A stretch of DNA of 64,000 nt from Sulfobacillus thermosulfidooxidans (lineage in GTDB: Bacteria; Bacillota; Sulfobacillia; Sulfobacillales; Sulfobacillaceae): NCBI RefSeq assembly GCF_001280565.1, contig NZ_LGRO01000001.1, positions 2,356,001 to 2,420,000 of the forward strand, read 5' to 3'. Shown in pieces: positions 1 through 64,000 of the stretch. The notes beneath the pieces are model-generated. The model was not told the origin of the DNA. It saw nothing but the letters and a program-made list of their open reading frames with translations, and ran no database searches. A program made the position numbers and the translations under genes. How positions within the stretch are numbered: position 1 is the first letter of the stretch; each line of letters opens with the position of its first letter.

Positions 1-314
1 GAGGCGGTGACGCACCGGGGCACGGGCGCTTTATCTCCTAATTCATGTCCATCTCGACGATACAACGCTAAGGCTGCCGAACCCGTGCTATGACAATCCA
101 CTAAAGATGCCAAGAGCCCTCCATAGACAAACCCAGGAACCGCAATGTGTTGCGGGAGCGGGATATATTCGGTGAGCGTTTCGTCCTTGTTCCACCGGGT
201 GCGAAAATGATGACCATGGTCATTTAACCGGCCGCATCCATAACACCAGGCAAAATCATCGGGGTAAAAGTCTTGAACGGCGTAAAATGATTTTTGATTG
301 TTGGCATCTTCCAC
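1..314 (-). CDS. PaaI-type hotdog thioesterase (partial, 3' end outside window)
   Basis: About 104 N-terminal residues are visible. The GTG start at 314 was chosen because a GGAGG lies 9 nt upstream. The protein has the WCYGCGRLNDHGHHF motif near residue 25 and FVYGGLLASLVDCHS near residue 65. This pairing is typical of small PaaI/YiiD-like hotdog-fold thioesterases, where the GGLLAsLvDc segment forms the central helix. The family hydrolyses acyl-CoA thioesters in the cytoplasm; the substrate here cannot be told. The gene is cut off by the window edge, so its C-terminus and operon partners are unknown. The family call is fairly firm, the function is inference. Confidence 0.75.
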   Translation of the reverse strand, partial: MEDANNQKSFYAVQDFYPDDFAWCYGCGRLNDHGHHFRTRWNKDETLTEYIPLPQHIAVPGFVYGGLLASLVDCHSTGSAALALYRRDGHELGDKAPVPRCVTA

Positions 315-623
315 TGTTTATGGCCTCCACTGTCTATACTTTGGATCTATGGTACGAGATCAAAGGAACATCTATCAACAAAAAATTGATCATTTGTGAT
401 AAGCGAGAAAAATTTGTGAACACATTGGGGATAAGGCGCGCGGTGTTGTGTTGAGGTGAGCCTTACGTTTAGGGATGCATGAAACGGAATATCCTCCAAA
501 TTGGGCCATATCGGAAAGAGAATGACGTGTATCGGGTACGATGGGCATTGGTAGATGACCATCAAAAAAGTTTTCTAAAGCGTCTGTCAAAATAAGATCG
601 TGATTTCGGTATCATAAGGTTAT
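315..623. other. intergenic region, no gene seen
   Basis: This stretch separates the minus-strand thioesterase from the plus-strand gene at 624. Two short minus-strand frames exist here but have no convincing ribosome binding site or protein-like composition. The first 30 bases hold the GGAGG of the thioesterase gene. No terminator or RNA gene was recognised. Confidence 0.5.
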
Positions 624-1187
624 ATGGGTATAGCTCGGACGGAAAGACGGTGTCGTCGTATGAGTATTCCTACACAACCACGGATATTAGGATGGTTTAG
701 TGCCCTACTTGGTCTTGTTATGGCGGGGATTGTGGCACATCGAATCATTACGCACGCGACTCCAGAACGCGCATTGTTAGCGGATCATGCACCGTTCACG
801 GGAATCGTCCAATCCTTACCATTCGCCCAAGGACGCTTGATAATCTCGGAGCAACCCCACGGCAATGGGTTTTATGGCTGGTATCTTACTCACAACTTCT
901 GGGGATGGCATGATGTGACCACGTCGGTCGTCTCTACAGGACTGACACCGAGCGAAGCCCCAATCAATTGGACAATCATCCCCGCTAAGGGGCAGGCGAT
1001 GCTTTGGGGCGTTATCGAGCGCCCCATGAAAACCGTAATTTTTCGCCAAGACCAGCAGACATTTTCCTGTTCCGTCGGTCCGGCAGGTTTATGGCATTTG
1101 CAGCTGCCGCATGACGTGAGCGTGATTGGTAATAACCAGTGGTTTATGAGACTGCGTAATGGGAAAATTGTTCCCATGTATTCATAA
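624..1187 (+). CDS. hypothetical membrane-anchored or secreted protein
   Basis: A 187-residue protein of unrecognised family. A single hydrophobic helix (ILGWFSALLGLVMAGIVAH, about residues 21-39) follows a basic N-terminus, so it is probably a signal anchor with the rest outside the cell. The exported part is rich in Trp and aromatic residues (GFYGWYLTHNFWGWHD) and has one Cys. The start is uncertain: the first ATG at 624 has only a weak AAGG upstream, and an in-frame ATG at 660 (MSIPTQPRIL) would give a shorter, more typical signal-anchor N-terminus. No functional motif was seen. It stands alone between intergenic gaps. Confidence 0.55.
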   Translation: MGIARTERRCRRMSIPTQPRILGWFSALLGLVMAGIVAHRIITHATPERALLADHAPFTGIVQSLPFAQGRLIISEQPHGNGFYGWYLTHNFWGWHDVTTSVVSTGLTPSEAPINWTIIPAKGQAMLWGVIERPMKTVIFRQDQQTFSCSVGPAGLWHLQLPHDVSVIGNNQWFMRLRNGKIVPMYS

Positions 1188-1447
1188 AGACCTTAAGTTT
1201 CCACGATCTTGGGGACGTTACGGTGGGAATAATCATCCTCGAGAAGGCCAACAGCGTAAGAATTTCACGTTCGCCGACGTCATGCTGTGATGAGGCTTAG
1301 AAGACACTTCTTTTTGTTCTATTTACATGTTAACCTGCCAGAATGACTCCGCGGAAAGCGATAGACTTGAAGATAGATGGTTTGATGATGAACGGGAAAA
1401 AGATTTTTTCGGCGGGTTCATGGTTTTGGGATAGAAGGAGTGGCCTT

Positions 1448-1834
1448 ATGGATTTTCACTTACTAGGATCATTGATGGCTGTTTGTATCCGTTTTAGATA
1501 TCCTGATTGGCCCTATCAAAGTCCCGGAGAAGAGGAGATTCGGATGCTGGGTCAGATGTTTCGCGAACTCGCTCCCGTGAGTGACGAAGAATTCGAAGAC
1601 ATTGTGCAGTATTTTGTCCGGCTATCTCAGATCCGACGGCGTTCGCTGTTAGAGCGGTTAGCCATCATTTGGGCGCGCTCGACAGTGGATAATTGGCCGG
1701 CCTCCCGTCCTGTGGAATGGGAGCTCCGGCGCGCCTTGGACATCTTGCGCCAAGCCACCATGGCGACCGATGCGGAAGTCGAGAACGTCGTCGCCTACGT
1801 CATGAGGGGAAACATTGATGATGGGACTCTTTAG
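1448..1834 (+). CDS. hypothetical cytoplasmic protein, 128 aa
   Basis: The reading frame is open from 1343, but the ATG at 1448 is preceded by AGAAGGAG with a 7-nt spacer, so that start is preferred. The product begins MDFHLLGSLMAVCIRF. It is charged and helical, with no signal peptide or membrane segment, and is rich in Glu, Arg and Trp (SPGEEEIRMLGQMF, RRRSLLERLAIIWAR). I do not recognise the family. The composition would fit a small helical regulatory or structural protein, but nothing shows this. Confidence 0.6.
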   Translation: MDFHLLGSLMAVCIRFRYPDWPYQSPGEEEIRMLGQMFRELAPVSDEEFEDIVQYFVRLSQIRRRSLLERLAIIWARSTVDNWPASRPVEWELRRALDILRQATMATDAEVENVVAYVMRGNIDDGTL

Positions 1835-1962
1835 ATTCGTATCGTTGTCAAACCGTATTCTCTGTCCAGCGAATTGTTTCATGAGGTCTTTTCTCGGGCA
1901 AAAACCATCAAGTCATAAGTGAAGTTGCTGAGATCAGCACAAGACTGAAATGAGGGATAGAT

Positions 1963-2279
1963 ATGCGTTATGGGATTGTTGTAACACTTTTGAGTCTGGC
2001 TGTTTTGGCTAGCGTAGGATGGGTGAGTGTATCTCAGGATAACGCGTCGTCCCTGTCGTTTCGGTGGGGGCCTCTGGTAGTGACACCAACCCCTCCCTCT
2101 CCTGGATTTAATCCTTTAACAGCCACGAACACTGAACTCCGTGCCAACGGATTCCCCCAACGCCCTTTTGGCCCAGTGCCCAGTGGTGGGTCCATGCGGT
2201 TGAGAATACTCACTGGGTTTACCCGCGCTTTACCTCTCATCCTGCGACTACCGGGGGCGCAATGGCTACCAAAAGATGA
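1963..2279 (+). pseudogene. small secreted protein with eqolisin-like leader segment, frameshifted
   Basis: The frame starts at ATG 1963 with a clear signal sequence (MRYGIVVTLLSLAVLASVGW). It continues into NPLTATNTELRANGFPQRP, a segment resembling the stretch before the domain of bacterial G1 (eqolisin)-type secreted proteins, where it usually runs on as FPPRP..ALAQW. Here, after FPQRP, the protein-like sequence continues in another frame as AQWWVHAVENTHWVYPRF, ending at the TGA at 2277-2279. The original frame runs on to 2292 with unlikely composition. A single-base change near 2165-2185 would explain this. Even repaired it would be only about 105 residues and would lack a catalytic domain. 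A remnant or short secreted peptide is likely. Confidence 0.45.
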
Positions 2280-2539
2280 CAGATTCCCATAATATGTAAA
2301 TAAATAGATTGTCTAATTGACGACACATCGACCGAAATCAGTCCTTGGGGACAACGGGTGCGTATAAGGGATTCAAAAGGAGTACCACGGCTCTAGCATT
2401 TTGAGAAACACATGGCCGCGCATCAGAGTTTTGGTAATGCCTCGTTCGTCACGAGAAATTTCCTATAAAAAACTGTGGAGTAAATATAGTATATTCTAAA
2501 TTACACAAATGAAAGATTAATAGATTGGGAGGACGATCC

Positions 2540-3706
2540 GTGTCAGAACATCCCCATTTATTATGGCCTTATGCGACATTTGCTTTTATGGTGGGATTCG
2601 GCTGGTTTATCATCGCTCCTCTTGTTCCTGCTATCATTGGTCACTTTCATGCATCCCTGGCTTTGGCTTTATTGCTGGTTTCGTTATATGGTTATGCGAT
2701 GATTATCATGTCGTTGCCTGCGGGATTTTGGATTGCTAAAAGCGGTCCCCGGCCTATATTGCGATGGTCAATCGTTTTGACCGTTGTCGGATTATTTATG
2801 CGTGTAGGTGCTCCCAGCTATTCTGTATTGTTGATTGGACAAGGTATTGCAGCCTTGGCTTATCCCTTTTTGATCGCTCCTATTGGTTCTATATTGCGGT
2901 TATCCGGTATCTCACGCACAAGAATGGCGACCGGTCTGGTGATTGGTTGTCTGTTTTTGGGCATGGCTACCTCATCGTTATTAGGACCTCATTTAAGCCT
3001 CCGCACGGATTTTGGGGTGAGCGCTGTCACGTCATTGGTGGTCGGGATATGGCTATGGCGAAGTCTTGGCGATATTACTTCCGAGTCATCTGGAAAATTA
3101 GGTCGGATTCGCATCGTCGTGTCACGGTGGTGGCTTATTGGCTTTGTCATTTCCTCGGTGAGTGTGATGTATGGATCGATCAGTACGACGGCGTTGATTC
3201 ACTGGCATGTTGCTCATGCCTTGGTATTAGGCGGAATTTTATCCTCCTTAACGTTTATAGGGTCAGCTTGTGGAGCGATCCTGTTTGGTTGGCTTGCTGA
3301 GCGCCAAAACACCGGGATCCATCTTCAGAAACTGCTAGCGGTTTTATCATTAATATTTTTGTTGGCCTGTGCGCTCGAATTGACGGGTCTTTTGACCCCG
3401 CGGGGCCTGGGCTTAGAATTAGCCTTTTTGGGATTTGGGATGATGGGCAATGGATGGTATACCTTAGCGCTTGACGCAGCAGCTCGGCAAGCACAAAATG
3501 CCGGGTCGGCGGGATTAGCGACGGCTGGTTACAGTATGGCCTCAAATATCGGCGTTGCGGTGATTCCGGTTGTGTTAGGTCCCTTAGTCATTGCGGCTCC
3601 GGTATGGTGGTTGGGCATTATAGTCCTCATGGGATTGATAGCTTTGGCCGTGCCGTTTGTCACAAAAGATGACGCGGCATCTATGTCGGCACAGCGGACA
3701 GCGTAA
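2540..3706 (+). CDS. major facilitator superfamily (MFS) transporter
   Basis: A polytopic membrane protein of 388 residues with about twelve hydrophobic helices, the usual MFS length. The GTG at 2540 (VSEHPHLLWPYATF) is preferred over the upstream TTG because GGGAGGA sits 7 nt before it. The loop between helices 2 and 3 (GFWIAKSGPRPIL) matches the MFS loop 2-3 pattern G-x-x-x-[D/K]-x-x-G-x-[R/K]. The family moves small solutes across the cytoplasmic membrane using ion gradients. The closest general resemblance is to CynX/NimT or YfcJ-like carriers, but the substrate cannot be assigned. It is a single gene with no partners. Confidence 0.8.
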   Translation: MSEHPHLLWPYATFAFMVGFGWFIIAPLVPAIIGHFHASLALALLLVSLYGYAMIIMSLPAGFWIAKSGPRPILRWSIVLTVVGLFMRVGAPSYSVLLIGQGIAALAYPFLIAPIGSILRLSGISRTRMATGLVIGCLFLGMATSSLLGPHLSLRTDFGVSAVTSLVVGIWLWRSLGDITSESSGKLGRIRIVVSRWWLIGFVISSVSVMYGSISTTALIHWHVAHALVLGGILSSLTFIGSACGAILFGWLAERQNTGIHLQKLLAVLSLIFLLACALELTGLLTPRGLGLELAFLGFGMMGNGWYTLALDAAARQAQNAGSAGLATAGYSMASNIGVAVIPVVLGPLVIAAPVWWLGIIVLMGLIALAVPFVTKDDAASMSAQRTA

Positions 3707-3769
3707 TGGATTTGGTCCTCAGAGGGAAATGTTCTATTCAAAAAATGTTGTGTGGGGATAGGAGAAAAA

Positions 3770-4000
3770 ATGATTTCCAAGACGGATTTGGTGAAAGACC
3801 TGCAAAGTCACTGGGAAGATTTGCTTCAACGCATTCATAAAAAACCTGTCGTGATAGAAGAGGAAAGCACTCCGCTTGCCGTGTTGGTTTCCTATCAAGA
3901 ATGGCAGCGAATTCAGCACATGCAAGATGAATTATGGAAGGCACAGACAGCGGAAGCAGCGTGTGAAGGACCTCTTTGTGAAGAGGATACCAAAGATTAA
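3770..4000 (+). CDS. Phd/YefM-like antitoxin, orphan
   Basis: A 76-residue protein starting at the ATG at 3770, with AGGAG 5-6 nt upstream. The order of elements (a short helix, then KPVVIEEESTPLAVLVSYQEWQ) is the classic Phd/YefM N-terminal fold, in which the 'PlAVLvs' strand is followed by the x-E-W helix. The tail is acidic (CEGPLCEEDTKD), as in antitoxins that wrap a toxin. Such proteins bind DNA as dimers and neutralise a RelE-, Doc- or YoeB-type toxin. No toxin gene follows: the next gene is the 3' end of the opposing MMPL gene. It may be a solitary regulator or the remnant of a pair. Confidence 0.65.
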   Translation: MISKTDLVKDLQSHWEDLLQRIHKKPVVIEEESTPLAVLVSYQEWQRIQHMQDELWKAQTAEAACEGPLCEEDTKD

Positions 4001-4194
4001 TGGCGGCTATTATTGTGTTTTTCTATACCTGCCAAAGCCCTTTTGAGAGGGCGGCTGACAACGAACGAAAACGATGACGGATTATGGTAAAGTCCCTATT
4101 TTCACTACTATAAGAAGCACTGCATGAAATGGCATATAATTTCGTGGAAAGGCCGTAAGAGAGATCAGCAGATACACGTAAAATGCATGCAGGA

Positions 4195-6629
4195 TTATAT
4201 GTGCCAAGAGGTAAAAAACGTGTGTAGTGAGGTGCTGAAACTCTGCCATACTGTACCAAACCCTAACAGGGATGACGAGTGGGAAATGGTCCAACTGGGA
4301 ATAGGCTGAGGAACAATCACGGTATGCCAGGCACTCACCAGGATTAAGCCACTAAGTGCGGTGAGGGTAGCGAATACAATACCTTTTTCCATAATGCGCT
4401 CCCTGTTGACTCGCGTGAATAGTCCTGATGTTAAGGATGGCCATGGATCATAAATTAGCATTAATGTGGTCGGGATCAGGAGGGAACGGACAATAAGCGT
4501 ATCCACTGATAAACTGACTCCGATAATGAGGCCGGTAAGCTGCAAAAATGGGACCGGGGTGGCGATGAGCGTGAGGAACGTGGAAGCGATGATGACACCG
4601 GCTCCTGTGATACTACCACCGGTTTCGCTAAGCGCTGTACCAATAGATTCCCGGGTGATGTCCTTGCCGATATCATGGACGAGTAGAATTTCGTAATCCA
4701 ACGATAAAGCCATTAAGAGACTTACGACGACGATAATCATCGGGAAGAGAAGAATATACTGAGATTGTAATGCCCAGTGCTGAGCAATTCGCATGCCTGA
4801 TAACAAAATGGTGAGATCAAAAGACGCTGCCAAAATGCCTGCCATCCATCCTTTCATTAAATATCTCATGGCAATAATCGTGCCGAATATTCCCAAGATC
4901 ATGACGCCTATTAACCCATGTATTAATCCTGTATTGGCCGTCGCGGTATAGGCCCTGTTACCGCCTGTCATGCCAAATTGCCAATGCTTTGGCAAATGCT
5001 CGTTGACGCCATCGATTATTTGGGTCCGCGGCAAAGGAGAGGGTCCTACAATCCCGATTAACACGACATGTTGTGAATAATTGATAAGCTGGTCGGCGGG
5101 AGAACTTGCGGGAAGAGCCTCGGCGGATAACTTCGCTAATGATGAGGGTGGCAAAAGGAGTGTGGGACTCGTGATCCGGTCATGAGGAGCTTCTTCTTGT
5201 ACGATATGGGTTATGTCAGCGACAGCTTGCCATGTGCTTACAGAATGAAATGACGTGGGAGGCTGGATAACCAGGGCATCCTGACTACCGGGTGCCATGG
5301 GAGGAGTTGTTTTTTCAATGCGAGATACAGTGCACTGTGTTGAGGAAGCAAGGATAAAGAATTGACCGGCGTGCTGAGAGTGAATGAAGGATAAGGTCGC
5401 GACAGGGCAAAAACGATGAGAGCAACCATAGCCGAAAGTGCCCACTGAGGTATTTTCTTTAAATTCTTTTGCAACCAGAAGTACCCTGCATCCAGCCAAT
5501 CCGATGCCGATGTTTTCCATGACACCCAGTGCATCAAAGCGGGCCATCTCGGCAAAATGGGATAAGTAATCCAACGAACCGTAGCGTAAGTCGTAAGAAC
5601 AGCCACCCAAGCACTGATGACTAAAGATACGCTAAGGGAATGCGGCAGAAATAACAAACCCGTTAAAACGGTAATCAGAACAGTGGCGGAAATCGAAATC
5701 GCTTTCAAAACACTTCGGCGGGTTGCGATATCGGCCTGTTTAGCGGCTTCTCTCCGTTTTTGTTCTCATTGGTTTACCATATGATATTCGCGGCGAAAGC
5801 GTAAAATCAAAAATACGCTATAGTCGATACTTAGTCCCAAGGTGAGAAGCTCCATAATATTGACCGAGTATTCCGACAAATGACCATCGGCCGTCAAAAG
5901 TACCATCAAGGCGGATGCGTAAAGCGTCGCTAAAGCACCGCCCATTAAGGCCAAAATGGTCAGCGACAAAGACCCTAAAACCGCCATTAACAAGATCATG
6001 GCGATGCCCAAGGCATAGATTTCTGTGCGTGACAAGCTTTGTTCCACAGCCTGATTGAGCCATGTGTTAGCCGTATTGGCGTCTAAGGCGGTGACATGGT
6101 CAGCGGATGGTAAATGCATCACCCACGTGGAGGTGGCCTGAGAGTACCCGTGATGAGGGGCTTGAATGATTGTTGCGGCATGGGTTAAGGCATAAAACGT
6201 TAAAGACGCAAGCGGAATGGAACCATGGGTTTGGTGCCATAAGTGCACCAATGTGGACGTGGGAGCATCAACGAGCCAACTGCTTGCCTGATTATAGCTA
6301 ATGGGGCCAAGAGACACTTGTTCTTGGGTTAGCACACTCATGTGATCGGCCCATAACAAGGCATTTTTCGAACTTAACAGTTGACTGGTTTGAGCGTGGG
6401 CTCCCAGCTGACTAGCTGCTGGCCACAACAAAAATGCCAGCAACCAAGCCGAAAGGAAAACAACGGGGGTCCGTATGGGACGAAGCTTGGAAAACAGGGA
6501 TGCGATGAAAATGACGAATATCAGGCCAATTACACTAAGACCAGTATCTTGGGCAATGGTACTGGCCTCAGGACCGGTGAGATGCAATATGACGCCCCAC
6601 ATCTGTATGGTTTGGTATGCGTTCTGCAT
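4195..6629 (-). pseudogene. MMPL/RND-type membrane transporter, broken by a stop and a frameshift
   Basis: Three pieces add up to one MMPL-type transporter. The N-terminal piece (start ATG 6629, or 6722) holds the first membrane helices and the conserved GLSIDYSVFLILRFRREY segment. It ends at a TGA (5766-5768) and reads on in the same frame (EQKRREAAKQ...SVLKAISISATV), exactly what follows RFREEL in the family. Near 5310-5315 the frame must change by -1 in a run of six A (coding strand) to continue as TPPMAPGSQDALVIQPP. The last part carries the second helix bundle with ALSLDYEILLVHDI, the repeat of the GLxxDY motif. The family exports lipids or drugs using the proton gradient. With two lesions the gene is probably dead. 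Confidence 0.75.
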
Positions 6630-6832
6630 AATTCTCACTCTCTGTGGCCGGAAACGGTGGATCTTTGCCGTCTGAAGAATGCTATTAGTGTACCATGGTT
6701 TCAATCTATGAGGATCTCGCACTATGCAAAAAGCCGCGGGATAGGGTCACCGGGAAACGCTGGCATCATTTTGAGGACACTACTGCCTAAAAATTGCCTG
6801 CCAGCCATCAAGATTCACTACGGTTTTTTATG

Positions 6833-6852
6833 TTACAATAAATTGACTGTAA
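6833..6852 (+). promoter_or_regulatory. imperfect 7-6-7 dyad upstream of the ferritin gene, possible operator
   Basis: TTACAAT and ACTGTAA are separated by 6 bp and match as an inverted repeat in six of seven positions, 66 nt before the ferritin ATG. Fur/PerR-family boxes have a comparable AT-rich dyad layout. That link is inference, because no Fur or PerR gene is in the window. Confidence 0.3.
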
Positions 6853-6917
6853 AAAAATGGTGAAAGATTAGGCGTGTTGTTGTCATAGCCCCGAAAAATT
6901 TATAAGGAGGCCCTAAA

Positions 6918-7211
6918 ATGGCGCATGAAGGGCTACATGAAGATCCGCAGATGCTTAATTCCACAATTCTCAACCAACATCGAGCTATCCTGTCTTTGAT
7001 GGAAGAGCTTGAGGCGATTGATTGGTATGCGCAAAGAGCAGCAGCCTGTGATGATGGGGAGCTCCAAGCCATATTGCTTCACAACATGAATGACGAAATG
7101 GAACACGCATCCATGCTGATGGAATGGATCCGGCGTTCCATGCCCCATTTTGATAAAGAGATGCAGAAATTTTTGTTTACCAAAGAAGCCATTGCTAAAC
7201 GGGCAGATTAA
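6918..7211 (+). CDS. encapsulin-type ferritin-like protein (EncFtn family)
   Basis: A 97-residue helical protein with a perfect AAGGAGG upstream of the ATG. It matches the encapsulated-ferritin family described from Rhodospirillum rubrum. HRAILSLMEELEAIDWY (residues 21-37) and LLHNMNDEMEHASMLMEW (residues 53-70) carry the ferroxidase ligands: Glu30, Glu60 and His63 align with R. rubrum Glu32, Glu62 and His65, and Trp36/Tyr37 with its Trp38/Tyr39. In that family two subunits pair to form the iron-oxidising site and work inside an encapsulin shell. Here the protein ends in FLFTKEAIAKRAD, without the usual C-terminal targeting tail, and no encapsulin gene is adjacent. It may oxidise and store iron on its own or load a shell encoded elsewhere. 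Confidence 0.85.
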   Translation: MAHEGLHEDPQMLNSTILNQHRAILSLMEELEAIDWYAQRAAACDDGELQAILLHNMNDEMEHASMLMEWIRRSMPHFDKEMQKFLFTKEAIAKRAD

Positions 7212-7268
7212 TCCGCTTAATTAGACCAATGACGCATTGAACGGGAATTTTCGATTGCTATGAAGAAC

Positions 7269-7305
7269 GCGTCCTCGAATGTATTCTTGGACGCTTTTTT
7301 CTTTT
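7269..7305 (+). terminator. rho-independent terminator of the ferritin gene
   Basis: GCGTCC (7269-7274) pairs with GGACGC (7289-7294) around a 14-nt loop. Six T and then CTTTTT follow immediately. It lies 58 nt after the ferritin stop and separates that gene from the sugar operon. Confidence 0.75.
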
Positions 7306-7484
7306 TCCAATCCAGAAACCAAGGGATTAATACACAATTACGGCTCAAAACTTATAACTTTAAGCGTAAGGCAGTGTGTTCTTAGTGCGAAGGTCGTAAA
7401 TCGTTGATTAAGTCAAACTTATCGAAATATATAAGTAATAGTTGATAATACAAGTCTTAAGTAAAATAAAAAAATATGCATATA

Positions 7485-7514
7485 TTGCAGGAATTTGTTG
7501 TTTGTGAATAGAAT
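7485..7514 (+). promoter_or_regulatory. predicted sigma-A-type promoter of the sugar operon
   Basis: TTGCAG (7485-7490) and TAGAAT (7509-7514) are spaced by 18 bp in a very AT-rich region. Transcription would start near 7520, inside the dyad at 7516-7531. This is a consensus-based prediction only. Confidence 0.45.
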
Positions 7515-7515
7515 T

Positions 7516-7531
7516 AGTAAAACGCTTCACT
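7516..7531 (+). promoter_or_regulatory. LacI-family operator candidate
   Basis: AGTAAAACGCTTCACT is an imperfect palindrome with the central CG typical of LacI-family sites; 12 of 16 positions match its reverse complement. It covers the expected transcription start, 25 bp before the ATG of a gene that itself encodes a LacI-type DNA-binding domain. This suggests autoregulation of the whole operon. Confidence 0.55.
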
Positions 7532-7556
7532 AAAAACATCAATAAGTGAGGTCAAG

Positions 7557-10500
7557 ATGAATAAAGCGTCAAAAGCTGTGCGGATTGAAGATGTAGCTAG
7601 GGTGGCGGGCGTGTCTCCTACGACCGTTTCCTATGTCATTAATAATCGCGGAAACGTATCGGAACGCACAAGAGAAAAGGTTTTACAAGTCATCAAAGAA
7701 TTAAACTATCATCCGAGTATGGCTGGTCGAGGGTTGGCGAGTAAAACGGCTCTTGCCCTTGGAATTTTGGTGCCGCGGATCGACAGCCTTTCCGACCCGT
7801 TTTTCGCGATGTTATCATCTGGTTTTATGTTAGGTGCACAACGGCACGATTATCAAGTTGTGTTGCTTCCGTCGGAAACCACGGTTAATGACATTATTAA
7901 TTCGATCCAACGTAAACGTATCGATGGAATTCTGCTGTTGGAAGTGGAACAAGATGATGTCCGGGTCAAGCAACTTTATCAATCCGGAGTGCCGCTTTTA
8001 CTATTTGGTCGTTCGGAATTGCCTGTTGCATGGCTTGACGTGGATAACATGCAAGGCGGGATGATGGCCACGCGCCACTTGTTGGAACTGGGCCATCGAC
8101 GCATCGCCCACATTGCTGCTCCACAAAAATATCTTTATGGACGTTTACGTTGTATAGGATATCAAGAAACGCTGCAACATTTCGATGCGTCCTTAAGTGC
8201 CATTATTCGTGAAGGTGATTTGACTATGGATGCGGGTTATCGGTTAACTCGCGAATTGCTTGTCAAAAATCCGCGGCCGACCGCGATTTTTGCAGCGAGT
8301 GACTTGATGGCCATTGGTGCCATTCGGGCAGCGACCGACATTGGACTGCAAGTTCCCCGCGATTTGTCCGTTGTGGGTTTTGATGATAGCCCTTTGGCCC
8401 ATGAATTTATTCCGGCATTAACAACCATTGCCCAACAACCGCAGCATTTAGGGGAGATGTTGGCGGAGCGGCTAATAAATCTCTTAGAAGGAGAAATAGC
8501 GCGCCCGGAACTTTTTTTGCCACAACTCATTGTGCGACAAAGTAGTGCTGTAAATCCAACGGGACCGTTATATCAACGTTCTTCTGAGAAGATTACTCTC
8601 AAAACCGGACCGTCATTCAGTCTTTGGTCGGATGACGGTTTTATTGAGAGACGCTCCGGGAATCAAGGAATATACGCGGCGGATACACATTGGCTCTCTC
8701 ATTACATGATTTACATAAATGGGATAGCACCTAAACCCGTCGCGGTTGATGTCCAACAAGATCAGTTTGTGATGCGCTATGTTGTTGCCTTGAAAAACGG
8801 CAGCCTCGCAATTCGGCGAACACTCCGGTTTTTAGCTCAGGCATTAGTTGACCGATGGGACTGGAAACGGTGGGGTGATCGCGAGAATGGGTGGATGTTT
8901 GAACTTGAGCATGCAGTGGATTTTCGTGACATCTTTGAAATGCGAGGGTTTCCGGTAGAATCGCCTGGGTTGATCTATTCGGATCTCGTGGGGAATTCTG
9001 GAGAACGTCACCAGTATCATGGACGCGACGACCGTATTCGGATGTTTTCTCTTTCTGTAAGCCCTGAACCTATAACAAGCGAAATTGGATCAAAACGGTG
9101 GGTTGTTGATCCTCATGAGGGCAATGGGAGTTTTGAGATTCGGATGAAATGGGAATTGCCACCAGCCTTACATTCATCGATTCAGCGTGTGTCTGGTCAA
9201 TGGCCAAAGGTCATCGTTGAAAATGAAGAGTGGCAACACGTGTTGAACCAGTCCCAAGACGATGTCGAAATGTTACAGACGGATTTTGGCCAAGGTCCCG
9301 TGTTAGTGGCAGGTCTTCCATGGTTTGGGACGTTATTTGGTCGCGATGCCATCTTAAGTGCTTATCAATTGTTGGTATTTCGTCCAGATTTGGCTGAATC
9401 GACACTAGCGACTATGGCACACTTTCAAGGTCATGTCATAGACCCTGATCGATCGGAAATGCCGGGAAAAATGGTTCACGAAGTAAGATACGGGGAGTTG
9501 GCGAATCTTGGCCATGTGCCCTTTGGACGTTATTATGGTTCGGTTGATGTGACACCTCTTTTTATTTTGCTGCTGTATGAAACGTGGAAACGAACAGGAA
9601 ATTCTGCATTACTTGACCGGTTTTTATCCGTAGCCCGTGACGCAATGAACTGGCTCTGTCAGGATATTGATGAAGCCAATCACGGCTTGTTAATGTTTCA
9701 TGCCTCAAACCAAGCTGGATTGTCCGTTCAGTCGTGGAAGGATTCGGCCGATTCCATGGTCTATAGTGATGGCACATTTGCCCAATCCCCTTTGGCTGTT
9801 GCGGAAGTTCAAGGTTATGTTTTTCAGGCCTTAAACGCGATGGCTGAGCTTGAAGAAGCTAGCGGAGATGCGCAAGTTGCTATTCATTATCGAGGAATGG
9901 CTCAACGAGTACAAGAAAAGTTCCATGAACATTTCTGGCTGCCAGAACAGCAATATTATGCCATGGCCATTGACCGGCACGGAAATCCGCTGGATGTGAT
10001 TAGTTCGGATCCTGGGCAATGTTTATGGACAGGGATTATCCCTAAACCTTTTCAAAAGGCGGTGATCGATCGACTGATAAGTCAAGATCTGTTTTCAGGA
10101 TGGGGAATCCGCACCTTAAGCGCTCGCGAGCGGGCTTACGATCCGTACAGTTATCATCGGGGAAGCGTTTGGCCCCATGATACGAGCATTATTGTGGCCG
10201 GGATGTGTCGATCGGGCTATATTCATGAAGCCGCCATAATCGCAAATGCTCTGGTTTCCGCGGGCAATTTTTTTCCAAAACGGAGAATGCCCGAATTATT
10301 TTCAGGCATGCCTCGAGAACGGGACAACGATCGGCCTATGCCCTATCCATTAGCCTGTGCACCCCAAGCTTGGGCGGCAGCCTCGGTGTGGTTGATGTTG
10401 CAGAGCTTGTTGAAGATAGACATCAATACACCTGCGCGAACTTTGGTGGTCGGGACATCGCCTGCAGAGTTAGGACGCGTGACAATTCACGGTCTCAAAG

Positions 10501-10592
10501 TTGCTGATGGTGAATTTGCGTTGGATATTGATGCTAATCAGGTTCGAATTTTAATGTCTCCTGAAAACTGGACTGTTGTGTTAGCTAAGTGA
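7557..10592 (+). CDS. LacI-family regulator fused to a glycogen-debranching (amylo-alpha-1,6-glucosidase-type) enzyme
   Basis: One uninterrupted 1,011-residue frame, GAGG a few nt before the ATG. Residues 1-60 are a LacI helix-turn-helix and hinge (IEDVARVAGVSPTTVSYVIN at 10-29). Residues 65-335 are the periplasmic-binding-protein-like sensor, with GVPLLLFGR, TRHLLELGHRRIAHI and SDLMAIGAIRA. From about 345 a second protein begins: an N-terminal debranching domain (FSLWSDDGFIERR, GIYAADTHWLSHY), then a six-hairpin catalytic domain with GLPWFGTLFGRDAIL (about 585-600), SWKDSADSMVYSDG and SYHRGSVWPHDT (about 868-879). Each half has its family's usual length. LacI domains repress until a sugar binds; this enzyme family cleaves alpha-glucosidic branches or short oligosaccharides. 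The fusion would couple sensing and hydrolysis of the same sugar, which is inference. No stop or start signal separates the halves. Confidence 0.9.
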   Translation: MNKASKAVRIEDVARVAGVSPTTVSYVINNRGNVSERTREKVLQVIKELNYHPSMAGRGLASKTALALGILVPRIDSLSDPFFAMLSSGFMLGAQRHDYQVVLLPSETTVNDIINSIQRKRIDGILLLEVEQDDVRVKQLYQSGVPLLLFGRSELPVAWLDVDNMQGGMMATRHLLELGHRRIAHIAAPQKYLYGRLRCIGYQETLQHFDASLSAIIREGDLTMDAGYRLTRELLVKNPRPTAIFAASDLMAIGAIRAATDIGLQVPRDLSVVGFDDSPLAHEFIPALTTIAQQPQHLGEMLAERLINLLEGEIARPELFLPQLIVRQSSAVNPTGPLYQRSSEKITLKTGPSFSLWSDDGFIERRSGNQGIYAADTHWLSHYMIYINGIAPKPVAVDVQQDQFVMRYVVALKNGSLAIRRTLRFLAQALVDRWDWKRWGDRENGWMFELEHAVDFRDIFEMRGFPVESPGLIYSDLVGNSGERHQYHGRDDRIRMFSLSVSPEPITSEIGSKRWVVDPHEGNGSFEIRMKWELPPALHSSIQRVSGQWPKVIVENEEWQHVLNQSQDDVEMLQTDFGQGPVLVAGLPWFGTLFGRDAILSAYQLLVFRPDLAESTLATMAHFQGHVIDPDRSEMPGKMVHEVRYGELANLGHVPFGRYYGSVDVTPLFILLLYETWKRTGNSALLDRFLSVARDAMNWLCQDIDEANHGLLMFHASNQAGLSVQSWKDSADSMVYSDGTFAQSPLAVAEVQGYVFQALNAMAELEEASGDAQVAIHYRGMAQRVQEKFHEHFWLPEQQYYAMAIDRHGNPLDVISSDPGQCLWTGIIPKPFQKAVIDRLISQDLFSGWGIRTLSARERAYDPYSYHRGSVWPHDTSIIVAGMCRSGYIHEAAIIANALVSAGNFFPKRRMPELFSGMPRERDNDRPMPYPLACAPQAWAAASVWLMLQSLLKIDINTPARTLVVGTSPAELGRVTIHGLKVADGEFALDIDANQVRILMSPENWTVVLAK

Positions 10593-10655
10593 CAGCCTCA
10601 CATTTTTACAGTTTATTCAGTAAGAAAATTCGCAACTGTTAAAGGAGTGAAAAAA

Positions 10656-11927
10656 ATGAATCGACGTGCCAAGATGATGGGAACAATTACTGTTGTTTCG
10701 AGTATTGTATTGTCAGGATGTGGATCAACGTCTCCTACCTCGGCAAATGCCAAAGGCCCTGTCACAATAGTGGTAGCCAGTTGGACTGGCACAAATGTTA
10801 CCAATGGAATTATTGATCATCAATTAGAGGAATTTAACAAAACGCACCCGGGAATTCATGCAGTATATCGTCCCATTTCGGGTAATTATGAAACCATTCT
10901 CAAAACAGAATTCGTAGCCGGGGATGCTCCTGATATCATTACGCTAAATAATGGTGGTCAGGCTCCGACATTTGAAGCTGAGGGAGCGGTCATACCTTTA
11001 AATGCTTATATCAAGCAGTCACATTTTTCTTTGTCAGATTTTTATCATGGCGCGCTAGACATGTTCGTTTCAGGGAATACCGTTTATGGCATTCCGCGCG
11101 ATCAATCCCCTTTGGCGTTGTACTATAATCCGGCTTTATTTAGAGCTGCCGGAATTAGCGGTCCACCTAAAACGTGGGCACAATTGGTAGCCGACGCGAA
11201 AAAACTAACCAATCCTGCTAAAAAACAATACGGATTGGTTAATACCCCCCAAGAACCTCGTTGGGCTGAGTTTATTTATCAGGCGGGGGGTTCCGTGATG
11301 AATGCCAACATGACCAAAATGACGTTAAATACGCCTGCAGCCCTGAGAGGATTTTCGTTCTATGTGAATTTATACCGTAGTGGCGTGGCCCAACAACCTT
11401 CTCAAGTGGGGGCTACATGGGGCGGCCAGGCTTTAGGTATGGGACGGGCAGCAATGACGTTGGAAGGAGCTTGGGCTATTCCCTATCTTCAACAGACATA
11501 TCCCCACACACCTTTTGCTATCGCTCCGTTGCCCAAAGGTCCCAAGAATAATGTGTCTCTCGATTTTCCTACAGCATGGGCTATTACTAAAGACAGCAAA
11601 CATCCCGAACAGGCATGGCAAGTTATTAAATATTTAACGGGAGTGGGACAGGCCCAATGGGTTGAGCAAGGAGGTCTGGTCACTGTGCGGAAGTCGCTGA
11701 TCAATATGCCGTATTATCAGAAACATCCGATTTACAAGAATATCATTGCGTCACTACCCCACGCTGTACCTTGGAATTTTCCTGTCGGATTTGACCAATA
11801 TGTCAATACGACTTTGTCCAACGTGACATTGAGAGCGGTGGATGGAAGTCTATCGCCGCAAGCAGCGTTAGAAATTTTGCAACAACAAGGAGAAGCCATA
11901 TTGAAAGATCATGGTGGTCAGTCATGA
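10656..11927 (+). CDS. sugar ABC transporter substrate-binding lipoprotein (MalE-like)
   Basis: A 423-residue lipoprotein. The ATG at 10656 has AAAGGAG 8 nt upstream; a GTG three codons earlier overlaps the Shine-Dalgarno site and is less likely. The signal peptide ends in the lipobox LSGC with Cys22. The mature part has the family-1 extracellular solute-binding fold, including ADDAPDI-like GDAPDIITLNNGG, VYGIPRDQSPLALYYNPALF, PKTWAQLVADAKKL and the C-terminal FPTAWAITKDSKHPEQAW. It captures oligosaccharides outside the cell and hands them to the permeases encoded next. It lies 63 nt after the fusion gene, and its stop overlaps the next start. Confidence 0.88.
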   Translation: MNRRAKMMGTITVVSSIVLSGCGSTSPTSANAKGPVTIVVASWTGTNVTNGIIDHQLEEFNKTHPGIHAVYRPISGNYETILKTEFVAGDAPDIITLNNGGQAPTFEAEGAVIPLNAYIKQSHFSLSDFYHGALDMFVSGNTVYGIPRDQSPLALYYNPALFRAAGISGPPKTWAQLVADAKKLTNPAKKQYGLVNTPQEPRWAEFIYQAGGSVMNANMTKMTLNTPAALRGFSFYVNLYRSGVAQQPSQVGATWGGQALGMGRAAMTLEGAWAIPYLQQTYPHTPFAIAPLPKGPKNNVSLDFPTAWAITKDSKHPEQAWQVIKYLTGVGQAQWVEQGGLVTVRKSLINMPYYQKHPIYKNIIASLPHAVPWNFPVGFDQYVNTTLSNVTLRAVDGSLSPQAALEILQQQGEAILKDHGGQS

Positions 11928-12823
11928 CCACCATGCTTTCCACACCTACCTGGCGAAAATCAGAGCAACGGGCTGCGTATTTGTTCACGGCCCCCACAAT
12001 GGCCCTTTTAATGTTATTTTCATTAGGTCCTGCTGCTTATGCGTTTTATCTCAGTGCGTTTTCATGGAACCTGCTTAATAAAATGCATTGGGTCGGATTG
12101 GCTAACTTTACTCAGCTATTGACCATGCCACTTTTTTGGACGGCGGTTAAGAATTCGGTGATATTTGCTGCAGTGGTTATGCCGACACAAACCGTCGTCG
12201 CCCTCATATTCGCGGTAATATTGAACCAAAATCTACCGGCTCGAGGACTGTTTCGATTGGCTTTCTTTTTCCCTTCTATTAGTTCATCGGCGGTGACATC
12301 GTTGATGTTTTTGTGGATTTTTAATAAACTGGGACTCTTGAATGGCTTTCTAAATTTTCTCTTTCATATTTCCGGCCCTGATTGGATAGGCGACCCTAGG
12401 TTTGCACTTTCCGCCATTATGATTCTCAATATATGGAGTACTTCGGGTTATTTTATGGTGGTATTTCTTGCGGGACTCCAAGCGATTCCAAGAAATTTAT
12501 ATGAAGCTGCTGCTATCGACGGAGCCAATGGTTGGCAACGATTTTTTCACATTACCGTACCTTTGCTGAGACCGGCGACATTTTTTATCGTCGTGATGGG
12601 ACTGATTGGGACGTTACAAATGTTTGATCAAGCGTTCATCATTTCTGGCGGTACCGGAGGTCCATTAAACTCTACGACTACGATTGCTCTATTGATTTAT
12701 CAGTTTATTTTTTCGTATGGCCAAGTGGGTTTAGGTGCCGCGGCGACGGTGTTCTTGTTTGTTGTCGTTTTGTTGGCGACCATTGCTACAAATCATTGGC
12801 TTGGAAAACCGATTGAATATTAA
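11924..12823 (+). CDS. sugar ABC transporter permease, MalF/UgpA type
   Basis: A 299-residue inner-membrane protein with six predicted helices after a short cytoplasmic N-terminus. The ATG overlaps the binding-protein stop by 4 bp (ATGA), showing translational coupling. The ATPase-contacting EAA loop is clear: YEAAAIDGANGWQRFFHIT near residue 200. AAYLFTAPTMALLMLFSLGP at the start is typical of MalF/UgpA-type sugar permeases. It pairs with the product of the next gene to form the channel. Confidence 0.88.
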   Translation: MTTMLSTPTWRKSEQRAAYLFTAPTMALLMLFSLGPAAYAFYLSAFSWNLLNKMHWVGLANFTQLLTMPLFWTAVKNSVIFAAVVMPTQTVVALIFAVILNQNLPARGLFRLAFFFPSISSSAVTSLMFLWIFNKLGLLNGFLNFLFHISGPDWIGDPRFALSAIMILNIWSTSGYFMVVFLAGLQAIPRNLYEAAAIDGANGWQRFFHITVPLLRPATFFIVVMGLIGTLQMFDQAFIISGGTGGPLNSTTTIALLIYQFIFSYGQVGLGAAATVFLFVVVLLATIATNHWLGKPIEY

Positions 12824-12841
12824 TGGCTGGAGGAATCGTAT

Positions 12842-13684
12842 ATGGTAGGATCACAAACGCGCGGTATTGGCGGATGGATTTTACGAGCTTTTTATCTTTT
12901 GTTACTGACGACAGGTGCTTTTGTTATGATAATTCCTTTTCTTTGGAGCGTGTCGACAGCACTAAAGCCTCTAGGAGAGTCCGTTGCTTTTCCACCTATT
13001 TGGTGGCCTCATCCAATAATGTGGAATAATTTTGTTATCACATGGAAAATTGTGCCTTTGGCGAGGTGGTTTTTTAATAGTCTCTTGGTAGCTTTTGTTG
13101 TGGTTCTGGGTAATTTGCTTTTTGACTCATTAGCCGGATACGCGTTGGCCCGTATTCGATTTAAAGGGCGATCTCTCATTTTCTTAAGCATTATTTCCAT
13201 GCTGATGATTCCGTTTCAAGCGATTATGCTACCTACTTATATTTTGTTACGGGACCTCGGGCTTATTAATACCTATTGGGGAATGATTCTTCCCACGATT
13301 ATTTCCGCTATGGGTGTTTTTCTCATGAGGCAGGCCTTTTTAGGCATACCCGCAGAAATAGATGAAGCGGCCATCATTGACGGCGCAAGTCGGTGGCGAA
13401 TGTTTTGGCAGATTGCTTTGCCCATGGTTAAGCCGAATTTATTGACGCTCGCCTTATTAACATTTCTGGGATCGTGGAATAATTTTCTGTTGCCATTGTT
13501 GGTTGCCAATAATCCCAAACTCTGGACCCTTCCCCTGGGTATGGTGATGTTTCAGCAACAGTACTTCACTAATTGGCCGTATCTCATGGCTTCTGTCGTC
13601 ATGGCAACGATTCCGACGGCCATTTTATTTTTGCTGTTTCAGCGCTGGTTTGTCGAAGGCATATCTACCACCGGTATTCGATAA
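12842..13684 (+). CDS. sugar ABC transporter permease, MalG/UgpE type
   Basis: A 280-residue membrane protein with six predicted helices, starting at an ATG 19 bp after the previous gene with GGAGG upstream. The EAA loop is DEAAIIDGASRWRMFWQIA near residue 180, and PFLWSVSTALKP near residue 35 and the C-terminal FVEGISTTGIR are hallmarks of MalG-type subunits. No ATPase gene is in the operon. In Firmicutes such importers commonly share an MsmX/MsmK-type ATPase encoded elsewhere, and the same is inferred here. Confidence 0.88.
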   Translation: MVGSQTRGIGGWILRAFYLLLLTTGAFVMIIPFLWSVSTALKPLGESVAFPPIWWPHPIMWNNFVITWKIVPLARWFFNSLLVAFVVVLGNLLFDSLAGYALARIRFKGRSLIFLSIISMLMIPFQAIMLPTYILLRDLGLINTYWGMILPTIISAMGVFLMRQAFLGIPAEIDEAAIIDGASRWRMFWQIALPMVKPNLLTLALLTFLGSWNNFLLPLLVANNPKLWTLPLGMVMFQQQYFTNWPYLMASVVMATIPTAILFLLFQRWFVEGISTTGIR

Positions 13685-13711
13685 GGGGCATCAGCAGGAG
13701 GTAAATGTAAG

Positions 13712-15916
13712 ATGAATGGTGAGGAACTTTCCGTGCTATCCCGGACATCTTCTCTTCGAGGGCCATTTGTTGTGGGGGGAACGCGTGCTTATCTCATTGG
13801 AGACATGGATGGTACATTTCCTGCTTTAGGGGAACATATTCCCCGGGAGATGGCAGGGCTATGGCGTCATCCGAATAAATTGTTGCAAAATATTTGGCTG
13901 GGATGGGCTTATTCTGGGGCTGATCCCTTATGGATAACATCTGATGGATTTCACCGGGGGCCATGGTTTGTGGATCAGCACTTTACTCTCACAAACACTC
14001 TTGAGATCATGAGACGACTTTGGATCCCGGATGATGAGCCTGGATTAATGATGGAATTGACAATTTTCAATCGTGGGAATAAAGATGAACGTCTTGAACT
14101 TATTATGGGATTTCTATCTGACTTACACCCTGGTTGGCTTGATAATCAACCACGTGGTTATGATCAGGTCTATGAAACGCAACATCAGGTGATATTCCAA
14201 AATACCTCATCCTCATGGTGGGTGCAGTGTCTGTCGAATCCGCCAGGACGTATAGTGGTTAACGATACGGCACTCCCCCCAAAAGTTTTTCCTGAATGTG
14301 CCACGGCATCAATCCATCATGATTTAATAGTGCCGTGTGGAGAAACAAGGTCGTTATTGTATTGGATTGTGGGAGGCGATGGACAGCCCACAGTTGCCTC
14401 CTTTCCCGAAAACCACCACGCGTGGTGGAATATTAAATCGGATCGATATCGACAAATTGATGCGCTATCTCAGGTTGCTCTTCCGGACGCACAGCTAATG
14501 CATGCGATGCAGTGGACAAAGTACCAAACGGATTGGCTTATGCGGGAAGTTTCGGACATTGGTCGGGGTTTGGGAGCAGGAATGCCAGAATATCCCTGGT
14601 GGTTTGCGTGCGACAGTCACTATGCACTCAAAGGGGTATTGACTTTTGGGCAACATGAGTGGGCTAAAGACACCCTCGCGTTGTTGAAAAATGTTTCCCA
14701 AGACTGTAATGGCGATGGCCGTATCATCCATGAAGTTAGTACAACGGGCGTGGTATTTAATCCCGGAAATATGCAAGAAGCTCCGCAATTTTGTGACGCC
14801 GTGTGGGAAACTTTTTTGTGGAGCGGAGATGAAACATGGCTACGAAAAATGTATCCGGCAGTGGCTCAAGCGATGGCATGGGTGACTCAGGCAGATTCCA
14901 GCGGACGCGATCTGGCTCCGGGATATGGCATTATTGAGATTGAAGATCTAAATCTGCGCATGATCGATACCGCGGTATACACCTATAAGGGGTTGATGGC
15001 TTACGCGCAAATGGCCCACATTTTGGAAGGACCGGCGAAAGCGCACCCCATCCTGAAACGCGCGAAGCAGCTTAAATATCGCATTTTGACAAACTATTGG
15101 ATTCCCGAGGAAGGATTATTCGGTGACTTTCTCGCGTTTTCGTCGGACATTGATCAGCGCGTGAACACCTGGATGAAACGAGCCAAGTTTCGTGGAAACT
15201 TTCGGGCTATGAGTCACTATCGCCATATCAAGCACTATAAACGACCTGGCGGCGAAGACGTTTATCTTATGAAGAATTGGATTATCAATACTCCCATGGA
15301 AACCGGAATGGCTCCCAATTCTTGGGCTCAGCGTGCGTTAAGGCGAATGCGAACCTCGGAAGAATTTCATGGTCCTTATGGATTGTATCTTTCCGGCATC
15401 GACCGTGACGAGATGATGACCATTTCGACTGGGGTACAAGCCGTGGCCGAAATTCAATACGGCAATGCCGATGATGCGTTACAGTGGATCCAAGAAATTG
15501 CCAAAACCATTGATATCCGATCGCCTGGAACGATATCAGAAATGTCGCCTGATTATGGATGCTTTGTGCAAGCATGGACGGCCTATGGATTATGGTACCC
15601 AGTGGTAACAGGATTTTTTGGTATTCATCCCAATGCGGCAGCATCGTCGATATACTTTGAACCCTTTATGCCATCGCAATGGAACCAGGCCAGCCTATTC
15701 AAAATTCGGATCGGTACAAATTTCCTTGATTGTGAGTTTACACGGTCGTCAAATAATGAGATCTATAGGATTGTTACTACGCAACCATGGACAGTCACAT
15801 TGGGACAAGGGCTTGAAGTTATCAACGCGGACGGTGCTCGCTATAATGCACACCGCATTTATCTTACTAAGGCGGGGGCATCGGTAATGGTGAGAAAATC
15901 CCGTCCAGATAGATGA
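13712..15916 (+). CDS. six-hairpin glycoside hydrolase, debranching-enzyme-like
   Basis: A 734-residue cytoplasmic enzyme (no signal peptide) closing the sugar operon; AGGAGGT precedes the ATG at 13712. An N-terminal beta-sandwich region (about 1-260, with MELTIFNRGNKDERL) leads to an alpha/alpha-barrel catalytic region containing GAGMPEYPWWFACDSHYAL, DGRIIHEVSTTGVVFNPGN, FCDAVWETFLWSGDETWL and SPDYGCFVQAWTAYGL. This layout resembles GH-G/GH-L clan alpha-glucosidases and amylo-1,6-glucosidases. The exact family and bond are uncertain. Because it follows an oligosaccharide importer, its substrate is probably the imported sugar. Two different hydrolases of similar architecture in one operon suggests a branched or mixed-linkage substrate. 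Confidence 0.75.
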   Translation: MNGEELSVLSRTSSLRGPFVVGGTRAYLIGDMDGTFPALGEHIPREMAGLWRHPNKLLQNIWLGWAYSGADPLWITSDGFHRGPWFVDQHFTLTNTLEIMRRLWIPDDEPGLMMELTIFNRGNKDERLELIMGFLSDLHPGWLDNQPRGYDQVYETQHQVIFQNTSSSWWVQCLSNPPGRIVVNDTALPPKVFPECATASIHHDLIVPCGETRSLLYWIVGGDGQPTVASFPENHHAWWNIKSDRYRQIDALSQVALPDAQLMHAMQWTKYQTDWLMREVSDIGRGLGAGMPEYPWWFACDSHYALKGVLTFGQHEWAKDTLALLKNVSQDCNGDGRIIHEVSTTGVVFNPGNMQEAPQFCDAVWETFLWSGDETWLRKMYPAVAQAMAWVTQADSSGRDLAPGYGIIEIEDLNLRMIDTAVYTYKGLMAYAQMAHILEGPAKAHPILKRAKQLKYRILTNYWIPEEGLFGDFLAFSSDIDQRVNTWMKRAKFRGNFRAMSHYRHIKHYKRPGGEDVYLMKNWIINTPMETGMAPNSWAQRALRRMRTSEEFHGPYGLYLSGIDRDEMMTISTGVQAVAEIQYGNADDALQWIQEIAKTIDIRSPGTISEMSPDYGCFVQAWTAYGLWYPVVTGFFGIHPNAAASSIYFEPFMPSQWNQASLFKIRIGTNFLDCEFTRSSNNEIYRIVTTQPWTVTLGQGLEVINADGARYNAHRIYLTKAGASVMVRKSRPDR

Positions 15917-16191
15917 TATGAAACTTCATAGGATATAAAAAATATCTTTTGGATATCTTCGATGGATAATGCAATCAGAAAATAGTTGGAGAGTCTTACA
16001 CTTTAAATAGGCAATTTTATATTTACTTACGATCCGATAGCCCACGTAATAACTTTCTTTTGCCTTTTCTATAATCAAAATTTGATAAAAAAGCAATTGC
16101 GATAAATTTGGACGATATTCCATTGCGAAGCGAGAATTTTGCGCCAATATTGGTTAAATCAAGACTGAATATCAACGAGGTGAAAATTCTG

Positions 16192-17613
16192 GTGTGGAAC
16201 CGAGAGTCTCAAGATGACAGTATCTTGAATGCCCTACGTGCATTGATGGCATCTCAAGGGGATGTTGATTACATCGAAATACGTCTTGAATACAACGAAT
16301 CTACAAATCTGGAGACGTTAAATGATCACATACGCCATCAGGCGCATGAGGTCGAAATAGGGGGAAATGTTCGCGTCTTTCACCAAGGAGCAGTGGGATT
16401 TGTCCATTTCGACGGTTGGGACAATTTACCGCGTCACATTCAGGACGCCAAATTGCTGGCCAAGTGGCAGAATCCCTCCGATTTCCCTGGGGTATTTCAG
16501 GATTCATCGGCTCCGGCAGATACTGTCTATTCGGTTCAGCGATTAGCAACCCGGGAAAATCCGTTAGATGTTTCAGTGGAATCCAAAATCCATCTCTTGC
16601 TGCATTATGCCGAGATCGCGCACACGACACATCCCCAGGTGAAATCGGTTACGGGGCGTTATTTCGATCGTTACCGTCATCTATGGTTTGCCGATAGCCG
16701 AGGAAGTGCCATTGAGCAAGAAAAACTCGATCTTGGCGGTAATATCATCGTCATGGCACGTAATTTCAACGGCGTTGCCCAGCGCGGAGTCTCCTTTGGG
16801 TCGTCAAACGATTTCGGTGTGTTCAGAAAACTGGACGATGCCGTCAAAGATGCTGCAAGGAGCGCCGTGGCCTTATTAGATGCACCCGAAGTGGAAGGTG
16901 GAGAATACACGGTTGTGGTCGACCCGTATCTTGCCGGTGTTTTTGCTCACGAAGCTTTTGGCCATTTGAGTGAGGCGGATGGTCAGGTGGGAGATGTTGG
17001 CCTTTTGGACCAGATGGTCTTAGGACGACAGTTTGGCCCTCCGAATTTGCATATTTATGACACAGGCAAGGACATGGGGAGCCGGGGTTATCTTCCTTTT
17101 GATGATGAAGGTATGCCGGCGCAAGACGTGGACTTGATCAAAGACGGAGTTTTGGTCGGTAGACTGCATTCCCGCGAAACTGCGGCGTATATGGGCGAGC
17201 GGCCAACAGGCAACGCGCGCGCTTTACATTACCGTTTTCCCCCTATTGTGCGGATGCGTAATACCGTCATTGCACCCGGTGATACGGATTTTGAGGATCT
17301 TTTTCAGGACATTAAGCGAGGCATTTATGCCAAGGGCACTCATGGGGGACAAACGAATGGGGAACTCTTTACATTCCTTGCCGCGGAAGCCTATCTCATC
17401 GAGGATGGCAAGATCACGCGGCCTGTTCGAAATGCTGTCCTCACCGGCAATGTTTTTACTACCCTTCAGCAAATTACCGCGATTGGTAATGATTTTACTC
17501 GCTATGAAGGCGGAGGAGGATGTGGCAAAGCTGGACAAATGCCATTACCAGTAAGCCATCATGCCCCATCATTGCGGATTGAACGCTGCATAGTAGGAGG
17601 TCGTGGACGATGA
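16192..17613 (+). CDS. tldD: TldD-type metalloprotease subunit
   Basis: A 473-residue member of the TldD/PmbA (peptidase U62) family. The frame is open from a TTG at 16108, but the GTG at 16192 is preferred: GAGGTG lies 9 nt upstream and it matches the family's usual N-terminus. The zinc motif HEAFGHLSEAD (HExxxH plus downstream acid) lies near residue 255. The glycine-rich C-terminal stretch EGGGGCGKAGQMPLPVS is also typical, as are KGTHGGQTNGELFTF and GNARALHYRFPPIVRM. TldD is the catalytic half of a TldD/TldE heterodimer that cleaves unfolded or modified peptides in the cytoplasm. Its stop overlaps the TldE start, so the two are co-translated. Confidence 0.9.
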   Translation: MWNRESQDDSILNALRALMASQGDVDYIEIRLEYNESTNLETLNDHIRHQAHEVEIGGNVRVFHQGAVGFVHFDGWDNLPRHIQDAKLLAKWQNPSDFPGVFQDSSAPADTVYSVQRLATRENPLDVSVESKIHLLLHYAEIAHTTHPQVKSVTGRYFDRYRHLWFADSRGSAIEQEKLDLGGNIIVMARNFNGVAQRGVSFGSSNDFGVFRKLDDAVKDAARSAVALLDAPEVEGGEYTVVVDPYLAGVFAHEAFGHLSEADGQVGDVGLLDQMVLGRQFGPPNLHIYDTGKDMGSRGYLPFDDEGMPAQDVDLIKDGVLVGRLHSRETAAYMGERPTGNARALHYRFPPIVRMRNTVIAPGDTDFEDLFQDIKRGIYAKGTHGGQTNGELFTFLAAEAYLIEDGKITRPVRNAVLTGNVFTTLQQITAIGNDFTRYEGGGGCGKAGQMPLPVSHHAPSLRIERCIVGGRGR

Positions 17614-18953
17614 TAGACAACCTCATAGCTAGAGAAGAACATGAAGGTCCCATTCCTTCTTGGCGTGCGGGTGAAGTCGGGGATAGTACGGAGATTAAGC
17701 GGTCAACGTGGTCTGTGGAAATAAAGAGGGGACAGCCTCCCTTGGTTCAGCATGGAACGGAAGAGGTGCGTGCTGTACGTGTGATTGACGATGGACGATT
17801 AGGATACGCTTCCTCTCGAACGCAACCTTGGACACAACTCAAAAACGAAGCCTATGCGGCGGCAAAAACTGGCCCGGATACCTGCTTGGACGAACCTCTC
17901 TTAGAGGAAAAAACAGGATATTCTTCTTCTAAATGGGATCCTTCGTGGATGTCGTCAATGATGGGGACGGCCCGGGAGTTGTATGACAGGCTCGAGCAGT
18001 TGGATTCCCGGTTTCGTCCGGCGGTGTCGATTTCCTATGAGGAAACACAAACGCACCTGAGTAATTCGTTGGGAGGGCATGTGGGCTTCACCCGGGGATA
18101 TTGGTCAATATCGGCCGGGGGGCGTCTTGTGAGTGATACAGATTTTCACGCTGTAACCGAGACGCGACTGGGACCGGATGCGTTGTCCAAGATCTCTGAA
18201 TTGGGAGATGTGGTGGAACAACGGTTTCGATTAGGACAACCCATTGTGCCTGTACAACCGGGAAAATATCCTGTTGTCTTTCTGCCAACGGTCGTGATGA
18301 GTCTCTTAACGCCGATTTTAACGCGGCTATCCGGCCCTACTTTGTTGGCTGGAAGTTCACCATGGGACGACAAAATTGGTCAATCCGTACTTTCCCCCTT
18401 ATTAACGCTGACGAGCGACCCCACTATTTCGGGTGCGCCCCGTACGGGTCCATGGGATGACGAGGGCACGTCTACTCGGGCCATCTCATTAATTGAACAA
18501 GGCATCTTAAAACACTTCATTCTTGATCGAGATAGCGCAAGACGCATAGGGCAAGAACCCCAAGGCATGGGATATCGCCGCAATCCTGGCGTGCCTCCAG
18601 CTTCCTTACCCGCCAATTTGATTGTATCTGGGGGAGCGGGAAATCTGACTGAGTGGGGAAATCGTTTTCCCATGTTGCTTGTATTAAATGGGTGGATCGG
18701 CGCTCGTCCTACCAATCCTATTCGGGGCGATATCGCGGGAAATGCCAGTGAGCTTTATGTCATGGAACATGGGGTTATAACCGGCCGTGCCAAAAATGTT
18801 GTGGTCAGTCTCAATGCCCTGGATGCTTTAACCCATCAATTGTTAGCAGTGGGAGATGACAATCAATGGGTGCCGCAAGGGATGATGACTGTGGCCCCAG
18901 GCTTTTTACCCCCTTTGTTAATCGATGGGGCGGATATTCAAGTCCGGCAGTAA
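17610..18953 (+). CDS. tldE: TldE/PmbA-type partner of TldD
   Basis: A 447-residue protein starting in an ATGA overlap with tldD. It has the PmbA/TldE layout and lacks the HExxxH zinc site. Family features are SWSVEIKRGQPP-type N-terminal strands, LLAGSSPWDDKIGQSVLSP (about residue 250) and GAPRTGPWDDEGTSTRAISLIEQG-like sequence near residue 275. The C-terminus carries NPIRGDIAGNASELYVMEHG. In studied bacteria TldE forms a heterodimer with TldD and opens a channel to its active site. Here it leads directly into a peptide-import gene set. Confidence 0.88.
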   Translation: MIDNLIAREEHEGPIPSWRAGEVGDSTEIKRSTWSVEIKRGQPPLVQHGTEEVRAVRVIDDGRLGYASSRTQPWTQLKNEAYAAAKTGPDTCLDEPLLEEKTGYSSSKWDPSWMSSMMGTARELYDRLEQLDSRFRPAVSISYEETQTHLSNSLGGHVGFTRGYWSISAGGRLVSDTDFHAVTETRLGPDALSKISELGDVVEQRFRLGQPIVPVQPGKYPVVFLPTVVMSLLTPILTRLSGPTLLAGSSPWDDKIGQSVLSPLLTLTSDPTISGAPRTGPWDDEGTSTRAISLIEQGILKHFILDRDSARRIGQEPQGMGYRRNPGVPPASLPANLIVSGGAGNLTEWGNRFPMLLVLNGWIGARPTNPIRGDIAGNASELYVMEHGVITGRAKNVVVSLNALDALTHQLLAVGDDNQWVPQGMMTVAPGFLPPLLIDGADIQVRQ

Positions 18954-19045
18954 GACCGCACGAAGAGAATGATTAAACCCCTATCGCTCCCGTTTAGGAC
19001 ACCTACAGCGATTGAAGATTAATATTTTAAAGGAGGATATTTAGC

Positions 19046-20821
19046 ATGAAGAATCGCCATCGTCATTTCTCGTTGCTGGCTTCCGGAGCCACCATTTCTC
19101 TTTTGCCTTTGCTTCTCGCGGGATGCGGAAACGCCAGCGCAAACGCCCCGACGTCCTCATCGACCAGTAGTAGTCCGGCAACAGCCACCGCGACGACCAC
19201 TGCCGCGTTGAAACCGGTCAAGGGCGGCACGATTATTCAAGCACTGGGCCCCTTAGTTTCGATCAACTGGTATTTGCCGTTGAGACCTGTGGCTTACAAT
19301 AGTTTATATGATGCCTGGGCCGCCAGTTTGATGTATAAAGGTTTGTTCCACATTGCGCCCAATGGCAAAATTGATTTTTCTCGCAGTATTGCCAGCTCGA
19401 TTACCTGGAACAAATCCGGGACCGTGTACACCGTAAAAATGAATCCGAAATGGCACTGGTCAGATGGAACGCCGGTGACGGCCAACGATGTAGCCTTTAC
19501 CTGGAAACTGATCCAAGCCGCTAGCGCTCCCAATGCGCCCGCTCCTTGGCCCTATGCAGGCGCTGACTCAGGCGGTGTCCCGCAGCTGATTAAAAGCTTT
19601 AAGGTCATAAACTCTCATGAGTTTCAAATTACGCTGACGCAGCCCGTGAACCAGATGTGGTTTGAATATGATGGACTGAGTGATTTTATACCGTTGCCAG
19701 AACAAGCCTGGAACCGCTATCCGAATAATGTTGACCAGGAACTCAGTTATTTGGCCAGTAACGGCACCAACGTTAATTTCTTTAAAGTTGTTGACGGTCC
19801 CTTTCGTTTGACCAATGCCATTCAAAACGTCTCATGGACGTTTACTCCGAATGCGCACTATGATGGGCACAAACCTTATATCGACAAATTTGTCTTGGCC
19901 TACGAAACCTCCGAAACATCTGAGGTCAATGGATTACAAACCGGCACCGTACAAGTGGGCTATCTCCCCCTGTCCATGTATGACAAGCGCAATGAGTTGA
20001 CCAATGACACCTTAGTGCCGTCTTATGGCTACAGCATTGCACGGACGATCTTGAACTTCCGCAGTCCCACGGTGGGTAGTATTCTCAGGCAACTACCGGT
20101 TCGCCAAGCCATGCAGATGGGCATCGACCAACAAGCGATTATTGATGCTTTATATAATGGCATGGGTGTTCCCGGTACAGGACCGGTTCCTTTACATCCC
20201 AAAACATTTTTAGCTCCCCAGCTGATTCACCCCTTGTATCACTACAACATTCCCGCGGCGATTCATTTGTTGGAGAAAAATGGATGGCACATGGTCAATC
20301 ACGTGATGACGAATAACAAGGGGCAGAAACTGGAGTTTAATGTGGAATATGATGCCGGCAGTAGTACGACGTTGGCTATGGTACAAATTCTCCAACAAGA
20401 CTGGGCCAAGGAAGGGATTAAGGTGTCCTTAACGCCCTTGCCGTTTGCAACCATGTTGCAATATCACCATCAACCCACCAAATGGGAAATCCAAACCGGT
20501 CTCGGATGGAGCTACGGGGGGAGTTACCCGACGGGTGGAGGCATGTATGAAACCGGTGGCGGCTATAACTTCTATGGCTACTCCAATCCCACGATGAACG
20601 CTCTCATCGCGGCGACCCATGCGCCGCAACCGTCTCCTGCGGCATCACAGAAGGCGTTAGATGCTTATGAACTCTTTGCTGCGAAACATCTGCCCAATTT
20701 GTGGATGCCGGTACCAGAAGGCCTTTCCGAAGTCGCTAAGAATGTGCATGGGGTGAGATCATCCGCTAATCACTTTACCGATTCCATTTCGCCGCAGTAT
20801 TGGTGGGTCAGCCCGCAATAG
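19046..20821 (+). CDS. peptide ABC transporter substrate-binding lipoprotein (family 5)
   Basis: A 591-residue lipoprotein with AAAGGAGG upstream of its ATG. The signal peptide ends in LLAGC (Cys27), followed by a Ser/Thr/Ala-rich linker of about 35 residues (SSTSSSPATATATTT) that would lift the domain off the membrane. The mature part is a DppA/OppA-type fold: YTVKMNPKWHWSDGTPVTANDVAFTW (in sequence, around residue 130), DGPFRLTN, VRQAMQMGIDQQAIID and GMGVPGTGPVP. It binds peptides outside the cell, though some members bind nickel or oligosaccharides. It lies 92 nt after tldE and is followed by two matching permeases. Confidence 0.85.
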   Translation: MKNRHRHFSLLASGATISLLPLLLAGCGNASANAPTSSSTSSSPATATATTTAALKPVKGGTIIQALGPLVSINWYLPLRPVAYNSLYDAWAASLMYKGLFHIAPNGKIDFSRSIASSITWNKSGTVYTVKMNPKWHWSDGTPVTANDVAFTWKLIQAASAPNAPAPWPYAGADSGGVPQLIKSFKVINSHEFQITLTQPVNQMWFEYDGLSDFIPLPEQAWNRYPNNVDQELSYLASNGTNVNFFKVVDGPFRLTNAIQNVSWTFTPNAHYDGHKPYIDKFVLAYETSETSEVNGLQTGTVQVGYLPLSMYDKRNELTNDTLVPSYGYSIARTILNFRSPTVGSILRQLPVRQAMQMGIDQQAIIDALYNGMGVPGTGPVPLHPKTFLAPQLIHPLYHYNIPAAIHLLEKNGWHMVNHVMTNNKGQKLEFNVEYDAGSSTTLAMVQILQQDWAKEGIKVSLTPLPFATMLQYHHQPTKWEIQTGLGWSYGGSYPTGGGMYETGGGYNFYGYSNPTMNALIAATHAPQPSPAASQKALDAYELFAAKHLPNLWMPVPEGLSEVAKNVHGVRSSANHFTDSISPQYWWVSPQ

Positions 20822-20885
20822 TTGGGAAAGTCTGGATCTTTAAAAGGCGCCACGTCACGAATCATCGAAGGGAGGGATGCCATAA

Positions 20886-21809
20886 ATGTCTGTGACGTAT
20901 TCTGAAGTACAAACGATAGAAACAGAAGAAGAGATGCAAGAAAATCCTGGCCCGTCGCGATTTCGACGCATCTTTTGGCACCATCCCTTAGCATGGATGG
21001 GGATTATCGGGCTCGTTCTTCTCGTCGGCTTCTCTTTTGTGGGTCCCTTGATTTACCGGGCCAATCCTTATACATTGCATCTCACCGCTATTTTGAAGCC
21101 ACCTTCGGCCCAGTTTCCGTTGGGGACTAATAATCTCGGGCGTAACATGCTTGCCCGCTTGATGTTAGGGGGGCAAATGTCCTTAGAAGTGGGATTTGCA
21201 GCAGCCATTTCAGCCATGGGAATCGGGATTATCTATGGGATGGTAGCTGGATATGTGGGAGGATGGCTGGATGCGCTTATGATGCGGTTGGTCGATTTGC
21301 TTCGTGCCATCCCGGGACTCTTCTTACTCATTTTTCTGGATTCCTTGGTGACCCCAAGTGCAGGGCTTTTGGTGGTATTAATCGCTCTGACATCGTGGCA
21401 TGGGGTTAGTCGACTGGTGCGGGCAGAAGTCTTGTCGTTAAAACATCGTCTGTATGTGGAAGCTTCGCGTGCTATGGGAGGGAGTCTCGGACACATTGCC
21501 CTGCGCCATCTGTTTCCGAACATCTTGGGGACCGTGATAGTCGCCACTACATTCATGGTAGCGGATTCTGTACTAGTTATCGCATCCCTGAGCTTTTTAG
21601 GGATGGGATTACCCCCACCTACCCCTAATTGGGGAGCGATGTTGGCGGATGCTATGACCTATTTGCCGCAACATACCTGGTGGCTGATTTATCCACCCGG
21701 ACTTGCGGTATTGTGGACGGTTCTCTCCATTAGTTTTATCGGGGATGCGTTCCGAGCGGCGTTGGATACGCGCATGGATCAGAAAGTGCGAGGAGGTGCA
21801 TCGGAATGA
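20886..21809 (+). CDS. peptide ABC transporter permease, DppC type
   Basis: A 307-residue membrane protein, GAGGGATG before the ATG at 20886. It has the DppC/OppC N-terminal extension, a first helix (WMGIIGLVLLVGFSFVGPL) and an OppC-type N-terminal segment ending NPYTLHLTAILKPPSAQFPLGTNNLGRN-like sequence. The EAA-type loop is EASRAMGGSLGHIALRHLFPN near residue 195. It forms half of the channel for the preceding binding protein. The gene order, DppC type before DppB type, is reversed from the common dppBC order. Confidence 0.87.
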   Translation: MSVTYSEVQTIETEEEMQENPGPSRFRRIFWHHPLAWMGIIGLVLLVGFSFVGPLIYRANPYTLHLTAILKPPSAQFPLGTNNLGRNMLARLMLGGQMSLEVGFAAAISAMGIGIIYGMVAGYVGGWLDALMMRLVDLLRAIPGLFLLIFLDSLVTPSAGLLVVLIALTSWHGVSRLVRAEVLSLKHRLYVEASRAMGGSLGHIALRHLFPNILGTVIVATTFMVADSVLVIASLSFLGMGLPPPTPNWGAMLADAMTYLPQHTWWLIYPPGLAVLWTVLSISFIGDAFRAALDTRMDQKVRGGASE

Positions 21810-22759
21810 TGCGATACAGTCTGGAACGGCTTTTGCAGGCTGTACCGACGTTACTGCTGTTATCGATTATTAGTTTTGTGTTGATTCATGTCGTCCCCGG
21901 AGGACCCGCGGTGATGATGCTGGGCGACAAAGCCACCCCAGCCTTGATCGCCCAGATCAATCGATCGCTCGGGCTGAATAAACCGTTATGGATGCAGTAC
22001 CTGATTTGGCTGGGACAATTAGTGCGAGGGCACTTGGGATACGCGTACACTTATCATCAGAGCGTCGCGAGTCTTATTCTGACGAACTTGCCGCGCACGC
22101 TGATTCTTGTGGTGACGGCTATTGCTATTTCCCACGTGTTAGCGGTGATTGTCGGCATTTATCAAGCCGTGCATCGCGACCAAGTCATAGACCATATTTT
22201 GACCGCAGTGTTGTATTTTTTATATGCGATGCCGACCTTTTGGTTGGGCGTGCTGATGGTGTCTACCTTCTCGATTACGCTTGGATGGTTTCCCTCGGGG
22301 GGGCTTTATAATCCTTTATTAGCCCATCCCACGGTGGGATCTTACCTTGATCACATGGTCTTACCCGCAACGGTGCTGATCATTGGATCAGTGGCTGGGT
22401 GGGGACGCTATATGCGCTCGACCATGGCGGAGACGTTAGTGCAGGATTACATTCGCACGGCACGCGCCAAAGGGCTCAGTGAACGCGCGGTGTTGGTCCA
22501 TCATGCGCTAAAAAATTCTCTGCTTCCCCTCATAACCCTTGTGGGAATGTCCTTGCCAAGCCTTTTTAGTGGAGCATTAATTATTGAAATTATTTTTGAT
22601 TATCCCGGTATGGGCTTGTTATTCTGGAACGCGGCTCAACAGCGGGACTACCCGATTTTGTTAGGCATTGTCATGATGGTGGGCGTTCTGACCATATTGG
22701 GGAACCTTTTGGCGGATATTCTGTATGCGGTGGTTGATCCCCGCATTCAATATCACTAG
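21806..22759 (+). CDS. peptide ABC transporter permease, DppB type
   Basis: A 317-residue permease overlapping the previous gene by 4 bp. MMRYSLERLLQAVPTLLLLS and FVLIHVVPGGPAVMMLGDKA at the N-terminus, and YIRTARAKGLSERAVLVHHA near residue 220, are diagnostic of DppB/OppB. It ends in VDPRIQYH, as these permeases usually do. No DppD/DppF ATPases follow, although they normally would; the importer must borrow ATPases from another locus or be incomplete. Confidence 0.88.
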   Translation: MMRYSLERLLQAVPTLLLLSIISFVLIHVVPGGPAVMMLGDKATPALIAQINRSLGLNKPLWMQYLIWLGQLVRGHLGYAYTYHQSVASLILTNLPRTLILVVTAIAISHVLAVIVGIYQAVHRDQVIDHILTAVLYFLYAMPTFWLGVLMVSTFSITLGWFPSGGLYNPLLAHPTVGSYLDHMVLPATVLIIGSVAGWGRYMRSTMAETLVQDYIRTARAKGLSERAVLVHHALKNSLLPLITLVGMSLPSLFSGALIIEIIFDYPGMGLLFWNAAQQRDYPILLGIVMMVGVLTILGNLLADILYAVVDPRIQYH

Positions 22760-22851
22760 ATTTCTGGATAAATCACGACTACCGGGGATAGGGAAAAAAT
22801 ATGCCCATGACGACCCCTGGTTAATCTTGCGAATATTTACACTGGGAGATC

Positions 22852-23559
22852 ATGCGAATGGCGAAGACTTTAGGCATTTTGGCAGGACTAGGTCCTTTGG
22901 CTGGGGCGCATTTTTATCGCCGAGTGATTGAATTGACACCCGCCTTAAGCGATCAAGAGCACCTTCCGGTGGTGTTAATCTCGGACCCGGAGATTCCCAG
23001 TCGACTGGATCACTTAACGGGGCACGGGCCCACTCCCTTGCCCCGTTTGATTCAGACAGCGGAGCGGTTGGTGTCAGCAGGTGCGGAAGTAATCGTCATT
23101 CCCTCAACGACTACACATGCCTATTACGACGAGATGGCAGCGAGCATTCCGGTACCTATTTTGAATCTTATCGAGCTCGTTGCCGAGAACATTCAGGCGT
23201 CAGCTTCCCGGCGAATTGGGATTGTCGCCACGACACCGACGTGTACCTTGGGGTTATATGATGGAGCTTTCGCAAAACGGGGCATCACGGCGGTGTATCC
23301 CGATCCGAAGACTCAACACGAAATTATGGCGGTGATTGATGGAATCAAATCAGGCGGGAGTCGTCTTCAGTGGGGCGAGAGACTGGAAGAGGCGATGTTA
23401 AAGCCATGGGCTCACGATACTGACGGGATACTTTTGGCGTGTACTGAAACCCCGGTGGTGTATGCGGGTCTTACCCACCCGCGTTTTTCGGGCGCTCTTT
23501 TTAATGCCACAGATATCTTGGCAGAGGCTGCGATTGCCGCTTGCCAAGAAGGACCTTAA
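22852..23559 (+). CDS. aspartate/glutamate racemase family protein
   Basis: A 235-residue cytoplasmic protein starting at ATG 22852 after a GGGAG. The fold signature is clear: KTLGILAGLGPLAGAHFYRR at the N-terminus, VIPSTTTHAYYDEM near residue 82 and LLACTETPVVY near residue 195. Ordinary Asp/Glu racemases use two cysteines, one in a P-C-N-T-x-H motif and one in GCTE. Here the first is replaced (PSTTTH), leaving Ser/Thr, while the second Cys is kept. An L-specific E. coli homologue with a Thr/Cys pair is known, so activity on amino acids is still possible. Its position between a peptide importer and an aminopeptidase suggests handling of D- or L-Asp/Glu from imported peptides. Confidence 0.75.
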   Translation: MRMAKTLGILAGLGPLAGAHFYRRVIELTPALSDQEHLPVVLISDPEIPSRLDHLTGHGPTPLPRLIQTAERLVSAGAEVIVIPSTTTHAYYDEMAASIPVPILNLIELVAENIQASASRRIGIVATTPTCTLGLYDGAFAKRGITAVYPDPKTQHEIMAVIDGIKSGGSRLQWGERLEEAMLKPWAHDTDGILLACTETPVVYAGLTHPRFSGALFNATDILAEAAIAACQEGP

Positions 23560-23676
23560 GAGTTGCTTGTTAGGGACTGACTTGGATTATGTTCCTATCC
23601 CCATCACATGGCGCTTCATGTCATTGGATAACCATTGCAAATCTTGAACCCAGAATCAGAAAGAGAGGAATCAACC

Positions 23677-25083
23677 GTGAGAACGTGGATTGTGACGGAT
23701 CATATCCCTTCAAAAACGCCTTCGGTATTTATTGTGCCCCGGGAATTATGGGAAAGTGCTCGAACTATGCTAGATCCCGAAACCGGAAAATTTTCGTCGC
23801 TTCCGCAAGGATCTCCAGTAGTTATAGCACAAAAACAGGGCTGTCTCATCATCGTGGATACGCCCCCGGTACGCCAACAGCGCTACCGTGCCTATAGCGA
23901 GGCGGCGCGATTAGCCGAACAACAGGGATCTTCTACCGTAGGAGTATTCATCAACAAAATGGACGAATCCGTATTGCCTTCGGTGATTTTCGGCCTAGAG
24001 CAAGGTTTCTACCATTACCACGGCAAAGGAGATAAGGTCGATACCGTCATCGTGGTGACCGAGCCGAATTTGGAAGAACGAATCCGTTACTTAACAAATA
24101 TTGCCGAGGCGCAGTCTTGGGTTAGAGAGTGGGTGAACGCTCCGGCGAATGAAAAGCCTCCGCAGCGTTTAGCCGAGGAATATCAAAAAGATGCACCTCC
24201 GGGGATTTCCTATCACCTTTATACCCATGATGATTTAGCGGCTTTAGGTGCGGGCGGGATTCTCGCGGTTGGTTCGGGCAGCACGCGCCCTCCTGTCATC
24301 TTAGCGGGACGATATCATGGCAATGGCGATGGTCCTTGGCTGGCGTTGGTCGGCAAAGGGATTGTGTTTGACAGCGGAGGCATTTCACTTAAAGGGCGCG
24401 ACGGGATGGGACGGATGAAAGGGGACATGGCAGGATCAGCTGCGGTGATGGCGGCCTTGCGTGTTGTTGCGGAACACAAGTGGCCGGTGAATGTGGCTGC
24501 ATGGGCTCCCTTAGCTGAAAACTTGCCCGATGGTGCGGCGTATCGTCCTGGGGATGTACTTGAGATGTTGGATCACACGCGCGTTGAGATTATTTCTACT
24601 GATGCCGAGGGTCGTCTGGTTCTTGCGGATGCTGTGACCATGGCCATTCGGGAGGGAGCCTCAACGGTTGTCGACATGGCGACTCTGACGGGTTCCAATG
24701 TGGTCGCCTTAGGAGGAGTTCGGGCGACGTTGATCGGTAATGATGGATCAGTGTCAAGATTGTTGACTGAGTCAGGACAAGATATGGAAGAACCGGTGTG
24801 GGAAATGCCGCATGACCCAGAATATGCCTTGATGAACACAAGCAGCATTGCTGATTTGAAAAATAGTGGGGGACGGGCAGGAGGAACCATTTCTGCGGGG
24901 TTGTTCATTGGCCATTTTGCAACTCAGGTCCCTTGGGCGCATGTGGATATCGCGGGTCTTGCATTTAAGGACAATGAATCCGGTACCGGAGCTACCGGTT
25001 ATGGTGTGGCTCTCTTGGTGGAATTCTGCCGGCGCTGGGCGGAGTTTTCTAAAGAGAGTCCTATTGAGAGTCATGAGGATTAA
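23677..25083 (+). CDS. leucyl aminopeptidase family protein (M17)
   Basis: A 468-residue M17 enzyme. The GTG at 23677 has AGAGGA upstream and is preferred to the TTG at 23635. The catalytic C-terminal domain contains LVGKGIVFDSGGISLK (about 225-240), MKGDMAGSAAVM and the family signature STDAEGRLVLADA near residue 308 (usually NTDAEGRL), which carry the two-zinc ligands. M17 aminopeptidases are hexamers that release N-terminal residues from short peptides in the cytoplasm. The gene follows the racemase-like gene by 117 nt and fits a role in finishing off peptides taken up by the upstream transporter. Confidence 0.88.
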   Translation: MRTWIVTDHIPSKTPSVFIVPRELWESARTMLDPETGKFSSLPQGSPVVIAQKQGCLIIVDTPPVRQQRYRAYSEAARLAEQQGSSTVGVFINKMDESVLPSVIFGLEQGFYHYHGKGDKVDTVIVVTEPNLEERIRYLTNIAEAQSWVREWVNAPANEKPPQRLAEEYQKDAPPGISYHLYTHDDLAALGAGGILAVGSGSTRPPVILAGRYHGNGDGPWLALVGKGIVFDSGGISLKGRDGMGRMKGDMAGSAAVMAALRVVAEHKWPVNVAAWAPLAENLPDGAAYRPGDVLEMLDHTRVEIISTDAEGRLVLADAVTMAIREGASTVVDMATLTGSNVVALGGVRATLIGNDGSVSRLLTESGQDMEEPVWEMPHDPEYALMNTSSIADLKNSGGRAGGTISAGLFIGHFATQVPWAHVDIAGLAFKDNESGTGATGYGVALLVEFCRRWAEFSKESPIESHED

Positions 25084-25271
25084 CGACGACATTATTGCGG
25101 GAAAGAGATGAAAGGCCGTCTTTTTATGACAGGGGAACTGACTTTTGGACCAAGACCAGCTGTTGTCATACCCATCTCTTCTCTTCGCCAGACGTTTTCT
25201 TGATGATGCCTGCGTGGATGTTGTCTTAGGTTATATGAGGCCAGAAACACAACTTGTCAAGGATCCGGGGA

Positions 25272-26435
25272 ATGGCTATAGTCGAAGTGGAAAATCGGCA
25301 CCCACTAGAAGGACGTTGCAGCGTGGATATCCACTTTACGGCAGAATCTCATGCGGCACTGATGGAACGTAGAGCGAAGCATTTCGCAATTTCTCCCTTG
25401 CGGGAAGTGGCATGGGCATTACATGTGATGGCCCGGCCTACGGATCACGGAATATTTCAGCGGTGGATTTTGGCGGCTCGGCAACGAATGGGCCCGTCAT
25501 GGACCAATCAATTGGAAGAATACGCCTTCTTCTTCCAAGGCTGGTTACAAGCCCTGATTCCTCTCCCACCCTCAGATGACCTTACACCATGTTTTGAGGA
25601 TGAATGGGAACACTTTATGGAACGTCCTGCTGCGGAGATTCAATCCGTCTATGAACGAATGCGAACGCGTTGGACTGAAGATTTTGATAAACGCATGGCA
25701 CGCAATTCAGAATGGATACGCATTGCGACCTTGTTAACAAACGAGAATTGGTGGTCACCATGGCATCAGAAGTTAGAAGTCTTGCGGGATCAGTGGGGAT
25801 TTTTCCTGCGCGAATTCTGGAACCGAGAATTCCAGGCAGTTTGGGAAGAAAGCCGCCCCTATTTAGAAAATGATATGATCTCTCGAAGAACAGAACGACA
25901 AAGTTCTGAAGTTTGGTGGCAGAATATTTCGCCACGGTTGCACTTAGAGCGTGATCTAGACACGGTCCAAGTCTATGTGCCGTGGAAAACTTCGCTGTTT
26001 GTCAAGAATAATACGGTCGTCCGGTTTTTTCCAAGCGTCTTTTGCTGGCCCCATTTGTGGGTTGATGGCGATGAGCAGCAGGTCAATATTACCTATCAGG
26101 CGTTAGCGGTTCGCGAGTGGGCCATGCCAGTGCCGGTGTCTCATGAGATGGAAGATTTGCTGGAAGCTTTGAGTGAGCCGACCAGACTTCTTATCCTACG
26201 GCATCTCGTTGGTTCCTTGCGAACCACAAGTGCCATTAGCCATGCGCTTCGCCTCAGTGCTGGAACCGTCTCGCGTCATTTGACCTTTTTGCATGCCGTG
26301 GGACTGGTTGACCGGATTGCCGACGGGCATTACGTCTTTTATCGTACCAGTTCTGCAGCTCTGGCGAAGCTGGCTGCGAATCTGAATAATCTGCACCGCG
26401 ATGCCGTTCCCCAATTTTTGGGATGGAATGAATAA
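25272..26435 (+). CDS. ArsR-type winged-helix regulator with long N-terminal domain of unknown function
   Basis: A 387-residue protein. The ATG at 25272 has AAGGA 8 nt upstream. Residues 1-285 form a Trp-rich, helical region of unrecognised type, with ESHAALMERRAKHF, SPLREVAWALHVM and a WWSPWHQKLEVLRDQWGFF stretch. The C-terminal 95 residues are an ArsR/DUF5937-like winged helix: LEALSEPTRLLILRHLVGSL, then the recognition-helix region ISHALRLSAGTVSRHLTFLH. Similar architectures in Actinobacteria and Firmicutes are annotated as helix-turn-helix regulators with an N-terminal effector domain. It has no metal-binding Cys pair. As the last gene of the peptide block it may regulate it, which is inference. 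Confidence 0.78.
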   Translation: MAIVEVENRHPLEGRCSVDIHFTAESHAALMERRAKHFAISPLREVAWALHVMARPTDHGIFQRWILAARQRMGPSWTNQLEEYAFFFQGWLQALIPLPPSDDLTPCFEDEWEHFMERPAAEIQSVYERMRTRWTEDFDKRMARNSEWIRIATLLTNENWWSPWHQKLEVLRDQWGFFLREFWNREFQAVWEESRPYLENDMISRRTERQSSEVWWQNISPRLHLERDLDTVQVYVPWKTSLFVKNNTVVRFFPSVFCWPHLWVDGDEQQVNITYQALAVREWAMPVPVSHEMEDLLEALSEPTRLLILRHLVGSLRTTSAISHALRLSAGTVSRHLTFLHAVGLVDRIADGHYVFYRTSSAALAKLAANLNNLHRDAVPQFLGWNE

Positions 26436-26436
26436 A

Positions 26437-26532
26437 GGGCAGACCGCGCGCCTATGACGTTTATTGGCACGAATAACCAAATGGCTCATTTTTCCAGGCT
26501 CTTTTATTTTGACGGGCTGTGGTCTGCCCGTC
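26437..26532 (+). repeat. overlapping alternative stem-loops after the ArsR-type gene
   Basis: GGGCAGACC (26437-26445) is the perfect complement of GGTCTGCCC (26521-26529). A second hairpin, GACGGGC (26511-26517) with GCCCGTC (26526-26532), uses part of the same segment, so the two are mutually exclusive. No T-tract follows, so this is not an ordinary terminator. Confidence 0.45.
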
Positions 26533-26872
26533 ATGGTGTCATTTGCGAATGATATAACGGCATCCGGCATCATCCTTTGGATCTTGGGATTATTTCCTGA
26601 AGATATTTCGACCCCATGCAGAAACTTTTTCCTCGCTTATAAACTAGTTATTAAAACATCGAATCAGAGCGATCATCGGTGATTCACGTGTTGGGTAGAT
26701 AGAGTGTGATACCAACGCAGCTCGCTTTGAAAAGATGGCATAACGGCTTAAACTGCCTTTATTGGAGCGTCTGAAGAATTCAATGAATGCCTTAGTCTAG
26801 GCAAAAGCGTCATAAGCGTTCATCATGTACACCAAAACTATTCGTGGGACCCCAGAAGAATGACGAACATCA
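26533..26872. other. intergenic region, nothing recognised
   Basis: This gap lies between the plus-strand regulator and the 3' end of the minus-strand secreted protein. I see no start codon with a good ribosome binding site, no RNA gene, and no T-tract terminator on either strand. Confidence 0.5.
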
Positions 26873-27730
26873 TTAGGGTTTGACCGATTGACCGAGCCAG
26901 GCAAAGAATCCCCACGCAGCTTGGGGATGATGGAGCTGACACTGAGGGCATCCTGGTCCGGGACTTGGTTCATTCATCCAAAACCCGGAGACGAAAGGCC
27001 GCACGGCTTGATAGGCCCGCGCTAAAATCGCTGGTGTTGCGGTGCCCGTCCTGGGATTGGTCGAGAGTCCGGCGGTAATTAACGTATGCGGAGCCACCGC
27101 ATGAATTTGTCTTACGAGCTGCAAAGCTTTGGCCCGGTAGGTGTCGGGATGAAATTCGGTTTGTTGAATTTGTAAATCGGCAATGGCCAAATATGGCGCC
27201 GAGGCCACGATCTCTCGGGTACTAGGACTGCCAATGAGGATCAAGCCGGTGTGTGCCAAAAGCCGAGCGGCTTGGGCATACGTGGCGGGAATATGGGCTT
27301 GTTCGACTGATGGGGTAAAGATCCAGTGTTCCAAATCGAGCAAGACCGCTTGGTCAACCCGCAATTGATGATGTGCCATTGCCGTTTGTAATGAGGTCAA
27401 CGACCGAAAGTAGGCGGTGCGTTTCACGATAATGCCTGCGGACGGTGGCGGTGGCACTAATGGCGTATGCGACCTGGGCGGCGCAAACACGTAGACCACA
27501 TGATGTGCCAGTCCGCGCAAAGCAGCGGGGTGTTGCTCGAGGCTATAGAGCGATTGGGTCGACATAATCCAAAAGGGCTGGGATGACGAAGGGGCTGGCA
27601 CGGGTTGTCCGTGCGCAGAAGGCTGATGACGCGGTGACGCTGCCCGGCTCGGAGAGGTCAAGATTACGCTCCCAAGAACAAGGCTCGCGGCTCCGATAAT
27701 GGGCATCGTATGAGTCCAACGGACGATCAT
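26873..27730 (-). CDS. secreted protein of unknown function, possible TIM-barrel glycosidase-like fold
   Basis: A 285-residue exported protein. The ATG at 27730 is preferred because GAGGAGGAG lies just upstream; an earlier TTG overlaps that site. The signal sequence (PIIGAASLVLGSVILTSPSRA) is followed by a Pro/Ser-rich linker. The rest has alternating strands and helices: VDQAVLLDLEHWIFTPS, LAHTGLILIGSP, YLAIADLQIQQTEF, LITAGLSTNP and VSGFWMNEPSPG. This order looks like a (beta/alpha)8 barrel such as those of putative secreted glycosidases, but I cannot name a family. A Cys pair (GPGCPQCQL) is near the end. The coding region is GC-richer than its flanks. Confidence 0.65.
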   Translation of the reverse strand: MIVRWTHTMPIIGAASLVLGSVILTSPSRAASPRHQPSAHGQPVPAPSSSQPFWIMSTQSLYSLEQHPAALRGLAHHVVYVFAPPRSHTPLVPPPPSAGIIVKRTAYFRSLTSLQTAMAHHQLRVDQAVLLDLEHWIFTPSVEQAHIPATYAQAARLLAHTGLILIGSPSTREIVASAPYLAIADLQIQQTEFHPDTYRAKALQLVRQIHAVAPHTLITAGLSTNPRTGTATPAILARAYQAVRPFVSGFWMNEPSPGPGCPQCQLHHPQAAWGFFAWLGQSVKP

Positions 27731-28394
27731 GGGATGACTCCTCCTCAATCAAAGGGGATATGATCAGTATAACGATGGCCATCGAATCTCCTAGATGCTA
27801 AACAAACATTTCAGCGATCATTCAGCTCGATGTCTGGAGCATGAGATTTAATGGCAGAAGAGAGATAACCTTGCCACAATTATCCATTTATCATCCCAAT
27901 AGAGCGCTATTTGCGTGCGAATGCGTCCGCTCACGACTTGCCACCAATAAAAACTATCTCGCCAATAAGGACCGTGGATCACAAACGAATCGCGCAAACA
28001 TTGATATAACGTGGTCACAAACGGGCTAGATCTTGATGATCGTCACCTGTACTGTTTGACCCACAGAGGGGACAAAGGTCCAACGAGGAGAGTCAAGTTG
28101 AACGACGCAACTCGACATCTGGGTTTTCCAATCGGTTGGAATTATCCTGACTCGAACATCCAGAAACCTTACCTGTTTAGGGGATCAGACCATTCGATCA
28201 CAATTATGTTAAACCCCCATGATAAACTGTAAATTAGTAAAATGTTATATAACGTTATCCCTGACAACTTGTTCCCATAACCCTATCATTTAGGAGTCAG
28301 ATGTTTCAAAACGACCCTAAACAGATTGAAAGCGCCAATCTTGTCCGATAATGATGTTCGCACTGAAGCGCCTTGTACGAGAGGAGAGTTCAGG
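27731..28394. other. intergenic region between divergent genes
   Basis: About 660 bases lie between the minus-strand secreted protein and the plus-strand ClC gene, so promoters for both should be here. Short open frames are present but have no ribosome binding sites or protein-like composition. No tRNA-like or riboswitch-like fold was recognised. Confidence 0.45.
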
Positions 28395-29735
28395 ATGGAT
28401 AATGATATGCGGGGGATTAGACAACCCAATGTGCCCTCGCGTATGCTGGACTTCTCTCTTCGCTTTTGGGTTGCAGTAATTTTAACGGGCATAGCATCTG
28501 GATTGGGTGCTATCGCCATGATGACCACCTTGCATACTGTACAGCACCTAGCCTTTCATTATCAAACCGGCGAATTTTCTGCCGCAGTCGCACGGTCCAC
28601 TGATAGCAGGACGGTATTCGTGTTAGTTTTAGGGGGATTGATCACAGGGGTGGGATTGTGGCTTATCGGCCGGTATTTGGGAGGGACAGGTGGAGAACCG
28701 ACATCTGTTGTCTGGACGCATGCGGGAAGACTATCTCTCGCGCGTACTCTTTTGAGCGGCACTCTCTCGGAAGTGACGGTGGGGTTGGGAGGATCGATAG
28801 GCCGCGAAGCAGCTCCCCAACGCATAGGAGCGGCAAGTGGGTCCTATTTAGGCCGCCAGATTGGTATTCGTCAAGACCAGTCCTACATTCTTATCGCTTG
28901 CGGAGCTGGGGCTGGACTGGCAGCTGTGTATAATTCGCCTTTGGCCGGTGCTCTATTTGCTACAGAGCTTTATCTCGGGACGATTTCATTGATTTTGATC
29001 CTTCCCGCTCTCCTTACCTCAGGAATTGCTACCGCGGTATCTTGGCTGGTGCTGCCTTCTCATGCTGTTTATTTGGTACCGCAGTTGCCGCACGCTACCG
29101 CTTCCTTAATGGTGTTCGCCATTGTATTAGGGCCTGTGATCGGATTGATCTCAGCTGGCTATGTCGGTTTAATTGGATGGGCCAGTGATCACCGGCCGAA
29201 AAAATGGCCTCTTCTCGTCGAACCTTTGGTGTTCTTTGCGGTCTTGGGACTTATAGCTATCAAGTATCCGTTAGTATTGGGTAATGGTGTTGATTTAGCT
29301 CAATTTGCCTTTACAGGACACGGTGTGCTCGGATTCTTTGCCATATTAGCAATTCTGAAAGTCCTTGCGACGACAGGCACTCTTCGCAGTGGAGCAACAG
29401 GCGGTTTGTTTACGCCGACTTTAAGCTTCGGGGCAGCTCTCGGGGCTTTTTTAGGCCGGGCCTGGTCTATTTTGTGGTCTGGGCCTCCTGATGCCAGTTA
29501 CGCTATCATCGTTGCCGCTGCCATGATGGCATCCGCGATGGAGGCGCCTGCTACAGCTATCGTGTTCATATTGGAACTGACTCGCAATATTCAAGGAATC
29601 ATGGTGCCCATGTTACTGGCCGTAGTGGGAGCAACTCTTACGGCCCGCCATTTTAATCTCCGCTCAATATATTCTGCACGTTTAAACCCCGAACAGGGAG
29701 AACCGTTACCTCAGAAATCAGCCATGGAAACTTGA
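28395..29735 (+). CDS. ClC-family chloride channel or H+/Cl- antiporter
   Basis: A 446-residue membrane protein with ten or more hydrophobic segments. The ATG at 28395 has GAGGAG 8 nt upstream. The ClC selectivity motifs are present: GLGGSIGREAAPQ near residue 140 (the GxGREGP-type motif with the gating Glu), GAGAGLAAVYNSPLAGALFATEL just after it, and GATGGLFTPTLSFGAALGA near residue 330. There is no C-terminal CBS domain. The presence of the gating Glu allows either channel or exchanger activity. In an acidophile, chloride handling would help pH homeostasis and acid resistance, which is inference. It stands alone. Confidence 0.88.
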   Translation: MDNDMRGIRQPNVPSRMLDFSLRFWVAVILTGIASGLGAIAMMTTLHTVQHLAFHYQTGEFSAAVARSTDSRTVFVLVLGGLITGVGLWLIGRYLGGTGGEPTSVVWTHAGRLSLARTLLSGTLSEVTVGLGGSIGREAAPQRIGAASGSYLGRQIGIRQDQSYILIACGAGAGLAAVYNSPLAGALFATELYLGTISLILILPALLTSGIATAVSWLVLPSHAVYLVPQLPHATASLMVFAIVLGPVIGLISAGYVGLIGWASDHRPKKWPLLVEPLVFFAVLGLIAIKYPLVLGNGVDLAQFAFTGHGVLGFFAILAILKVLATTGTLRSGATGGLFTPTLSFGAALGAFLGRAWSILWSGPPDASYAIIVAAAMMASAMEAPATAIVFILELTRNIQGIMVPMLLAVVGATLTARHFNLRSIYSARLNPEQGEPLPQKSAMET

Positions 29736-29854
29736 GGCGATCATAGTTAAGCGGCAATGAGGGGCTGTAGGGCATCAGTTGGCAATTGTGTATGCCTCTA
29801 GACTTTAGGCTTTGACGTTAGTCACAGGAATGTAACACAAGATATGATCATGTG

Positions 29855-29915
29855 TATGTCGTTAGCGGCGTGTGAACGACGGGGTCTTTCGGTTCGTTTC
29901 ACGACCGACGACATA
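29855..29915. repeat. dyad-symmetric element between the ClC gene and a disrupted gene
   Basis: TATGTCG (29855-29861) and CGACATA (29909-29915) form a perfect outer stem. Inside it, GTGAAC-type and TTCAC arms allow a second stem with a bulge. The 292-base gap that holds it (29736-30027) contains nothing else I recognise. It may be a structured 3' end shared by convergent transcripts. Confidence 0.35.
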
Positions 29916-30411
29916 GACTTGGCATTTCACGGAGTCAAATAATCATCTAATAATAGGCTTATTCTTACTAAGAAGTGTCCCCAAGAAAGAGATTGATGAT
30001 AAAACTTGTGCCCGCGGATAGAAAGACTTAGGATAGGCCGACGAAAAAGATAATAACGGGCATCAGAGCAAAAAGTACTGGAATCAACAAATATTCCCAG
30101 GTGTGATTCACCCAATACGCATAAGCTGCTACGATGCTCAAAGTGGGGCTAATGACATGCATGAGGACAACACCGATTTTCTTGGTAATGCCCAATTTGG
30201 CGAGAAAATGATGATAACTAAACAATGTGGTATTCACGGTGAAGATAATGCTGATGGTAAGATAAATGAGATGGCGGGTAGAAAACAAGAGAAAGAAGGT
30301 GAACAGAGCAATAAGCGGTGAGGATACCGCCATAAACAACATGGCATAACGTCGAAAGGGACGCATATTGTTCTGCGAGGAACCATACCCGAAATGTCGA
30401 TAGACATATTC

Positions 30412-30417
30412 TTCTAA
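30412..30417 (+). repeat. target-site duplication, left copy (TTCTAA)
   Basis: TTCTAA here repeats at 32223-32228 on the other side of the first IS1634-family element. The 6-bp size fits this family, and excision of one copy restores the host gene frame. Confidence 0.85.
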
Positions 30418-32222
30418 CTCCTCTTCCGCACGTGATGGGTGAAAGCCGTGGAATTTATCCCGAGGGTCTAGGGGGCACCTGCGTGTAAATCGTGTCCGTA
30501 AAACCCAATGCGGCCAAAATGGCCGCCACCGACTGGGTATGAACCGCCGGGACAAAGAGTTGACGGGTCTGGGCATCCAGCGGCACGACAATCAGTCCGC
30601 GCAGATGATGTAACACCTCCTGCCCGGTGGGCCGCGCCAATAGACCGCGAGTCGGCGTGGGAAGGGGCGGGGCCTGCCGGGCCCGACGTTCGATGAGACT
30701 GAGCACCAACGCGGCGAGCAAGAGCACATAACCTAAGGCTTCCACCCGTTCCGGCTTGTGCACATAGAGCGCATCCACAAAGGCCGGGTCTTTTACAAAG
30801 CGAAAACGGTGTTCGATGACCGTCTGGCCTTTGTATTCTTCGAGCAATCGGCGGGCATCAAAGGAGGAGGCCGGCAGATTAGTGATTAAGACAAACGTCG
30901 CCGCCCGGTCCTGTGCCGCCTGCACGCGTTGCGCATCGACTGCCCCAATGGTGGGATGGACCCGGTATACCGTGGTGGTAGCCGGTTCGGGGGCATCGTG
31001 GCGGGGACGCCCGCGGGTCGTGCGTTTGGGGACCTGCGTTTCCGCGACAACTGTCGCCTCGACATGATGCCATTGGGCGGTGGCCCGCCAAGCGGCCACG
31101 GCCGCTTCGGCATCATGAGCACAGGCAAACACGGTTTCCGCGAGGCGAGTCGCCGCCCGGGTTAACTGGTTATGGGCCCGTTCGACCTGGCGGGCGATGG
31201 TGTGAGCTTTCCGCTCAGCTAGATGATCGGAGCGATAAACCACGAGCCGATAGGATCGGCCCTCAATTTCGCCGGTCTGTTCGGCGGCCGCGTAGGTGGC
31301 TGCATCGGCCCGCTCCCCGATTTTGCCGAGGGGAACCCAGGCGTTGGCCGCCAAGGCGGCCGTCTTCGCATCGTGCGCAGCCCGAAATGTTTCCGGACAA
31401 CGCGAGAGAAAGCGGAGCGAACGGTCAGCCATCGCCTTTAAGTTAGGACCCGTGATGAGGGCGGAATCGGCCACGTAGACCAGTTGTTGCAGTTGCTGAG
31501 GCGAAAAGTAATCGTCTAAGGCCGCAATCATCTCGGCATTGAGGATTTTATCACTCCGATTCCCGTCTTGCACCGTGCCCACCACCGGAATGCCTTCTCG
31601 GGTCCCCAACAGCGTCAGGAGAATTTGACGCAGATCGGGACGATGATCCTTGGAATGGCCATAGGTGGGATGCACTCCGGTCCCGGATCCGGTGTCCGGA
31701 TACGTGCCATAGACCGAGCGGGTCGTACTATCCCAGTGGACAAACACCGGACTATCGGGCGTCCACACGTGGTCGTGCAAGAGCGCTCGCGTTGCAACGG
31801 CACTGAAGACGGTGGCGCCACCGGCAGCGGCGACTTTATCCAGAGCCCGTCCGAGGGCATCATCCGTAAAATCGGCCGCGGTGCGGCCGGATCCAAACAA
31901 TAAGGGCACATCGGTTAACTGAAATTGCTCGTGGACGCGATACAGAGGTCGACGAGCGGTGAGCAAATTGACGACGAGCGCGAAAATCCGTTCGCCGGGC
32001 GACAGGTGGCAACGCGGCGAATCCCACGCAACGGTCTGATTTATGGCCTCGACGAATCCAATTTCTTCACAGAGGGCTCGGATGACCGGTCCAGCCCCCA
32101 CAACAACGGGTGTCGGCATGGGTGTGTTCATAAGAGATTACTTCGCCATGCGATAGACAATCTCCTTTGCGATCAGCCTAAAAAAATAATTTTTTTTGTT
32201 CCCGCCACGTGCGGAAAGTAAG
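30418..32222 (-). mobile_element. IS1634-family insertion sequence, copy 1 (1,805 bp)
   Basis: The element carries one transposase gene and has imperfect terminal inverted repeats of 17 bp (CTTACTTTCCGCACGTG against CTCCTCTTCCGCACGTG, 13 of 17 matching). It is flanked by a 6-bp TTCTAA duplication. A second copy of identical length lies at 35728-37532 in the opposite orientation. It is clearly GC-richer than its surroundings, pointing to recent arrival from another genomic background. Confidence 0.92.
30455..32131 (-). CDS. IS1634-family transposase
   Basis: A 558-residue transposase filling most of the element. The N-terminal region (VGAGPVIRALCEEIGFVEAI) is the DUF4277-type domain found in IS1634-family enzymes. 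The DDE residues can be placed: Asp in FVHWDSTTRSVYG (about 150), Asp in YVADSALIT (about 222) and Glu in QTVIEHRFRFVKDP (about 440). It cuts and pastes the element using the terminal repeats. It differs from the second copy at about eight residues (for example VKD/LKD and VHKPER/VQKPER). The full-length frame suggests it may still be active. Confidence 0.93.
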   Translation of the reverse strand: MNTPMPTPVVVGAGPVIRALCEEIGFVEAINQTVAWDSPRCHLSPGERIFALVVNLLTARRPLYRVHEQFQLTDVPLLFGSGRTAADFTDDALGRALDKVAAAGGATVFSAVATRALLHDHVWTPDSPVFVHWDSTTRSVYGTYPDTGSGTGVHPTYGHSKDHRPDLRQILLTLLGTREGIPVVGTVQDGNRSDKILNAEMIAALDDYFSPQQLQQLVYVADSALITGPNLKAMADRSLRFLSRCPETFRAAHDAKTAALAANAWVPLGKIGERADAATYAAAEQTGEIEGRSYRLVVYRSDHLAERKAHTIARQVERAHNQLTRAATRLAETVFACAHDAEAAVAAWRATAQWHHVEATVVAETQVPKRTTRGRPRHDAPEPATTTVYRVHPTIGAVDAQRVQAAQDRAATFVLITNLPASSFDARRLLEEYKGQTVIEHRFRFVKDPAFVDALYVHKPERVEALGYVLLLAALVLSLIERRARQAPPLPTPTRGLLARPTGQEVLHHLRGLIVVPLDAQTRQLFVPAVHTQSVAAILAALGFTDTIYTQVPPRPSG

Positions 32223-32228
32223 TTCTAA
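32223..32228 (+). repeat. target-site duplication, right copy (TTCTAA)
   Basis: This is the partner of the 6-bp repeat at 30412-30417, directly adjoining the right end of IS copy 1. Confidence 0.85.
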
Positions 32229-32276
32229 TGCATAAAGATGCTCAATAAATTTCGACTCAGGCTCCATTTTAGGCAT

Positions 32277-32743
32277 GCACTGTCCCCCCAACATAGGAAA
32301 AGAATAGTAAAAGCAATGTACCAGCGTTGTCGTTACGCTGTAAATAGACGAACCGGCTATTTCAATAGGTCTGATAGGCTAGTTTATCGGGACAGTCCAA
32401 TAATGGGAAGATGTGTCAAGTGCATTCAAGGATCTCAGGATTTTTGCACTATCTTGATGAACAATGGAACCTTGGTTGATGAGAATTACGGAATGTCAAA
32501 AATAATCCCTTGCGGATGCGAACAGAAAAACAAGGTTTCTCCTTTTTTCATAGTTTCTAACATCAAATATCTTCCGTTGAAGATGAACAAAGAGGTTATG
32601 ACAGATTATTGTGTATAAACTATATCGATCGCCATGAATCTATGTTTATGATAATGAAAGGGGCTATATCGGCAAATCAAGGGAGGAATAAAACGAGACG
32701 TCAAAACCGCGATCAACAATCAGTTTGGGGTGTTTGACGTTTT
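32277..32743. other. intergenic region with an inverted repeat before the ABC exporter
   Basis: This gap lies upstream of the ABC ATPase gene. ACGTCAAA (32698-32705) and TTTGACGT (32733-32740) form a perfect 8-bp inverted repeat whose right arm ends just before the GTG start, so it could act as an operator or hide the start in RNA. A GGGAGG at 32681-32686 has no start codon at a usable distance. A 126-codon frame from 32238 overlaps the disrupted gene antisense and looks spurious. Confidence 0.4.
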
Positions 32744-33553
32744 GTGGTTAATATGAGGAATGCTTTTGACACTGCCGCTGATGTCATCATTGAGATTCGC
32801 GATTTAAAGGTTTGGTTCGGCAATCAGATAGCATTAAAGGGGATTAATTTGGTGGTTAAACAGGGTCAAATCATTGGATATATTGGACCCAATGGAGCGG
32901 GTAAAAGCACTACCATTAAAACCATGCTGGGATTAGTGAAGGAATATCACGGATCCATTCGTATCATGGGACATGATATTGCCGACAGTAACGGGGAATA
33001 CAAAAGACATATTGGCTATGTGCCAGAGACAGCTGAAATTTATGAATCCTTAACTGCTGATGAATACTTAATCTTTGTGGGCGGATTATATGGTTTATCC
33101 GAAAAAACTGCGCATGCCAAGGGATTAGCCTTAGCCAAACTGATGGGATTAGAGGACGGCTATTATGCGCGGATTGGATCCTATTCGAAAGGCATGCGCC
33201 AAAAAGTCTTGCTGATTGCCGCTTTACTTCATAATCCTGAAATTTTGTTCTTGGACGAACCCTTAAGTGGGTTGGATGCCAATAGTGTCATGATTGTCAA
33301 AGACTTATTGGCGCAACTGGCGTTGGCCAAGAAGACCATTTTTTATTCCTCACACATTATGGACGTTGTCGAGAAGATTAGCAGCCGCATCATACTCCTT
33401 GATGACGGGGCGATTAAGGCCGACGGAAGTTTTGAGGAACTTAAAACCCTGGCTCATGAACAGTCATTGGAAGATATTTTTGGTCAAATGACGGGATTTT
33501 TTGAGCATGAAGATATTGCCAAACAATGCGTCGCGATTATTCAAGGAGACTAA
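32744..33553 (+). CDS. ABC exporter ATPase (NatA/CcmA-type)
   Basis: A 269-residue ATPase. Walker A is GPNGAGKST (about 50), Q-loop region YVPETAEIYESLTADEYL, signature SYSKGMRQKVLL (about 145), Walker B ILFLDEPLSGLD (about 165) and an H-loop SSHIMDVVE. The signature SKGM instead of SGGQ is common in this exporter class. It powers the permease encoded six nt downstream. The start is not firm: GTG 32744 and ATG 32753 both lack a strong ribosome binding site. The pair sits between two inverted IS copies. Confidence 0.88.
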   Translation: MVNMRNAFDTAADVIIEIRDLKVWFGNQIALKGINLVVKQGQIIGYIGPNGAGKSTTIKTMLGLVKEYHGSIRIMGHDIADSNGEYKRHIGYVPETAEIYESLTADEYLIFVGGLYGLSEKTAHAKGLALAKLMGLEDGYYARIGSYSKGMRQKVLLIAALLHNPEILFLDEPLSGLDANSVMIVKDLLAQLALAKKTIFYSSHIMDVVEKISSRIILLDDGAIKADGSFEELKTLAHEQSLEDIFGQMTGFFEHEDIAKQCVAIIQGD

Positions 33554-33559
33554 GTCGTC

Positions 33560-35239
33560 ATGAAAGATTTTGTCATCTTGCGGATTCTCGATCGATTTGG
33601 CCCCATGCTTGATGCTATGGGATATGAGTATCCCAAGCTGCGTCAGATTTTGCAAGTGCAACTGATTATGGATAGTCGGCGCCCCGCCACGGTATTTGCG
33701 GCGCGAAAGAAAATGTCTACCACTACAGAGCGTAACGGATTTCTCAAATCGCTATGGATGTATGGCTTGATGGGCATTTTGCTAGTGCCTTTGGTGACGA
33801 TCGGCCACAATTATTTGGTAACTATGAGCCTGATCTTTACGGTTCTTATGTTTTTTGTGATGACGTCTATGATTGCGGACTTTTCTACGGTTTTGCTCGA
33901 TGTGCGCGACCGCAATATTCTGATGACGAAGCCGGTGAACGCCCAAACGGTGGGATTAGCCCGTGTCATCCATATTATCCTCTATCTATCCTTGTTGACC
34001 GCAGCTATTGGCGGGCCGTCATTGGTTGGAGCATTTATTGCGCACGGATTAGCCTTCGGCGCGACTTTTTTAGTGGCATTGGTCTTTATGGATTTATTGA
34101 TTATGGCTCTGACGGCGTTTGTGTATCTCTTCTTTTTGCGGTTTTTTGATGGAGAACGATTGAAAGATCTGATTAATTATGTGCAGATTGGCTTATCGAT
34201 TGGCATGGTGTTAGGGTATCAAGTCGTTGGCCATGTCTTTCAGGTTATCAAAATGCGCATTGTGTTCCATCCCGCCCTATGGCAAGTTGTTGTCCCTCCA
34301 TTGTGGTTTGGCGCCGCATTTGCTTGGCTCTTTGGCCATCAAACCGGATCAATTATGGCAGTGTTGGCGGTCATGGCATTTATTATGCCACTGATATTAT
34401 TCGGATTATATTTGTGGTCTTTGCCGGTATTTGAACGCCATTTGCAGAAATTGACGTCTATGAGTGAAATGTCGCGAACAAGGCGTTATCAATCTCTTTG
34501 GAAATTTATGGGAATGATCTTGTGCCCAAATCTTGAGGAACGAACGGTGTTCGACTTCGCCGGATTAATGATGGCCAAGGAACGAGAATTTAAATTAAAG
34601 GCTTATCCTGCTTTAGGATTGGCGATTGTGCTTCCCTTTTTGATGTTTCTTAATCCTTCTTATTCCTCTTCTTCGTCGTTTCATCATTTGCCCATCCAAG
34701 ACCATTATGGATATTTGGCTATTTACACCAGTGGTGTCATGATTCCAAGTGTACTGATGATGCTAAAATACTCTTCTCAGTTTAAGGCGGCATGGATCTT
34801 TGAAGCGACACCCAGGAAATCACCACAGTCCATCGCGAAAGGGACTTTGAAGGCGGCCATAGTGCGCTTAATCCTCCCCGTTTTTAGTATCGAAACGATC
34901 ATTTTTCTTGCTGTTTTTGGACTACGAATTTGGCCGGACTTATTGGCATCGGCATTAGCTCTCTTTGCCTATGCCTTGATCGTCTTTCGGCGGGCAGGCT
35001 TTGTCTTGCCATTTTCAGAGCCTTTTCAAGTGATCCAACCCATGTCGCGGGGTACGATATGGCTACTTCTAGCCCTTCTTCTCGGAATGGCGGGGGTACA
35101 TTTTGTTTTTAGTCTGTTTCCAGGGGGCATCTTCATTTATATCGCCTTATTAATCGGAATCAATGTAATTTTATGGCGAGGAACTTTTGCGAAAAGATAT
35201 CACTTAGAATTATCTACCCCGGATACGACAGCCATTTGA
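33560..35239 (+). CDS. ABC-2-type exporter permease, large
   Basis: A 559-residue membrane protein with about twelve to fourteen hydrophobic segments, starting at an ATG with AAGGAGAC upstream. It has a long cytoplasmic N-terminus (LRQILQVQLIMDSRRPATVF) and alternates helix pairs with short loops (VRDRNILMTKPVNAQTVGLARV is typical of this class: 'd..il...Pv....l..aR'). Such double-length permeases work with a single ATPase, here the preceding gene. Cargo is unknown; family members export antibiotics, peptides or Na+. Nothing follows for 186 nt, then an IS-disrupted gene. Confidence 0.82.
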   Translation: MKDFVILRILDRFGPMLDAMGYEYPKLRQILQVQLIMDSRRPATVFAARKKMSTTTERNGFLKSLWMYGLMGILLVPLVTIGHNYLVTMSLIFTVLMFFVMTSMIADFSTVLLDVRDRNILMTKPVNAQTVGLARVIHIILYLSLLTAAIGGPSLVGAFIAHGLAFGATFLVALVFMDLLIMALTAFVYLFFLRFFDGERLKDLINYVQIGLSIGMVLGYQVVGHVFQVIKMRIVFHPALWQVVVPPLWFGAAFAWLFGHQTGSIMAVLAVMAFIMPLILFGLYLWSLPVFERHLQKLTSMSEMSRTRRYQSLWKFMGMILCPNLEERTVFDFAGLMMAKEREFKLKAYPALGLAIVLPFLMFLNPSYSSSSSFHHLPIQDHYGYLAIYTSGVMIPSVLMMLKYSSQFKAAWIFEATPRKSPQSIAKGTLKAAIVRLILPVFSIETIIFLAVFGLRIWPDLLASALALFAYALIVFRRAGFVLPFSEPFQVIQPMSRGTIWLLLALLLGMAGVHFVFSLFPGGIFIYIALLIGINVILWRGTFAKRYHLELSTPDTTAI

Positions 35240-35727
35240 CGACACAAAGCCAAAGAACGAATCCGGGAAAAGCCATTTGAAAACGATCAGGCGATCATTC
35301 GGGGTACATCAATGCAAATTCTGTGTAGGATTAAAACGCGTCAGGTGTGATGATAAGGGTATTTGGCAACGTCATGGGATTAGCGAGAGGGAAAAATTAA
35401 GTGGCTTCATCTAAACTTAGTAAACTTAGCGAGGTTCAAAACATCGGCGAAAATTTTTCTGGGCAATCACTATGAATCCACTATCTAGAATAACAAGTCC
35501 CAAGGTGAGGATAACGATGATATGGTCGGGATGACGAGTGGTCATAAGGGCTGCCAGCCACTGATGGGCCGCGTTATTGACCATGGTTGGAATTAATAGG
35601 AGCAATAAGGACACCACGCTCAGTATGGATTGGGCTTGCCGAACGGTGTGAGTGCCGAGTGAAATCCACACTCCCAAACTAGCCGCGAGAAGTCCTGCCA
35701 AAACGCCATCGAGGAGGATTCCTATAA

Positions 35728-37532
35728 CTTACTTTCCGCACGTGGCGGGAACAAAAAAAATTATTTTTTTGGGCTGATCGCAAAGGAGATTGGGTATCGC
35801 ATGGCGAAGTAATCTCTTATGAACACACCCATGCCGACACCCGTTGTTGTGGGGGCTGGACCGGTCATCCGAGCCCTCTGTGAAGAAATTGGATTCGTCG
35901 AGGCCATAAATCAGACCGTTGCGTGGGATTCGCAGCGTTGCCACCTGTCGCCCGGCGAACGGATTTTCGCGCTCGTCGTCAATTTGCTGACCGCTCGTCG
36001 ACCTCTGTATCGCGTCCACGAGCCATTGCAGTTAACCGATGTGCCCTTGTTGTTTGGATCCGGCCGCACCGCGGCCGATTTTACGGATGATGCCCTCGGA
36101 CGGGCTCTGGATAAAGTCGCCGCTGCCGGTGGCGCCACCGTCTTCAGTGCCGTTGCAACGCGAGCGCTCTTGCACGACCACGTGTGGACGCCCGATAGTC
36201 CGGTGTTTGTCCACTGGGATAGTACGACCCGCTCGGTCTATGGCACGTATCCGGACACTGGATCCGAGACCGGAGTGCATCCCACCTATGGCCATTCCAA
36301 GGATCATCGTCCCGATCTGCGTCAAATTCTCCTGACGCTGTTGGGGACCCGAGAAGGCATTCCGGTGGTGGGCACGGTGCAAGACGGGAATCTGAGTGAC
36401 AAAATCCTCAATGCCGAGATGATTGCGGCCTTAGACGATTACTTTTCGCCTCAGCAACTGCAACAACTGGTCTACGTGGCCGATTCCGCCCTCATCACGG
36501 GTCCTAACTTAAAGGCGATGGCTGACCGTTCGCTCCGCTTTCTCTCGCGTTGTCCGGAAACATTTCGAGCTGCGCACGATGCGAAGACGGCCGCCTTGGC
36601 GGCCAACGCCTGGGTTCCCCTCGGCAAAATCGGGGAGCGGGCCGATGCGGCCACCTACACGGCCGCCGAACAGACCGGCGAAATTGAGGGCCGATCCTAT
36701 CGGCTCGTGGTTTATCGCTCCGATCATCTAGCTGAGCGGAAAGCTCACACCATTGCCCGCCAGGTCGAACGGGCCCATAACCAGTTAACTCGGGCGGCGA
36801 CTCGCCTCGCGGAGACCGTGTTTGCCTGTGCTCATGATGCCGAAGCGGCCGTGGCCGCTTGGCGGGCCACCGCCCCATGGCATCATGTCGAGGCGACGGT
36901 TGTCGCGGAAACGCAGGTCCCCAAACGCACGACCCGCGGGCGTCCCCGCCACGATGCCCCTGAACCGGCTACCACCACAGTATACCGGGTCCATCCCACC
37001 ATTGGGGCAGTCGATGCGCAACGCGTGCAGGCGGCACAGGACCGGGCGGCGACGTTTGTCTTAATCACCAATCTGCCGGCCTCCTCCTTTGATGCCCGCC
37101 GATTGCTCGAAGAATACAAAGGCCAAACGGTCATCGAACACCGTTTTCGCTTTTTAAAAGACCCGGCCTTTGTGGATGCGCTCTATGTGCAAAAGCCGGA
37201 ACGGGTGGAAGCCTTAGGTTATGTGCTCTTGCTCGCCGCGTTGGTGCTCAGTCTCATCGAACGTCGGGCCCGGCAGGCCCCGCCCCTTCCCACGCCGACT
37301 CGCGGTCTGTTGGCGCGGCCTACCGGGCAGGAGGTGTTACATCATCTGCGCGGACTGATTGTCGTGCCGCTGGATGCCCAGACCCGTCAACTCTTTGTCC
37401 CGGCGGTTCATACCCAGTCGGTGGCGGCCATTTTGGCCGCATTGGGTTTTACGGATACGATTTACACGCAGGTGCCCCCTAGACCCTCGGGATAAATTCC
37501 ACGGCTTTCACCCATCACGTGCGGAAGAGGAG
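35728..37532 (+). mobile_element. IS1634-family insertion sequence, copy 2 (1,805 bp)
   Basis: The same element as at 30418-32222, in opposite orientation and of identical length. Its ends are CTTACTTTCCGCACGTG and the matching CTCCTCTTCCGCACGTG. The 6 bp on the left (CTATAA) and right (TTGTAT) do not match, so there is no target duplication. Together with the missing middle of the host permease this indicates deletion at one end after insertion. Confidence 0.9.
35819..37495 (+). CDS. IS1634-family transposase, copy 2
   Basis: 558 residues, nearly identical to the transposase of copy 1, with all DDE motifs intact (FVHWDSTTRSVYG, YVADSALIT, QTVIEHRFRF). Differences include HEPLQL for HEQFQL, GSETG for GSGTG, NLSDK for NRSDK and APWHH for AQWHH. 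These differences show that the copies have diverged since their common origin or arrived separately. Confidence 0.93.
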   Translation: MNTPMPTPVVVGAGPVIRALCEEIGFVEAINQTVAWDSQRCHLSPGERIFALVVNLLTARRPLYRVHEPLQLTDVPLLFGSGRTAADFTDDALGRALDKVAAAGGATVFSAVATRALLHDHVWTPDSPVFVHWDSTTRSVYGTYPDTGSETGVHPTYGHSKDHRPDLRQILLTLLGTREGIPVVGTVQDGNLSDKILNAEMIAALDDYFSPQQLQQLVYVADSALITGPNLKAMADRSLRFLSRCPETFRAAHDAKTAALAANAWVPLGKIGERADAATYTAAEQTGEIEGRSYRLVVYRSDHLAERKAHTIARQVERAHNQLTRAATRLAETVFACAHDAEAAVAAWRATAPWHHVEATVVAETQVPKRTTRGRPRHDAPEPATTTVYRVHPTIGAVDAQRVQAAQDRAATFVLITNLPASSFDARRLLEEYKGQTVIEHRFRFLKDPAFVDALYVQKPERVEALGYVLLLAALVLSLIERRARQAPPLPTPTRGLLARPTGQEVLHHLRGLIVVPLDAQTRQLFVPAVHTQSVAAILAALGFTDTIYTQVPPRPSG

Positions 37533-37591
37533 TTGTATGCTTTTCCATTCACGGCGTTCCTTCCAATATACCGTATAAATATCTTTGAAGT

Positions 37592-38575
37592 TCATGAATC
37601 GATTTGACCTCCGAGAATCTGGCGAATGGTTTCATCCCATGAGGGTACCGGGACAACCTCCATGATTTGGGCATGATTTTGCAGGAGTCTTTCTAATACC
37701 GGATTCAGTTCATCCTCTGCCACGGTGATATGGGCAGTATCTCCATCGTATTGCGTGGAGATACTGCGTTTGGCAGTGGTGAGACTTTGGAGAAGATCAG
37801 CTGTCCCATTTCGAATGCGGACTGTCACTAGGGAATGATAGGGGTTATGGCGCAAGGATTTCGGAGAATCCACAGCGAGAAGTGTGCCTCGGTCCAAAAT
37901 TCCTACGCTATCACACAGTTCTTCAATCAAGGATAGGTGATGAGAGGTCAGAATAATAGTCGGCCGGTAGCGGCACCAATCATTTCGTAAGAGACGACTG
38001 GCAAGAAGTTGGGCGTCGGGATCCAAATGAGTTGTTGGTTCATCAAGCAGCAGGAGTGGGGTTGGGACCAACAAGGTCTTGGCAAGGGCGAGTTGCTGCC
38101 GCATTCCCTGGCTCCATTGGCAGAGGCTTTCTAGGCGTCGGGACCATAGGTCCCAAGGCTCAAGCACTTATTTTATACGGGACATGACAATTGTGCGCGG
38201 CATATGCCAAATCCGAGCGACCAATTCCAAATGTTCTTCTGCTGTCAAATGATCATATAGCCCGTTGGGACTAAGTAACGCCGTGCAATGTTGACGAATT
38301 TTTCGAGCTTGCCTGGTGGGATTCCAAGGGCCAATCTTGATAAAGCCAGAAAATGGGGAAATCAAGCCCAATAGTGACCGCAACCAAGTACTTTTACCTG
38401 CACCATTTGGGCCTATCAAACCCCAAATCGTCCCAGGGGCGATGTGGCACGTAACATTTTTAAGAACCGTAATACCTCCCAATGTGCAAGTAACCGCTTC
38501 CATGGTGATTTCCATGGGGACTCCAAGGGGAATTGGCAGGTCTTCGGAATGCAACGTCGCATTAATGGGATTCAT
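37592..38575 (-). pseudogene. ABC transporter ATPase (NatA-type) with an in-frame stop
   Basis: The frame starts at ATG 38575 after GGAGGGG. It carries Walker A GPNGAGKST (about residue 58) and LLSPNGLYDHLTAEEHL, then meets TAA at 38168-38170 after MSRIK. The same frame continues (LEPWDLWSRRLESLCQWSQGMRQQLALA) through the signature and Walker B LLLLDEPTTHLDP to a C-terminal regulatory tail. The intact protein would have about 327 residues, usual for this class. A single nonsense mutation, or a sequencing error, separates the halves. The stop overlaps the downstream permease start (ATGA). As that permease is also destroyed, the pair is non-functional. Confidence 0.82.
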
Positions 38576-38739
38576 TGTTTATTCTTCCCTCCCCTCCAAG
38601 AGATTATAAATAGGCCTACTAATGTTATTCCGCCAAGATAGGCGATAACCGGGATATGCCGTAGCGTACCGAAAATAATTAACAGGCTTCCCAAACCGCC
38701 GATTGTTCGTGGGATCCAGAAATATTTTTTGCCTCGCAT
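38572..38739 (-). CDS. 55-residue two-helix membrane protein, translationally coupled
   Basis: A short gene that is easily missed. ATG 38739 is preceded by GAGGGG, and its TGA overlaps the ATPase ATG (ATGA at 38572-38575). The product MRGKKYFWIPRTIG... has two hydrophobic stretches (GGLGSLLIIFGTL and IPVIAYLGGITLVGLFII) separated by a short turn, with a basic tail (WRGGKNKQ). The tight overlap and clean two-helix pattern argue that it is real. Its role is unknown; it could be an accessory subunit or regulator of the ABC transporter encoded downstream. Confidence 0.65.
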   Translation of the reverse strand: MRGKKYFWIPRTIGGLGSLLIIFGTLRHIPVIAYLGGITLVGLFIISWRGGKNKQ

Positions 38740-38851
38740 GTTTTCTATTCCCCTCTAGAGTTGGCTGGCCCTAATAACCATGCACTCACCATTAACCCGC
38801 TTCATTGATTTCAATGGGTCGGGAACCGCAAAGATGGATGTGTTTATGTGT

Positions 38852-39767
38852 TTAGTCAGAGTGTTCCCGAGATAGGGAGCTGGCCAAAATATCTAGGGCT
38901 TTCTCGAGAACATGGAATCCCTGTGAAATGCGATGATCACCAGTCTTTTTCGTCAAAACCTGTAGGACACCTTGGGTCTCGGATGAATTCCACATATTTT
39001 GGATACGAGTAACGGTATCCAAATTGAGCGGACCAAAAGTGCTGATCCAATCTCTTAACGCCTCTTGAAGCTGGGCATTGCCAGGATCTTGATCGCGTGA
39101 GTGTACTAACTTTTGGAAGGCGTCACGTTGTTGCTTACACCATGCAGTCCATGTTGCGATGTTAAGGTCTAAACCCCAGGTGTGTGGCGTTCCAGGTAAT
39201 GCATCTGGCAACGTTTTTCCCGCCTTCATAGCTTCTAAGATGAAAGTTGCCAGACCAAGAGGATAACGTTCATATAATGCACGGCCGAGACTGACCAGTT
39301 GTTCTATCTCATCATGTGACCAGACTTGAGGACTTAATTGCCGGCGTAACCATTCTTCGAACCATGCGCGGCGCTGTTGCCAACGGGACTGCATCACTTG
39401 ACCAAAAATCGTGTAAGACATGGTCGGCGTCGTCGTTATTACCCTGGAGTTCTTGTAGACCTTGGATTTGTCGGTGCAGTTGGTGAAGGGTATCTACTTG
39501 CTGGGATATGGCAGCAAGTTGACGATCAAGAACATCGTTCAAGGAGATGTCTTGATGCACAAATTCCCGAATTTGTTTCAGAGAAGCCCCGAGTCTACGG
39601 AGGGCTACAATCCGATATAATTGCTGCAATTCTTGATCTGAGTACAGACGATATCCCGCAGGGGAAATTGCAGCGGGGGGTAATAAACCGCGGTTACTAT
39701 AATAGCGGATTGTTTTAACAGGGACTCCACTGCGCTCGGATAATATCCCGATGGTATATAATGTCAT
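38852..39767 (-). pseudogene. MerR-family regulator, frameshifted
   Basis: ATG 39767 has GGGAGGAG 5 nt upstream. The N-terminus is a MerR helix-turn-helix: MTLYTIGILSERSGVPVKTI, then RYYSNRGLLPP and AGYRLYSDQELQQLYRIVAL, followed by the dimerisation coiled coil. After LQGNNDDADHVLHD the frame is lost in a run of five T (coding strand; 39404-39408). Removing one T gives DFGQVMQSRWQQRRAWFEEW and the remaining 180-residue C-terminal ligand-binding-like domain to the stop at 38852. Joined, it is a two-domain MerR activator of about 305 residues. It heads an operon whose other transporter genes are also damaged. Confidence 0.75.
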
Positions 39768-39860
39768 CTTGGCTCCTCCCATCTTGATTCCGGCCCGTTG
39801 CCACATGCCTTTTCTATTGCGAGATATGGGATTTATCGAGCTTGAAACTTGAATGTCTTT

Positions 39861-39892
39861 ATCATAGAAGATTCCTCTAAGGGGAGAGTCAA
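39861..39892 (-). promoter_or_regulatory. MerR-type promoter with a 20-bp spacer and central dyad
   Basis: On the minus strand TTGACT (39887-39892) and TATGAT (39861-39866) are separated by 20 bp. MerR-family activators act on promoters with a 19-20 bp spacer that carry their palindrome between the two elements. Here TCCCCTTAGAGGA fills that place and matches its reverse complement at 10 or more of 13 positions. It lies about 95 bp before the MerR ATG, so the regulator would control its own operon. Confidence 0.6.
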
Positions 39893-40224
39893 ATTTCCTA
39901 AAAGGAGTTTTAAGGGTCTAAAATGTGTCAAGCGAAGTGAGGAGAAATGCCTTGGGGATCTGGTTACAAAACCTGGTATCCTTTTAAGAAACAAAGGAAC
40001 GCGGCGAACAGGGAAGTCCCAAAATGAGAAATAGAGGATAATCATGATATGAAGATGAGTGAAGGGTAAGATCTAATTTACCTCAATAATTTGTGCATCT
40101 TTTTTCTTGTTAAAATCGCTTTCCACCAAGGATTTCTCACCGATGTGACACCGTATAATGATTACTGCATGTGTTAGAAGATTACACGATTCGTTCGTGG
40201 CATATAAGGCAGGAGGGATGGTCC
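39893..40224. other. intergenic region between divergent transcription units
   Basis: This holds the upstream region of the MerR-type promoter (minus strand) and, at 40154-40159, a TATAAT that may serve the plus-strand gene at 40225; no good -35 was found for it. Open frames here lack ribosome binding sites. Confidence 0.4.
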
Positions 40225-41016
40225 ATGGAAGAAACTCGAGCATGGCCTCGAGATTGGATGCCTTTAGATGAGTTCTACACCATTCAAGAATGGACACTTG
40301 AGGAAGCACAACGTGTAAGTCAAGCGGAGAGAGCCTATAAGATCTGGCTTCATTGGCATGATGAGCACATTATGATTGCAGATGCGACGTCTAATCTACC
40401 CAATTGGTGTCCATTATGTCCTGCCGCATGGGGAGAGACTTTAAACCGTTTTCAAGTTTCACCTGAGTATCAGCCGTTTAACGATGTCGAGGAAGCTCTA
40501 GACCGACTCACGGTATGGATCATAGACCATGTGTTGTACCGTTGGTTGATAGCTCCACAAATGCTAGATGATTTAGGCATTCGACCGTATACGCGTTTGG
40601 TCCGAGGGGAACCCCATTCCACTTTGTTTCGGCTTATCGAACAGCTCCAGCAGCGTCCCGATTCGGGAGTGCGGGTATGCATGCATACCCGGTCGGTATC
40701 ATTAAGCCCGTGGAATCCTGCTCCTACTTTTATTCCTTAGGCCAGTGTCTCCACCGAAACGGAAGATGAGTGTCCCTTGTGCCTCATGGGCTTAGCACCA
40801 TGGACATCACAAATGTTAGATTCGGATAGTCTGCCTGAGGACATTGACGCATTGGATAACGTAAGGTTATGGGAAGCGGTTCATAATATTTATAAAAATG
40901 GCGTGCACGTTGTTCATCCCGATGATATCGAATGTCCTCAGTGCCGTGAAGTGGCTGAATGGCGTCAATCCCAGGGGCCTAAGGAACCCACGTCTGTGAC
41001 AAGGACCGTGTTTTAA
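40225..41016 (+). pseudogene. CPxC-motif protein of unknown function with an in-frame amber codon
   Basis: ATG 40225 has AGGAGGG 8 nt upstream. The first 171 codons end at TAG (40738-40740). The same frame then continues for 91 more codons to a stop at 41016. Each part has knuckle-like Cys pairs: NWCPLCPAAW near residue 82, DECPLCLMGL just after the TAG, and IECPQCREVAEW near the end. These look like zinc-binding sites of one protein. The TAG may be a nonsense mutation, a sequencing error, or less likely a read-through site. The family is not recognised. The N-terminal part is acidic and helical with a Trp-rich start, no signal peptide. Confidence 0.6.
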
Positions 41017-41926
41017 CACAAAAATTACCGGGAGAAGTTTCCCTATTCTCAAACCAATTATCCATGACTTGTCGCTTGGCGTCATTCTGGTGCTCAGAAG
41101 TCGGAGTCACTGGCGCTCAATGATGATTATTGAGGCTCCTCCTACTGTTGCTTTATCCCGTTTTGCAATTCAAGACGATTTCTAAAGGGTGGGACAAACA
41201 CAGGTTTACCGCATTCGATCTGAATGTTACAGACATGAGTTTGCTGAAAAGGATTTGTCTGAATATTAATCCAATAGAAGAAATCGAATGGGAACATGAT
41301 ACAATCTCTACGAAAATCGTGATGGAGAATGAATAGGATATATATTTTATTCACGGATTAATCGTGGAATTATCAAATAATTTCTTAACAAAAACAAGAA
41401 GCAGCAGGCATTTCTCTATAATCACGGTGAAATGAGGGCAGCGATTCATGCTGCAAGATTTTCGATCGTCTCATTATCAAGAGAATCGAAACCTAAAACT
41501 CCCCACTGTGGGCTGGGAGAGTATTCATACATATTGACTAGGCGATTGACTAGCATAAAATCTAAGCAATTTAGGAAAAATTTTAAGAAAAATATCTGAT
41601 TTTGGTAACCTTTAATTTGGCAGAGCGTTATATAAATTGTCAGACATGGATGTATCAATTTTGGTTTTTTCAATTACCCAATAAAATAAGTTTCGGCGCT
41701 AAATTCTGAATTGCGATATAAATTAACGTGCATTATGCTTTGAGAGGTCTATTCATGAGAGATTTTGATGTAATAAATGTGATGACTGCCACTATCAAAG
41801 AAATTGAAGAATGCATGAACGAATCTTGACCGATGATTTGTTCGTCACATGGCACGGCAAGGGTAATCAAAAACCAAATTGATTAGCGACGCGTCTGAAA
41901 TATCCTGTAGGGAAGGGATTTTATTA
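41017..41926. other. AT-rich intergenic region with one tiny possible peptide gene
   Basis: About 900 bases of AT-rich DNA. The only plausible coding signal is a 24-codon frame at 41755-41829 (MRDFDVINVMTATIKEIEEC...), with GAGAGG 7 nt before its ATG. It may be a peptide gene or the remnant of a longer one. A 68-codon frame at 41130 has no ribosome binding site. No RNA gene was recognised. Confidence 0.4.
41755..41829 (+). CDS. possible 24-residue peptide
   Basis: The ATG has GAGAGG 7 nt upstream and the frame ends in TGA after 24 codons. The product is acidic and amphipathic with one Cys near its C-terminus. Nothing links it to a known family, and the call rests only on the ribosome binding site. 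Confidence 0.25.
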   Translation: MRDFDVINVMTATIKEIEECMNES

Positions 41927-42865
41927 ATGAAAAAGATAATATCAAGTCTATTTGTTCTCACTTTGCTAACAGGATGTGGCATTACGATTAATACATCCAG
42001 TTCCACTCAACCTGCATCAACATCAGACGTGGGGCATTCGCAGTTGCCGAATAATTCTTTGGCCCCATCCCGTTCATCGACGGGTTCGGCGAATGAAAAA
42101 TCGACAATCACCTCGTCATCTCCACAGTTAAATGAGCAACACTCATCAAATAAAGGTTCGTCTTCTTCGACGTCCGAGAATTCTTCAAATCATGTCACTC
42201 ACTCCAGCATACCATCAACTAATCACGAAACGCATTCTTCGACGACGCCGACATCGCACACTGCAGTCGTTGCGACTTCTTGGACTCAAGGGATTTGGTA
42301 CCCCAACCAAACCTATGCTCCCATAGCTTTTGTTATCCCCTTGCCTAATAGCTGGGGACCATTTGTGCAGCAACCCAATCCGTATAGACCTTGGGGATCT
42401 TATTGGTCTTCGAGGAACAACATGCAAATCGCTATTTCGCTGCTGCCTTATTCGCTCCAACAAATGAGCCATGCTGCACCAAATGGTGCAACCCTTTTGG
42501 TGTCGGGCGGTAACGAGGGAGCGTGGAGCATGATATGGAGATATCCCAACGGGATAATTGATGCTAACGAAATGGTTTTCATGGGAACCAGGGAGTATGG
42601 ATGGAAGAGAGCCATCGGTGGCAATGAGTCCTCGGACAACACATTCTTGATGAATGTCACGTTACCCGATAGTCCTGCAAATTTGGTTACGGCAGAAGAT
42701 ATATTGGCACACTGGTCGCTACAGGATATGCAAAATGGACGCACATGGGCCGGACAACATTCCGGATTCAGTTTTTGGCTGCCGCAATGGCCGTTAAATC
42801 CTCTTCAAAATAGTAATGAACCTGCAATGCCCTATTGGCTTCGTCACCCCGGGTCATACCAATAA
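41927..42865 (+). CDS. lipoprotein with Ser/Thr-rich linker
   Basis: A 312-residue lipoprotein beginning MKKIISSLFVLTLLTGCGI, lipobox Cys17. The ATG at 41927 is preferred over an upstream TTG for its signal peptide. Residues 20-120 are almost only Ser, Thr, Asn, His and Pro, a flexible stalk of the kind that carries a domain away from the membrane. The remaining 190 residues (TSWTQGIWYPNQTYAPIAF..., QQPNPYRPWGSYWSSRNN, GREYGWKRAIGG-like) form a compact Trp-rich domain I do not recognise. It probably sits on the outer face of the cytoplasmic membrane. No clear operon partner is present. Confidence 0.7.
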   Translation: MKKIISSLFVLTLLTGCGITINTSSSTQPASTSDVGHSQLPNNSLAPSRSSTGSANEKSTITSSSPQLNEQHSSNKGSSSSTSENSSNHVTHSSIPSTNHETHSSTTPTSHTAVVATSWTQGIWYPNQTYAPIAFVIPLPNSWGPFVQQPNPYRPWGSYWSSRNNMQIAISLLPYSLQQMSHAAPNGATLLVSGGNEGAWSMIWRYPNGIIDANEMVFMGTREYGWKRAIGGNESSDNTFLMNVTLPDSPANLVTAEDILAHWSLQDMQNGRTWAGQHSGFSFWLPQWPLNPLQNSNEPAMPYWLRHPGSYQ

Positions 42866-43689
42866 TAAGATGGACCCAATTGTCAAGACAGATTTTTGAC
42901 CTCAAAAGTGTGAGACTGGCCTCCTTTCTTTGGGCTTCATCGAAAGCATGACCCTCCCGTTTGGTAGACGCGTTGTCGGTCTGGCGCCAAACAGGAGGCC
43001 CAGCTCGTCGGATTGTCTGTCCGCCCCGGATTCCAGAACACCTCATTCGACGGATGAGGGCATGGAAGAGACAAGCTAGGCGGTTGTCGACGTGCGTCCC
43101 ACGGATTGATGCACCTGATCGAGGTAAAATGTCAAGTGGATCAGGTCGACCGAGCTTCCCCTGATGAACGGTATTCGTGTCGGTACACTGCTTCAGATTT
43201 TCCATTGGGCTACAGCGGTTTCGTGAAGACATTATTCAGTGGTATTCGGTGGCAATTTGGGCGACCGTTTTTTCTTCTGTGAGCGTCTTGAGAACCGCTT
43301 GAACTTTGAACGTGGCCGTATGGCGCTTTTGTTTCGTTATGGTATGTCCCGTCTAACAAATGAAGGACTTCAAAATTGTCTAGTTTTTAGGGACCACTAT
43401 AACCACGACTTGCACCCGAAATTAACACAATTCGTGCTGCCATCTTTCTTTCTCCTTTGGTTCATGTAGTTCGACAGTCTCATCATCAACAAACTATTAT
43501 ACGGAATTCATCACAACATAGGCACGAAGGACGTTGCCATGGCAACTGAGGTATTGGATGGCGTTTTGAATGATGAGACCATTCTAGGCAATCGGATTCC
43601 GAGCAGTCAGACGGAGCCTAAAGTGTCATAGCAGAAAGATCATCATATCTACTTTTCGAATAAAACGCGAATTCAACCCGAGTATCATA
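42866..43689. other. non-coding stretch with decayed mobile-element pieces
   Basis: Besides the IS3-type fragment at 43239-43350 there are two inverted repeats: ACCTGATC/GATCAGGT (43113-43120 and 43139-43146) and GTCTCATCAT/ATGATGAGAC (43477-43486 and 43570-43579). The longer minus-strand frame here has no ribosome binding site and no protein-like composition. The area looks like a graveyard of insertions. Confidence 0.45.
43239..43350 (-). pseudogene. IS3-family OrfA remnant
   Basis: On the minus strand the reading KQKRHTATFKVQAVLKTL followed by TEEKTVAQIATEYH matches the N-terminal helix-turn-helix part of IS3/IS911-type OrfA proteins (usually ...FKxxvvLEAlkgektvaEiAaeYgVhp). It lacks a start codon, is cut by TGA, and only frame-broken traces (AVAQWK) follow. 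No OrfB was found. Confidence 0.55.
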
Positions 43690-44199
43690 TCATTGGCTGC
43701 ATTTCTCATGGATTTGTGAGGGGGTTTTAGCTGATGGTGTCCATATGATCCAGGGATGACCCGTTTGCGAATCCACAAATACGACAATAGGAGTGGGGGT
43801 AGCAGTAGATGGCAGCGGGTGCGTGGAACTTGTTAAACCGATTTTCCAAAAATAATCGGGAAACCAGGGAGAAACGGAACCAATATCAGCTTCTGACGTT
43901 TTTTTCGATACCAATACAGCGCTTGTCACTTGGAAAGAGATGTGAGGATCCTGCTGTCTCATTTGATTTAACGCATCCTGAATCGCCTGCTTCTGTCCGA
44001 TGGCTGCGGTAATGCCCGCAGGGAGGGATTGTGGTGAAATCGGCACATGTGTATGGGGAAACGTCCTAGGGGCAGGTATATCGGCATGAAAAGGTTTGCT
44101 TTTAACGTGAGAAGTCGTATAACCCGCTCCGCCCCCGCCAATAAAGAGCAAGACAATGCCCGCGGCATGGCAATTCGACTCCTGTTGTGAGACGAGCAC
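43690..44199 (-). CDS. hypothetical exported protein, N-terminus uncertain
   Basis: About 169 residues. The frame stays open to 44250, but a transcription terminator lies inside that extension, so a start after it is more likely. GTG 44199 is in frame but lacks a ribosome binding site. An ATG at 44168 with AGGAG upstream is in another frame, so an N-terminal frameshift is possible. The sequence AAGIVLLFIGGGGAGYTTS looks like a signal or anchor helix. It is followed by a Pro/His-rich segment and a domain with QDALNQMRQQDPHISFQVTSAV and VVFVDSQTGHPWIIWT, reminiscent of small PepSY-like exported domains. The family is not assigned. Confidence 0.45.
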   Translation of the reverse strand: MLVSQQESNCHAAGIVLLFIGGGGAGYTTSHVKSKPFHADIPAPRTFPHTHVPISPQSLPAGITAAIGQKQAIQDALNQMRQQDPHISFQVTSAVLVSKKTSEADIGSVSPWFPDYFWKIGLTSSTHPLPSTATPTPIVVFVDSQTGHPWIIWTPSAKTPSQIHEKCSQ

Positions 44200-44224
44200 A
44201 AAAACCCGTCCGATGAAGACGGGT
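44199..44224 (-). terminator. rho-independent terminator
   Basis: On the minus strand ACCCGTC and GACGGGT form a 7-bp stem with a 7-nt loop, followed by TTTTG. It fits the end of the minus-strand gene at 44263-44520. Confidence 0.65.
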
Positions 44225-44262
44225 GAAGTTTTTCGGGTATGGTCAGGCATTAGGAATGCAGG

Positions 44263-44520
44263 TTAATTGGATCTTGCACGTTGCGTGGTGGCTGTTCGAT
44301 AACGAACGCATAGGGACTCATCATAGCCAAAATTATCCGTGAACAGATGATCGAAGCGTTCTCGTTGGGCACACCATGTGAGGTCATTATCCATGAAATC
44401 ATGGAGAGTTTGGCGCATTTTTTGCTCAGAATGTCCTTCAATGGTATGTGACATCGCGCCTATTAAGGATTTCGCCATGAAAATCGTCGGCCTCTCCGTC
44501 GGATTCGACCGGAGCGACAT
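44263..44520 (-). CDS. small hypothetical protein
   Basis: An 85-codon frame (or 71 from the ATG at 44478) that ends 39 nt before a good terminator on the same strand. The product is charged and helical (HSEQKMRQTLHDFMDNDLTW, then FTDNFGYDESLCVRY). No signal peptide or motif was seen and no strong ribosome binding site was found, so the call is tentative. Confidence 0.35.
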   Translation of the reverse strand: MSLRSNPTERPTIFMAKSLIGAMSHTIEGHSEQKMRQTLHDFMDNDLTWCAQRERFDHLFTDNFGYDESLCVRYRTATTQRARSN

Positions 44521-44660
44521 AACCGTTATTTGGCATCATTGTGGATCACCCCGGCTTCGGTAAGAAATTGTCTCAGAGACGAGACTTCGCCTCACTGTGG
44601 GATGACTTGGGTTGCAGATGTGGGCGATGAAAAACTGCTGTGTTCTGCATGTGGACACGA

Positions 44661-44873
44661 TTAAGAGGGGCGTTGGGGAATTGATTTGAGATACACAATA
44701 AAACCATAGACGGCCCAAACACCGCCGACCAGGAGGCCGCGGATGAGTTGACGCAGGGAAAGATACGGCCAAAAGAGATCGATTAGAAAGATCAGTGCGG
44801 CGACGATTTCAAAGAGAGCGGCTTGGGAGAATGGCGGTTTGACGCCTGTTAAGGATTCGATGAAATTGTTCAT
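44661..44873 (-). CDS. 70-residue two-helix membrane protein
   Basis: ATG 44873 has AAAGGAG 8 nt upstream. The product MNNFIESLTGVKPPF continues into two hydrophobic segments (AALFEIVAALIFLIDLFW and LIRGLLVGGVWAVYGFIVYL) and a short basic tail. It resembles other small integral membrane proteins of unknown role. An upstream in-frame extension to 45035 exists but lacks a start signal. Confidence 0.65.
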   Translation of the reverse strand: MNNFIESLTGVKPPFSQAALFEIVAALIFLIDLFWPYLSLRQLIRGLLVGGVWAVYGFIVYLKSIPQRPS

Positions 44874-45155
44874 GCTGTGCGCTCCTTTTCTAATTATCTT
44901 TCGAGGCGCGGGGTCTGTATGGGCAAAAGAAAGCAGTAAAAATTTGCCTGTAATGATGTTATCATACTGTGTCGCGATATATGAAACGGAAGCGAATTGA
45001 GTGATCGGAGACGGTAACGACAAAATCTTTCCCATAATATACCGTCGTGGTCAGATGTGCCAGCTGATTTAGGCTTGGCCGTGATGGATGCCTGGGAAGG
45101 TGTGTATGGAAGATCTCACAAGCTAGGGAGATTCGGGTTTCCAGCACCAAAATCC

Positions 45156-45362
45156 TCACTTAGTGATCATGTGGTGAAGCGCAGCAAAAACGGTCACGCC
45201 GAGATAAACTCCCGTAGCAAGGCCCAATACAAGGGTGCGTGAAAAGCTCGCATGACGTCCCCATAAAAACTCGCCGTGATACAACCCTGCTTGCGTAATC
45301 CATAATCCTAAAAGAATCGCTCCAACCAACGCAATATGGGTATATGTTAAAGGCTTCGTCAT
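45156..45362 (-). CDS. 68-residue two-helix membrane protein
   Basis: ATG 45362 has AGGGGAGAG 6 nt upstream. Two hydrophobic segments (HIALVGAILLGLWITQAGL and LVLGLATGVYLGVTVFAALHH) are joined by a basic loop (HGEFLWGRHASFSR). The family is unknown. It lies near another small membrane protein gene on the same strand, but about 280 nt away. Confidence 0.65.
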   Translation of the reverse strand: MTKPLTYTHIALVGAILLGLWITQAGLYHGEFLWGRHASFSRTLVLGLATGVYLGVTVFAALHHMITK

Positions 45363-45476
45363 TATAGTCTCTCCCCTTGTACTCTGTCACTAAATTCGCC
45401 CATTAGATTTAGCGTACTCTACGAAAGAAAACCTTTCAATGGAAGTGTTTTTAGAGTTTTCCCGGTGTAGTTAATT

Positions 45477-45519
45477 GCGACCCGTGGGTACCTACCGTCA
45501 CCTGTAGGCATCTGGTCGC
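45477..45519. other. GC-rich nested hairpin, possible structured RNA
   Basis: GCGACC (45477-45482) pairs with GGTCGC (45514-45519), and inside it CCTAC (45491-45495) pairs with GTAGG (45504-45508). It lies in a GC-rich island in an otherwise AT-rich gap, about 190 nt before a small plus-strand gene. No known riboswitch class was recognised. Confidence 0.35.
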
Positions 45520-45704
45520 GCCTCGCCGTGGGTGCCTGCGCGGTTTTTCCCGAAGGGATTGGAGACTTCGTCGCCTGGATTATCCGATCAGACAATATGT
45601 GGGTTCCGGTAGTCTTTGCCGCTATCAAGTCTTTTGACGCGGTGTCTTGCCTAGGGGAAGAAATAATTCTATGATCGATAAAAAGCTCAAGGGAGGATGC
45701 ACTA

Positions 45705-45854
45705 ATGGATCAAAAATTCCTCCAATCTTTTTTCGATTTAGGGCGGCTCTGTGCGATGTTGCCAGCCGATGATCGGGTTACGGAAGACTTCTTTCACGCA
45801 TTGTACGTCGTCATCAAAGACAAGGATGGGGTCACGCACGAGAACCGCGTATGA
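45705..45854 (+). CDS. 49-residue hypothetical protein
   Basis: ATG 45705 has GGGAGG 9 nt upstream. The product is MDQKFLQSFFDLGRLCAM, then a charged stretch ending KDKDGVTHENRV. It has no membrane helix or known motif. The strong ribosome binding site and protein-like composition argue that it is a real short gene. Confidence 0.55.
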   Translation: MDQKFLQSFFDLGRLCAMLPADDRVTEDFFHALYVVIKDKDGVTHENRV

Positions 45855-46454
45855 GAGGATCTGTCCCTTGTTCTCATATGCCAAAGTGCGGCTTTTCCTG
45901 TAATGTCGGTCAGGTGTCTGGCATTAATTTAAAATGGAGATGGCAATGAAGACATAACGCGCTACACGCTGCAAAAAACCCATTTAGTTCGTATCTTAAA
46001 CGTGTGGCCGGGTAGCGACGGCACTTGAAGGCGACTTTAACGATGAAGTTTGTTTTCGACGCAGAACTGAGCACGACCGTATAGGTGAGACAAAGACGTG
46101 CGAGTTAAACACCGTTTTGGATGGGAAAACGTAATCCCTCTTTTTCAGGTGGATCTTATTCAAGGAGTTAAGATTACTCCGCCATTGGGACGCAATGGAA
46201 AGCACGAAGAAAAGAAGAAGACGGGCGATTTGGTTGCCTATGACGCTCCTTGACTCTAGTCCTTACTGTTTTGAAGGGCACTTTGGATTCGCGATCCGCT
46301 TTTCCATCAGCGCAAAAACCGGATCCAAAACCAGCCTCGATAAGAGAGGGATCGATGTGGCTATTCATTTTTTCGCAACGTAATAGAAGTTGATAGAAAA
46401 AGCGAAACATTGTTTAGGACTGAATCGTGTACAGGAGACAAGGAGACTTTTAGA
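45855..46454. other. intergenic region, no gene supported
   Basis: Six hundred bases with several short frames on both strands but no ribosome binding site before any of them. The AAGGAG of the following hydrolase gene lies at its right end. Nothing else was recognised. Confidence 0.45.
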
Positions 46455-47396
46455 ATGGAAACATTGTCCGATGCAGCATTTTCGGAAGAAACGGTGCATT
46501 TTGGTGCTGAACCGTGGATATTGCCTGCAACGTTGTCTTTACCCAAAGGAGAGGGACCTTTTCCGGCGGTCGTTCTTGTCCATGGTTCTGGTCCTCAAGA
46601 CCGTAATGAAACGATTGGTCCCAATCAACCATTTCGAGATTTAGCATGGGGATTGGCCGCACACAATGTGGCCGTCTTACGATATGACAAACGGACACGT
46701 CTTTATCCACAGTCGGTGCAAACACTGAAGTCCTTTACAGTGGCTGATGAAACCACCGATGATGTTCTGCAAGCGATTCAATTTCTCGAGCATGTCGAAT
46801 CCATTGATCCCAAGAGAATTTTTGCACTAGGACATAGTCTAGGGGGATATCTTTTACCGCGAATTGCTCAACAAGAGCCGCATTTGGCTGGCATTATTTT
46901 GTTAGCAGCCAATGCCCGTCCGCTCGAAGACGTGCTATCTTCTCAGGTCGCCTATCTTTTGACCTTACCTGAAACGACGGATCCCATGCGGGAACAATTA
47001 AGGGAAATGCAAACCCAACTTAATCAGCTTAAAACGCTCATAGCCAGTCAGCAGCCTGATCTGACGCTATCGCCCTTTAATGTACCAGCCAGTTATTGGC
47101 TTGATTTGAAAAATTACCAGCCTACACAGCTGATGAGCGCGATACATATTCCAGCCCTTATCTTACAAGGCGAATGCGATTATCAAGTAACGATGGCGGA
47201 TGACTTCCAATTGTGGCGAGAAGCAGCAAAGGGCAATAATCATGTCATTTGCAAGAGTTATCCCGATCTTCATCATTTGTTTATGCCCTGTGAGGCAAAA
47301 ATGGCTACGCCGGCAAGCTACTTAGTCCCGGGACACGTATCAGATGAGGTGATTAATGATATTGCCACATGGATAATTACAGGGACTTTATCTTAG
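46455..47396 (+). CDS. alpha/beta hydrolase
   Basis: A 313-residue cytoplasmic enzyme, ATG 46455 with AAGGAG upstream. The hydrolase core is clear: VVLVHGSGPQDRNETIG (oxyanion loop, near 55), FALGHSLGGYLLPR (nucleophile Ser near 130), LILQGECDYQV (acid Asp near 240) and a C-terminal DLHHLFMP (His). A Met/Gln-rich helical lid sits between Ser and Asp. It resembles the dienelactone hydrolase or prolyl-oligopeptidase-like 'alpha/beta hydrolase of unknown function' group. The substrate is unknown. Confidence 0.8.
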   Translation: METLSDAAFSEETVHFGAEPWILPATLSLPKGEGPFPAVVLVHGSGPQDRNETIGPNQPFRDLAWGLAAHNVAVLRYDKRTRLYPQSVQTLKSFTVADETTDDVLQAIQFLEHVESIDPKRIFALGHSLGGYLLPRIAQQEPHLAGIILLAANARPLEDVLSSQVAYLLTLPETTDPMREQLREMQTQLNQLKTLIASQQPDLTLSPFNVPASYWLDLKNYQPTQLMSAIHIPALILQGECDYQVTMADDFQLWREAAKGNNHVICKSYPDLHHLFMPCEAKMATPASYLVPGHVSDEVINDIATWIITGTLS

Positions 47397-47500
47397 ATGC
47401 ACGCTAAAAATATAGAACGACAACCTTGAGATGGAATAATGCAATCGATTGCCTCGGGATTTAGTGAGATGTAAATACACTTTGGCCAAAGGAGAACCAG

Positions 47501-48235
47501 ATGAATTCTCATTGGGATGATGCTGTGACAAGATTAGAGAAAAGTCTTCGAGACATTTTGGACAATCATCCGACACCTCTAGGCGCAGAATATCGGTATG
47601 CTCATTTAAGCTTAGCGCTCATCGATGCGATTTTCTCTATCGGTGCTCGGTATTCCTCGACTCAGCAAACTGTTAAACGTTATGCCGATTATTCAGGTTT
47701 ATCTTTGTTCCGGGACTCATTCGATGATTGGCCCAATACAACAGAACAACAGCCTTTGAGCGAATTGGTTACGCAATTTAAAGCCTTAGGGCTTGAAACC
47801 CTCACCACGGAAGTTTTCCGAAACCGTCAGCGCACATCCACACAAAATGGCATTCTCAAAGCTGAAGCGGTAAGGCAAGCCGCAATGTTGTTGGTTGACA
47901 ATAACGTTGAGTATTTTCAAGATATGCCGCGCATTATGAATAACAGCTATTTCCGGCAACAATTCTGTCAGATAAAAGGACAAACGTCAGGCATTTCTTT
48001 GAGTTATTTTTGGATGCTTACCGGAAGTCGCGATTTAATCAAACCCGATCGACACGTAATGACCTATCTAAGGCGCGTCAGCGGAAACGCCACACTGACG
48101 GAAACAAAAGCTCTTGAAATGGTCCAACAGGTATCTAAAAGACTTCAGTCGGACTTTCCTCACGTCAGTCCCCGGTGGCTTGACTATCTGATATGGAATG
48201 ATCAAAGACGGCGCGATTCGAACAGTAAGCCATAA
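47501..48235 (+). CDS. HhH-GPD-like DNA glycosylase-fold protein
   Basis: A 244-residue protein, ATG 47501 with AAAGGAG upstream. It is all helical: YAHLSLALIDAIFSIGARYS near residue 40 and GISLSYFWMLTGSRDLIKPDRHV near residue 170. The last segment resembles the end of the helix-hairpin-helix and the catalytic Asp region of endonuclease III-type proteins (xxxKPDxHV). Proteins of this layout are usually called 'hypothetical, DNA glycosylase-like'. There is no iron-sulfur cluster Cys motif. It could act in DNA base repair; this is inference. Confidence 0.55.
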   Translation: MNSHWDDAVTRLEKSLRDILDNHPTPLGAEYRYAHLSLALIDAIFSIGARYSSTQQTVKRYADYSGLSLFRDSFDDWPNTTEQQPLSELVTQFKALGLETLTTEVFRNRQRTSTQNGILKAEAVRQAAMLLVDNNVEYFQDMPRIMNNSYFRQQFCQIKGQTSGISLSYFWMLTGSRDLIKPDRHVMTYLRRVSGNATLTETKALEMVQQVSKRLQSDFPHVSPRWLDYLIWNDQRRRDSNSKP

Positions 48236-48411
48236 CCAAAATAGATAATCTGAATTGAGCATGGAAGCATGAAGCCATTAGATTTTCTGAGAATCTTATG
48301 TGTTATGACAAGCGGATGGTAGTCAATAGTCCTCTCAAAAATCTGACCAAAGACCGGACTCGGGTGAAGCAGGTTTTGCTTGCTCTTCATCTCAGCATTC
48401 GAGCGAATATG

Positions 48412-50421
48412 CTAGGGCAAGAAGTCGCGTCCGTGATCTTTGGTGTTAGCACTCTCAAGCAATGCCATCCAGTCCTTGATGAAGTCTTGATCTGGACATA
48501 GCGGCGAATTGACCCGGTATTGAGGTCCATTTGCATTAAGAAGTCCCATCACTTCTTCGGCATACTGGGAAAAAACGCGCGCATGGCGCTCACGAATCAC
48601 GTCGTATAAATAAATCCAGCGAGCATCATGGCGGTTGCTCTTGGAGCGAGAATTAGAGCGTACCCGGTAATCAAATAAGGGCTCCGGAATGACTACGCCG
48701 CGGTATCCTTTGGCAATTAAATGCACAATCGTTTCATAATCTTCAAGTCCATACGCCATGTCTTGATGACTGAGTCCAGCATCTAACAAGGCACGCCGGC
48801 GTATCACGATCCCACTGCTATTGATTGTGTTGTGGTATAGCAAATACGGTGGTTCAGCATTCCATCCCGGCCAAATTCCCTCGTTGCCATCGAAGTACTG
48901 AACCCACGATCCGACAAATGCCACATTAGGATAGGTTTCAAGGATATCACAGCACCGTGCCAAATAATCTGGATGGTACTTGTCATCGGCATCTAATAAG
49001 GCCACAAAGGTCCCGGCGGCTTTTTTAGCACCTAGATTGCGGGCATGAACGATGCCGCGATTGGGAGTGCGAATTACCTGTACGACGGGATATCGGCGGG
49101 CGATTTCGTAAAGGGCGTCGATGCTGTCTGCTTGATCACTGCCGTCGTCCACAACAATGACTTCATCAGGAATCAAGCGGGACTGAAAGACGCTATCTAA
49201 GGCATCAAAGATTAAAGAACCAAGATTATAATAAGGCATCACGACAGATAATGTCCGGTTTTCCTTATGGGTGGTTGTCGCGATTTTGTCGCCCGGACGT
49301 ACAAAAGGAAACATTTTCTGTGCTGTGTCAATACAATCGGTGATCGTGATTACGGGCGGCATTGCTGGCGGCTGTTCCTTCCCTGCGGCAGGAATCTTAG
49401 TAACTTTTTCTTGCACCATATCCCGCATCAATGCAGGAACAGGGGGAATTATTGCATCATCGCCGCCTAAAATTTCCCGAACTCTGGCCGAATCTAAGGC
49501 GAGCACTGGCGCCGACCTGTAAGATGCCAACAGAAGAGGCCAGGACAAAACCGGAGAGGGGGTTCCATGCAACAATAAGGATGAGGACAAAATGTCCTCG
49601 GTAACTGGATTGTCTGGATCATTATTGATAACTTTAATCCAGCCTTGTGTAAACGCCCGGGGAAATTTTTTCACCAGCCAATCATGGTAAGTACTTTGAG
49701 TAACGCTAAAAAGGCTTGGGGCTCCGATTACCTCCAAAGTATAGGGAAATCCTTGTTCCCATAACGGCAACAAGGCGGTCAGCCATAGTTCTAAACGTGA
49801 GGCAGGCTCAACCGGACCAAGCATTAATAAGCGGTCAATATGTGCCGGACCGTTTGTGTCCACAACGGACATCAAATCAGAGGCACTGATCCCATGTGCA
49901 TCAGATAAGCCAAGAGCCTCAGTCATGACTAAAGACAGGGAGAGCACAGCGTCTGACGCTTGAATTGTAAAACGCTCCATTTCTGTAGCCCACCAATAGT
50001 CTAGACGGTAGCGTGGAATAAGATTATCCTTGAGCGTCAACAGGAAAGGGCGTGCCGGCAGGGTGATGACTGGGATATTGCGAAAGAGAGGATGCAAGGT
50101 CCACCTTTCTTGAAGCAGCATCTGGCCTAATCCCCAGTCGGTTAGTACATAGATCTTATCGGGTCCAGCTCCTGTTTCCTGGGCATGAAGAATCTCTTGA
50201 GTCATATGCCAGGCCCAATAAGCGGTGCTATTTAAATGAGGAGTTAAAGACAACCGGGGCCTATCACAGATAGCGGATTCAGATTTCGAGCAACAAGAAA
50301 TCGCTAATATCCTAACGTGGTGCCCTTGCTGTTTTTGATAGTGAGCAAAGTGCCAGGTCAAAATGGCCGTGTCATCGGTAATATCTGGGGCGTAGCGTGG
50401 ACTGAGAATCCAAATATTCAT
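48412..50421 (-). CDS. two-domain glycosyltransferase (GT4-like + GT2)
   Basis: A 669-residue protein whose ATG (50421) overlaps the upstream gene's stop. Residues 1-370 look like a GT-B/GT4-type domain (MNIWILSPRYAPDITDDTAI, then NNDPDNPVTEDILSSSLLL) but with weak nucleotide-site motifs. Residues 385-600 are a GT-A/GT2 domain: LSVVMPYYNLGSLIFDALDS, EVIVVDDGSDQADSI, NLGAKKAAGTFVALLDADD (the DxD metal site), and EDYETIVHLIAKGYRG. It would add sugars to a cell-surface glycan or glycoprotein. It forms an operon with the coiled-coil protein and lies next to large secreted proteins that could be substrates, which is inference. Confidence 0.8.
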   Translation of the reverse strand: MNIWILSPRYAPDITDDTAILTWHFAHYQKQQGHHVRILAISCCSKSESAICDRPRLSLTPHLNSTAYWAWHMTQEILHAQETGAGPDKIYVLTDWGLGQMLLQERWTLHPLFRNIPVITLPARPFLLTLKDNLIPRYRLDYWWATEMERFTIQASDAVLSLSLVMTEALGLSDAHGISASDLMSVVDTNGPAHIDRLLMLGPVEPASRLELWLTALLPLWEQGFPYTLEVIGAPSLFSVTQSTYHDWLVKKFPRAFTQGWIKVINNDPDNPVTEDILSSSLLLHGTPSPVLSWPLLLASYRSAPVLALDSARVREILGGDDAIIPPVPALMRDMVQEKVTKIPAAGKEQPPAMPPVITITDCIDTAQKMFPFVRPGDKIATTTHKENRTLSVVMPYYNLGSLIFDALDSVFQSRLIPDEVIVVDDGSDQADSIDALYEIARRYPVVQVIRTPNRGIVHARNLGAKKAAGTFVALLDADDKYHPDYLARCCDILETYPNVAFVGSWVQYFDGNEGIWPGWNAEPPYLLYHNTINSSGIVIRRRALLDAGLSHQDMAYGLEDYETIVHLIAKGYRGVVIPEPLFDYRVRSNSRSKSNRHDARWIYLYDVIRERHARVFSQYAEEVMGLLNANGPQYRVNSPLCPDQDFIKDWMALLESANTKDHGRDFLP

Positions 50422-51272
50422 AGGGATCTCCGCTTCCCTTTCACGGCACCCATCACCCGCCACATTTTGGACAAAAGTTTCCAAGAGGGTGACTGGTGAA
50501 TGGCGGTTAAATCATCTTGCAATTGATCAACCCGCCTTTGCAATGCTTGCATTTGCTCGTAATATTGTAGGCTGTCTTGAGATGCCAGCTCTTTTTGCTG
50601 CTGATAGTGCTCGAGGTGTTCCGCCAAAGACCTATTGGTTTGTTGTAATACACCCATTTGCTCCTCGTTCTGCGCATGCGTTTGCTTTAAAACACGGATT
50701 TCCTCATGTAAATCGCCAATTATCTGCTCGTGTTCCCGGACACGATGTAATAAGGATTGGCGCTCCGCGATGAGAATCTCGAAATCCTGCTCAAGACGCG
50801 CTACATTGTGTTTGGCACTATGAAGCGCGTGAACATATTCAGCTAGTAAATCATCTGCTCCCCATCCAAGCAAGTATCCTAGCCCTCGGCTTTTGGGGTG
50901 ACTGTCATATCCTAGGTCTTCAAGATCCGTTGCGTTTTCCCAATGAAAATAGTACTGAATCGCAACGGTTATCATGACATTGGCATTTAAAGATCGGGGC
51001 ACTGAGGTGACAAGAAACCGCGCCGGCACCGAACGGCGTGCCGCGAATTCGTCAAGAGCCTCGCGATTGAGACTAATCACCACATCCCAAGAATCCTGGT
51101 TGGAAGATGAAATTTGGGGAATGTTGCCAAGAGATTGTGGGTCAAAGACATCGCTCGGAGATGAAAGCCAGGCAATAGCACGGTGAGGAAAAACCCGAAG
51201 CCAAGCCCCGATGAGTTCCTGGGCCAAAAGTGGTGTGCATAATATCCCTTCCGATTGCGGGTATACAGTCAT
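50418..51272 (-). CDS. coiled-coil protein linked to a glycosyltransferase
   Basis: A 284-residue protein. An N-terminal globular part (residues 1-150; LIGAWLRVFPHRAIAWLSS, SLNANVMITVAIQYYFHW) precedes a long coiled coil (about 155-255; LEQDFEILIAERQSLLHRV, then EHLEHYQQQKELASQ). It ends in SPSWKLLSKMWRVMG plus a basic tail, a motif often found at the end of surface-glycan glycosyltransferases and their partners. It is translationally coupled (ATGA) to the glycosyltransferase gene. It may measure chain length or hold the enzyme at the membrane; its own catalytic role is unclear. Confidence 0.6.
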   Translation of the reverse strand: MTVYPQSEGILCTPLLAQELIGAWLRVFPHRAIAWLSSPSDVFDPQSLGNIPQISSSNQDSWDVVISLNREALDEFAARRSVPARFLVTSVPRSLNANVMITVAIQYYFHWENATDLEDLGYDSHPKSRGLGYLLGWGADDLLAEYVHALHSAKHNVARLEQDFEILIAERQSLLHRVREHEQIIGDLHEEIRVLKQTHAQNEEQMGVLQQTNRSLAEHLEHYQQQKELASQDSLQYYEQMQALQRRVDQLQDDLTAIHQSPSWKLLSKMWRVMGAVKGKRRSL

Positions 51273-51813
51273 TGTGTGTTCATTATACGGAGGGGCCGAT
51301 TACAGGGTCAAGCTCCGAGCTTATTCTTGTCAACTGTAGAGCGGTGTGCTTGGCAGGCAAGAATCGTGGAACGTCATTCAAGACTCCTAAACCTCTCGCC
51401 TAAGTAGCCGGTACTGAACAGTCGCTGGTGTGGCCTGAGGATTCATATTCCTCATATCAAACGTTACTTCTTTCTTTCGCGTAAGGAGTCGGTACCCTAT
51501 CCCTTAGGAGATCCTCAAGCTTCTATTATGACGGACTATTAACATCGACAAGAACAACAATTCTGATAAAGCCAGGAATAACCTTGAAGGTTCGAGCTTA
51601 AAAAAGTAGAGGAAGTGCTGGACGTTAGGCGCCCTAAGGGGCGTAGACTCCGCGGAGACTTGTGGGAAACCCTCAGCTCCGCGGAGACTTGTGGGAAACC
51701 CTCAGCTCCGCGGAGTGCTTTCTTTCACTCTGGCGGCAAGTCCATCCCTCTTGGTTTCTCTTCAACGTTCGTCTCTATGCTCTTCTCTTTTGATTGGTGT
51801 TTCTTGTGTGACA
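51273..51813. other. intergenic region with tandem palindromic repeats
   Basis: About 540 bases between the coiled-coil gene and the end of the peptidase gene. Apart from the 29-bp repeat at 51648-51715 there is a hairpin CGCCC/GGGCG just before it. No gene was supported. Confidence 0.5.
51648..51715. repeat. 29-bp tandem repeat with a palindromic core (2.3 copies)
   Basis: CTCCGCGGAG occurs at 51648, 51677 and 51706. Between the occurrences ACTTGTGGGAAACCCTCAG is repeated exactly. Each unit contains a perfect 10-bp palindrome and a GGG-AAA-CCC mini hairpin. It lies 100 nt after the peptidase gene's stop. Confidence 0.8.
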
Positions 51814-54800
51814 TTAAGACACGCTTATTGTGCTTTTGGCTGCTAGAGCATAGGCAGCCGTGGCAGGAGCATAAGGATCTTTGGCGTAAACGACGATGTG
51901 ATAGGTTCCCGTTTGAGAGGGGGTAAATGTAAATGATGCCTGCGTTTGGTAATTGCCGCTGGCCATCCATTGACCGCTAGGGGTCTCATACCAAAACTGA
52001 TAAACGGGATGGGTAATCCCTGAAGAATTCGCGGTTATGGTGAGCGGATTTTGGATTGTGGCGGTGCTAGGGGCATTGAGAGAAACATGACTATTCACAT
52101 CAATAACCGTCGACGAGCGGTAAGCCTCGTTGAATAATCCCTGCGCAACCTGCGTTTTATCCAGGGCATAGACCGCAATGACATAACTCCCGGAAGCCAG
52201 ATCGGTCAAGGACAAGATATTACCGGGCGAATAATCTTGTACCATTTTCCACTGGTTATTGGGTCCATGGATCCAAAATTGATATTCGGCAACGCCATCC
52301 GGATCCTGAGCTTGGGCAGTAATGGTAATGGAAGCCCCTTGGGCTAACCGAGTTGAAGGACTGTTTACCGTCAATCCTGAGACCATGGGGATTTGGCTCT
52401 GATTCACAAAGGTGATATGTCCCGTTGCAGCGAGCCGTGTTCCTTGCGAGGTTTTCACGTAAAGAAGAACCGAATAGAGTCCGGGAACCGTTTCTTTTAG
52501 CGTCCAATAGGAGCGGGAACTAAAGGCACCCGATGACGTCCACTGGGTTGTTGCCGGATTTTGCACCCAAAACTGATATTCGGTGGTGTCATTGCCGCCA
52601 GTGGCCTGAATTTCAACCGGGGTGCCGATGGCTGGATTATTGGGCAAAGACAGTCCAATATCACTCACATGGACAGACGTTGAAGCTTGAAACAAGGTTT
52701 GCCCACTGTTTTGCACTGCTACGGTGATGCTTTGGGTTCCAGGGCTATTGAAGACGACAGAAAATTGTCCCGTTCCCCCACTTAAGTTGAGAGTCGAGGG
52801 TAAAGTGGCTTGAGAATCGCTTGATGTAATGACGACGGAGCCCGGCAGAAGGCCGGTGACTGACCCAGATGCGGTGAGGGCCTTGACACTTATCGTGATG
52901 GGTTGGCCAATATTGACATGAGATTGGCTGGGTTGAATGACTAGATGGGTGGCAACGTTTGAGGAGAGGGATAAAGCGAGCTGGTACCAATTGGGGAGTC
53001 CTAAGCCTGTAACTGGATTCCATGTCCCATCTTGTGAAGAACTGACTTGGTAAACCCCATTGCTGCCCCACTGGGCTTGGGTAAAGTCGCTAGGATGAGT
53101 GCCCGCCATCTGATAAAGCCAGGGATTAATATTCCCCATCCCGCTTACTTGGCCGGTAAAGTTTTCGAATAATGACAGCCAACCAGCGGTTAAAGGAGCG
53201 GCTAAACTAGTGCCCCCCATGGCGACTTGTTGCCCACCGCTAATTCCGAGGAATCCCGGGATGCCAGCAAGGGCAGCAATGTCAGGAGCTCCAATGCCTG
53301 GGGCTGTGGCTGGTAAGAAAGGAGCTTGCCAGGAAGGGATAGGATTTGAGCCATATCCGCCGCTTGATGCGGCATTGGGTGCGGTATAGGCTTGAGCAAT
53401 GGCTGTGGGCAAGCCATTGAGGTAATTCCCGCCCCAGGCTTTGGCAAGGGGCGGAGGACTGACTGAGGTCATATTTCCCGATTGGTCAAATTGCGCTGGG
53501 GAGGCGATATCTAAGCCTCCAACGGACAGCACTTCTGCTTGGGCATCCATGAGATCAATGCCTACAGGTCCCGGATCCGATCCACTATCCCATGCACCTT
53601 GATCACCACTGGCATTCACAATGGTGATGCCCTCTGCAGTACAAGCATCGACCAGGGGCGTAATGCTAGCAGGGTCAATGCCAAAGAATCCGTAGGATAT
53701 GGAAGCAATTTTTGCGCTAGATTGTTGAGCCAAATCATTGAGAAATGACGCTAACGGGTCAGTCGGATCGTTCGCAGGAAAGACATATTCTTCAATCGAC
53801 GTGCCGGGATCAATCGACGCCACGGCTTGGATATCGATGTTCGATTCGGGCAAGTCTTGTTGACTCGTCATGGAGGCGGTAGCGCCATCTTCATAATGAA
53901 AATTGACCGTTGGCATGGGCAAACTTTCTTGCGTCATAAGTTGTTGCAGATCGGCCAAGCTAGGAATTTGACCTTGCACATATAAGGCCACAGGTGACCC
54001 CGGCCCTTGCATGTGACTAAAGGCCGCGTTACCCGTTAACGTATTAAGCTCGGGACCCGTTAAGGTGTTTAATGCGGAAGCGTTTCCGGAAAAAGGAGGA
54101 AGGGTCCCTTGGATAGTTTCTGTTTGTCCATCGCTTAGTGTCACCGTCATCGAGATGCTACTGACTGCAGACGAAGCCGAGTAACCCGCGAGTTCAATTT
54201 GCCAAATAGTCCCATTCGATGCGGGCAACGCGGTGGCGGGTCCATAGACGCCCACATTGCTGGATGCGGAAAGATGATTGACCTGCATGATACTCACAGG
54301 CGTTCCCTGACTATTTTGGGCTGCTACAAACATATTAAAGGGCAACCCTGCAGGAATCGCCTGGGTAATATCGGGATTCCAGCTGAGTAAGTTGATGACA
54401 TCGCCCGAACCGGTAGGAAATTGTTGAAGATATGTGGGGGTTTCGTTGAATTGAAAGGCACTGAGAGATCCCACTTGTCCCGAATTTTCCGGACGAACTG
54501 TCACCGTGCTGCGGGATCTGGGCAACACGTGCACCTTGGACATGTGGATTTGGTGAACAATGTGAATGGGCTGAAGTCCATTCACACTCCAAATATCGGG
54601 GGAAACGGGTATGGCTGGGTTATTAACATGGGCCGGCACACTTACCGTGACCAAAAATCCCTGCCTCCCTTGAATGTGCCAGCCGGCGGCTTCAATGCTG
54701 TGAAAAGCCTCATTCCACTGTGTGGGCGAAGGGCCAAACCGTTTCATGAGTGCCCGCGGACTCAAAAAATGGTGGTACAGGGGATTGCCTACTTGACTAA

Positions 54801-55062
54801 CCGCCTGGCTATAGCGTTCTAGGGACTGGATTTTACTGGGGCTGTCGACCAAGATGGATAATGTTTTGGGACGGGACAAATCTTGTAAGTGATGCAAGTC
54901 GGCAACGAGCGATGACCCGTGATAAAAGGTGGTCGGCGGTAATTGTTTGATTACTTGGGTGTTAAGACTGTTGAGATGAACCACGGGAACAGCAGGTGCC
55001 GAAGAAGGGGAAAGAGATCCGATTGCCGTGGATAAGAGCATGAGTAGCGAATGAGCAAGCAC
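51814..55062 (-). CDS. secreted S53 (sedolisin/kumamolisin-type) peptidase with three C-terminal YQFW modules
   Basis: A 1,082-residue exported protein, GTG 55062 with AAGGAGG 8 nt upstream. A signal sequence is followed by a pro-kumamolisin activation domain (about 30-190; YHHFLSPRALMKRFGPSPTQW). The S53 catalytic domain spans about 200-700: Glu406 and Asp410 (ESNID), the oxyanion Asp in ASGDQGAWDSG (about 487), the Ser in GGTSLAAP (about 619) and the calcium site NPVTGLGLPNW near 685. An Ig-like domain follows. Then three copies of a roughly 90-residue module, each with a YQFW core (EYQFWVQNP, EYQFWIHGP, VYQFWYETP) and an ending like YHIVVYAKD. S53 enzymes are active in acid outside the cell. 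The modules recur in the three genes that follow. Confidence 0.88.
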   Translation of the reverse strand: MLAHSLLMLLSTAIGSLSPSSAPAVPVVHLNSLNTQVIKQLPPTTFYHGSSLVADLHHLQDLSRPKTLSILVDSPSKIQSLERYSQAVSQVGNPLYHHFLSPRALMKRFGPSPTQWNEAFHSIEAAGWHIQGRQGFLVTVSVPAHVNNPAIPVSPDIWSVNGLQPIHIVHQIHMSKVHVLPRSRSTVTVRPENSGQVGSLSAFQFNETPTYLQQFPTGSGDVINLLSWNPDITQAIPAGLPFNMFVAAQNSQGTPVSIMQVNHLSASSNVGVYGPATALPASNGTIWQIELAGYSASSAVSSISMTVTLSDGQTETIQGTLPPFSGNASALNTLTGPELNTLTGNAAFSHMQGPGSPVALYVQGQIPSLADLQQLMTQESLPMPTVNFHYEDGATASMTSQQDLPESNIDIQAVASIDPGTSIEEYVFPANDPTDPLASFLNDLAQQSSAKIASISYGFFGIDPASITPLVDACTAEGITIVNASGDQGAWDSGSDPGPVGIDLMDAQAEVLSVGGLDIASPAQFDQSGNMTSVSPPPLAKAWGGNYLNGLPTAIAQAYTAPNAASSGGYGSNPIPSWQAPFLPATAPGIGAPDIAALAGIPGFLGISGGQQVAMGGTSLAAPLTAGWLSLFENFTGQVSGMGNINPWLYQMAGTHPSDFTQAQWGSNGVYQVSSSQDGTWNPVTGLGLPNWYQLALSLSSNVATHLVIQPSQSHVNIGQPITISVKALTASGSVTGLLPGSVVITSSDSQATLPSTLNLSGGTGQFSVVFNSPGTQSITVAVQNSGQTLFQASTSVHVSDIGLSLPNNPAIGTPVEIQATGGNDTTEYQFWVQNPATTQWTSSGAFSSRSYWTLKETVPGLYSVLLYVKTSQGTRLAATGHITFVNQSQIPMVSGLTVNSPSTRLAQGASITITAQAQDPDGVAEYQFWIHGPNNQWKMVQDYSPGNILSLTDLASGSYVIAVYALDKTQVAQGLFNEAYRSSTVIDVNSHVSLNAPSTATIQNPLTITANSSGITHPVYQFWYETPSGQWMASGNYQTQASFTFTPSQTGTYHIVVYAKDPYAPATAAYALAAKSTISVS

Positions 55063-55327
55063 TAAGATGTCCTCCTTGAAATCCTACGAAAACCACTGAA
55101 GAAGCCGTCAACAATTATTCCTAAACATTCGCCACCGGTTGGCAAAGTCCTCTTTCAAGGCCCTAGCAGTTTGAATTGTCCGAACCAAAACCCAGAAAAT
55201 ATTTATTTTATTTTTTCTCGGCATCTGTGCATCCGTATTGGAAAATATTTCGTATTCATTAATAGAAGATATGATTTTCTCTTCAATGCGTCATGATATG
55301 GGTCAATGGATTTTGGGAGGCGTTTTT

Positions 55328-57334
55328 ATGACATTGAAAAAAAGTGCTGGGCTAGCGTTAGCATCTACAACGGCGGCATTAGCGGTATTACCCCTGACAG
55401 CCTTTGCGGCTTCGAGCATGCCGGTTTTGATGGCTAGCAGCAAATTAGCAAGTGCAGGTCAAAGTGTTACTTATACGGTTGAAGATCCATCTGCTACCGC
55501 AACGACAGAATATCAATTTTGGGTGGAAACACCTGCTGGACAATGGATGGTGGCACAAAATTACTCCGCATCGAATCATTTAACTCTGAATAATGTCAAA
55601 GCCGGTACCTATGAAGTGGTCGCTTATGCGCTCAACCAAAGCGAGGTCCAGGCTCGCGACTGGTCGATGGCAATGCCGACAACACCAGACAGTTTATATG
55701 TGAATGCTTCTGTATCTCTGAATGTGACATCAACCACCTCATCATCAGGAACCGTTACAGCAACGGTCACCGTGAATGCGGTGAACATTGGCAATGCCGT
55801 GTATCAATTATGGTGGAAAACTCCTACAGGTAACTGGCATGCCAGTGGTAATTATCAGGCAGGGAATACTTTTACCGTACCGTTAACGGGAAATGGCAGT
55901 TATCAATTTGTGGCGTTTGCCAAACCTCCTGCCGCCGTATCCAGTTACGTCGGTGCTTTAGCAAGTAAGACCACTACCATTTCCGTTTCAACCCCAGCCG
56001 CTATGGTCGTATTATCACCCGCTGTCAGCAGCTTGCACACATCCAGTGGCGGTGTAGATCCTGTGATGGTAACTGTGCTTAATGCAAAAGGGGAACCCGT
56101 AACCAACTTCAATGGCACCGTAACCGTGAGTGATACAGAGAGCCTCTTAATGAATGCGTCAGGAAACGCCGTGAATTCTGTTCAGGTTCCGATTCAAAAT
56201 GGTATGGGTCAAGTTCAAGTGATGGCCGGTACCACGGCGGGAACCGACCAATTGACCGCTTCAGGCCTGACTGCAGCCACTGGCAGTGCGACAGCACCCT
56301 CAGTCACCTATCAACCCACATGGGTAACGATGCGCGATTATGGCGGCAACATTAGCCAGCTCAATACCATTGATACAGTTGCCAGTACGGTGGATAGCAC
56401 AAACGGAGATCAAAACCCTTATGGCTTGACATTTGACAGCTTTAAAGGTAGCACAACGGCGCCTAACCCCTATTACGGTGACTTATTAGTATCCAACTTC
56501 TCCAATAAAGCTGGAACCAATGGCGATGGTACGACCATCGAAGCTATTAACCCCACTACAGGTGCAGTTAAGACCTTTGCCAGCACGGCGGATGGTCCCG
56601 TCGCATTGGCGGTCAGTCCTAAAGGGCCGTTATGGATAGCTAATTTTGGAACCGATGGCACCAACGGTAATGATGAAGTGTTGGCGCCCAATGGAGCGAC
56701 CTTCCCCAATGGAGGCAGCATTATTACCAACTCGAATCTGGATGGACCATGGGGACAAGTTTTCGTACCCAATGCGACAGACCCAGCTTTCTTGGTGACA
56801 AATGCACTTAATGGTACCATCGATGCTATGTATGGATTTGCTCCGCCCAACTTCAACACCGACACCAAGTTCCTCGAAATTGGTAGCGGCCTCGCACACT
56901 CGGGAACGAATGCCAATAATGTGCAAGGACCGCAAGGGATGGTTTATGACCCTACCACCCATATGGTTTACGTCACGGATACCGCAGACAATTCTATTCG
57001 AGCGTTCTACTGGAATGGACCCAACACTCCGAATCAGGGACAAGGACAGCTCATCTACCAAGGCGGCGCCTTGAATGCTCCAGTGGGAATTACCCTCGAC
57101 CCCTTGAATGGCGACTTGCTGGTGGTGAACCAAGGCAACAATAACTTGGTAGAAATCGACTTGAACAATGGCAATGCGTTTGTGGCAGGACAAAAAGTGC
57201 TGGATAACACCCCCGTTAACCCCACAACTGGCGCAGGTTCGGCACTCTTCGGAGTCTATGCGATGAACAACAACGGCCAATTGAACGTATACTTCACGGA
57301 CGACAACACCAACACGCTGGATGTATTGAAATAA
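55328..57334 (+). CDS. secreted protein: two YQFW modules, Ig-like domain, beta-propeller-like domain
   Basis: 668 residues from ATG 55328 (GGGAGG upstream), with a classic signal peptide (KKSAGLALASTTAALAV...FAAS). Residues about 35-135 and 150-240 are YQFW modules (EYQFWVETPAGQW, VYQLWWKTPTGNW). An Ig-like domain (GEPVTNFNGTVTVSD) follows at about 250-345. The last 320 residues have repeated strands typical of NHL or SMP-30-like propellers: YGDLLVSNFSN, GPLWIANFGTDG, GMVYDPTTHMVYVTDTADNS and LDPLNGDLLVVNQGNNN. It is divergent from the S53 peptidase and shares its module. It is probably extracellular or surface-bound; no anchor motif was seen. Codon use and composition are like its neighbours. 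Confidence 0.82.
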   Translation: MTLKKSAGLALASTTAALAVLPLTAFAASSMPVLMASSKLASAGQSVTYTVEDPSATATTEYQFWVETPAGQWMVAQNYSASNHLTLNNVKAGTYEVVAYALNQSEVQARDWSMAMPTTPDSLYVNASVSLNVTSTTSSSGTVTATVTVNAVNIGNAVYQLWWKTPTGNWHASGNYQAGNTFTVPLTGNGSYQFVAFAKPPAAVSSYVGALASKTTTISVSTPAAMVVLSPAVSSLHTSSGGVDPVMVTVLNAKGEPVTNFNGTVTVSDTESLLMNASGNAVNSVQVPIQNGMGQVQVMAGTTAGTDQLTASGLTAATGSATAPSVTYQPTWVTMRDYGGNISQLNTIDTVASTVDSTNGDQNPYGLTFDSFKGSTTAPNPYYGDLLVSNFSNKAGTNGDGTTIEAINPTTGAVKTFASTADGPVALAVSPKGPLWIANFGTDGTNGNDEVLAPNGATFPNGGSIITNSNLDGPWGQVFVPNATDPAFLVTNALNGTIDAMYGFAPPNFNTDTKFLEIGSGLAHSGTNANNVQGPQGMVYDPTTHMVYVTDTADNSIRAFYWNGPNTPNQGQGQLIYQGGALNAPVGITLDPLNGDLLVVNQGNNNLVEIDLNNGNAFVAGQKVLDNTPVNPTTGAGSALFGVYAMNNNGQLNVYFTDDNTNTLDVLK

Positions 57335-57371
57335 CCTACTTGTTTCCCATTTAGATACTGTTGGGTTAGTG

Positions 57372-57402
57372 CCCGGTCTCTTTCACAGAGACCGGGTTTT
57401 TT
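57372..57402 (+). terminator. rho-independent terminator
   Basis: CCCGGTCTC (57372-57380) pairs perfectly with GAGACCGGG (57388-57396) around a 7-nt loop and is followed by six T. It ends transcription of the propeller-type secreted protein gene 38 nt after its stop. Confidence 0.9.
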
Positions 57403-57575
57403 ACCGCGTCCCATAGGGTGTCGAGGATTTCTTTAGGAGATTTTTTATAGAGACTGAACTTACATCATTTCCTAATTTGTCTGAAATTGGATCGCATCCT
57501 CAAAAAGGACTTCCCTTATTATTGTCGAATTATGTCGAAGTCAGTCGGGTCTACTGACTGACGGGAGTTCATAGA

Positions 57576-60500
57576 ATGAGGAGAGGATGGGTTGTATTGA
57601 GACGCTTTTGGGGAATGATGGGTCTGATTCTCAGTTTGGTGGTGGAAGGCGAGGTGTTTTTGGCGCCTATTGCCCAAGCGGCAAATCTTCCGGCTGTTGC
57701 ATCATTAACCGTTAGTGAAACGCCGGGCAATGATCAGAGCACCATGATATTAGCTCACGGCAGCGATCCCGGAGGCTTGGTGGAATATCAATTTTGGGTA
57801 GAAAATCATCATGGTTGGTCGATGATGCAAAATTATTCACCGAAAAATGATTTGATTCTATCCGCATCTTCGGGCAGTGAGGTGGTGACAGTCTACGCGC
57901 TTGATCAAAAGGCTCTTGAAATGGGGAAATGGCATAGTGCGTTAGCTCAAACAGTAATTATCAATCATGATAGTGCAGTCTCGCTCTCATCGCCTCCCAC
58001 GGCGACAGCTGGTAATGCGGTATTATTTCACGCTCAGGCTCAACATCTCGTTCAGCCCGTGTATCAATATTGGATCGAGAATCCGCAACGTGAGTGGAGT
58101 GCCAGTGGGAATTACCGTTCATCGTCAGGATGGACATATACGCCCTCACGTCCTGGGACATATCATATCGTGGTCTATGCGAAAGATTTAATGGCGCCCA
58201 ATAATGCTACGAATGCCGTGTGGACTCATCAAACATTGACGGTGGCGCCTTTTATGCCCCAAGGCTACCAGCTTCAGGTCAAATTGGCCAATCCCAATTT
58301 GGAACTCGGTAATCCTAACGCGTTATTGCTCGGTCATGTGGCGCAAGTTGAAGCGGTAGTCCGCAATGCGAATGAGCAACCGGTAGCGGATGTTCCCGTG
58401 TTATTTACCGCCACCAATGATTCCAATCCGAATGACCATGTCAGTTTTGCCCAAGGATTGAATGACGAAACGTATACCAATCAAAACGGCGTGGCGATAG
58501 CAGATCTATACGTTACCAATCCCACAGACCCTTCCTCATCGCAACTCGCCCAAGATGCCTCAGCGCTGACTCTTGTGGGCTACACAGTTTCCTTGCCGCA
58601 AGATGCCCTGGTGGATCCCGTTTCTCGGACCATTGCCTATGCGGCCTACATTCCGCCCAATTTAGATATGACATCGGCTAATCTGTCTCATATATGTGAA
58701 GAATCTCTCTACCGCAATACCGGGGTCCAACAAACTGCCTATCTGCCTTGGGAAACAGCCGGATATGAAAGCACCATAAAGGTTCAAGGCCACTATCTTT
58801 TACCGGTTGCCTCTCAACACGGGATCCTCACGATACCGGTAAATTATGATTCGGGAGCCTATGGCCCGGATGTGATGGAGACTTCGTCTGCACAAGGTCT
58901 TCCCACCATTACTATTGATTTCGGATTCGATGCGGCGAGTATTGACTTGACGAAACTGGGCTTGTCTTCCGGATCGTCATTCACGGTGAATTTTACTGAG
59001 GGGGGTAATACTAGCCCCACATGGTCTAAAACCATTACTGGACCTGTGAGCTTCAATAACCAGGTCCTTCAAATTCCCGCGTCACCCGTGGGTGGACAAA
59101 TAACTTTTCAGTTGCAATCAGGGCCCGTTGTCAATCCTGCCAAGGCAACGGGCGTTGACATCGGCTCGGTGGTGGTAGATGCTGGGCAAAACCCTGGGAC
59201 CGAAGTCTTACCGGCCTCATTGCCGGTAACCTGGTCTTCTGTGCCCATCACATATGGGCCCTGGCAAAGCCTTTCGTCCCAAGAGGCGGCCTTATATGTT
59301 GGAGACAATGCGGTATCTGATTCCTCTAACGTGGTGTACCAGTATAAAGTGCCAGCATTCCCGGAGGTCGGCAATGCTGTGTTGGAAGAACTCGTCAACA
59401 ACCAACCCCAAGCCTATTATTGGATTCCTACCACCAATAATGGCGCCAACCAAAATGTGTTAATCAACCCGTCGAATCAAGGACCTGTTGCCATACCGAT
59501 TACGCCCGCATCTTTGACGTCTTTACTGTTTAGCACAGGTAGCCATGAAAATCGTTGGACGCTCTCTTCGCAGCACGCTGGACAAACGGAACTGGTTGCT
59601 CAAGTGAGTCCTGGCCATTTTCCCCGTCCCAGCGACACCCTTTATTCCTATATGGGCTGGATAGCTAACACCCCAGCAACCGATTTTGTTTCCCAGTATG
59701 CGGTGGCGGGACAACAGGTACAGATCAAAGCCTTGGTCACGGATGAAGCCGGCAACCAGGTACCAGATGCCCCGGTCAATTGGTTGGTGCAAGGTGGTGT
59801 CAATGTGATTCAACAAGACGCCATGACCAATAGCCAAGGCATCGCTACGCTCACTCTTAGTGCTGCCAATGCCGCCGCCGCGATGGTGGAAGCCAGCAGT
59901 CCCGGGGAGCAGGTCTCTTTGCGCGATGTGGCGGGGCTAGGATCCTTTACAGCGGCAAAAATTCATTTTGTCAGCTGGCATTGGCACGACATGACGATGC
60001 CCGCTTTATCTTTTCATGCCGGGAGTACGCACATAATCGGGGTCATGGCCCAAGGACTAACGGCATCCGGCCATGCAGTGCCGTTGACGAATATCGCGCT
60101 TACTCTGTCACAAAAAGGCGTGGGAGAGGCTGTCACGGTATCTAATGGCCAGACCCAAGTCGGAGTCATCCGAGTGAACTCGGATCAGGCAGGGAACCAA
60201 AACATCTGGGTTTCCCCAAACGCTGACGAACCGAACTTGGAAATCGCGGGTCAACCTGATGCCGGACAAGGTCCCATTTCCGGAATTGCACCGGCCGAAA
60301 TGTCCATAAATTATTTAGCCAATGGCGGCACCTTAAAACTTTGTGTTCCTTCTTCGCTTGCCGCCATCGGAACTGTCGTGCCCATTGATGTCAAAGTGGC
60401 CGATAGTTTTGGCAATCCTGTGGTGGGTCAGTCTGTGAACTTTACTCTATGGCCGTCATCAGGGGGAACGGCAACGTTAAGCAGTTCGCAGAGCGTGACG

Positions 60501-61235
60501 AATGCGCAAGGCATGGCGCAGGTGTTTTTAAGCGGGGGCAGTGTGGGAGAAGTTGATGAAGTGGCGGCCAGTCTTCCTGGGCACGAGCCTCATACGACCC
60601 TGATTCAGTGGCAAAATGCACAAGGCGTACAAATGGCGCTGGTCAATGCCCAGATCGGTGGCAGTACCGTTCCCAACACGGTGATTTTGACCATGAGCCG
60701 GCGGGTCAATCCCAAGACTTTGTTGAGCAATGGATCACAATTTCAACTCGAAGATGTGAGTACGAATCAGATGTACCAAATTGCCCATGCTACCGCCTCG
60801 GGAAATACCATCACTTTAACCTTGGCATCGTCAAACCCCGTGTTCAATTTCAATAACCAAATCTATCAAGTGAGCATAGAGCCTGTCACGGATGATGGCG
60901 TCACATCTGCCGTAATGGATTTTCAGGACCAAGCAGCGAAAAATACGGTCACATTGATGACGCCATCAAGTCCCGCCATTACGGCATCGTTGGCATCAGG
61001 GACATTGACGATTGTCTTAGCTAATGGGTCCGAGCCAATTCCCCAAGGATTAAGTGTGAGCGTTGTGCCCAGTAATGTTCAAGCATCCATAAATAACGGG
61101 CAACCGGGTGCAATTTATCAAATCAGCACAACGGCGAGCACAAATAACACGGCAACAATTTCTGTGCCAATTTCTGGTCCTGCAGGTACTGTTTATACGA
61201 TTTATTTCGACGGAATATCTGGTACCTGTTCATAA
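57576..61235 (+). CDS. large secreted adhesin-like protein with YQFW modules and invasin-type Ig domains
   Basis: 1,219 residues, ATG 57576 with GGGAG upstream and a signal sequence (FWGMMGLILSLVVEGEVFL). Two N-terminal YQFW modules (EYQFWVENHHGWSM near 70, VYQYWIENPQREWSA near 165) are followed by several Ig-like domains of invasin (Big_1) style: NANEQPVADVPVLFTATND, EAGNQVPDAPVNWLVQGG and SFGNPVVGQSVNFTLWPSSG, each with a 'TNxQGxA' strand (TNSQGIATLTL, TNAQGMAQVFL). A middle region of about 250 residues is unassigned. The protein is probably exported and elongated, as adhesins are. No LPXTG or SLH anchor is visible, so attachment is unclear. Confidence 0.8.
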   Translation: MRRGWVVLRRFWGMMGLILSLVVEGEVFLAPIAQAANLPAVASLTVSETPGNDQSTMILAHGSDPGGLVEYQFWVENHHGWSMMQNYSPKNDLILSASSGSEVVTVYALDQKALEMGKWHSALAQTVIINHDSAVSLSSPPTATAGNAVLFHAQAQHLVQPVYQYWIENPQREWSASGNYRSSSGWTYTPSRPGTYHIVVYAKDLMAPNNATNAVWTHQTLTVAPFMPQGYQLQVKLANPNLELGNPNALLLGHVAQVEAVVRNANEQPVADVPVLFTATNDSNPNDHVSFAQGLNDETYTNQNGVAIADLYVTNPTDPSSSQLAQDASALTLVGYTVSLPQDALVDPVSRTIAYAAYIPPNLDMTSANLSHICEESLYRNTGVQQTAYLPWETAGYESTIKVQGHYLLPVASQHGILTIPVNYDSGAYGPDVMETSSAQGLPTITIDFGFDAASIDLTKLGLSSGSSFTVNFTEGGNTSPTWSKTITGPVSFNNQVLQIPASPVGGQITFQLQSGPVVNPAKATGVDIGSVVVDAGQNPGTEVLPASLPVTWSSVPITYGPWQSLSSQEAALYVGDNAVSDSSNVVYQYKVPAFPEVGNAVLEELVNNQPQAYYWIPTTNNGANQNVLINPSNQGPVAIPITPASLTSLLFSTGSHENRWTLSSQHAGQTELVAQVSPGHFPRPSDTLYSYMGWIANTPATDFVSQYAVAGQQVQIKALVTDEAGNQVPDAPVNWLVQGGVNVIQQDAMTNSQGIATLTLSAANAAAAMVEASSPGEQVSLRDVAGLGSFTAAKIHFVSWHWHDMTMPALSFHAGSTHIIGVMAQGLTASGHAVPLTNIALTLSQKGVGEAVTVSNGQTQVGVIRVNSDQAGNQNIWVSPNADEPNLEIAGQPDAGQGPISGIAPAEMSINYLANGGTLKLCVPSSLAAIGTVVPIDVKVADSFGNPVVGQSVNFTLWPSSGGTATLSSSQSVTNAQGMAQVFLSGGSVGEVDEVAASLPGHEPHTTLIQWQNAQGVQMALVNAQIGGSTVPNTVILTMSRRVNPKTLLSNGSQFQLEDVSTNQMYQIAHATASGNTITLTLASSNPVFNFNNQIYQVSIEPVTDDGVTSAVMDFQDQAAKNTVTLMTPSSPAITASLASGTLTIVLANGSEPIPQGLSVSVVPSNVQASINNGQPGAIYQISTTASTNNTATISVPISGPAGTVYTIYFDGISGTCS

Positions 61236-61250
61236 ATCTCTACGACATAT

Positions 61251-61293
61251 AGCGAAGGAAGGGACGAATATTGTCGCCTTCTTTCGCTTTTTT
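61251..61293 (+). terminator. rho-independent terminator
   Basis: AGCGAAGGAAGG..GAC pairs with GTC.CCTTC.TTCGCT with small bulges, followed by six T. It lies 15 nt after the adhesin stop. Confidence 0.8.
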
Positions 61294-61620
61294 GGGTAAT
61301 TAACCAATGAAAACGTTGGAATAATGGTTGATACCACTATTGACCCCATCCAGCGTAATGAGTAACATTATGAATGGTTCAGGAATATCATTCCTCCATC
61401 GGGATATTTCTCCTTTTTTCGAGAAAAATCTCCCAATGAAAAGAGGATTTTCCAAACTGACCACGAATTGATTGGTAGAAAGGTTGAAACCACCCACAAT
61501 GGATTGGTGAATGGAATGGTTCGCCTTTCGGGTAGGCAGGAGAAGACGAGCCTCGCGTCTAAAAAAGCAACCAAATTCAGGCAATTCCTGAAAGTTGCAG
61601 GAGGTGAGAGGTGGTACGTT
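61294..61620. other. intergenic region before the RHH gene
   Basis: An upstream in-frame extension of the RHH protein runs back to 61468, but it has weak protein character. Otherwise no gene, repeat or RNA signal was recognised. Confidence 0.4.
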
Positions 61621-61830
61621 GTGGCCAATTTTTATGGACGGTCCCGCGCCTACGTATCATTCCAAGTCCGCCTTACACCTGAGCTTAAAGAACGGCTTTT
61701 ACGCAGGTCCTATGAGACCGGCCAAAGCCAAGTGGCTATAGTCAACGCGGCTCTGGAGTATTATCTCGATAACGTGGCCGGGATTAAGCCCGGAACGAAG
61801 CAAGAACCTCCGGGTAATCCGGAAGGATGA
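61621..61830 (+). CDS. ribbon-helix-helix (RHH)-type DNA-binding protein
   Basis: A 69-residue protein. GTG 61621 is chosen because GAGAGG lies about 9 nt upstream, and the sequence from there is a compact domain: YVSFQVRLTPELKERLLRRS (ribbon plus first helix), then YETGQSQVAIVNAALEYYLD (turn plus second helix). This is the RHH pattern of small repressors (CopG/Arc-like), acting as dimers with the ribbon in the major groove. It sits between two module-bearing secreted protein genes and could regulate the next one, which starts 78 nt later; inference. Confidence 0.6.
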   Translation: MANFYGRSRAYVSFQVRLTPELKERLLRRSYETGQSQVAIVNAALEYYLDNVAGIKPGTKQEPPGNPEG

Positions 61831-61908
61831 CACAGAAATTTAACACCAAACAGTTTCTCATGCAAGTGAATTTCAATGCAGGACTCATTTTGAGGAGGTT
61901 TTTCAACC

Positions 61909-64000
61909 TTGGCTAAAAACATTTCGAAAAAAGCCAGTGGAGTAGCGCTTGGCTCTTCTATGCTTTTGTTGTCCATGCTGCCTGCTGCGAGTGCCTTTGC
62001 AGCCAGTGCTCCCGCCGTGGTTAGCGTGAGCTTAAGCTCCGAACAAGGTACTGTGGCGGTAGGCAATACGGTATCATTCACGGCAACCACTCAACAAACC
62101 GGTTCTGGCACGCCTTTATTCCAATTCTGGTACGAAGGGCCCCATGGAAACTGGCATGGATCCAGTTGGAGCACCAGCAACACCTTCCAGTTACCTCCTT
62201 TGGAGCAAGGAAGCTATGAAGTTGTCGTCTACGCAAAAGACAAGGGGCAAAGCGTTCCGGTCGACTCAGAAGCCACCAACACTAACCAGTTTGTGAACGT
62301 GGACTCCAGCGCTACCTTAACCGCTCCGAGTCTTACCAACGTAGCACCTGGAACGACCTTGAACTTCACCGCCAGCTCCAAGAACCTCACTAATCCGGTC
62401 TATCAACTCTGGATTCAAAAACCTGACGGCACATGGTTCTCAAGCGGTCCTTACCAGTCCTCACCAGACTTCTCCGTAACCGCAGATGTGGCGGGTGATT
62501 ATAAAGCCGTCTTGTTTGCTAAAGACCTTAATGCACCTCAAGACGCACAATTCTCGGAATTCTCCAAAGCCACATTTGACGCGTTTGGTCAAGCAGCGGC
62601 CGTGAAACTCTCGGCTGCGTCGTCGAGCCTCGTTGCCGACGGTCAAGCGACCGACACCATCACCGCGACGGTTGTCGATGCGAACGGGAACCCGGTGGCC
62701 AACTTTAATGGCACGGTCACCATTGCCAGTTCCGGCAGTGGGGTCAAGTTTGCTCCCGCCACGGGTCAAGCCAGCGACTTCACCTTTAGCGGGACTAGCG
62801 GCACCCTCACGCTCAGCCAAGGCAAGGGGTCCTTCGTGGTGGACGCGGGGACTGTGGCCGGATTGAGCGACACCTTTACCGCCAGTGACCTAACGCCGAC
62901 TGCGGGCAGCCCCGTGTCGGGCGTGGCGACGGGTACCGCCACCGTGAAAACCATTCCGCAGGTGGCAACCAAAATCATCGTGACTCCGAGCACCCAACGG
63001 GTGGCGGTGAACCAATCCAGTGCCGATCCGGTACAAGCCGAAGTGGTTGACCAATTAGGCAATCCGATGCTCAGCGGCACCTATCCGCTGACCTTTACCG
63101 TAGTGGGCCGGGAACGGTTAATGGCGCAACATCGGCGACGACCACGTTTTCGGGCAATGGCACAACCAGTCCCACGGCGGCCAGTGCGACGGTGGATTCG
63201 GTCACCGGAGAAAGCGGGACCATCTATGTCGACGTCTCCTCCCCGAACTTGCCGACCACCTACACGGCCATCCAAGCGGTGGTTGCAGGGAACCCGGCAG
63301 CCATTCAATTGACCGATAAGACTCCCTCCTTTGCCCAAGGATCTAGTGGCACCGTGGTGACGGCGGTGGTCACGGATGCCAATGGGACGCCCGTGGTGGA
63401 CAGCAACGGCACCGTGAACGTCACCGTGACGCACAATGGACAGACGGCGACGAACATTTTGGTGAATGGCACGGCCTTGACCAGTGGAGCGCCGAGTGTC
63501 TCCGTGCCGTTGACTACCGTGAATAACGCCTCCGAAGCCACGTTGACCCTCAGTAATACTGGAACCAGCGCGGACGCCGGAACCTATGTCGTTACCGTGA
63601 CGAGCCCCAGCGGTGCCACGTACGCCTTAAGCAGTGCCAGTCTGACCGTGACGGAAACGGCAGCAGCCCCAAGCCAATTGGTGGTGAGCAGCACGGCGCA
63701 AGAAGTACCCGAAGCGAACGCGGCGACGGTAGTGAAGGCCCAGTTGGAAGACCAATATGGCAATCCGGTGGCGTTGAGTGGCGTGCCGGTGGTGTTCTAT
63801 TATTCCGCCACGGGGGGATCGGGAACCGCCACGATTAATGGCACGAGCGGGGCCACCACGGCCACATCCGGTGTGACCGTTGATACCAATAGCCAGGGCA
63901 CCGCCTCAGCAACGGTAAGCATGCAGCCCTATGTGGGTGAGCAATTTACCATCACCGGCATGATTCCGTCGACGTATACCGCCGTGAGTGGATTGGCAAG
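61909..64000 (+). pseudogene. secreted protein with YQFW modules and Ig-like repeats, frameshifted and cut by the window end
   Basis: TTG 61909 has GAGGAGG 10 nt upstream. A signal peptide (SMLLLSMLPAASAFAAS) leads to two YQFW-type modules (LFQFWYEGPHGNW near 70, VYQLWIQKPDGTW near 165) and Ig-like domains (VVDANGNPVANFNGTVTI). Near 63100 the frame breaks. The original frame ends at 63312 as a Pro/Arg-rich stretch unlike a real protein. The good sequence continues in the other frame (SGPGTVNGATSATTTFSGNG, DANGTPVVDSNGTVNVTV, LEDQYGNPVALSGVPVVFYY) to the end of the window. One missing base between about 63099 and 63102 explains it. It could be a mutation or a sequencing error. The second half is GC-richer. 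Its C-terminus is outside the window. Confidence 0.75.

Follow-up and report, generated by a model that had tools for sequence, protein, structure and literature searches.

A LacI-type repressor joined to an amylo-alpha-1,6-glucosidase family enzyme in one conserved chain of Sulfobacillus and its relatives: a predicted self-regulating sugar switch

The window analyzed here is a stretch of 64,000 nucleotides from Sulfobacillus thermosulfidooxidans, and positions are counted from its first letter unless otherwise stated. On its plus strand, at 7557–10592, a single open frame extends from ATG to stop and encodes a LacI-glucosidase fusion protein of 1011 amino acids. The protein opens with a LacI-type helix-turn-helix (HTH) and hinge (residues 8–62; 7578–7742; PF00356, 73 bits), which is highly conserved among fusions and is followed by a LacI sugar-binding core (residues 63–334; 7743–8558; PF13377, 120 bits) that keeps the canonical effector residues R198, D249, D276, and Q293. 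A linker (residues 335–347; 8559–8597), part of a segment of low confidence in the predicted model (residues 335–369), leads into a GDE_N_bis β-sandwich domain (residues 348–545; 8598–9191; PF14742, 64.6 bits), whose β-strands are present in the model. The (α/α)6 glucosidase domain that comes next (residues 546–950; 9192–10406) is recognized from Pfam, the predicted model, a structural match, and its invariant carboxylates, while the C-terminal β domain (residues 951–1011; 10407–10589) is recognized from the secondary structure of the model.

A sequence-only reading of this locus had claimed that one chain, in a continuous frame, contains a LacI regulator and a debranching-family enzyme, both complete, and both parts of the claim are borne out. 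Pfam matches, all far over the curated cut-offs, place the LacI HTH at residues 10–54, Peripla_BP_3 at 173–330, GDE_N_bis at 348–515, MGH1-like_GH at 597–896, and GDE_C at 579–944. In the LacI half PF00356, PF00532, and PF13377 exceed their cut-offs, so that HTH, hinge, and Peripla_BP core are all present; the enzyme half contains both Pfam domains of its family, GDE_N_bis and GDE_C, in the right order and with the full fold. Searches of the PDB returned LacI/PurR/CcpA-type regulators as the best matches to residues 6–335 and the amylo-α-1,6-glucosidase 7vma as the best match to residues 370–957 (E 3e-83). In the predicted model of the whole protein (mean pLDDT 80, pTM 0.63), residues 1–335 superimpose on CcpA, PurR, and LacI with Z of about 32, and comparison with 7vma gave Z 42 over 592 aligned residues, covering the entire enzyme half. 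Every sequence criterion tried places the window protein in the LacI family and its enzyme half in the amylo-α-1,6-glucosidase family, “debranching enzyme” being a family assignment for the fused glycosidase. The frame is free of stops and frameshifts, and a continuous fusion frame is also present in relatives that are as little as about 36% identical, which excludes a local sequencing error. An internal start that would yield two proteins is likewise not apparent: codons 335–370, read by eye, contain neither an in-frame ATG nor a sequence resembling a ribosome-binding site.

The glucosidase half appears equipped for catalysis. Residues D597, E642, E647, D664, D729, D732, E750, D875, and E913 are invariant in all 30 complete fusion proteins, and the active-site motifs are common to the fused enzyme and 7vma. 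The latter is a demonstrated amylo-α-1,6-glucosidase of Thermococcus gammatolerans, and the enzyme of the same strain debranches maltodextrin at α-1,6 bonds (PMC9142091). D729 or D732 together with E913 are candidate catalytic carboxylates, with presumptive acid and base roles; PDB profile alignments to YgjK and mannosylglycerate hydrolase, through which these roles might have been mapped, did not cover both residues.

A sugar ABC-importer operon begins with the fusion gene. Downstream on the same strand lie a solute-binding protein (SBP) of a sugar importer (10647–11927; PF01547, 133 bits), two permeases, one UgpA/MalF-like (11924–12823) and one UgpE/MalG-like (12842–13684), and an MGH1-like glycosidase of 734 amino acids (13712–15916; PF22422, 34.5 bits). 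This second glycosidase is a distant relative of the fused one; that it arose as a recent duplicate was considered and rejected, the similarity being weak. Where no contig end intervenes, almost every fusion adjoins an SBP and two permeases, either codirectionally or divergently with shared operators. The remaining operon neighbors differ among loci (GH15, GH13, MGH1-like, GH127/88-like), and for this reason the substrates of the fusions may differ as well.

Several features in the vicinity were recorded in their own right. On the minus strand at 4195–6722, two neighboring open reading frames of 471 and 318 amino acids both match MMPL proteins; their combined length is about that of a single MMPL transporter, and they may be the parts of a broken gene. 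Directly after the sugar operon, at 16108–18953 on the plus strand, are a TldD/PmbA-type metallopeptidase pair, then an SBP_bac_5 gene and at least one permease. Elsewhere in the genome a second fusion copy, 40% identical to that of the window (G000:C1:2531529-2534447; locus L050, 11509–14463, minus strand), is divergent from an SBP-permease-permease operon and has a decayed LacI pocket; on its other side are genes for a patatin-like protein and an MMPL protein.

The regulatory half is accompanied by a recurrent DNA element. Of 32 fusion loci, 30 have a palindromic core, TNAANCGNTTNA, with a central CG, close to their start. The remaining two are L089, whose contig extends only 56 bp upstream, and L099, whose fusion is internal to an operon. 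In the window, the predicted operator AGTAAAACGCTTCACT (7516–7531, plus strand), palindromic around a central CG and some 34 bp upstream of the ATG, fits this core; the sequence-only reading had proposed an operator at this position, a proposal strengthened by the fact that almost every homologue has the same palindrome at its promoter. It is the one operator in the window, fitting the core in its relaxed form, and the sole perfect match, the next site having 3 mismatches. Across 529 kb, 45 of the 51 occurrences of the core are at fusion promoters, a count that is descriptive because the pattern was derived from these very sites; control patterns centered on GC, AT, and TA gave 10, 14, and 3 sites in all, and the concentration of the operator at fusion promoters is far beyond these controls. 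Scanned genome-wide, the relaxed core yielded 140 matches versus 102 for the reversed control and is too loose to define a regulon. Where the fusion and the importer genes are divergent, the stretch between them contains two operators spaced by 13 bp. A possible -10 box, TAGAAT (7509–7514, plus strand), read from the sequence, adjoins the window operator, which would then lie downstream of this box and ahead of the start codon, a classical position for a repressor; a promoter and terminator scan of the fusion’s region gave promoters at chance level.

Four fusions from the order’s second family have an additional operator about 2.5 kb inside the GC-rich fusion gene (L060, 1939; L062, 11607; L063, 4355; L064, 11823), and in three of these four genes the sole TTA leucine codon falls within it. 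This suggests that the intragenic operator is selected, for DNA looping in the manner of lacO2.

About 30 further full-length, unbroken fusions were found across the order, in many genomes of the window’s genus, of its family, and of a second family, and the fusion is also present in named Sulfobacillus records and related MAG records; its carriers, Sulfobacillus and its relatives, are acid-loving bacteria. Among 398 genomes sampled across the phylum, only the window’s own had full fusions, the one other occurrence being a contig-end fragment in the same family; elsewhere in this sample the enzyme is free-standing. The window’s own genome encodes just two GDE_N_bis proteins, both fused. Counted from R327 to K349, the linker spacing comes to 23 residues in 28 of 31 fusions; the other three have 26. 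This constancy suggests that the halves are packed or coupled rather than loosely tethered. In close pairs with measurable synonymous divergence, dN/dS is about 0.1–0.2 across all modules, as expected of purifying selection on each of them; the window’s own pair has saturated synonymous sites. Sequence comparison thereby confirms a real, old, and conserved fusion and no assembly accident. Two sets of records deserve separate mention. The complete genome of Sulfobacillus thermotolerans Kr1 (CP019454; L069 / L093) has a frame break inside the LacI core, away from the junction, and keeps tandem operators. Four fusions in records titled “Actinomycetes bacterium” (L084, L085, L086, L096) form a clade within the Sulfobacillales-type fusions, which means either a wrong label or a moved gene.

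The effector pocket of the LacI half has not been kept uniformly. R198 and D276 of the window protein are, by motif alignment, what we take to be the equivalents of R197 and D274 of LacI. The R197 equivalent is arginine in 21 of 23 lone LacI proteins, in all nine LacI proteins adjacent to a GDE gene, and in 17 of 19 other fusions. In sublineage A (L050, L065–L068) the R197/D274 equivalents are Y/E in 5/5 proteins, and in sublineage B (the four “Actinomycetes” records) they are W/G in 4/4; HTH, operators, and active site are intact in both despite the loss of the pocket. The sequence-only reading had offered two possibilities, a timer in which the enzyme destroys the inducer at the operator and an active site that serves as the sensor; sequence is compatible with either, and the comparative data bear on both. 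Since the window protein retains its effector residues, it most likely still senses through the LacI core, and the kept pocket favors ordinary LacI sensing combined with an active enzyme. Sublineages A and B may sense by something else or not at all, and because DNA-binding domain, operators, and active site were kept when the pocket was lost, the enzyme is the obvious candidate for the sensor there.

An unfused version of the operon exists in other bacteria. In Tumebacillus, Alkalicoccus, and Alicyclobacillus the row is LacI, GDE, SBP, permease, permease, where LacI and GDE are two neighboring genes; in two unfused operons (L102, L116) a GH13 enzyme comes next after the permeases, and an adjacent unfused LacI-GDE pair also occurs in three members of the window’s family. 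The glucosidase tree unites the Sulfobacillales-type fusions in one clade, the frame-broken S. thermotolerans gene among them, while the fusions of two Bacillota MAGs (L089, L099) are set apart on starred branches. The L099 row (SBP, permease, permease, MGH1-like glycosidase, fusion) contains the same parts as the window operon. A single origin of the fusion was weakly rejected at a borderline p-AU of 0.044, and the LacI tree did not resolve a single from a double origin; the L089 and L099 fusion is probably separate from the Sulfobacillales type.

These features can be combined into a working model, which we hold with about even confidence, of a bifunctional, cytoplasmic, self-regulating repressor and α-glucosidase that removes its own inducer. 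Without sugar, a LacI dimer would occupy the operator at 7516–7531 and hold the operon down. An imported oligosaccharide, probably an α-1,6-branched or isomalto-type gluco-oligosaccharide, or its product would bind the LacI core and free the repressor from the operator, whereupon the attached glucosidase would hydrolyze the oligosaccharide, both feeding metabolism and clearing the inducer. Because the inducer would be removed by the attached enzyme, induction should be self-limiting, and repressor and enzyme would stay at 1:1. In the sublineages with a lost LacI pocket, the sugar signal would probably come from the enzyme domain. The model draws on architecture, conservation, operator, importer linkage, and the fixed linker; from these we infer repression, its relief, inducer hydrolysis, and coupling between the two halves.

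Other readings of the same data were weighed. DNA binding might instead be governed by substrate or product bound at the active site of the glucosidase, leaving the LacI core as a scaffold for dimerization and transmission only, and the fixed linker length and the history of sublineages A and B are what such an arrangement would lead one to expect. Yet the pocket is canonical in the window protein and most other fusions, its loss is also compatible with another ligand or with repression no longer relieved by sugar, and some LacI-family cores, such as that of CcpA, function without a classical sugar site, all of which makes this reading unlikely. Only slightly less doubtful is the broader proposal of a transcription-factor class with a glycoside hydrolase active site as sugar sensor, in which the enzyme, once fused, took over sensing from the LacI pocket, entirely in the two sublineages where that pocket has decayed.

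Two neighboring operon genes could also simply have merged, with regulator and enzyme working independently and gaining co-expression alone, an account to which the unfused gene order in the three Bacilli and the unfused LacI-GDE pairs within the same family lend themselves. Against it, the fusion has persisted throughout an order with a single linker length, the window’s own genome lacks a free GDE_N_bis protein, and an enzyme copy number bound to the level of a repressor is unusual for a catabolic enzyme; we think this account improbable. Far less credible is a pseudoenzyme, retained to bind a ligand or for its structure. Loss of catalysis is frequent among regulatory enzymes, but here every carboxylate checked is invariant and the motifs are those of the active 7vma. 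That the fusion is a sequencing or assembly artefact, or two proteins made from an internal start, has a negligible probability. The frame break in strain Kr1 might speak for it, but is not at the junction; about 30 genomes contain independent continuous frames that refute an artefact as a general explanation, and no start signal was seen in the linker.

On the self-limiting model, the fusion would combine a natural repressor with an enzyme able to break down its probable inducer; it is conserved order-wide, and an unfused operon elsewhere is available for comparison. It would permit a direct test of how a new sensor evolves in a regulator, and of whether the active site of a digestive enzyme can serve as the sensor of a switch, and could provide a ready scaffold for self-limiting sugar switches. 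The sequence-only reading had not recognized LacI/glycosidase fusions as a described class, and literature searches on such fusions and on Sulfobacillus LacI yielded no account of one in open-access papers; since the searches covered these papers only, the novelty is provisional.

The fusion shares features with several known systems. Like the LacI/GalR repressors LacI, PurR, CcpA, and RbsR, it contains HTH, hinge, and Peripla_BP core and has a palindromic operator with central CG and apparent local autoregulation, but where those proteins end in a short C-terminal tail, the fusion carries an entire glycosidase. Its enzyme half resembles amylo-α-1,6-glucosidases and archaeal-type GDEs (7vma; PF14742 and PF06202) in the N-terminal β-sandwich, the (α/α)6 domain, and the active-site motifs, and differs from them in having a LacI repressor in front and a function predicted from sequence. 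The Bacilli operons of Tumebacillus, Alkalicoccus, and Alicyclobacillus (LacI-GDE-SBP-permease-permease-GH13) have a homologous gene order with LacI and GDE adjacent, although as two separate proteins and with a GDE branch distinct from the Sulfobacillales fusion clade. BirA and NadR are bifunctional enzyme-repressors. PutA is a moonlighting repressor (PMC6978683), whose likeness to the fusion is in working only and not in homology. In all three, one chain is both a metabolic enzyme and a repressor of its pathway genes, as is predicted for the fusion, but their DNA-binding domains and enzymes are different. The fusion instead joins a complete LacI protein, with its own ligand site, to a glycoside hydrolase and therefore has two potential sugar sites.
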